A DNA stretch of 35,321 bases, taken from positions 1-35,321 of the forward strand of contig CACAAZ010000014.1 of NCBI GenBank assembly GCA_902530685.1, given 5' to 3'. The notes under the pieces were generated by a model, which ran no database searches, was not told where the DNA came from, and was given only the letters and a program-made list of their open reading frames with translations. This document shows positions 1 through 35,321 of the stretch, one piece after another. The translations under genes and the position numbers were made by a program. This stretch comes from an uncultured Alphaproteobacteria bacterium. GTDB taxonomy: Bacteria > Pseudomonadota > Alphaproteobacteria > HIMB59 > GCA-002718135. Position 1 is the first letter of the stretch, and the number at the start of each line of letters is the position of its first letter.

Positions 1-1
1 G

Positions 2-373
2 TATGCAGTTGTAGAAAATCCACCATTAATTATTCCTCCTGATTTTAATCTTATGCCTCCTGATCAAATAAAATCAAAAAATATTGATAATACTGAAAAA
101 GAACTAGCTAAAGAAATCCTTTTTGGTTTAGATGAAAATGAAAGTCAATTAAACAATAATGATAATTTAATAAGTGAAATTATCAGAGAAACTGATGCCA
201 ATAACGTGAACTCTAATATTAGGGATTCAATAAACCAAGATTTTGCTGGAATAAAATCAAGTTCAAAAGATGAAACAGTTTTTGAGAATGAACAAGAATT
301 AAATGATGCAATAAAAAAAACAAATGAAATTAGTGGCACAAAAGAAAATTTAAAAGAGAATCAAAAGTTCTGA
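2..373 (+). CDS. C-terminal part of DUF3035 / BamF-like outer-membrane assembly lipoprotein (5' truncated by window edge)
   Basis: The frame of ORF 53..373 is open to base 2 and reads YAVVENPPLIIPPDFNLMPPDQ..., resembling the conserved DUF3035 segment (AVV..PPL..PPDF.L.PP) recalled from alphaproteobacterial proteins; stop TGA 371-373. Confidence 0.6.
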   Translation, partial: YAVVENPPLIIPPDFNLMPPDQIKSKNIDNTEKELAKEILFGLDENESQLNNNDNLISEIIRETDANNVNSNIRDSINQDFAGIKSSSKDETVFENEQELNDAIKKTNEISGTKENLKENQKF

Positions 374-498
374 ACATAAACTAAATCAAAATATTCATTG
401 ATTTCTATTGATTGGTTTAAATATAAATTATCTTGAATTAAATATTTAGTTAGTAAATCAAAAAAAATTAATGATACTAGTATAAATAATTTAATCAC

Positions 499-3273
499 TT
501 AACTTATTGCATCATTACAGCGATTGCAAATTTCATTTTTGACTAATTCTTGTTCGTATTTCCAGCATCTTTGACATTTTTGCCCACTAACCTTTGATGA
601 TTGTACCTTTACATTTACAATATCGTCTATTGAAAAACCATGGGTGTTTTCATCAAGTGTGTGCAGTTTAAATGATGAGGTAATTGCAATTTCATCAAAC
701 ATAACTTCATTAACTTTATCAAAACTTTCTTTAGAAATAAATATATCCAAATGAGCTTCTAAGCTTGAACGTATAATTTTTTCTTCTCTAATTTTCTCAA
801 TAGCACCCGTACAAACTTTTCTTATACTTTTAATCAAATTCCATTTTTCATTTAGTTTATTGTTTTGATATTCTTTACTACAATTTAAAAAATCTTGAAG
901 ATGTATACTTTCAGTATTTCCCATAGCTTTCCATGCTTCTTCAGAAGTGAAAGATAGAGAAGGCGCAAACCATCTTACTAAATGATTAAATATTATATTT
1001 AAAAGAGTTCTTGTAGAGCGTCTTTTAATCGAATTTTTACTATCACAGTAGATGGTGTCTTTTCTAATATCAAAATAAAAAGCAGAAAGATCATTTGAAC
1101 AAAAATTTAAAAGTGTAGTAAACATCAGATGAAAATTAAAAGTTTTTACACATTTTTGCACAGTTTGATCAACTTCCCACAATCTATGAAGAAGATATTT
1201 TTCTAATTCTGGAAACTCTTTTTCATCTATCGACTCGTCATTTTTAAAATTGTTTAAATTTCCAATTAAAAAACGAAACGTATTTCTAATTCTTCTATAA
1301 GACTCAGCTTGCGATTGGAGGATAGCATTATCAAGTTTAAGATCATCATAATAATCAGACGCGACTACCCACAATCTTAAAATATCTACTCCATATTTTT
1401 TTAATATATCATCTGGAGAAATAACATTACCTAAAGATTTAGACATTTTACGTCCTCTTCCATCAACAACAAATCCATGTGTTAGAACACTTTCATAAGG
1501 TGCTTTACCTCTGGTGCCAGAAGACTCTAAAAGTGATGAGTGAAACCATCCTCTGTGTTGATCACTTCCTTCTAAGTACATAGATGCAGGCCATTTTAAA
1601 TCTTCTCTTTGTTCTAGACAAAATGCATGTGTTGAACCACTATCAAACCATACTTCAACTACATCTTTTACCTGTTCATAATCATCAAGTGAATATTCAT
1701 CCCCTAAAAACCTTTGTGGATCTTCAGTAAACCATGTATTACTTCCTTCTTTTTCATATATTTCAGCTATTCTATTGATAATATTTCCATCTCTTAAAGG
1801 TTGACCTGTTTTTTTATTGACAAATAATGGTAAAGGTACACCCCAAACTCTTTGTCTAGAAACACACCAATCTGGTCTAGTCTCTATCATTGATTTAAGC
1901 CTTGTTTGACCTTGAGGAGGATAGAAAATAGTTTCATCAATAGATTTAAGAGCAATTTCTCTTAAATTATTTTTTTCCATCGAGATGAACCATTGTGGTG
2001 TATTTCTATAAATAAGAGGTGCTTTAGATCGCCATGAATGTGGGTAGCTATGACGAAGAGTCCCTTTAAATAATAATTTTGAAAATTCTTCTAATTTATT
2101 TGCAATTTTGTGATCTACTTTATAAATGTGTTCTCCTTCAAAACCAACTGCATGTTGATTATATTTTCCATCATCTTGAACTGTCTGGATAATATCGACA
2201 TTATTGTTTATGCCTAAGACATAATCGTCATCTCCGTGTCCTGGAGCTATATGTACAACTCCTGTACCCTGTTCTAAATTTACAAAGTCCCCATGAAACG
2301 GTTTGACAACAAAATCATATCCCAGTTTTTTAAAAGGATGTTCACATTCGCAAGTAGATAAATTGTCTCCTTTAAATTTCTTTTTTGTGCTAAATTTTTT
2401 AATTCCAATTTCTTTAGTTACACTCTCCAAAAGTTCTGATGCAAATATTAATTTATCATTTTTTTTGACTAAACTATCCTCTTCTAATTCTTCAACAACA
2501 ATAAGTGAATAATCTAATTCTTTACCGTAAGCCAGGGCTCTATTGCCTGGAATAGTCCATGGAGTTGTAGTCCAAATAACAATGCTTGAATCAATTAAAT
2601 CCTTGTCATTAGAATTTTTGATTAAAAACTTAACATATATAGTGTTTGAAGTATGATCTTCATATTCAACTTCAGCATCAGCTAGAGCTGTTTTTTCTAC
2701 AACTGACCACAAAACTGGTTTTGCACCTTTATACAAACTTTCATCAAGAAGAAATTTTCCAAGCTCTCGAACAATTTGTGCTTCTGCTTGATTTGACATT
2801 GTAAGGTAAGGATTTTCCCAATCTCCTTCAACACCAAGTCGTCTAAATTCTTTTTTTTGTATCTCTATCCATTTTTCTGCAAACTCTCTACACTCATTTC
2901 TAAATTGAACAATTGGGACATCATCCTTGTTCTTTCCTTTTTTTCTATATTCTTCCTCTATTTTCCATTCAATTGGTAAACCATGACAATCCCATCCAGG
3001 AACATAAATAGAATCTTTACCAGCCATTTGTTGTGTCCGCACAATTACATCTTTTAAAATTTTATTTAAAGCCGTTCCCATATGAATATGTCCATTTGCA
3101 TATGGAGGACCATCATGAAGTACAAATTTTTCTCTACCTTTTGATCTGTCTCTTAGCTTTTTAAAAATATTTTCTTTATCCCAGTCCTCAATTATTGCAG
3201 GTTCTTTTGAAGGAAGGTTAGCTCTCATTTCAAAAGATGTTTTGGGAAGAAAAATTGTATCTTTATATTCCAT
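499..3273 (-). CDS. ileS: Isoleucyl-tRNA synthetase
   Basis: 924 aa; HIGH-type signature DGPPYANGHIHMG, KMSKS motif, C-terminal Zn-type CQRCWKYE...CNRC. Confidence 0.98.
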   Translation of the reverse strand: MEYKDTIFLPKTSFEMRANLPSKEPAIIEDWDKENIFKKLRDRSKGREKFVLHDGPPYANGHIHMGTALNKILKDVIVRTQQMAGKDSIYVPGWDCHGLPIEWKIEEEYRKKGKNKDDVPIVQFRNECREFAEKWIEIQKKEFRRLGVEGDWENPYLTMSNQAEAQIVRELGKFLLDESLYKGAKPVLWSVVEKTALADAEVEYEDHTSNTIYVKFLIKNSNDKDLIDSSIVIWTTTPWTIPGNRALAYGKELDYSLIVVEELEEDSLVKKNDKLIFASELLESVTKEIGIKKFSTKKKFKGDNLSTCECEHPFKKLGYDFVVKPFHGDFVNLEQGTGVVHIAPGHGDDDYVLGINNNVDIIQTVQDDGKYNQHAVGFEGEHIYKVDHKIANKLEEFSKLLFKGTLRHSYPHSWRSKAPLIYRNTPQWFISMEKNNLREIALKSIDETIFYPPQGQTRLKSMIETRPDWCVSRQRVWGVPLPLFVNKKTGQPLRDGNIINRIAEIYEKEGSNTWFTEDPQRFLGDEYSLDDYEQVKDVVEVWFDSGSTHAFCLEQREDLKWPASMYLEGSDQHRGWFHSSLLESSGTRGKAPYESVLTHGFVVDGRGRKMSKSLGNVISPDDILKKYGVDILRLWVVASDYYDDLKLDNAILQSQAESYRRIRNTFRFLIGNLNNFKNDESIDEKEFPELEKYLLHRLWEVDQTVQKCVKTFNFHLMFTTLLNFCSNDLSAFYFDIRKDTIYCDSKNSIKRRSTRTLLNIIFNHLVRWFAPSLSFTSEEAWKAMGNTESIHLQDFLNCSKEYQNNKLNEKWNLIKSIRKVCTGAIEKIREEKIIRSSLEAHLDIFISKESFDKVNEVMFDEIAITSSFKLHTLDENTHGFSIDDIVNVKVQSSKVSGQKCQRCWKYEQELVKNEICNRCNDAIS

Positions 3274-4202
3274 TACAGTTGATGATATCTTTTAGCTTTA
3301 TTTATATCTTTGTTGATTTGCTTGGTTAATTCTTCAAAATTATTAAATTTTTGTTCAGACCTAATAAATGTAAGGAATTCAACAGTCAATTCTTTACCAT
3401 ATATTTCTTCACTAAAATTAAACATATGTGTCTCTAGAAGGAGTTTACTACCTTTTACTGTTGGTCTAAAACCAAAATTAGATACACCTTTATATTTTTT
3501 ACCTTCTAATAGTACAACTACACAATAAACACCTCTTTTTGGTAATATGTGTTGATCTGGTATAATATTTGCAGTTGGAAAATTGATTTGTCTTGCTCTT
3601 TTGTCACCTTCAATTATGGTTCCTTTCATATGCCAAGGCCTTCCTAAAGACTCTGCAACATCTTCCATATGACCATCTTTTATTTGTGATCTAATTATTG
3701 AGGATGAATATTTATCTGATTTATCAGCAAGCATGATAGGATCAATTAAATAAATATTAAAATTATTTTTTTCAACGTACTTTTCTAATGTTTTAAAATT
3801 ACCTTTTCTATCTTTTCCAAATTTAAAGTCAGTACCTATGACTAAATATTTAATGTTTAATTTATCTACAAGAATATTTTTTACAAAATCATCAGCTGAT
3901 AATATTGATAAATTATTATCAAAAGAAAAATCTATAAATATATCTAGGCCCGATTGTTCAAGAAAATTTATTTTATCATTTTGAGTATAAATATTAAAAG
4001 GTTCATTAATTTGATTAAAAAATACACGAGGATGGGGATTAAAACTCATAATAGAGGATGATAGATTATTACTTGATGCTATTTCTTTAATTTTATTAAT
4101 TATTTCTTGGTGTCCTTTATGCAAACCATCAAAATTACCAATTGCTAGACATAGATCTAATTTTGCAAAATCTGTCTTTGTGTCTAATGTATAAATTTTC
4201 AT
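3273..4202 (-). CDS. ribF: Bifunctional riboflavin kinase / FAD synthetase
   Basis: 309 aa; N-terminal GNFDGLHKGHQ nucleotidyltransferase motif, C-terminal GxKYKGVSNFGFRPT; TAATG overlap with ileS start. Confidence 0.95.
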   Translation of the reverse strand: MKIYTLDTKTDFAKLDLCLAIGNFDGLHKGHQEIINKIKEIASSNNLSSSIMSFNPHPRVFFNQINEPFNIYTQNDKINFLEQSGLDIFIDFSFDNNLSILSADDFVKNILVDKLNIKYLVIGTDFKFGKDRKGNFKTLEKYVEKNNFNIYLIDPIMLADKSDKYSSSIIRSQIKDGHMEDVAESLGRPWHMKGTIIEGDKRARQINFPTANIIPDQHILPKRGVYCVVVLLEGKKYKGVSNFGFRPTVKGSKLLLETHMFNFSEEIYGKELTVEFLTFIRSEQKFNNFEELTKQINKDINKAKRYHQL

Positions 4203-4244
4203 AATATTTATAAAACTAATTGTATAGAAACTTATGATTAGTAA

Positions 4245-5558
4245 CTACAAATATTTATTAAAGATATTTTCTAAATACTCTTGCCTTCCCGAACGAGGTT
4301 CTGGTTCAATATTGTCATCAATTACTTTTTTATTTATATCATCTAATCCAGTAGCTTTATTGTGAATAAACTGACCTAAATTTTTATTCCAGTCATCATA
4401 TCTATCTTCGATAAACTTAGGAATAACATTATCATTCATTAACTTTTCAACAGCAATAAGAGTTTTTGCACAAACATCCATTCCACCAATATGAGCATGA
4501 AATAAATCTTCAGGGTCAATAGATTGTCTTCTTATTTTTGCATCAAAATTCATTCCACCTTGACCTAAGCCACCATTTTTGAAAATAAAATAAAATGACA
4601 TAAGTAAATCTGCAGGATTATTTGGAAATTGATCTGTATCCCATCCTAGCAAAGTATCTCCCCTATTAATATCAATACTTCCTAATGAACCATTTGAAGT
4701 TGCGTATGCAATTTCATGTTCAAAATTATGACCAGATAAAGTTGCGTGATTAACCTCAATATTTAGTTTAATTTCGTTTTCTAAACCTGCTTTTCGTAAA
4801 AATGCTAAACAACTAGCAGAATCAAAATCATATTGATGTTTGGTTGGCTCGTGAGGTTTTGGCTCCAACAAAATTTGACCTTTAAAACCTATCTTATGTT
4901 TATAATTAACGACTAATTCTAAAAATCTTTGAAGATTAGCAGTTTCCTTTGCCATATCAGTGTTGAGTATAGTTTCATATCCTTCTCTTCCACCCCAAAG
5001 AACGTAATTTTGACCACCTAATCTCATTGTAGCATCCATGCAATCTTTTACTTGTGCAGCTTTGTAAGCAAAAACTTGAGGGTCTGGATTTGTGGAAGCA
5101 CCACTCATGTATCTTTTGTGAGAAAAAGCATTTGCAGTCCCCCAAAGTAATTTTATACCTGTGTCATTAATTTTTTGTTCCATTAAATCAATAATATGAA
5201 AAAAATTTTTTTGTGTTTCAGCATACTTTGAACCTTCAGGAGATATATCTCGATCGTGAAAGCAGAAAAAGGGAGTTTTGATTTTTATAAAAAAATCAAA
5301 TGCTGCGCTAAGTTTCATTTCAGCCATTTTAATTTCATCACCAACTTGCATCCAAGGTCTATCAAAAGTTTGACCACCAAAAGGATCAAGGCCAGGCCAA
5401 GTAAATGAATGCCAGTAACAAGTCGCAAATCTTAGATGCTCTTTCATTGTTTTGCCTAAAACAATTTTTTTTTCATCATAAAATTTAAAAGATAAAGGGT
5501 TAGTAGATTCTGATCCTTCAAATTTTATTTCTGGTATATTTGCAAAATATTTTGACAT
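4245..5558 (-). CDS. xylA: Xylose isomerase
   Basis: 437 aa; FCFHDRDISPEG, WGGREGYE, LLEPKPHEPTKHQYDFD, IDINRGDTLLGWDTDQFP typical of XylA. Confidence 0.97.
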   Translation of the reverse strand: MSKYFANIPEIKFEGSESTNPLSFKFYDEKKIVLGKTMKEHLRFATCYWHSFTWPGLDPFGGQTFDRPWMQVGDEIKMAEMKLSAAFDFFIKIKTPFFCFHDRDISPEGSKYAETQKNFFHIIDLMEQKINDTGIKLLWGTANAFSHKRYMSGASTNPDPQVFAYKAAQVKDCMDATMRLGGQNYVLWGGREGYETILNTDMAKETANLQRFLELVVNYKHKIGFKGQILLEPKPHEPTKHQYDFDSASCLAFLRKAGLENEIKLNIEVNHATLSGHNFEHEIAYATSNGSLGSIDINRGDTLLGWDTDQFPNNPADLLMSFYFIFKNGGLGQGGMNFDAKIRRQSIDPEDLFHAHIGGMDVCAKTLIAVEKLMNDNVIPKFIEDRYDDWNKNLGQFIHNKATGLDDINKKVIDDNIEPEPRSGRQEYLENIFNKYL

Positions 5559-5623
5559 TTTAATTTATTATTAAAAGATATTTTAATTGTAGTCTAATTT
5601 CAAATTAAATATTATAAATAATT

Positions 5624-6049
5624 ATGAAATATTTACACACAATGGTAAGAATAGAAAATATTGAAAAGTCTTTATATTTTTACTGTGATCTTCTTGGCCT
5701 TAAAGAGGTAAGAAGAAAAGAGAGTGAAAAAGGAAGATTTACTCTTATTTTTTTAGCTGCTGAAAATAGTGATGAAAAAACTGGTTTATTAGAGTTAACG
5801 TACAATTGGGACAGTGAAAAATATTCTGGAGGAAGAAATTTTGGTCACCTTGCCTACCATGTAAAAAATATTTATGACTTATGCGACAAATTAAAAAAAA
5901 ATGGTGTAACTATTAACAGACCTCCAAGAGATGGTCATATGGCTTTTGTGAAATCCCCAGACGGAATATCTATAGAATTACTTCAAGATGGTGAACCTTT
6001 ACCTGAACAAGAACCTTGGAAGTCTATGGGAAATTCTGGTACTTGGTAA
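5624..6049 (+). CDS. gloA: Lactoylglutathione lyase (glyoxalase I family)
   Basis: 141 aa VOC fold: MVRIENIEKSLYFYCDLLGLKEVRR..., GHLAYHVKNIY, SPDGISIELLQ. Confidence 0.85.
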   Translation: MKYLHTMVRIENIEKSLYFYCDLLGLKEVRRKESEKGRFTLIFLAAENSDEKTGLLELTYNWDSEKYSGGRNFGHLAYHVKNIYDLCDKLKKNGVTINRPPRDGHMAFVKSPDGISIELLQDGEPLPEQEPWKSMGNSGTW

Positions 6050-6057
6050 AATTTATC

Positions 6058-7203
6058 TTATTTTAATAATTTCATAATTTCATAATCTTGAAATGGAAGA
6101 GGTTTTTCACAATTCGTTCTTAAATCAACCTCTACTTTATAAATAGAAGATATCATTGCACACTCTATAATATCGAGAACATGCAAAGCAAGATTACCGT
6201 TGCATCTATGTTGTCTTTTATTTTCAATTGCATCAACCATTTCAGATAAACCAATCCCACGATAATTAGATTGTTTAGATGCTTCATTTATTCTTCCACT
6301 ATGATTTTCAATATTAGTTTTTCCTAGAGGTTTTTCTTCAACACTATGATTAACCCAGACTGATCCTAATTCTTTTGATACTGAGACAGGTCCTCCAAAC
6401 ATATTTGGATCTGGGACGATAATTGATCCGTGAGTTCCATATAACTCCATATGATTTCTTCCATGATTCTGAACATCAAAAGAAATAAATCCTTGTATTA
6501 TTGTTTCATTAACAAATTCTAAATTAAACATATAAGAGGTAGGTATCTCGACATCAAAAAGTTTACCTTTATTAGGCCCAGCTTTGTATTCACGCTTATC
6601 ACTAAATTTAACTCCTCTACCCCTAATGTTTTTAGCAGGTCCTAATAGATTTACTAATGTTGTGAAGAAGTAAGGACCCATATCAATAACTGGTCCACCA
6701 CCTTCTTGATACCAAGATTCAGGACTTGGATGAAATTCTTGAACACCAGGAAAGGCAAAAATAAAATTGCCTGTTAAAATTTTTCCAATTTCACCTTTGT
6801 CTATTATTTCTCTAGATAACTGACCTCCCCCACCTAAAAAAGTGTCTGGTGCATTTCCAATATATAGATTTTTTTCTTTTGCCAAATTTACGAGTTCTTT
6901 TGCTTGATCAAATTTTACACTCATAGGTTTTTCGGAATAAACATTTTTTCCTGATAAAAGACACTTTTTCGAAACCTCATAGTGTGCTTGTGGAATTGTT
7001 AAGTTTAATATTAAATCAATATTTTTACTGTTGAGCATTTCATCAATAGTTAAAGCCTCGACATTATGTTCAATTGATGCTTTTTTTGCAGCTTCAAGAT
7101 TTATATCAGAACATGCTATAAAATTAATATTATTAAAATAATCTTGAGCACGAAAATAAGTTTCTGCAATATTGCCACAACCCATTACACCTACATTCAT
7201 CAT
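6058..7203 (-). CDS. Gfo/Idh/MocA family oxidoreductase
   Basis: 381 aa; N-terminal NAD-binding GVMGCGNIAETY, YSEKPMSVK (EKP motif). Confidence 0.85.
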   Translation of the reverse strand: MMNVGVMGCGNIAETYFRAQDYFNNINFIACSDINLEAAKKASIEHNVEALTIDEMLNSKNIDLILNLTIPQAHYEVSKKCLLSGKNVYSEKPMSVKFDQAKELVNLAKEKNLYIGNAPDTFLGGGGQLSREIIDKGEIGKILTGNFIFAFPGVQEFHPSPESWYQEGGGPVIDMGPYFFTTLVNLLGPAKNIRGRGVKFSDKREYKAGPNKGKLFDVEIPTSYMFNLEFVNETIIQGFISFDVQNHGRNHMELYGTHGSIIVPDPNMFGGPVSVSKELGSVWVNHSVEEKPLGKTNIENHSGRINEASKQSNYRGIGLSEMVDAIENKRQHRCNGNLALHVLDIIECAMISSIYKVEVDLRTNCEKPLPFQDYEIMKLLK

Positions 7204-7224
7204 AATATTTATTGTAAATTAATT

Positions 7225-7878
7225 ATGAAAAGATTAAAGAAAAAATTAATGAAACGAATTTTTATATTCTTTTTTTATTTTATTTTATTTGGAGTATCTA
7301 ATATTGGAAGCTCAGCTGAAATAAATTTTAAGCCACTATTTGACAAATCAGACAAAGTATTTGCTCATAAAATATTAGAAATTATGCCTTCTTTAAATAA
7401 TGTCAGGATAGGAAACCCCAATGCTAAAAATATAATTATTGAATTTGTTGATTATAACTGTGGTTACTGCAAAGCTATTCATAAAGAAATTATAGATTTA
7501 GCTAACAATACAGAATTGGATTTAGTTGTTTATTTTTTTCAATTTCCAATTTTAAGTGATAGTTCAAGACTATATTCAAAAATACTGCTCTCAGTTGCTG
7601 AGCAAAACACAGGTGAAGCAATTTTATTACATGACAAATTAATGAATGTTAAAGGAAATTTAAATGAAAATAAATTAAATGATATTTTATCGTCGATAAA
7701 TATTAATCAAGAAAAGTTTGAAAAAGACATTGTAAGTCTAGAAATTGAGGAGAAAATAGAAGTTTCATATTATGTTGCTCGAAGAATAGGTGGAACTGGC
7801 ACACCTCTTTTAATAATTAATAATTTTGTTGAACAAGGTTTTCGAACTAAAGAAGAAATAATTAATATACTAGATTAA
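7225..7878 (+). CDS. Periplasmic DsbA-like thiol:disulfide oxidoreductase
   Basis: Track ORF begins at 7144, but the ATG at 7225 gives a signal peptide (MKRLKKKLMKRIFIFFFYFILFGVSNIGSSA); CxxC site DYNCGYCK and cis-Pro region GGTGTPLLIIN. Confidence 0.8.
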   Translation: MKRLKKKLMKRIFIFFFYFILFGVSNIGSSAEINFKPLFDKSDKVFAHKILEIMPSLNNVRIGNPNAKNIIIEFVDYNCGYCKAIHKEIIDLANNTELDLVVYFFQFPILSDSSRLYSKILLSVAEQNTGEAILLHDKLMNVKGNLNENKLNDILSSININQEKFEKDIVSLEIEEKIEVSYYVARRIGGTGTPLLIINNFVEQGFRTKEEIINILD

Positions 7879-7884
7879 ATTTAT

Positions 7885-8757
7885 CTATTTTGCTTTATAA
7901 CCAATACCAATTTCATTTTTTGATTTACTTGTATCCATGATTTTAGGATAGGGATAATTGAATCCAAGAAGTTGTTTGACTCTATGAGAACAATTTTCTT
8001 TAAAATTGTGATCTAGATATGAGACTAAATCTTCTACAGGTTTTATATACTTTGGCAGAAATTCAATTAATAAAACTGCTCTTTGATGATCGGAATTATT
8101 CGGCATTGCACCATGCCAACAATTGCCATTAAAAAATACTAAATCTCCAGGATTAGCAATCATTTGTTCCATTTTACTAAAATCATCATTCTTATTTGGG
8201 TACTTTAGTTTTTTTTGTGATCCAGGTATAAAAGCTGTTGCACCTGATTTATTTGAACACACGTCTAAAGGTATAGTGGCTTGGCAATTTTGAAGAAATG
8301 AACCATTGAGGCCATCTGGAAAGGTTTCATGTTCATAAAAATCCCAGTATGGATAATCTATGTGTAATTCTTGACCAGGAGCCCCTGGCAAAAGCCTACT
8401 TGCACAATAAGAACCGGTAATAAATTTTGTACCTAGTAATTTTGACATTAATTCAAAAATTAAATCATGAGTAATTAATTCACTGAAAATTTTATCTTTA
8501 CCAAATAAATTCCAAACTCTCTGCTGCAAATGAATTTTACCGGATGCTTCAGCTTCGGCATTAAAATGTGTTTCTTTGGTTTCTTGATTTTCTGCAAAAT
8601 TATTAATTACTTCTCTTGCTGAGGAGATTTGTTCTTCAGAATAAACATCTTTAATAACAATAACTCCAGAACCTTGAGTTATCTCATATTTAAAATCATT
8701 ATAATTTATAGTTTCAGTATTAAAAACCTTCATATTTAAATAATATTCATAAAACAA
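7885..8757 (-). CDS. Phytanoyl-CoA dioxygenase (PhyH) family Fe(II)/2OG oxygenase
   Basis: 290 aa; HIDYPYW (HxD), GDLVFFNGNCWHGAMPN distal His region, FIPGSQKK. Start may instead be the Met at 8733. Confidence 0.8.
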   Translation of the reverse strand: MFYEYYLNMKVFNTETINYNDFKYEITQGSGVIVIKDVYSEEQISSAREVINNFAENQETKETHFNAEAEASGKIHLQQRVWNLFGKDKIFSELITHDLIFELMSKLLGTKFITGSYCASRLLPGAPGQELHIDYPYWDFYEHETFPDGLNGSFLQNCQATIPLDVCSNKSGATAFIPGSQKKLKYPNKNDDFSKMEQMIANPGDLVFFNGNCWHGAMPNNSDHQRAVLLIEFLPKYIKPVEDLVSYLDHNFKENCSHRVKQLLGFNYPYPKIMDTSKSKNEIGIGYKAK

Positions 8758-8826
8758 AAAAAATCAAAAGAAATCAATGTTTTTTAAATTTACTTATGAT
8801 ATGTATATTTCTTATTGGAGGGATCT

Positions 8827-10056
8827 ATGAAAAAAACTATTTATTTTTTAATCGTTTTCTCACTTTTGTTAACTTCAAAAATAAGTTTTGCAAATTGTGA
8901 CTTAACTCAAATTGCGGATTTAGAAAGAAAGAAAGATGGAGCAGTTCGTCTTTTTGCTAGAACAGGTACATTTGAAAAAAATATATTAGATAAGTCATCA
9001 GATTGTGCATTGGATGACATAATTGTAGATTTAACCCAACAAGAAACAATAGATTATTTTGATTTTGTAAATAAAATGAAATTAGCTCCTGCTAGGTATA
9101 CTGCATACATCGCTGAAAATGATACTATAGGTATACTCCAATATGAAGGATTAGCTGCCCCCTTAGATTATTATCTACAATCAAATAATATTGAATTTCC
9201 TTCAGATCAAATGCTCAAACTTGGTGGAAGAAACACTATTGCAGTTGCGTATTCACAGAATACAAAACAGCTTTATGCAAATGATGAAATTATAAAAAGC
9301 AATAATCTTACAATTCCAACTACCTATGAAGATTTGCTCGGTATATTAGAACAACTAAAATCATCAGGTGTCGAATTCCCAGTCTCAGGAATGTTTAATA
9401 ATAAAAGAGATTTAGCAATAATGTTTGTAAATATTTATTTAAGCTTAGGTGGAGAATTATTTAAAGATTCTGAAAGTCCAAAAATAGCTATAAGAAATAA
9501 AATTGGTATTAAGGCATTGGAAATGATGAAGGCAATTGCCGAGTATTCAAATCCTGAGCACTTTGATGCTGATACACAAGCGGTCGAACAAAACTGGAAA
9601 GATGGTAATGCTGCCTTTGGTTTTTTTTGGGCTTCTCAATATGCTAGATTAGAAAGTGATAGCACTTCTATCCATGGCGCATTAAGTTTAGAAGGAAGCA
9701 ATTATCCAGCATCTACTATTTGGTTTAAAGGTTTCACGGTAGCTAGATATGTTGTTGAATCTGAAGCAGTAGCAGCTATGAATGCAATGAAATATAGTTT
9801 TGATGATCAACTATCAAATTCTAATCTTGAATTATGGATCAAAGATGGATTTACAGATTCTAAGTCTTCAGCATTAAAGGCGAATATTGATAATGGTGTA
9901 CCAGATTATCCAATAAGTCCATATGTTAGCCTGTTAACGGAGAGTGTTGGAGGTGCAATTAAGGAATACTTAACTGATGGAGGAAAAGCTAAATCAGTTT
10001 TAAAACAAATGGAGAAAGATTACACTAACTTAGCTAAAGAATTAGAATACAGATGA
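8827..10056 (+). CDS. Family 1 extracellular solute-binding protein (sugar ABC transporter type), orphan
   Basis: Signal peptide MKKTIYFLIVFSLLLTSKISFA after SD GGAGGG (8817-8822); SBP-like domains (GKAKSVLKQMEKDY near C-terminus). Track start 8815 is a TTG upstream of the SD, so ATG 8827 preferred. Confidence 0.75.
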   Translation: MKKTIYFLIVFSLLLTSKISFANCDLTQIADLERKKDGAVRLFARTGTFEKNILDKSSDCALDDIIVDLTQQETIDYFDFVNKMKLAPARYTAYIAENDTIGILQYEGLAAPLDYYLQSNNIEFPSDQMLKLGGRNTIAVAYSQNTKQLYANDEIIKSNNLTIPTTYEDLLGILEQLKSSGVEFPVSGMFNNKRDLAIMFVNIYLSLGGELFKDSESPKIAIRNKIGIKALEMMKAIAEYSNPEHFDADTQAVEQNWKDGNAAFGFFWASQYARLESDSTSIHGALSLEGSNYPASTIWFKGFTVARYVVESEAVAAMNAMKYSFDDQLSNSNLELWIKDGFTDSKSSALKANIDNGVPDYPISPYVSLLTESVGGAIKEYLTDGGKAKSVLKQMEKDYTNLAKELEYR

Positions 10057-10061
10057 ATTAT

Positions 10062-10943
10062 TTATAATTGATTAAGATATTGCAAACTTTTCTTTGCATA
10101 ATCTATAGCATTTATATCTAAAGAAGGATCTAAATCTTGCTCAATCGTTGCGTAACCTTCATAATGAATTTTATTTAAGTTTTTATAAACTTTTTTAAAA
10201 TCGACCATACCTGTTCCTAATGGGGTAAAAACGCCTTTTGAAACCGCTGTATCAAAATCCAATTTATTTTTATAAACAGTATCTAAAACTTCTTGTTTTA
10301 TGTCTTTAAAATGCATATGTTTTACTAGTGATCCATATTTAAGTATTGCTGCGTAAGGATCAATACCGCTATATGTTAAATGTGCTGTATCTAGACATAA
10401 AGATAAATAACTATTATTTAATTCGTTAAATAAATTATCAATTTCATCTTCATACTCAATATAAGTACCTGCATGAGGGTGAAGTACAGGAGTTAAATTA
10501 AATTGCTCTTTTACTATATTACAAATATCTCTTATAAAACTTACCATTAATTTATATTCTTCAGAATGCAGGGGTTTAGATATTTGTCTATTTCCAGAAG
10601 TTTTCATGCGTTCCTCAGAAATATGATCAATTATTACAAATACTTTTGCATTAAGTTTATTTAAAAGATCGCAAGTTGAAATTATTTTTGTTTTTATACG
10701 GTCATGTTGTTTAGATTGATTTAAATGATCGAAAATAAACCCACCAACTACCTTTAAATTTTGTTCATTTAAATAATCAGACGTTTGCTCATATTCTTTT
10801 GGTAAATATCCATATGGGCCAATTTCACAATACTTATAGCCTGCATTAGAAATTTCTTTAAATACATCTTTCCAATTCGGATTATTAGGATCATCAGCAT
10901 AATCAACTCCCCAAGAACATGGTGCATTAGCAATTTTGACCAT
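10062..10943 (-). CDS. Sugar phosphate isomerase/epimerase (IolE-like, inosose dehydratase family TIM barrel)
   Basis: 293 aa; ANAPCSWGV, YCEIGPYGYLP, LHPHAGTYIE, LCLDTAHLTYSGIDP, HMHFKDIK. Confidence 0.75.
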   Translation of the reverse strand: MVKIANAPCSWGVDYADDPNNPNWKDVFKEISNAGYKYCEIGPYGYLPKEYEQTSDYLNEQNLKVVGGFIFDHLNQSKQHDRIKTKIISTCDLLNKLNAKVFVIIDHISEERMKTSGNRQISKPLHSEEYKLMVSFIRDICNIVKEQFNLTPVLHPHAGTYIEYEDEIDNLFNELNNSYLSLCLDTAHLTYSGIDPYAAILKYGSLVKHMHFKDIKQEVLDTVYKNKLDFDTAVSKGVFTPLGTGMVDFKKVYKNLNKIHYEGYATIEQDLDPSLDINAIDYAKKSLQYLNQL

Positions 10944-11944
10944 TAATATTTTACCATTATTTTTTTTCCTAATTTAGCTGATTTAGTTAATGCTTCTGCA
11001 ACTATTAATGAATTCCTTCCATCAATTAATGTTGGCGTTGGTATAGATTTTTTAATAATACAATTTATAAAACTCTCAGTTGCAGCAAAATAAGCATCTT
11101 TATATCGCTCCATGAAATGGTATGAAAATTTATCTTTATTTATACCTTCCGCTGTCATAACATTGACTGCTGTCTCATGCTTATTGTCTAATTTTATATT
11201 ACCTTTTTCACAAAATACTTCAATACGTTGGTCGAAACCTGGAGTGTGTCTTCTCGAGTTTATTATTTGACAGATAACTCCAGATTTTGATTTTAGTATA
11301 GCTGACATTGTATCAAAATCAGGAACACGTTTAATTTTGTTATCAACTAATACATTACCTAGTGCAAACACTTCTGTAATTTCTTCTTCTAAAAACCATC
11401 GAAGTACATCAATACTATGTATTGACATGTCTTTAAAAATACCTCCAGATACTTTTAGATAATTTATTGGTGGTGGTGATGGATCTCTATCAAACATCAC
11501 TATTTGTTCAATTTTCCCATACTTTCTTTTTTTTAATAAATTTTTAATTTTTTGATGAGAAATATCGTATCGTCTATGAAAACCTAACTGTATTCTATTT
11601 TTGTGATTTTTTATTTTTGTTAAGCATCTATTCACTACATTAATATCTAAATGAATTGGTTTTTCACAATATGCATGTTTGTTAAATTTATGTGATAGTT
11701 CTAAATACTTAACATGCGATGCAGTATCACTACATATAAATACAGCTTTAATTTCATTATCTTTAAAAATTTTTTTATCATCATCGATAGCATTAGCGTT
11801 TAATTTATATGAGAGTTTTTTGGCTAATTGATAGTTGATATCATAAATAGATTTGACATTTACTTTTGGATGTAAACTTAAGTTATTTGCATGGAAACTT
11901 CCTATTCTCCCTGCACCAATGACAGCAATGGATAGTTTATTCAT
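10943..11944 (-). CDS. Inositol 2-dehydrogenase-like Gfo/Idh/MocA oxidoreductase (IolG family)
   Basis: 333 aa; IAVIGAGRIGSFHANNL, YCEKPIH, FDRDPSPPPINYLKVSGGIFKDMSIHSIDVLRW. Confidence 0.82.
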   Translation of the reverse strand: MNKLSIAVIGAGRIGSFHANNLSLHPKVNVKSIYDINYQLAKKLSYKLNANAIDDDKKIFKDNEIKAVFICSDTASHVKYLELSHKFNKHAYCEKPIHLDINVVNRCLTKIKNHKNRIQLGFHRRYDISHQKIKNLLKKRKYGKIEQIVMFDRDPSPPPINYLKVSGGIFKDMSIHSIDVLRWFLEEEITEVFALGNVLVDNKIKRVPDFDTMSAILKSKSGVICQIINSRRHTPGFDQRIEVFCEKGNIKLDNKHETAVNVMTAEGINKDKFSYHFMERYKDAYFAATESFINCIIKKSIPTPTLIDGRNSLIVAEALTKSAKLGKKIMVKY

Positions 11945-11953
11945 ATAATTATT

Positions 11954-12829
11954 TTAAATATTTTTATTTTCTAAACAATATGAAGTAGCAAAATAATGTG
12001 CTTTTTTTAAAGATAATTTTGTAATAGCACCTGATGTTACTGCATCATTTAAAATACATGATGCAAAATTATCACCTGCACCAAGAATATTAAGTTTTTC
12101 ATATATTTTGTTATTATATTTAAATTCTATTATTTTTTTATCATTTAAATAAATTGACTTATTCTTACTATGAACAATAATGTGTGGTACAGTCTTATTT
12201 AGATCTTGGAGTTTTTTTAATACTATTGGGCTAAAGTTTTTATAATTACTTCCTTCTAATATCGAATTTAATTCTTTTGTGGAAAAAATTAAAAAGTCAA
12301 AAAAAGGTAAATATTTTTTTACATTAGTATTTTTAAAAGTCTTATTAGAAATATCAGCAGAAAAAATCTGTTTATTTTTCTTATTTAAAATAATATTCGC
12401 GTAAATGTCTAAGAACTCCTTATTATCTATATACATAAAATGGATCCATTTAGTATCGTGTAAATAAGGTAATTTTTTTGGTTTTTTATGAAATGTTCTT
12501 GGAAATACTGTTTTGGAATTATTCTTTTGATTAACAATTATAATATCATCGTTAGTTTCTTTGTCTCTAATAATTTTATTTGTATTAATTTTTAGCTTTT
12601 TTAATTCTTTGACAGCATCATTGCCAACGTGATCTTTACCTAAAATTGTAAAAACATCTATTTTTATTTTTTTATTTAATTTTCTTAAACCTTTAATAGT
12701 ATTAAATATACCTCCAAATTGTTTTTTGACAATAGGATTTCTGATATCATCTCTTTCTTTAGGAAAACTTTTTAATAAATAAATAATATCAAAATATGTG
12801 TGACCACAAATCGTAATATCAAATTTCAT
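11954..12829 (-). CDS. PfkB family carbohydrate kinase (divergent)
   Basis: 291 aa; C-terminal ILGAGDNFASCIL catalytic motif; N-terminal GG motif (KKQFGGIFNT). Confidence 0.75.
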   Translation of the reverse strand: MKFDITICGHTYFDIIYLLKSFPKERDDIRNPIVKKQFGGIFNTIKGLRKLNKKIKIDVFTILGKDHVGNDAVKELKKLKINTNKIIRDKETNDDIIIVNQKNNSKTVFPRTFHKKPKKLPYLHDTKWIHFMYIDNKEFLDIYANIILNKKNKQIFSADISNKTFKNTNVKKYLPFFDFLIFSTKELNSILEGSNYKNFSPIVLKKLQDLNKTVPHIIVHSKNKSIYLNDKKIIEFKYNNKIYEKLNILGAGDNFASCILNDAVTSGAITKLSLKKAHYFATSYCLENKNI

Positions 12830-12835
12830 AAAACT

Positions 12836-13831
12836 TTAGGTTATGATTTTTTTTGCATAATCAATAATTCTATCTACTGTAGGTACATAATTCTTTTCTA
12901 GATTTGGTGCCACAGGGACAGGAGTATCTTCAGCTGTATACCTAATAACCGGTTTTTTTAAAACTTTAAAACAGTTTTCAAATATTATGCTGGTTATTTC
13001 ACTTGCAACTCCAGTAGTATAGTGTCCTTCACTTAAGACAAGTGCATGTCTAGTTTTTTTAACTGAGTTAATAATTGTATTTTTATCTAGAGGATTCAAG
13101 GTGCGAAGATCAATAATTTCTGCTGAAATATTATCTTCTTTTAGTTTTCTCGCAGCTTCTACTGCAAAGTTTGTCATCCTTGAATAGGCTATTATTGAGA
13201 TGGAATTGCCCTCTTTTAATATATTTGCTTTTCCAAATTGTACTTTATTTTTTTTATCTAAGGGGCCTTCAAAATTGTACAAAAGTTTATGTTCAATAAA
13301 AACAGTTGGAGTATTGGTTTTTAATGAGTCTCTTAAAAGGTGATATGCATCATTTGGATTTGAAGGCATTACTAAATATAATCCTGGTATATACATTATC
13401 CAAGATTCTAAACTTTGAGAATGTTGTGCTCCACCCGAACGTCCTGTTCCACCTTGTGTTCTAATAACCATTGGAACAGAAATTTGTCCTCCAAACATAT
13501 ATCTTATTTTTGCTGACTGATTGCCAATTTGATCCATAGACATGCCAAAAAAATCAACATACATTAACTCTGCAATAGGTTTTAGACCCGTCATAGCTGC
13601 TCCAATTGCAGTACCAACTATAGTAGGCTCAGAAATTGGTGTATCGATAACTCTGTCACTGCCAAATTGCTCAAGTAAGTTTTTTGTAGCTCCATATGCG
13701 CCACCGTATTTAGCAACATCTTCCCCTAAAATAATAACATTTTTATCGTCCTTCATCTCATCATACATAGCAAGACGAAGTGCATCTCTAAAAGTTATCT
13801 TTTCAAAAAAATCTTGCTCAGGTATTTTCAT
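12836..13831 (-). CDS. 2-oxoacid (pyruvate/acetoin-type) dehydrogenase E1 component, beta subunit
   Basis: 331 aa; TFRDALRLAMYDEMKDDKNVIILGEDVAKYGGAYGATKNL, DTPISEPTIVGTAIGAAMTG, DLRTLNPLD. Confidence 0.92.
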   Translation of the reverse strand: MKIPEQDFFEKITFRDALRLAMYDEMKDDKNVIILGEDVAKYGGAYGATKNLLEQFGSDRVIDTPISEPTIVGTAIGAAMTGLKPIAELMYVDFFGMSMDQIGNQSAKIRYMFGGQISVPMVIRTQGGTGRSGGAQHSQSLESWIMYIPGLYLVMPSNPNDAYHLLRDSLKTNTPTVFIEHKLLYNFEGPLDKKNKVQFGKANILKEGNSISIIAYSRMTNFAVEAARKLKEDNISAEIIDLRTLNPLDKNTIINSVKKTRHALVLSEGHYTTGVASEITSIIFENCFKVLKKPVIRYTAEDTPVPVAPNLEKNYVPTVDRIIDYAKKIIT

Positions 13832-14847
13832 TTATTTTTTAAAATATTATTAATTCTAGAATCAACGCTTTCAATTGTATAACTTTTATCATAAACATCT
13901 GTAAATATTTCTGCTTCTTCGTTAAGTGGAGAATTAATCGCATAATTCATAGAAACATCCATTTCTTTATCAACAGTCATTTCAATACTTTTTATTTCTT
14001 CTTCGTTTAATATATTTTGCGTTAGAATATTTTCTTTTGCAAAAGCAATTGGATCAAGTTTACGATTTTCAATTTCTTCATCTTCATTACGGTATGGACT
14101 TTTATCTTTTCTTGCATGTCCATAAAAACGATAGCATTCTACTTCAATAAATGATGGTTTATTATTTCTAGTGTTATCCACTATTTCTCTTATATCCGTA
14201 TAGGCTTTTTCGGCATCTAGATGATTAACATGCAAACATTCAAGTCCAAAAGATTTTGCTCTTAATGAAAAATCTTTTACAGCAACTGCATCATCAATTT
14301 TAGTACCCATTCCGTATTGGTTATTGATACAACAGAATACAACAGGTAATTTCCATAGAGCAGCCATGTTCATACTTTCATAAAGTATCCCTTGTTGCAT
14401 TGCTCCATCACCAAAGAAGGCAATTGATACATTTTTTTTGTTTAAATATTTATAACTCAAAGCAGCTCCTACAACTGTAGGAATACCACCCCCAACTATG
14501 GCGTTTGCTCCTAAATGTCCTAAACTCATATCTGCGATATGCATTGAGCCGCCCTTACCTTTGCAGTAACCATCTTTTTTTCCCGCAATTTCAGCCATCA
14601 TTTTATCTGGATCCCCACCCCTGGCTAAAAAAATACCGTGACCTCTGTGATGTGTTGTAAATGTATCACCATCTATCATTGCTTTTGTTACACAAGCTGG
14701 TCCGAGTTCTTCTCCTATCGAAAGGTGTAACATTGATCCGGCTGTCTCACCCCTTACAAATAATTCGGCTACTCTTTCTTCAAAAACTCTAATTCTTTTC
14801 ATTGTGGTATAGAGTTCTTGTAAATTAGTATTAGATTTTGAGTTCAT
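13828..14847 (-). CDS. 2-oxoacid (pyruvate/acetoin-type) dehydrogenase E1 component, alpha subunit
   Basis: 339 aa; TTHHRGHGIFLARG, TPP motif FFGDGAMQQGILYESMNMAALWKLPVVFCCINN, YRFYGHARKDKSPYR; 4-bp ATGA overlap with beta. Confidence 0.92.
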   Translation of the reverse strand: MNSKSNTNLQELYTTMKRIRVFEERVAELFVRGETAGSMLHLSIGEELGPACVTKAMIDGDTFTTHHRGHGIFLARGGDPDKMMAEIAGKKDGYCKGKGGSMHIADMSLGHLGANAIVGGGIPTVVGAALSYKYLNKKNVSIAFFGDGAMQQGILYESMNMAALWKLPVVFCCINNQYGMGTKIDDAVAVKDFSLRAKSFGLECLHVNHLDAEKAYTDIREIVDNTRNNKPSFIEVECYRFYGHARKDKSPYRNEDEEIENRKLDPIAFAKENILTQNILNEEEIKSIEMTVDKEMDVSMNYAINSPLNEEAEIFTDVYDKSYTIESVDSRINNILKNK

Positions 14848-14892
14848 ATTAAATGATATATGTATATATTATTTATTTAGTATAATTAAAAC

Positions 14893-15837
14893 ATGATTTT
14901 TGTAGCTGGTGAAAATTTAATTGATAGTATTGCCTATAAAAATAGTAAAAATATTTTTAAAACTTTTGTAGGTGGCTCAACCTTAAATACAGCACTAGCC
15001 TTGGGAAGATTGAATTCAAATGTCCATTTTTTCTCAAGGATTTCGAATGATTTTTTTGGAAAAATGATAGTAGATCATCTAAAAAAAAATAATGTAAATG
15101 TTAATTTATCTCAAAGAACGAATGATCAAACTACTATTGCATTTGTAAGTAATAAAAAAAAACCTGAATTTATATTTTATAGCAAGGATACAGCTTTTAA
15201 AAATATGAAAAGTTTTAATTTAAGTAATTCTATTCAAAATAAAATTAAGTTATCTCATTTTTCTTCAATCTCATTAGCATTGAAACCATCTGCAAATACA
15301 TTACTGAAATTAATTAAGTATTTAAAAAAAAATACTAAATCAGTAATATCTATAGATCCTAATGTTAGGCCAGGAGTGATTGAAAATAAAAAATGGTATT
15401 TAAAACGATTTAAAGATTTTTTATTTTATGGAGATATAATAAAAATGTCTGATGAAGATTATAAATATATTTCTAAGAGATCTTATAAAAATCAAATTGC
15501 AAGTTGGATTAAAAAATATAACATAACTTTATTTATTCTAACTTTAGGAGATAAAGGTGCAATATTATTTACAAAAAAATATTACATTAAGATCAAAGCA
15601 AAAAAAGTTTATACAAAAGATACAGTTGGAGCGGGTGATAGTTTTATTGCAGGAGTAATTTTTTATCTAGAAAAATTTAAAAAACTTAATTTAAAATCTA
15701 TGGACAAACTAAAAAAAGAGAACTGGATTAATTGCATTGAATTCGCAAGCGTTGTAGCATCAAAAAATTGTTCTAGGGAAGGTTGTGATCCACCTTTCAT
15801 AAAAGAAGTAAATAAATTTATAAAGTTTCAAAAGTAG
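14893..15837 (+). CDS. PfkB family sugar kinase (fructokinase/KDG-kinase type)
   Basis: 314 aa; GENLIDSI, GGSTLNTALALGRL, DTVGAGDSFIAGVI. Confidence 0.85.
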   Translation: MIFVAGENLIDSIAYKNSKNIFKTFVGGSTLNTALALGRLNSNVHFFSRISNDFFGKMIVDHLKKNNVNVNLSQRTNDQTTIAFVSNKKKPEFIFYSKDTAFKNMKSFNLSNSIQNKIKLSHFSSISLALKPSANTLLKLIKYLKKNTKSVISIDPNVRPGVIENKKWYLKRFKDFLFYGDIIKMSDEDYKYISKRSYKNQIASWIKKYNITLFILTLGDKGAILFTKKYYIKIKAKKVYTKDTVGAGDSFIAGVIFYLEKFKKLNLKSMDKLKKENWINCIEFASVVASKNCSREGCDPPFIKEVNKFIKFQK

Positions 15838-16057
15838 CAATCACCCCACCGACTTCTATTTCTTGACCCTCATTCACAAGGATTTTGACAAGTTTTCCAG
15901 CCTCTAAAGCAGGTAATTCAACTATTGTTTTATCACTTTCTATTTCAGCAATTGTTTGCCCTCTTTCAAATGTTTCATCCTCTTTTATTAACCACTTGGA
16001 GATATTGCCTTTTTCCATTGTCTCGCCTAAGCGAGGAAGAGTTATCTCTTTTTCCAT
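15818..16057 (-). CDS. Stand-alone biotin/lipoyl attachment domain protein
   Basis: 79 aa; LPRLGETMEKGNISKWLIKEDETFERGQTIAEIESDKTIVELPA with the lipoylatable DK motif; no E2 catalytic domain. Overlaps the 3' end of the convergent kinase by 20 nt. Confidence 0.9.
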   Translation of the reverse strand: MEKEITLPRLGETMEKGNISKWLIKEDETFERGQTIAEIESDKTIVELPALEAGKLVKILVNEGQEIEVGGVIATFETL

Positions 16058-16076
16058 CTATTTAATCAAAAGTAAA

Positions 16077-16811
16077 TCAGGCACTTTTAATAGCACCAGT
16101 TATGAGTCCTGTAATTTCCTCAGGAGTACATAAGTCTTTTGATTTATCACAAACTTTTTCACCAAGTCTCATTACAACAATTCTATCACAAACTTTCATA
16201 ACATCTGGAAGTCTATGACTTATTAATAAAACAGCAATTTTCTGTTTCTGTAAGTTTTTTATATATTCTAATATTACAGGAACCTGTGCAACACTAACAG
16301 CAGCTGTAGGTTCATCCATTAAAACTATCTTGGGCATTGATAATCTTGTTCTAGCAATCGCAACTGCTTGTCTTTGACCACCAGACATGCCTGAAACAAC
16401 ATCGTTGGGTCTTGCAGAGGAGTTTAACTGATCTAGTATTCCCTGAGATGTATCGTTCATATGTTTATGATCCATTAAAAAGAAAAATTTCTTTTTTTCT
16501 CTACTGAGATAAATATTTTTTGAAGCCGTTAAGTGATTACATAACGCAAGATCTTGATACACTACCTCTACACCTTGCTTCCTTGCATCATTAGGAGAAT
16601 TGAATACTACATCTTTTCCCATAAAATTTACGGTACCCGATGAAGCCAAATAATTTCCTGCTAAAATTTTTAATATAGTAGATTTTCCAGCGCCATTATC
16701 ACCCATTAAGCCAACTATTTCACCTTCATTTACAGACATACTAAAACCACTTAAAGCCTGAACAGCGCCAAAGTTTTTATAAATGTCATTTACATGCAAT
16801 ATTTCTGACAT
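16077..16811 (-). CDS. Sugar ABC transporter ATP-binding protein (single NBD, Frc/Rbs type), system 1
   Basis: 244 aa; Walker A GDNGAGKST, signature SGGQRQAVAIAR, Walker B IVLMDEP. Confidence 0.95.
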   Translation of the reverse strand: MSEILHVNDIYKNFGAVQALSGFSMSVNEGEIVGLMGDNGAGKSTILKILAGNYLASSGTVNFMGKDVVFNSPNDARKQGVEVVYQDLALCNHLTASKNIYLSREKKKFFFLMDHKHMNDTSQGILDQLNSSARPNDVVSGMSGGQRQAVAIARTRLSMPKIVLMDEPTAAVSVAQVPVILEYIKNLQKQKIAVLLISHRLPDVMKVCDRIVVMRLGEKVCDKSKDLCTPEEITGLITGAIKSA

Positions 16812-17803
16812 TATTTATTTCCTTTGTTTTTGAGCTGATCAAAGAAGACAACAACTACAATTAGAAGACCAGTTATTATTCTTTGCCAATAAGGATCAAA
16901 TTTAAGTAAGTTTGCTCCATTATTAATTGTAGATAAAAGTGTTGCTCCAAGAACAGGACCGAATACTCCACCTACAGCTCCAAAGAGACTAGTACCTCCA
17001 ATAACTGATGATGCGACAGCTTTTAATTCCCAAGTAAAACCATTTGAGGCAATACCTAAACTTAATCTAGCAGCTACAAGAATTCCAACAACTGACGCAC
17101 AAAAACCAGAAAACATGTATGCAAAAAATATGGTTCTCGTTACTGGGACTGCATTCAATTCCGAACCAGGCATATTACTTCCTATAGCATAAAGATGATT
17201 ACCAAGAGGGGTGTGATTTAAAATAATATATGTAGGAATCATGATTCCTATGACACACCAAAACAAATTTGGAATTCCAATAAAGTCACCTCTTGAAAAT
17301 TCTTTAAAGTCAGCTGGTAAGTTACCTATTGGCATTGCACCAGTTATCAATAAAGCTACACCAAACCACCCTGTTAAACCAGCAAGTGTCATTATAAATG
17401 GAGGCAATCTTCCTTTTGTAATTCCTAAGGCATGAATAGCTCCAACACCAAGGCCACATAACATAGTAAAGATAACTGAAACCGAAATTGGATACCCTTT
17501 GTTTAGCATTAAGGCAACAATACAACTTGTTAATCCAACAACTGATCCAATAGACAGATCAATTCCTGCTGTAATTAAAACTACAGTTTGACCAATTGCA
17601 ATTATGGACCAAAGAGAGGATTGTCTTAATACATTTGTAATATTGTTTACAGTGCCAAAAGTGTCGGTAGCGATTGTTAATGCCAACCAAATCATTGCTA
17701 CTATAAAAAATACTGCAAGATTATTTAAATACATTCTTATTCTTGCTACTCTAGGGTCAGCAAGTTTGTTTTTTCTACCACCTAATAATTCCTGTAAATT
17801 CAT
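16811..17803 (-). CDS. Sugar ABC transporter permease (RbsC/FrcC family), system 1
   Basis: 330 aa hydrophobic; TAGIDLSIGSVVGLTS, GLTGWFGVALLITG, VIGGTSLFGAVGGVFGPVLGA. Confidence 0.93.
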   Translation of the reverse strand: MNLQELLGGRKNKLADPRVARIRMYLNNLAVFFIVAMIWLALTIATDTFGTVNNITNVLRQSSLWSIIAIGQTVVLITAGIDLSIGSVVGLTSCIVALMLNKGYPISVSVIFTMLCGLGVGAIHALGITKGRLPPFIMTLAGLTGWFGVALLITGAMPIGNLPADFKEFSRGDFIGIPNLFWCVIGIMIPTYIILNHTPLGNHLYAIGSNMPGSELNAVPVTRTIFFAYMFSGFCASVVGILVAARLSLGIASNGFTWELKAVASSVIGGTSLFGAVGGVFGPVLGATLLSTINNGANLLKFDPYWQRIITGLLIVVVVFFDQLKNKGNK

Positions 17804-17822
17804 AGCTTTATTGTTTGTTTAA

Positions 17823-17847
17823 ACTAACCCCTCAAAAAGAGGGGTTA
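17823..17847 (-). terminator. GC-rich hairpin between binding-protein and permease genes (attenuator / mRNA-stabilising stem-loop)
   Basis: ctaacccctc-aaaaa-gaggggttag: perfect 10-bp stem, 5-nt loop, 15 nt after the SBP stop on the minus strand; followed by only a short T run (TTT). Confidence 0.65.
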
Positions 17848-17861
17848 GAAAATTAAATTTA

Positions 17862-18821
17862 TTAAGGCTTACAATCCAAAGATGGATTTAATTTTGCATC
17901 AACTGCTGGATCATTTATATTAGCTTTTGTAACTAATGTAGCTCCAGTATCAACGAAAGGAGCTAGCGCTTTTCCGTTAATTGCAGCATCGTATGCAGCT
18001 TTTACACCCATATTGCCCATACCCCAAGGATCTTGAATTATAAGACCTTGAAGAGTACCGTCATTGATGTAGTTAATTAATTCATCACTACTATCAAAAG
18101 TAACAGCAAGTATTTCACCAGCTTTACCAGTTTCTTGAAGTGCTTGACCAGTTCCTAATCCGCCAAATAGAGCGTCATCAAAAATACCTCTTAAATTTGG
18201 AAAAGTAGTAATTAAGTCAAGTGTATCATTTAACTGTCTAGTTGTAGTAAAATCTCCAACTTTTGTTGCCACAAGTTTAATACCTGGGTAACTGTCGAAA
18301 ACTTCATTACAACCTTGTATTCTGTCTCTTAATGAGCTTGGTCCAGCACCGTAGTTTACGATAGCAACTTCACCCTCTGGTGCACCATGCTTTTCTTCAA
18401 TAAGATCTACAAGATGTTGGCAACCCATTCTTCCACCTTCAACGTTATTAGTTGTCATGAAAGAAGAGTGATTTTTTGAATCAGCAATTGAGTCAATAAC
18501 AACAACTGGAACTGATTTAGCTGCTTCATCAATTGGAGCACCTAAACCTTCAAAAGAAGTTGCTGCAATAACAACAGCATCAGAACCTGCAGCAACTGCA
18601 TCCTCTAAAACGTTAATTTGTCCTGCAATATCTGCCTCAGAAGTAGGACCTAGTAGTGGAACATCAATTCCAAGTTCAACACCAGCCGTACAACCACCAT
18701 CTAAAACAATCTGCCAAAATGGAGATGTACTGTCTTTAACAATAACTGGAATTGAAACAGCATTTGCGCCAACACTTCCAAATAAAAGTGTAAAAGCTAT
18801 AGCTATATGCTTTAATTTCAT
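17862..18821 (-). CDS. Sugar ABC transporter periplasmic substrate-binding protein (RbsB/FrcB type), system 1
   Basis: 319 aa; signal peptide MKLKHIAIAFTLLFGSVGANA, periplasmic-binding-protein fold motifs; strong SD AGGAGGAAAT before the ATG. Confidence 0.93.
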   Translation of the reverse strand: MKLKHIAIAFTLLFGSVGANAVSIPVIVKDSTSPFWQIVLDGGCTAGVELGIDVPLLGPTSEADIAGQINVLEDAVAAGSDAVVIAATSFEGLGAPIDEAAKSVPVVVIDSIADSKNHSSFMTTNNVEGGRMGCQHLVDLIEEKHGAPEGEVAIVNYGAGPSSLRDRIQGCNEVFDSYPGIKLVATKVGDFTTTRQLNDTLDLITTFPNLRGIFDDALFGGLGTGQALQETGKAGEILAVTFDSSDELINYINDGTLQGLIIQDPWGMGNMGVKAAYDAAINGKALAPFVDTGATLVTKANINDPAVDAKLNPSLDCKP

Positions 18822-18922
18822 ATTTCCTCCTAATTTTTTGATATTTAAAACATGCCTTAAAAATATTTCAAGAACTTTTTTTAATATTTTTCTTGTTTAA
18901 TATTCTTACTTAATATTTAGAA

Positions 18923-19690
18923 TTACTCCATAACTGCACCACCACTTACATTTAATGTCTCACCGGTAGTTTCGCTAAAAGTATTTGAACAAAAACCCAC
19001 AATAGCCTTAGCAATGTCTTCTGGCATTTGATACCTTCCCATCGGAATTCTATGAAGCCAATCATGTTCAACTTCTTCTCTGGTTTTTTCATATCCACGA
19101 TTAATTCTCCAATTAATTTCATTATCTATGATTTCTGTGCCAATTGTACCTGGACTAATCGCATTAACTCTTATTTTTGGAGCTAGCTCTAATGCAACTG
19201 CTCTCGTAAAACCAATAACACCCATCTTTGAAGCATTGTAATGAGAAGTAAATCTTTGTGCCCTTCTTGCAGCTTGCGAGGAGATATTTAATATGCTTCC
19301 TTTATCATTGAATATAGGTATTGCATGCTTGGTCATTAAAAACATTCCTCTTAAATTTACGCGCATTACCAAGTCCCAATCATCTACGCTCAAATCTTTG
19401 CAAAGGTTTAATGTTGCTACTCCAGCATTGTTTATTAAATGATCTACGCCACCATGATCAGATTTAACCTGATTATAAAAATCTTTAACTTTTTTTTCTT
19501 CTGTTATATCTAAATCAAAAAATAATAAATTTTTTGAATCATTAGCTTTTCTGAATTTACTGATTTTCTCTTTATTGTTATCAACGCAAAGAACTGTTGC
19601 TTTACTTTGAAGAAATGCCTCGCAAGTTGCTTGTCCAATACCGCCAGCGCCACCAGTAACTATTATAATTTTTGATTTAAAGTCATTCAT
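18923..19690 (-). CDS. Short-chain dehydrogenase/reductase (SDR)
   Basis: 255 aa; TGGAGGIGQA, NNAG, YNASK, NAISPGTIGTE. Confidence 0.9.
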   Translation of the reverse strand: MNDFKSKIIIVTGGAGGIGQATCEAFLQSKATVLCVDNNKEKISKFRKANDSKNLLFFDLDITEEKKVKDFYNQVKSDHGGVDHLINNAGVATLNLCKDLSVDDWDLVMRVNLRGMFLMTKHAIPIFNDKGSILNISSQAARRAQRFTSHYNASKMGVIGFTRAVALELAPKIRVNAISPGTIGTEIIDNEINWRINRGYEKTREEVEHDWLHRIPMGRYQMPEDIAKAIVGFCSNTFSETTGETLNVSGGAVME

Positions 19691-19719
19691 TAATTTAAGA
19701 TTAAATTCAATTTAAAAAT

Positions 19720-20679
19720 TTACAAGATTTTTTTGTTAACAATATTATTTATATTCGTTTTATTTTGGAGATGGTTTAAGATATTTTCAATAGTTTCAAT
19801 GGACATTCTAGCTCTACATTCGACAGTAAGGGCAGCATTATGAGGAGTAAAAATTATATTTTTTGCAGATAGAATAGGGTCATCTTTATCAGGAGGCTCC
19901 TTTGTGTAAACATCTAAACCTGCGCCTAATATTTTTCCTTTATCTAATGCTAATTTCAAATTTTCTTGATTTACTATTCCGCCTCTAGAAGTATTGACTA
20001 AAATTACATCATTATTCATTATAGAAAACTCTTTTTGAGAGATAAAATTTTTTGTATCACTAGACAAAGGTATATGAATGGTAATGAAATTTGCGTTTTT
20101 TAATCCTGTTTTCAGATCTACAAATTTAAATGGTGGTTTTGCTTCATTCATATTTTTCAAATATGGATCATGTATTAAAATTTCACAATTAAACATCGAT
20201 AATCTTTTAGCAACTTCTCTACCTATTCTTCCATAACCTATTATTAGAACCTTTTTGTTGAATATCTCTACAGTTTTTTGAATCATAGTTTTTTGAAGAT
20301 ATTCACCATTTTTAACTAAATTGTGACAATCAATAATCCTTCTTGATAATGCTAGAAACATAGTAATAACATGTTCAGCAACTGAAACAGCATTACTTGA
20401 GCCAGTTATTGCCAGGGGTATTCTTTTTTCATTCAAAAATTCAATATCAACAGAGTCGTATCCAACACCATGCCTTGCAACAATTTTAAGTTTTGCACAA
20501 TGTGTCAAAACTTCCTTAGGAAGTTTGGCTGTTCTAATTCCAATACCATCACAATCCGCAAGTTCTTTTTTCAAATTATCTAAAGTATAGTCAAATATTT
20601 CAATATAATTAATATTGTTTCTTTTAAGAATTTCTTTTCCAGCATCATGGAATTCGCCAATTAAAGCAATTTTTGTCAA
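19720..20679 (-). CDS. D-isomer-specific 2-hydroxyacid dehydrogenase (phosphoglycerate dehydrogenase-like)
   Basis: 319 aa; GYGRIGREVAKRL, VNTSRGGIVN, FTPHNAALT. Confidence 0.88.
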   Translation of the reverse strand: MTKIALIGEFHDAGKEILKRNNINYIEIFDYTLDNLKKELADCDGIGIRTAKLPKEVLTHCAKLKIVARHGVGYDSVDIEFLNEKRIPLAITGSSNAVSVAEHVITMFLALSRRIIDCHNLVKNGEYLQKTMIQKTVEIFNKKVLIIGYGRIGREVAKRLSMFNCEILIHDPYLKNMNEAKPPFKFVDLKTGLKNANFITIHIPLSSDTKNFISQKEFSIMNNDVILVNTSRGGIVNQENLKLALDKGKILGAGLDVYTKEPPDKDDPILSAKNIIFTPHNAALTVECRARMSIETIENILNHLQNKTNINNIVNKKIL

Positions 20680-21459
20680 TTATAACTCTAGTTCTTTAGC
20701 GAGGTCTCCGATTTGTGCACCCCCGGCCATTAATCTCTTTACATCCTCACCACCTAGATCATTTGCTAACCCACTACCTATAACTTCTCCTAGACTTAAG
20801 AATGTATATCTATCGGCAATAAGTCTTGCGTGTATTTCATTATGTGTAATTAGAATGATTGCTATGTTGCCAAGTCTTTGAACTTTTTTTATTGTTTTTA
20901 AAACTTCCATTTGTTGTTTTTGACCAAGAGCGGAAGTTGGTTCATCTAAGATTAATATTTTTGCTCCAAAATAAATTGCTCTAGCTATTGCTAAAGTTTG
21001 TCTTTGTCCTCCTGACATGGTTCCTACTTTTTGATTAGGATCAGCGATATTTATTCCAATTTTAGACATTTCTTCAATTGTTATTTTATGCATTTCATCC
21101 ATTTGCATAAGGCCAAACGGTCCTGGTCCTTTTTTTAATTCTCTTCCTAAGAAAAAATTTAATGTAACAGAGGTTAAATTATTTAGAGCAAGATCTTGAT
21201 ATACTGTTCCAATACCTGCATCAGAGGCTTGTCTAGGAGAAGCAAATTTTACAAATTCTCCATCTACTTTAATTTGACCTTTAGTTGCAGGATGCACACC
21301 AGATAAAACTTTAATTAAGGTTGATTTACCTGCACCATTATCACCAAGTAATGCATGCACTTCCCCAGGATATACGTCGAGTGATACTCCATTGAGCGCT
21401 GTAAAACTTCCAAATTTTTTTACCAAATCTTTAATTTCGATTAGAGGCTTTTTATTCAT
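20680..21459 (-). CDS. Sugar ABC transporter ATP-binding protein (single NBD, Frc/Rbs type), system 2
   Basis: 259 aa; GDNGAGKST, MSGGQRQTLAIARAI, ILILDEPTSAL. Confidence 0.95.
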   Translation of the reverse strand: MNKKPLIEIKDLVKKFGSFTALNGVSLDVYPGEVHALLGDNGAGKSTLIKVLSGVHPATKGQIKVDGEFVKFASPRQASDAGIGTVYQDLALNNLTSVTLNFFLGRELKKGPGPFGLMQMDEMHKITIEEMSKIGINIADPNQKVGTMSGGQRQTLAIARAIYFGAKILILDEPTSALGQKQQMEVLKTIKKVQRLGNIAIILITHNEIHARLIADRYTFLSLGEVIGSGLANDLGGEDVKRLMAGGAQIGDLAKELEL

Positions 21460-23051
21460 TAAATACTACCTACAATTCTTCTTCTTATATTTTCATTTGT
21501 TAAAGCAGCAGTTACCAGCACAGCACCTAAGAAGACACGATAAAAGGAGCCATCTACACCAGGAATATAAAAGAATGCTTCTTTAGCAATACCAAATATT
21601 ACAGCTCCAAGCATTATGCCCATAATTGATCCAAAGCCTCCAGTAAGAACTACACCACCGATCACGGCCGCAGCAATTGCTTCTAATTCTTTTAAATTTC
21701 CTTTAGCAGTGTCAGCAGTATTTACCTCAAATACTTGGCAAGCAGCAAAAATTGTTGCACAAAAAGCTGTAAACATAAAAAGGCCAATTTTTACTTTGTT
21801 CGTGGGTACACCATTTGCCTGAGCAGCAGAAAGATTGCCACCTGTCGAATATATCCAATTACCTACTTGTGTTTTACTTAAAACAAAGTAACAAATTATA
21901 GCAAGTAAAACCCAAATCATAACGCATGAATAAAATCCTGGAGCAAATTTGTTTCCAAACATATTTACATTCCAGTCTGCTGTAAAATATAACCAATCAA
22001 AAAAAGGCTCTAAAATGTCGCCGCCAAAAAAGTTGGCTACTGGTCTAGCTGTTATAAAGGTATCTATATAAGCTCTTGCTAAATCTAACTCTGTAACTGA
22101 TTTCGCAGCAATTTCTGGAACTTGAATACCAGCATCTATCTTTTTTTGTATAGCCTCAACCATCGATTCATTTCCAGATTTTTGAGCATTTTCTAAAGTT
22201 TTTTGCATAGTATCTACCATTTTTTGTTTTTGTAAAAGAGTTTTGGTAATTGCTACTTTCTCATTAATGTATGTTAATTGTTCTGTAAGTTTCTCAACTG
22301 TACTTTGAGGTGCTGTTTTCAAAATTTCTAATAATTCATCATTAGATAATGCTTTAGCTGCATCTCTTTCTATTTCACCGTGACCAGGAACATTAATTAT
22401 ATTTTTTATATCTGGAAGATCGGTTACTGTTGTTGATCCTGCCGTTTGATCAGGAGCTTTATTAAATGCTCTGTAGCAGACTTCAGTTAAACCTCTTAAA
22501 AAAAATAATCCACCTAAGGTAACTATAAAAGAAGCAATTCCACTTTTTACAATTACATACCCTTGAAACCAACCGAATGACAATGTCATTACTAGAGTAA
22601 TTAATAAAGCTGTTAGTGGCGATACATTAGTTATTTCAAAAATTTTGAGTCCTTCAAAATGAAAGCCTCCTTCAAAAGAAATATAAGGTATTACAATAGC
22701 AAAACCCCATTTAAGAATAATTGCCATTGCTCCACCAGCAAATCCAATCATTGATCCAACACTCAAATCAAATTCACCAGCGATAATCAACATACCAGCA
22801 CCAAGAGCTACAATCCCTAGTTGGGAAATGACACGAAAATTATTTCTTATTCCAAGTGCATTAAAACCTTCTCCTGCAAAAGGGTTTAAAGAAAACTCAC
22901 CCTGTGGAATTGAAAAATAACCGAGCATTGCAAAAAGAAGCAGCATAACACCTAGAGGCCCAATTTCTGGTCTTGCAAAGATTTTAGAATACCATCTACT
23001 TGGTTTTAAGCGATCAGACTCTTGTCTTTTTACTTCTTGGCTGGAATTCAT
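21459..23051 (-). CDS. Sugar ABC transporter permease (RbsC/FrcC family) with large internal insertion, system 2
   Basis: 530 aa; AGEFDLSVGSMIGFAGG, VIGGVVLTGGFGSIMGIMLGA core motifs; hydrophilic ~125-aa insertion (about aa 210-335). Confidence 0.92.
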   Translation of the reverse strand: MNSSQEVKRQESDRLKPSRWYSKIFARPEIGPLGVMLLLFAMLGYFSIPQGEFSLNPFAGEGFNALGIRNNFRVISQLGIVALGAGMLIIAGEFDLSVGSMIGFAGGAMAIILKWGFAIVIPYISFEGGFHFEGLKIFEITNVSPLTALLITLVMTLSFGWFQGYVIVKSGIASFIVTLGGLFFLRGLTEVCYRAFNKAPDQTAGSTTVTDLPDIKNIINVPGHGEIERDAAKALSNDELLEILKTAPQSTVEKLTEQLTYINEKVAITKTLLQKQKMVDTMQKTLENAQKSGNESMVEAIQKKIDAGIQVPEIAAKSVTELDLARAYIDTFITARPVANFFGGDILEPFFDWLYFTADWNVNMFGNKFAPGFYSCVMIWVLLAIICYFVLSKTQVGNWIYSTGGNLSAAQANGVPTNKVKIGLFMFTAFCATIFAACQVFEVNTADTAKGNLKELEAIAAAVIGGVVLTGGFGSIMGIMLGAVIFGIAKEAFFYIPGVDGSFYRVFLGAVLVTAALTNENIRRRIVGSI

Positions 23052-23057
23052 AAAAGA

Positions 23058-23077
23058 AAGCCGCCCGAGGGCGGCTT
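23058..23077 (-). terminator. Strong GC-rich hairpin with T-rich tail between binding-protein and permease genes
   Basis: aagccgcc-cgag-ggcggctt; on the minus strand it reads AAGCCGCCCTCGGGCGGCTTTCTTTTATG, with the T-rich tail running into the permease start codon (23051-23049). Confidence 0.8.
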
Positions 23078-23090
23078 AGTTAAATTAAAA

Positions 23091-23999
23091 CTATCTGTCT
23101 ATTCCAGCTAGAGCTGAAACAGAAGCAGCGTTTGATTTATCAACAAATCCTGGTCCAGATGGAATATTTGCACCTGGTAAAAGGCCTGCGCTGTTGTTGT
23201 ATAAGTGTAATACAATAATAGGCATATAACCTTGTAATCTTTGTTGTTGATCAATTGTGAATGATACTTTGTCAGCTGCGATTAAGTCCATAACACCTGG
23301 GCTTAAATCGAAACATGAGTGGTGAATACCGCTCATACCAAGATCATCCATTGCTTTCGCAACACCTTCACATACGTGAGGTCCTACAGATAAAATAGCG
23401 TCAATATCTGTATTAGCTTGTAAAGCTGCAGTTGCACGAGTTACAATTGTTGCTGGATCAGAAGTTGTGTCAACATATTCCATTGGAATTGTTTCTCCAT
23501 AACCTTCACATCTATCAACTAGAGCAGTGTTATATGCTTCTTGGATCATACATAATCCTTTTGAAGCACCTTCAGACTTAGCTCTTTGACCAGCTTTTTG
23601 ACCTGCAAGATATTCAGGCTGACCAACGTGCATTAAAGCACCTAAAGCAGCTGAGTTTTCAAGACCTGAGTTCATTGTTACAACAGGTACACCTGCAGCA
23701 ACAGCAGCTTTAATTGCTGGGCCTAATGCATCAGGATCAGGTAGTGAAATTACCATTCCATCAGGTTGAGTTGCAGCAGCAGCTTGAATTGAACTTGCCA
23801 TATCTGCCATATCAGCTGAAGGGTTGTATATATATTCGAAGTCAGCACCGATTGCTCTTGCTGCATCTTCTCCACCTTTTTGTACAACTGGCCAGAAAGG
23901 ATCTTTACCTTCACCATGAGTTACCATAACGTATCTCTCAGCTAAGGCTGCACTTGTAGCAAATACTAGTGCTACGATTGTCATAAGAATATTTTTCAT
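23091..23999 (-). CDS. Sugar ABC transporter periplasmic substrate-binding protein, system 2
   Basis: 302 aa; signal peptide MKNILMTIVALVFATSAALA; DGMVISLPDPDALGPAIKAAVAAGVPVVTMNSG; SD AGGAGG immediately upstream. Confidence 0.93.
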   Translation of the reverse strand: MKNILMTIVALVFATSAALAERYVMVTHGEGKDPFWPVVQKGGEDAARAIGADFEYIYNPSADMADMASSIQAAAATQPDGMVISLPDPDALGPAIKAAVAAGVPVVTMNSGLENSAALGALMHVGQPEYLAGQKAGQRAKSEGASKGLCMIQEAYNTALVDRCEGYGETIPMEYVDTTSDPATIVTRATAALQANTDIDAILSVGPHVCEGVAKAMDDLGMSGIHHSCFDLSPGVMDLIAADKVSFTIDQQQRLQGYMPIIVLHLYNNSAGLLPGANIPSGPGFVDKSNAASVSALAGIDR

Positions 24000-24089
24000 T
24001 ATTCCTCCTAATAATTATAATTATTAAAAATACCTATAAAAGGGAGTGAATACAAATCAAGTGTTAAATTTGTTAATTATTTGACAAAT

Positions 24090-25934
24090 TTACACACCTT
24101 TTCTTTGTATATTTTTGCCATCCATATGTTCTTGAAAAGCTTTTTTATTGGCATCAGAATTACCAATCTCTAAAGTTGGACTTTCCCAATACGCTGTGCC
24201 ATCTAACCATTCGTATCCATGTGTTTCTATAGAAATAACATAGGTTTTATCAGATTTTTTTGCTCTCTCAAAAGCTGCTTCTAAATCTGTTATTGATTTT
24301 ACTGTTTCAGCATTTGCACCCATACTTTTCGCATGAGCTTCAAAATCAACAAATTGTAGTTGAGACGCATTTGCAGCTCTTAGGTTACAAAGATACTCTT
24401 TACCTCCCTTTGCTAATTGAAGTCGGTTTATGACCATATGTCCACCGTTGTCACAAACTACAATTATTAATTTCTTATTATAAATTACCGAACTGTAAAT
24501 ATCACTATTATGCAGTAGGTATGAACCATCACCAACAAAGACGATAACATCTTGATTAGGTTTTGCCATCTTAATACCAAGTGCGCCAGATATTTCGTAA
24601 CCCATACAGCTAAACCCCCACTCAGTCTCAAAAGTATTTCGTTGTTTTGGTTTCCAAATTTGTACAGTTTCACCTACAAGGCCGCCAGCTGCTGTTACAA
24701 CAATATCAGATTTATCTGCTTTTCTGTAAACCGCACCAACTGCGTGTGCATAAGAGGGTATTTCTTGATTAGTTGGGCCACTTTGTTTTTCTATGTAAGT
24801 TTCCCATTCTTTTTTTTCTTTAAGAGCTCTAACGTACCATTGCTCAGGAGCCTTCCAATCACCTAAAACTTTTGAGAGTTCTTGTAAACCAATTTTTGCA
24901 TCACTTATCATTGGTGAAGCTCTATGTTTATTAGAATCAAATCTCGAAGTATTTATTGAAGCTAATCTAAAATTATCATTTTGAAAATTTGTCCATGATC
25001 CAGTTGTAAAATCAGAAAGTTTAGTTCCAATTGCTAGAGCTAAATCAGTATCTTTTGAGAGGCTATTTGATGAACCATCTCCTAAACATCCAATAGCACT
25101 TATATAATAAGGATCATCTTTATCCATACAGCCAATACCCATAACTGTTGAAGTAACAGGTATATTATGCTTTTTTGCAAAGTCTGATAGTTCATTTTCT
25201 GCTTCAGAATAAAGTACTCCACCGCCTGAAATAATTATTGGTTGTTTAGATTGTATTATCTCCTTAGCAACCCTCTCAACTTGTCTTGGATCAGGGTGAA
25301 TGCGTCTAATTTCATGAACCTTTTCCTCAAAAAATACCTCTGGATAATCATATGCTTCTCCTTGAACATCTTGAGACATTGATATTGTTGCAGGGCCACA
25401 TTCTGCTGGATCTAACATTACTTGGATTGCTTGTGGTAGAGAAGATAGAATTTGCTCTGGTCTTGTTATCCTATCGAAATATTTTGAGACTGATTTAAAA
25501 GCGTCGTTTTGAGTAGTTGTGGGGGAATTAAAATTCTCTACTTGTTGTAAAACTGGATCTGGGAAACGACTAGCAAAAGTGTCACCGGGAAGTAGTAAGA
25601 TTGGTAGTCTGTTGCTTAGAGCAACTGCTGCTGCAGTAACCATGTTTGTGGCTCCGGGTCCAACAGATGAAGTAGCAATAAATATTTGTTTGCGTCTCAT
25701 TGCACGGGAATAACCAATACCAGTTAATGCCATGTTTTGTTCATGATGCCCTCTATAGCCTGGAAGTTGATCTTTGAATTCCTCCATAGCTTGACCTAAA
25801 CAAGCAACATTGCCATGACCATATATTCCAAAGGCTCCAGGAAATAATGGGAGTTTATTTCCATTAATAATAATTTTTTGAGCTATAAGATATTTAAAAA
25901 GTGCATGTGAACAAGTAAGCTTTTGAGTTTTCAT
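24090..25934 (-). CDS. iolD: 3D-(3,5/4)-trihydroxycyclohexane-1,2-dione hydrolase
   Basis: 614 aa TPP enzyme; FPGAFGIYGHGNVACLGQAM, YRGHHEQNMA, SSVGPGATNMVTAAA, FVGDGSYLLHNSDIYSSV typical of IolD. Confidence 0.93.
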   Translation of the reverse strand: MKTQKLTCSHALFKYLIAQKIIINGNKLPLFPGAFGIYGHGNVACLGQAMEEFKDQLPGYRGHHEQNMALTGIGYSRAMRRKQIFIATSSVGPGATNMVTAAAVALSNRLPILLLPGDTFASRFPDPVLQQVENFNSPTTTQNDAFKSVSKYFDRITRPEQILSSLPQAIQVMLDPAECGPATISMSQDVQGEAYDYPEVFFEEKVHEIRRIHPDPRQVERVAKEIIQSKQPIIISGGGVLYSEAENELSDFAKKHNIPVTSTVMGIGCMDKDDPYYISAIGCLGDGSSNSLSKDTDLALAIGTKLSDFTTGSWTNFQNDNFRLASINTSRFDSNKHRASPMISDAKIGLQELSKVLGDWKAPEQWYVRALKEKKEWETYIEKQSGPTNQEIPSYAHAVGAVYRKADKSDIVVTAAGGLVGETVQIWKPKQRNTFETEWGFSCMGYEISGALGIKMAKPNQDVIVFVGDGSYLLHNSDIYSSVIYNKKLIIVVCDNGGHMVINRLQLAKGGKEYLCNLRAANASQLQFVDFEAHAKSMGANAETVKSITDLEAAFERAKKSDKTYVISIETHGYEWLDGTAYWESPTLEIGNSDANKKAFQEHMDGKNIQRKGV

Positions 25935-26030
25935 TGTACCTCCATTAATTACATTAAAACTAATAAGTAAATAAATACAATAATTATTTTATTTAATATT
26001 ATTTGTTTAATAAAAACAAAGCCAAAAAAT

Positions 26031-26351
26031 CTATATATTTAGATAAAGGCTACCTTTGTCTTCTATAATATCGAATATTTTTAAAGGAATTTGATCTAGA
26101 TCTGAAGTAGGATCTCCAGATACTATACTGAAAGTATTTCCGCAACTTGGACACTCAAGTTCTTCTCCTTCGATACTTGATTCACTTAATAAAGATCGGT
26201 CTGCACATGTACAATTACCCTGTGTTGCAAAAAAACCAGCCTCGATTCGAAATATTGCATAGTTGATTTCATCGTGTTCAAAATTTTCAACAGTGCCAAT
26301 TTCTATATCTTCAACTTCTCCAATCAACAGCGGTTCAAAATCATCATTCAT
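26031..26351 (-). CDS. Rieske-type ferredoxin homologue with Cys in place of both ligand His residues
   Basis: 106 aa; AIFRIEAGFFATQGNCTCADRSLLSESSIEGEELECPSCGNTFSIVSG aligns with the Rieske pattern CTH..L..G...G..I.CP.HG..F but reads CTC ... CPSC. Confidence 0.8.
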   Translation of the reverse strand: MNDDFEPLLIGEVEDIEIGTVENFEHDEINYAIFRIEAGFFATQGNCTCADRSLLSESSIEGEELECPSCGNTFSIVSGDPTSDLDQIPLKIFDIIEDKGSLYLNI

Positions 26352-26414
26352 ATTCCAAAAATTTTAGAATAATTTTTAATGAGAATAAATAATTATTTTT
26401 ATAAAATTGTTAAT

Positions 26415-27569
26415 TTATCTGAATCTTAAATTTTTACGTGACAATTCTGAGATATTATTTACCCCCATTAATTTCATGTCTCTTTCAATTTCATTTCTCA
26501 TATTAGTCATTGCTCTATCAACACCTTTTTGTCCACCAGCTGCAAGAGCATAAAGGTACATTCTACCTCCCGAACATGCTTTTGCACCTAAGGAGAGTGC
26601 TTTTAAAACATGGGTACCACGTCTAATACCACCTTCACATATTACATCTATTTTATCGCCAACTGCATCTACTATTTCAGCAAGTTGATCAAATGGAGAT
26701 CTGGAACCATCTAGTTGTCTACCACCATGATTGGATATCATTATTGATGTCGCTCCAACGTCTACTGCCCTTTTTGCATCTTCAACTGACATGACCCCTT
26801 TTATAGCAAATTGACGACCCCATTGTTTATTAATAGCTTCAACATCTTTCCAACTTAGCGAATTATCTAACATTTTAGTAAAATAATCTCCAATTGTAGT
26901 CATAACTTTAGTTCCCTCACTTATATGATCTTTTAAATTACTTAGTTCCCATTTTGGTCTTATAAAATAATTTAATGCCCACATTGGATGAATAGCAAAA
27001 CTAAGTATGCTACTTAGTTTTAATTTCATAGGTATTGTAAACCCTGTATACAAATCTCTTTCTCTGTTACCTCCTACAGCTGTATCGACCGTTACTGCCA
27101 TAGCCTCAAAATTAGACTCTTTACACCTCTCTATAAGCGCATTATTTAATCCTTTGTCTTTATGAACATATAGTTGAAATAGTTTTGGGGAGCTGACTAA
27201 ATTTGAAATTTCCTCAATACTTGCAGTTCCAAGTGAGGAAATACCAAACATAGTTCCATGTTTTTCAGCTGCTTTTGCAACAGCTATTTCTCCTTCATGA
27301 TGAAACAATCTTTGGAGAGCTGTTGGGGCACAATATATTGGAATGTCTAATTTTTGCCCCATGACTGTTGTTGACATATCTACTTTATCAACCCCACTTA
27401 AGACATTTGGAACTAAATCACATTTCTCAAATGCTTCCGTATTTCTTTTGTAAGTTATTTCATCATCTGCTGCACCATCTATGTAATGAAAAATTGGTCC
27501 AGGTAATTTCTTTTTAGCTAGCTTTCTAAAATCTTTTACATTGTGACAGTTGTTAATACTACCTATCAT
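26415..27569 (-). CDS. lldD: FMN-dependent alpha-hydroxy acid dehydrogenase (L-lactate dehydrogenase type)
   Basis: 384 aa; FHYIDGAADDEIT, ISNHGGRQLDGSRSP, CEGGIRRGTHVLKALSLGA. Confidence 0.88.
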   Translation of the reverse strand: MIGSINNCHNVKDFRKLAKKKLPGPIFHYIDGAADDEITYKRNTEAFEKCDLVPNVLSGVDKVDMSTTVMGQKLDIPIYCAPTALQRLFHHEGEIAVAKAAEKHGTMFGISSLGTASIEEISNLVSSPKLFQLYVHKDKGLNNALIERCKESNFEAMAVTVDTAVGGNRERDLYTGFTIPMKLKLSSILSFAIHPMWALNYFIRPKWELSNLKDHISEGTKVMTTIGDYFTKMLDNSLSWKDVEAINKQWGRQFAIKGVMSVEDAKRAVDVGATSIMISNHGGRQLDGSRSPFDQLAEIVDAVGDKIDVICEGGIRRGTHVLKALSLGAKACSGGRMYLYALAAGGQKGVDRAMTNMRNEIERDMKLMGVNNISELSRKNLRFR

Positions 27570-28417
27570 TATGCAGAGATTGTTTTTTGTCTTTGTTCTC
27601 CAAGACCTTCTATTCCAAGCTTTATTTCATCACCCGCTTTTAAGAATACTTGTGGGTTCATACCCATTCCAACTCCTGGTGGTGTACCAGTAGATATAAC
27701 ATCACCTGGTTGTAATGACATAAACTGGCTTAGGTAACTAATTAAAAAATTAACACCATAAACCATTGTATTAGTTGACCCATCCTGCATTCTTTGCCCA
27801 TTAACATCTAACCACATTTTAAGATTTTGTGGATCTGGAACTTCATCAGGAGTAACTAAATATGGCCCAATTGGTCCAAACGTGTCACAGGATTTACCCT
27901 TGACCCATTGACCTGAGTGTTCAATTTGAAATTCTCTTTCACTTAAGTCGTTAATTACACAATATCCAGCTATGTGTGATTGAGACTCTTTTTCTGAAAT
28001 ATATTTTGCTTCTTTTCCTATTACAACTCCAAGCTCAACTTCCCAATCAGATTTTACAGATTTTTTTGGAATTTCAACGTCGTCATTAGGACCAATAATT
28101 GCACTTGTTGCTTTAAAAAAAATTACAGGTTCAGGAGGTACTTCTAGACCCGACTCTTTTGCATGGTCTGCATAATTTAAGCCAATGCAAATAAATTTAC
28201 CTATACTTTTTTTACAAACACAAGGTGCTATACCATCACTATTATCAACTTTAGGTAATGAATTAATATCTGCATTTTTTGCTTCAGTTAATTTTTCAAC
28301 AGTAACATTTTCACTATCCCAATCTTTTACTATGCTTGAGGCATCACGTATATTACCATCTATATCTAAAATTCCTGGCTTCACTTCGTTTCCAATTCTA
28401 TATCTAATCGTTTTCAT
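27569..28417 (-). CDS. Fumarylacetoacetate hydrolase family; probable 2,4-diketo-3-deoxy-L-fuconate hydrolase
   Basis: FAH core CIGLNYADHAKESG, EVELGVVIGKEAKYIS, ISTGTPPGVGMG; TAATG coupling to the upstream SDR supports a start at 28417 (track start 28429). Confidence 0.85.
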   Translation of the reverse strand: MKTIRYRIGNEVKPGILDIDGNIRDASSIVKDWDSENVTVEKLTEAKNADINSLPKVDNSDGIAPCVCKKSIGKFICIGLNYADHAKESGLEVPPEPVIFFKATSAIIGPNDDVEIPKKSVKSDWEVELGVVIGKEAKYISEKESQSHIAGYCVINDLSEREFQIEHSGQWVKGKSCDTFGPIGPYLVTPDEVPDPQNLKMWLDVNGQRMQDGSTNTMVYGVNFLISYLSQFMSLQPGDVISTGTPPGVGMGMNPQVFLKAGDEIKLGIEGLGEQRQKTISA

Positions 28418-29154
28418 TATAAGGTCCATCCTCCATCTATTAGGTTCAAAGTTCCGGTCACAAAATCAGATTCATCACTTGCTAAATAAGTTGCAAGGGA
28501 TGCAATTTCTTCTGGTTGAGCAAGCCTGCCCATGGCTTGTCTTGCAATAAAATCTTCTCTAGCTTTTATTGGATCTTCAGCCATATTTACTCTTCCTGTC
28601 CATGAAGGTGTTTCAACTGTGCCAGGTAAAATTGCATTACATCTAATACCTTGTTTTACATAGTCTATAGCTAAAGCTTTCACAAACCCGTTTAAAGCTG
28701 CTTTGGTTACACCGTAGATAAATCTATTTGGCGCACCTTTGACACTTGATGCTGCAGAAGATACGATAATTATATTTCCTTTACCTTTTGTTATCATTTT
28801 AGGTAATAAATTGTAACTCATTAGGTAAGCTGAGTATATATTAACATCGATTGATCTTTTAAATTCATCATCATTGCAATCCATTAATGTGCCATGATGA
28901 ACGAAACCAACAGCATGAAATAGAATGTCAACATCATCTAAGCTTGTACAGAATTTTTCTACTGCTATTTTATCAGTTGCATCAAGTTGCTGGATTTGAA
29001 TATCTGAATTTTCTTTAGCTAACTCAGCTAATTTTTCTTTATTAATATCTGTAGCAGTAACTAAAGCACCTTCCTTTGCAAAATTAATTGCTGTTGCTTT
29101 TCCAATGCCTTGTGCTGCAGCTGTTACAATTATTTTTTTATCTTTCAGTCTCAT
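28417..29154 (-). CDS. SDR; probable 2-keto-3-deoxy-L-fuconate dehydrogenase
   Basis: 245 aa; VTAAAQGIGKATA, YGVTKAALNGFVKAL, CNAILPGTVETPSW; placed between fuconate dehydratase and FAH hydrolase. Confidence 0.82.
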   Translation of the reverse strand: MRLKDKKIIVTAAAQGIGKATAINFAKEGALVTATDINKEKLAELAKENSDIQIQQLDATDKIAVEKFCTSLDDVDILFHAVGFVHHGTLMDCNDDEFKRSIDVNIYSAYLMSYNLLPKMITKGKGNIIIVSSAASSVKGAPNRFIYGVTKAALNGFVKALAIDYVKQGIRCNAILPGTVETPSWTGRVNMAEDPIKAREDFIARQAMGRLAQPEEIASLATYLASDESDFVTGTLNLIDGGWTL

Positions 29155-30452
29155 ATTTGATTTTTCCAGTATTCTCCATTAGGAAAAGAAAACTCATTAA
29201 CAGACTTTTCTTTCATTTCAATAGAATATCCATGATCCATAGGCGGCATATAATTACCATCTACAATTTTGCATGGGTAAATAAAGTGCTCGTGAAGACT
29301 ATCCTGATACTCAACTACTTTATTATCTTTGGAGCCATTAATTAATACATAATCAATCATGCATAAATGTTGTACATATTCACAAAGACCAACTCCACCC
29401 GCATGTGGGAAAACTGGTACATTAAATTTATGCGCCATAAGTAAAACTGTTAGTATTTCATTGATACTTCCTAAACGACAGCTATCCAATTGGCAAATAT
29501 TCATCGCACCAGACTCTAAGAACTGTTTAAACATAATTCTACCTCCACATGCTTCTCCAGTTGCCAGTCTTACATCACCAACTTCCTTTTTTATTTTTAC
29601 AAAACCCAAAACATCATCTGGACTAGTTGGCTCTTCAACAAAAAATAAATTAAATTTTTTATACGCATTTATATGTCTTATTGATTGTTCAATGCTCCAT
29701 TGTTGGTTGGCATCAACCATTATGAAACATTCTTCTCCAATCGTCTTTCTTATTAGATCTAATCTTTTTACGTCTGCTTCTAAATCTAAACCAACTTTAA
29801 TTTTAAAGTGCCTCCATCCCATTGAAATATAACGGTTACAAAGCTCAATAATTTTATCATCACTGTAGCCCAACCAGCCAGCAGCTGTAGTGTAAGATGG
29901 ATAACCTTCATTTAAAATTGTTTTTATTCTTTCATTTTTTTTTGCTTGATTATTTTTAAGAATTTTTAATGCTTCTTCTGGAGTTAAAACATCTTCAATA
30001 TATTTAAAAGTTAACCAAGAAAGAATTTTTTCTGGTTCAGTATCTACAATAAATTTCCAAAGTGGTTTTTTATTTTTTTTTGCTATTAAATCCCATAAGC
30101 AATTAAATATAGCAGCAACTGCCATATGGACGACGCCTTTTTCTGGGCCTAGCCATCTTAATTGGCTGTGATCTACACACTTAAACCATAGTTTTCCTAT
30201 GTCATTTTCTAAATTATCTAAAGACATATTTTCAAAGATCGGAAAAAAATGTTTGATACATTCTGCAACAATGTCGTTCCCTTTTCCAATTGTAAAAGCA
30301 ATACCGTAACCCTTTAAATTTTTATCATCAGTATATGCTGTTACATAAGTAGCTGAATAATCAGGATCTGTATGAATTGCGTCTGAACCAGTTAAATCTT
30401 TGGATGTTGGGAACCTTACATCATTAACTGTAAAATTTATTATCTTGGTCAT
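29151..30452 (-). CDS. L-fuconate dehydratase (enolase superfamily)
   Basis: 433 aa; DVRFPTSKDLTGSDAIHTDPDYSATYV, WLTFKYIEDV, FKIKVGLDLEADVKRL, MVDANQQW, FFVEEPTSPDDVLG, FPHAGGVGLCEYVQHL. Confidence 0.93.
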   Translation of the reverse strand: MTKIINFTVNDVRFPTSKDLTGSDAIHTDPDYSATYVTAYTDDKNLKGYGIAFTIGKGNDIVAECIKHFFPIFENMSLDNLENDIGKLWFKCVDHSQLRWLGPEKGVVHMAVAAIFNCLWDLIAKKNKKPLWKFIVDTEPEKILSWLTFKYIEDVLTPEEALKILKNNQAKKNERIKTILNEGYPSYTTAAGWLGYSDDKIIELCNRYISMGWRHFKIKVGLDLEADVKRLDLIRKTIGEECFIMVDANQQWSIEQSIRHINAYKKFNLFFVEEPTSPDDVLGFVKIKKEVGDVRLATGEACGGRIMFKQFLESGAMNICQLDSCRLGSINEILTVLLMAHKFNVPVFPHAGGVGLCEYVQHLCMIDYVLINGSKDNKVVEYQDSLHEHFIYPCKIVDGNYMPPMDHGYSIEMKEKSVNEFSFPNGEYWKNQI

Positions 30453-30454
30453 GT

Positions 30455-31561
30455 TTATATTCTTTTGAAAGTTGTATTATCAATGAAATCCCAATCTAGA
30501 TCAATGCCTAAACCAGGGTCATTTGGTAAATGCGCAAAACCATCTTCAACTTTAATTGATTTTTTTAATCCAAAATTAAAATAATCATATGGTACTAGAA
30601 CTTCAAAAAATTCAGAATTTTTTATAGCTGCACAACAATGCAGATTAACTAATTCTAAAGGATGATAAATTGCCGTATGAATTTCACATTGAACTCCAAA
30701 ACTTTCTGCTAAATGTGCTGTCTTCATTGTAGCAGTTATTCCACCACTCCATGAAACATCTGCTCTCACCATATCAACAACTCTAGTAGATATACATTCT
30801 GCAACACTATATGGATGTTTAGCTATAACTTCAGTTCCAATTATAGGGATATCTAATATCCTAGTTAATTCTCTTAAATTATGAAAATTTTCATCAAATA
30901 ATGGTTCTTCATACCAATAATAATTTAATTTTTCTAACTCTCTTCCAAATCGTAAAGCTTGTTCAAATGTATATGGTGCAACAGGATCACTCATTAACTT
31001 AAAATTATTACCTACAGCTTCACGTGTTTTTCTATGAGCTTCTAAATCAAAATCATATTTTCCTGGGGGATGTAATTTATAAGCATTAAATCCTCTTTCT
31101 TTATATTCAACAGCTTCCTTTGCATAAGCTTCAGGAGTATCAAGCACAAGAGAACTTCCGTAAATTGGTACTTTATCTCTATAAGCACCCAAGTATTTGT
31201 AGAGTGGTTGACCAGCTTGCATTGATGATAATAACCAACAATTAATGTCAAAGGGACCATAACTATAAATAGGAGCGTGATTCCACCAACGATCAGCCGT
31301 TCTGTATTCGTGCCAATGCTGTTCACGATACAATGGATCCCGACCTATAAAAAAAGGTTTAAATATTGAATTTGCTATCTCGCCTGCCATTTCTGCTCCA
31401 CGTCCAGCAAAACCAAAAGTGGAGCTAGATAAACCCTCATCAGTATGAAAGGTAATAACAAGAAACTCTAAATCAGATTTTTTACCATCGCGCATTTCAG
31501 AATCTTTCATCACAGGTTCTTTATGGCGACACATACGAATTTCTATATCTTTAATTTTCAT
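30455..31561 (-). CDS. Mandelate racemase/enolase superfamily protein (sugar-acid dehydratase-like, unassigned substrate)
   Basis: 368 aa; YKLHPPG, LMSDPVAPYTFEQALRFGRELEKLNYYWYEEPL, PIIGTEV, CEIHTAIYHPLE. Confidence 0.85.
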   Translation of the reverse strand: MKIKDIEIRMCRHKEPVMKDSEMRDGKKSDLEFLVITFHTDEGLSSSTFGFAGRGAEMAGEIANSIFKPFFIGRDPLYREQHWHEYRTADRWWNHAPIYSYGPFDINCWLLSSMQAGQPLYKYLGAYRDKVPIYGSSLVLDTPEAYAKEAVEYKERGFNAYKLHPPGKYDFDLEAHRKTREAVGNNFKLMSDPVAPYTFEQALRFGRELEKLNYYWYEEPLFDENFHNLRELTRILDIPIIGTEVIAKHPYSVAECISTRVVDMVRADVSWSGGITATMKTAHLAESFGVQCEIHTAIYHPLELVNLHCCAAIKNSEFFEVLVPYDYFNFGLKKSIKVEDGFAHLPNDPGLGIDLDWDFIDNTTFKRI

Positions 31562-32706
31562 TCAATCCCAAACTCTTTTTTAATATTATTATTATCATTT
31601 CCAATTTTAGGAGCAGCTTTATTAGACTTAAATATTTCACCATCTATTTTAATTGGACACCTTAAAGTTTCAATATTTAATCCATCATCTCTTCTAATTC
31701 TTTGAACCATATCTAGTATTTTAAAACCTTCGTGCTTAACCATTTTTTCCCAATCTAAAACCTCAGCACACCATATATCAGCTGGCTCCAGAATACTGAG
31801 CCAATGTTCAGTGGTTTTCTTTTTAATCCAATCTCCAATTGATTTTTTTATTTCATCCCTTTTTGTAAACCATACTTTTTGATCATGAAGCTCCTTGATT
31901 GAATCTAAATTGAGCAACTTACCTAATTGAGGTAGTGGTGTCATCGCTATAGCTATGTAACCATTTGTGGTTTGATAAATACCATAGGGGGCTGATAAAT
32001 AAGCATGCGCATTATTATAGGAACTTCTTTGAGGTTTCCTGTTTCCATCATTAAAGTATGTAGTTAGTACTTCAAACTGAAAATCTAATAAAGCTTCAAC
32101 TAAACTAGTTTCAACATGAGAACCTATATTAGTTCTAAATCTTTTTATAACTGCTGCAAGTAAACCCTCTACTAAAGTATGTCCTGCTAACATATCAGCA
32201 ACTGCCAATCCCATTGGTGTTGGTGCTTCTCCGCCGTTTCCATTTAACCAAACCAAACCCGTTCTTGATTGAGCTAGTAAATCTTGTCCGGGTAATGAGC
32301 TCCATGGCCCTTCTGATCCGTAACCAGAAATTGTGCCATAAACTATTTTTGGATTTATTTTTTTAACATTTTCATAATCTAAACCAATTCTTTCAATAAC
32401 TCCGGGTCTAAAATTTTGGGTGATAATATCCGCCTTCTCAATTAATTTTTTAACCACTTCAAGCTCGGTAGGATCTTTTAAATTTGCTGAAAAGCTCTCT
32501 TTATTTCTATTTATCGCATGAAATAAAGTACTGTCACCTTCTAAATCAGTATCACTAATATATAAATTTCTACAAAGATCTCCTACATCAGGTCTTTCAA
32601 TTTTTATTACCCTTGCTCCCAAGTCAGCTAATCTTAATCCAGCATATGGACCAGACAAAAACTGACTAAATTCTAAAACAGTTAATCCTTCTAAAGGTTT
32701 ATTCAT
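31558..32706 (-). CDS. CaiB/BaiF family CoA-transferase
   Basis: 382 aa; LEGLTVLEFSQFLSGPYAGLRLADLGARVIKIERPDVGD, LPGQDLLAQSRTGL (catalytic Asp context). Confidence 0.93.
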   Translation of the reverse strand: MNKPLEGLTVLEFSQFLSGPYAGLRLADLGARVIKIERPDVGDLCRNLYISDTDLEGDSTLFHAINRNKESFSANLKDPTELEVVKKLIEKADIITQNFRPGVIERIGLDYENVKKINPKIVYGTISGYGSEGPWSSLPGQDLLAQSRTGLVWLNGNGGEAPTPMGLAVADMLAGHTLVEGLLAAVIKRFRTNIGSHVETSLVEALLDFQFEVLTTYFNDGNRKPQRSSYNNAHAYLSAPYGIYQTTNGYIAIAMTPLPQLGKLLNLDSIKELHDQKVWFTKRDEIKKSIGDWIKKKTTEHWLSILEPADIWCAEVLDWEKMVKHEGFKILDMVQRIRRDDGLNIETLRCPIKIDGEIFKSNKAAPKIGNDNNNIKKEFGIE

Positions 32707-32714
32707 AATATATC

Positions 32715-33848
32715 TTATTCTTTAAAACTTTTATTGTACATGTCGCATAATTTTTCACAAATACTTTCAGCTGAAATATTTGATTGCAAATACTCATTAA
32801 TTAAATCTCCACTTTTATCCTGAAATTCCATATACCCATTATGTCTTGGCCTAACCCATGCAAGTTCTAGCGTTTTACGAGTACCTTTGAAAAAATTGGA
32901 GGTTTCTAAATTTATTTTTTTATCCTCCCATGCTTCAGAGTTTCCAGGTTGTCCACCACTTTCGTAGAATAATGATTTCTGACACTCTGCACCAGCTATC
33001 CAAAAAGCATATTCTAGTGCTAAGTCTTTATTCTTACTTACATTTGATATGGCTATACCTGTTCCTCCTAAATGTGTTCCGGCTGGACCCTTGCCTGATA
33101 AATTCATAACATCAATATATTTTAAAATATTTTTTCTATAATTTTTTCGTGAATAATTAGAAAAACCATAAATGTATGGACAATAATAAAAATCATTCGT
33201 CTCTGTCATTAATTCAGCGGTTTGAATTGGGTCCATTGTTAAACAATCTTTTATTAATTCGTTAGATACAGCTTTCATCATATTAAGAGTTTTAGTTCCA
33301 AAATCTTTATCTATAAAATCTTTTCGTTCTGGAATTAATTCCTGGGTCAAATTATTATAAATACTATAAAAACTGCTTATTGCATGAACAGGTTTTAAAG
33401 GCCAAAGCACTCTATTATTTTTTGCTAAACCAATTAAAGCATTCCAATTTAAAGGATGGCTTCCAATCAGGTCATCTCTATAACAAGCAGTTTGTGATGC
33501 TGCATCAATAGCTAATGCCCATTGTTTATTATCAATAAAATAACTTTGGTGTGATTTTCCTACAGACTGCAATTTTAATTTTTTTATCTGTGACTCATAT
33601 TGAGGTAAATCTAAATTTTGAAGTAAACCTTTACTGGCCACTTCGCCAACATGCGGATAGTCTATGACAATCATATCATAATCATCAGTCATCTCCTCAA
33701 TGGGTCTATCAGCAAATGCTTGTAAAGGTCTTTTATCCCAATTAATTACAACTTTATTGTTGTGTAACTCTTGAAATTTTTTTGAAGTTGCAACCATAGG
33801 ATCAAATCCTCTAGAATGATCCCAAGTCATCCCTTTCAAAGTAATCAT
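32715..33848 (-). CDS. Extracellular-solute-binding-protein-like protein without signal peptide
   Basis: 377 aa; [24 protein letters not shown]..., [43 protein letters not shown] typical of family 1 SBPs; start fixed by 4-bp ATGA overlap with the upstream MaoC gene, leaving no hydrophobic N-terminus. Confidence 0.75.
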
Positions 33849-34408
33849 TTTTTTTCGTATTTATCTTTAAAATCTTCTGGCTTTTTATATAAAACTGAAT
33901 GAAGGTGTTCACAGTATAAAACTATTTCTCCTTCTCCTTTGAAAACTTCATAACTAGTTCGTACAAGTCCCATTTTTTCGTACTTTGGTTTTTTTTCCAT
34001 ATTGGTTCTAATTGTATAAATCGTATCGCCAATAAAAACTGGTTTTATAAATCTTAGACGGTCATAGCCATAGCTAAATGAGTTAACACAATTCGTTGCC
34101 ACTAATCCCAAACCATAAGAAAAGACCATCGCACCCGCAACCAATCTTTTCTGAAACATTCCTTCATTTTTTGCAAAATGCTCATCTCCAACATAAGGAT
34201 GCATATCTAATACCATACAATTAAATTGCATGGCCTCTCCCTCAGAAATTGTTCTTCTTAGCGATCTAATCTTATGGTCAATAATTACATCTTCGTAAAA
34301 CCAATTTTCTGAATTCCAAACAGGTAATGCAGAATGATCGTTGGGCATATCTTTAGGATATGTACTACTTAATCCAATTGTCGGTTCAAATTTTGAATTA
34401 TCATTCAT
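33845..34408 (-). CDS. MaoC-like hotdog-fold protein (acyl-CoA dehydratase family)
   Basis: 187 aa; [34 protein letters not shown] typical of MaoC-like proteins; degenerate catalytic motif LDMHPYVGD. Confidence 0.75.
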
Positions 34409-34475
34409 ATCTGAGTATTAATCTAATATTAAAAAAAGATATAAACAATCAATTTTTATCATATAACTATGTAAT

Positions 34476-35036
34476 TTAATTAAATCTAAACTTTGTTGAG
34501 CCCACAGATATAACATTTGGTAGTTCAAGATAAGTATTATAATTTTCTAGTGTAATTCCTCCAGTTGGTATAAATTTTATATCCTCGAAAATTTCATTTA
34601 TAATTTCAAGAGATTTTGTTCCACCATTTTTTTCTGCATGAAAATATTTTAAAATTTTTTTCTCATATTCTAAAGCCATCATAATCTCTGATGGAGTTGA
34701 TACTCCAGGTATATAGTTTAAATTTTTTTCTATTGTATAATTTAGAATTTTTTGATTTATTCCAGGAGACACGTAGAAATCAAAATCAAACTTCGAAGCC
34801 TCTTTAAGAATATTTAATGATGTTATTGAACCCAAGCCAATGATGGCTGTAGAAAATTTTTCTTTCAAAATTACGGCAACATCTAAAGCCTGCTTAGATC
34901 TTAAGGTTATTTCAACTATTTTGAATTTCTGATCAATTAGTTTTGAAAAAGTATCAAATATCTCAGATGGTGCTTCTTTTCCTATAATAGGAATTTTTTT
35001 TTGCAATTCTATTTCCTTTACTATCTTAGCATCCAT
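34476..35036 (-). CDS. eda: KDPG/KDPGal-type aldolase (Eda family)
   Basis: 186 aa; IVEITLRSKQALD, YVSPGINQKI, YIPGVSTPSEIMMALE, LKYFHAEKNGG, FIPTGGITLENY. Confidence 0.85.
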   Translation of the reverse strand: MDAKIVKEIELQKKIPIIGKEAPSEIFDTFSKLIDQKFKIVEITLRSKQALDVAVILKEKFSTAIIGLGSITSLNILKEASKFDFDFYVSPGINQKILNYTIEKNLNYIPGVSTPSEIMMALEYEKKILKYFHAEKNGGTKSLEIINEIFEDIKFIPTGGITLENYNTYLELPNVISVGSTKFRFN

Positions 35037-35321
35037 AATTTTTTAATTTAAAATTTTCTTTTCTAATTATTGCACCATTAACATTAGCTACATCCCGACC
35101 TAGTTTATGGGCAAACTGTAGACATTCTTTAATATTAAAATTGTTAAAATAATAATATAAAAAACAAGCGTTAAATGCATCTCCACAGCCTGTTGTATCT
35201 TTAACTTTTTTTTTGAAAACAAAATTAAAATTAGAGAATTGCAGTTTGTCATATACCAAAATATTTCCTTTTTTTGATCTTATTATAGCTAACTTATTTC
35301 TAAAATTTTCAAAAATAAATT
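35026..35321 (-). CDS. C-terminal part of a PfkB family kinase (probable 2-keto-3-deoxygluconate kinase), truncated by window edge
   Basis: The frame stays open to the window end (FIFENFRNKLAIIRSKKGNILVYDK...), with DTTGCGDAFNACFLYYY catalytic motif; track start 35259 is an internal TTG (Leu). Overlaps the aldolase start by 11 nt. Confidence 0.75.
   Translation of the reverse strand, partial: FIFENFRNKLAIIRSKKGNILVYDKLQFSNFNFVFKKKVKDTTGCGDAFNACFLYYYFNNFNIKECLQFAHKLGRDVANVNGAIIRKENFKLKNYGC

Follow-up and report, generated by a model that had tools for sequence, protein, structure and literature searches.

Rieske proteins form a class defined by two histidine ligands, which also set its potential and proton coupling. 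The described proteins closest to the one reported here are the Rieske ferredoxins of aromatic-ring dioxygenases (CarAc, BphF and the naphthalene dioxygenase ferredoxin), cytosolic carriers of about 105 amino acids with which it shares fold, length and ligand positions. Four cysteines with a CxxC knuckle are also present in rubredoxin and in Dph3/Kti11, of which Dph3 has a CxC in loop 1, although the overall fold of these proteins differs. Kti11 was termed a rubredoxin-like electron carrier (PMC10468694). On the Rieske scaffold itself, histidine was replaced by cysteine in laboratory variants of the Sulfolobus Rieske ferredoxin ARF (H64C, H44C/H64C and H44I/K45C/H64C); the double mutant was mostly devoid of a [2Fe-2S] cluster and the triple mutant, which mimics rubredoxin, held Fe(Cys)4 (PMC2946596).

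We report here a natural protein in which both histidines are replaced, encoded in a window (the whole stretch of DNA that was analysed) of 35,321 nucleotides from an uncultured alphaproteobacterium. A preliminary description of this window had proposed a Rieske-type ferredoxin with CxC and CxxC at the ligand positions, located between lldD and iolD, with a possible role as electron carrier or metal sensor in sugar-acid oxidation, and had mentioned MocE, a Rieske-type ferredoxin of rhizopine catabolism.

Fold, motifs and conservation of the four-Cys protein

The gene and its two motifs are located as follows:

26031..26351, minus strand: four-Cys Rieske-fold protein (ORF, PF00355, orthologues, AlphaFold model and Foldseek)
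26205..26213, minus strand: loop 1 motif C47-T-C49, at the Rieske C-x-H position (sequence, alignment to 1vck and 1fqt, Cys in 48 of 48 orthologues)
26142..26153, minus strand: loop 2 motif C67-P-S-C70 followed by the invariant G71, at the Rieske C-x-x-H position (Cys and Gly each in 48 of 48)

The ORF starts with ATG and encodes 106 amino acids. The cysteines are encoded by TGT (C47, C49, C67) and TGC (C70), as the preliminary description had read them, and phmmer alignments to PDB entries 1vck (CarAc) and 1fqt (BphF) agree with the proposed positions, the four residues lying on or adjoining the Cys/His/Cys/His ligand columns. The proposed scaffold was also supported. The Pfam Rieske model PF00355 scored 22.1 bits against a cut-off of 20.3 and matched all 18 clade members tested (E up to 0.1), the best PDB sequence matches were Rieske ferredoxins of dioxygenases (1vck, E 3.9e-11), and a profile search led to the same proteins. 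An AlphaFold model (mean pLDDT 87, pTM 0.73) retrieved with Foldseek CarAc (E 1.7e-7, TM 0.82), the naphthalene dioxygenase ferredoxin (TM 0.85) and the toluene dioxygenase ferredoxin among its top matches, with TM about 0.8. As modelled, the fold is still Rieske throughout.

Other families fitted less well. The LysW-like zinc ribbon PF21344 (15.3 bits, cut-off 27) and the Trm112 zinc ribbon PF03966 (14.8 bits, cut-off 22) gave weak matches over the second motif. Zinc-ribbon homology was dropped as an ancestry, given these scores, PF00355 above its own cut-off and the Rieske fold; the nature of the metal is a separate question. The second motif fits the CxxCG half of the rubredoxin pattern CxxC ... 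CPxCG, but the first is CxC; a Pfam scan gave no rubredoxin match and the comparison with Dph3 was not significant (E 0.5-0.9). A place in the MocE family was not supported, TIGR02377 scoring 31.3 bits against a cut-off of 136.15; canonical MocE-like ferredoxins are nevertheless the nearest sequence relatives found, and the same genome encodes a separate one. By descent and fold the protein is thus kin to Rieske ferredoxins, yet it stands outside the Cys2His2 ligand class, since the defining set of two Cys and two His (C-x-H ... C-x-x-H) is replaced by C-x-C ... C-x-x-C in 48 of 48 orthologues.

Orthologues were gathered by tblastn with no requirement for cysteine; 86 of the 110 genomes in the window's family have one, at 57-75% identity, and 64 loci were taken from public assemblies, nearly all of uncultured Alphaproteobacteria. 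All four cysteines are invariant in the 48 distinct orthologues, down to about 60% identity, and further loci, several of them from other genera of the family, are also four-Cys. Sequencing error, which had been judged unlikely from the codons, and an isolated mutation are therefore ruled out, given the 48 orthologues and the conservation seen in about 86 species-level genomes. Other differences accompany the ligand change. The inter-motif spacer is of 17 residues in all 48 four-Cys orthologues against 16 in 40 of 40 canonical relatives, and loop 2 reads C-x-x-C-G in all 48, whereas Rieske relatives have C-P-x-H-[QNAG]. A loop proline, present in 38 of 40 canonical relatives, is kept in only 17 of the 48, and the mean net charge is about -24 (range -20 to -28) as compared to -10.5. 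Purifying selection acts on the gene: the median pairwise dN/dS is 0.063 (384 pairs) and TGT and TGC switch freely at all four Cys codons, in a nucleotide set that was picked by the Cys motif and is informative for synonymous switching and dN/dS only.

Origin and distribution

In a tree of 63 sequences, the four-Cys proteins form one clade (support 97/95) with one change, and hence have a single origin. The stem branch of this clade is long (1.39 changes per column) and raised a long-branch warning from the tree tool; the tree leaves the exact sister group unsettled. Searches of 385 genomes of the class, 399 of the phylum and two more groups, all of them samples, gave only weak matches outside the family (at most 62 bits, against about 190 in the clade). 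The outside relatives inspected, four matches from the two extra groups being left out, all carry CxH/CxxH. Among the genomes sampled, the four-Cys clade is thus confined to a single, streamlined family of marine Alphaproteobacteria, which is probably AEGEAN-169, an assignment drawn in part from a published fucose operon (PMC11366302). A second origin elsewhere is possible, since the sets searched are samples. Spread by virus or plasmid was considered and dropped: a scan of viral contigs gave no relative, and the one plasmid match (32%) carries the annotation of a ferredoxin subunit of a non-heme iron oxygenase.

The canonical MocE-like ferredoxin of the same genome lies on another contig (C9; L164:6622-6930), in a sugar-transport locus where it neighbours ThuA-like and Gfo/Idh-type genes and ABC sugar permeases. 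In relatives, this canonical ferredoxin adjoins a ferredoxin reductase; no reductase (PF14759) was found in the window's own genome, which is incomplete, and none adjoins the four-Cys gene. No Rieske oxygenase was found in G078 (96% complete), G037, G049 and G088, all four of which carry the four-Cys protein. Partnership with a Rieske oxygenase as a general role is ruled out by these several near-complete genomes without the enzyme.

The deoxysugar-acid operon

An L-fuconate-type deoxysugar-acid operon ends with the four-Cys gene; its other genes and, in addition, the iolD-like gene are the following:

29151..30452, minus strand: L-fuconate dehydratase (FucD/ENOSF1-like, enolase superfamily; PDB 4a35 E 7e-147, 2hne E 1e-136)
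28417..29154, minus strand: SDR-family enzyme (SDR family models; substrate inferred from the operon)
27569..28429, minus strand: FAH-family 2,4-diketo-3-deoxy-sugar-acid hydrolase (PDB 8gsr E 1e-90; NF053535 390.6 bits, under the cut-off of 500)
26415..27569, minus strand: LldD-type FMN-dependent L-2-hydroxyacid dehydrogenase (PF01070 E 6e-130; PRK11197 311.7 bits, under the cut-off of 376)
24090..25934, minus strand: iolD-like ThDP enzyme (TIGR04377 770.8 bits, over the cut-off of 715)

Since FucD matches L-fuconate dehydratases (2hne) and the hydrolase matches 8gsr, an L-2,4-diketo-3-deoxyrhamnonate hydrolase, the operon should, by analogy with established pathways, yield pyruvate and L-lactate from L-fuconate or a close relative, with LldD predicted to oxidise the lactate. 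A fucose pathway was reported for AEGEAN169 'Ca. Indicimonas' (PMC11366302). The context of sugar-acid oxidation put forward earlier is in line with this succession of FucD, SDR enzyme, hydrolase and LldD.

The order FucD, SDR, FAH hydrolase, LldD and four-Cys gene is nearly constant among relatives. In the window, lldD lies directly upstream of the four-Cys gene with a gap of 63 nt, in which no terminator-like site was seen and folding was unremarkable. The four-Cys gene directly follows lldD in all 84 genomes where both were found, at 45-80 nt from the lldD match in 83 of them. In G043 (contig C10:33668-34546), a shortened lldD match with an in-frame TGA lies 314 nt from an intact four-Cys gene. 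The proposed location between lldD and iolD thus holds in the window and, for lldD, across relatives; iolD often lies in the vicinity, though as a rule not directly adjacent, an opposite-strand 2-hydroxyacid dehydrogenase intervening in most relatives, and the link to iolD was abandoned.

Other exceptions to the operon order are contig ends (G008, G107, G010, G003) and two draft genomes. In G103, SDR, hydrolase and four-Cys gene are present and a search for lldD gave none. SDR, hydrolase and four-Cys gene are all absent from G109, which has retained lldD and the downstream 2-hydroxyacid dehydrogenase (L142:8479-10617, with no four-Cys gene between them). The four-Cys protein therefore tracks the SDR enzyme and hydrolase more closely than LldD, which, with one draft genome for each case, gives only a hint of a tie to the pathway as a whole and not just to LldD.

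Two further genes of the window deserve mention. An ORF resembling solute-binding proteins (32715-33848, minus strand; PF13416), with no evident signal peptide, lies inside the operon between genes for a CaiB-type CoA transferase and a MaoC-type dehydratase; its position is kept in relatives and it evolves fast (47-91% identity). An ABC sugar permease of 530 amino acids (21459-23051, minus strand) has, relative to the usual permease domain, a long central insertion that is in part coiled-coil-like.

Proposed function and comparison with known systems

The explanation that we favour, tentatively and as a whole at somewhat less than an even chance, is that the single-origin four-Cys protein would be a small, soluble, very acidic metalloprotein, predicted to be cytosolic, that carries electrons for the fucose-type pathway through one redox-active iron centre fed by LldD. 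Its predicted role is most likely that of a one-electron carrier. L-lactate released by the pathway would be oxidised by the FMN enzyme LldD, the most plausible source of electrons, and the four-Cys protein would pass these to a respiratory or other acceptor. LldD is proposed as donor because of its adjacency, its opposite charge and the energetics. It is indeed the sole basic enzyme of the operon proper (net charge +2 to +7); such pairing is consistent with the proposal but not specific, since the LldD of G109 is equally basic without a four-Cys protein. LldD-type enzymes usually hand their electrons to quinone with no ferredoxin involved, which counts against a carrier for LldD, as do the closer association with the hydrolase in G103 and G109 and the lack of a neighbouring reductase gene.

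The four cysteines may hold a rubredoxin-like Fe(Cys)4 site somewhat more probably than an all-Cys [2Fe-2S] cluster. The CxxCG knuckle, the frequent loss of the loop proline and the outcomes of the ARF mutants all lean towards a mononuclear site, whereas the C-x-C of loop 1 has Rieske rather than rubredoxin (C-x-x-C) spacing and counts against it. That an all-Cys [2Fe-2S] ferredoxin was retained on the Rieske scaffold, as a low-potential carrier comparable to plant-type ferredoxins, for this pathway or for some other redox enzyme, seems to us rather unlikely. Descent from Rieske proteins and the retained spacing of both motifs speak for such a cluster, the constant extra spacer residue could be a compensating change, and the H64C variant of ARF holds a low-potential 3Cys/1His [2Fe-2S] cluster; on the contrary, the engineered double Cys mutant mostly failed at cluster assembly (PMC2946596), the second loop has been remodelled with the loss of its proline in most orthologues, and no tie to a Rieske oxygenase was seen in the four genomes named above. 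As to energetics, the potential of lactate is about -190 mV (textbook value). All-Cys [2Fe-2S] centres range from about -100 to -450 mV (PMC6006211), which is low for electrons from lactate.

With a Zn(Cys)4 site, the protein would be a non-redox module resembling a zinc ribbon, serving structure or interaction, that binds or controls an enzyme of the pathway such as the SDR enzyme or the hydrolase. The weak LysW and Trm112 matches, the fact that the gene accompanies SDR and hydrolase in G103 and is missing together with them from G109, and a known pathway that needs no redox protein beyond its NAD and FMN enzymes would all suit such a module, but zinc-ribbon models stay below their cut-offs while PF00355 exceeds its own, the modelled fold is Rieske throughout and a strong acidity like this one is usual for electron carriers, so that we consider it improbable. 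Finally, the loss of the canonical ligands and the long stem branch might suggest a degenerate former ferredoxin, metal-free and functionless; four cysteines kept in every orthologue, the low dN/dS and a conserved operon position make this extremely improbable.

Returning to the proposed iron-binding carrier, the locus may, at rather less than an even chance, record a natural cofactor switch in which one bacterial family made of a [2Fe-2S](Cys)2(His)2 ferredoxin a metalloprotein with four Cys, perhaps a rubredoxin-like carrier with mononuclear Fe(Cys)4, whose dedicated role is in the catabolism of deoxysugar acids. The Rieske scaffold and engineered variants with cysteine for histidine were already known; the new element is a naturally fixed all-Cys version, of which no report was found in the open-access literature, most subscription journals being outside the scope of the search. 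Compared to the Rieske ferredoxins of dioxygenases, the protein has cysteine for both histidines and neither oxygenase nor reductase alongside, and its 17-residue spacer equals that of BphF, not that of its nearest canonical relatives. Unlike it, MocE-like ferredoxins, including the paralogue of the same genome, keep CTH/CPxH. A fixed natural version shows that the ligands, and maybe the cofactor too, can be exchanged in evolution with the fold kept, and it adds a putative metalloprotein to the fucose catabolism of a clade that abounds in the open ocean. The ARF variants are laboratory mutants, whereas the double replacement described here is naturally fixed and accompanied by further surrounding changes; about 70 distinct natural gene sequences are available for finding the second-shell changes that enable a replacement which mostly did not work in the engineered double mutant. 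If true, the cofactor switch would parallel in nature what the ARF triple mutant achieved by engineering.
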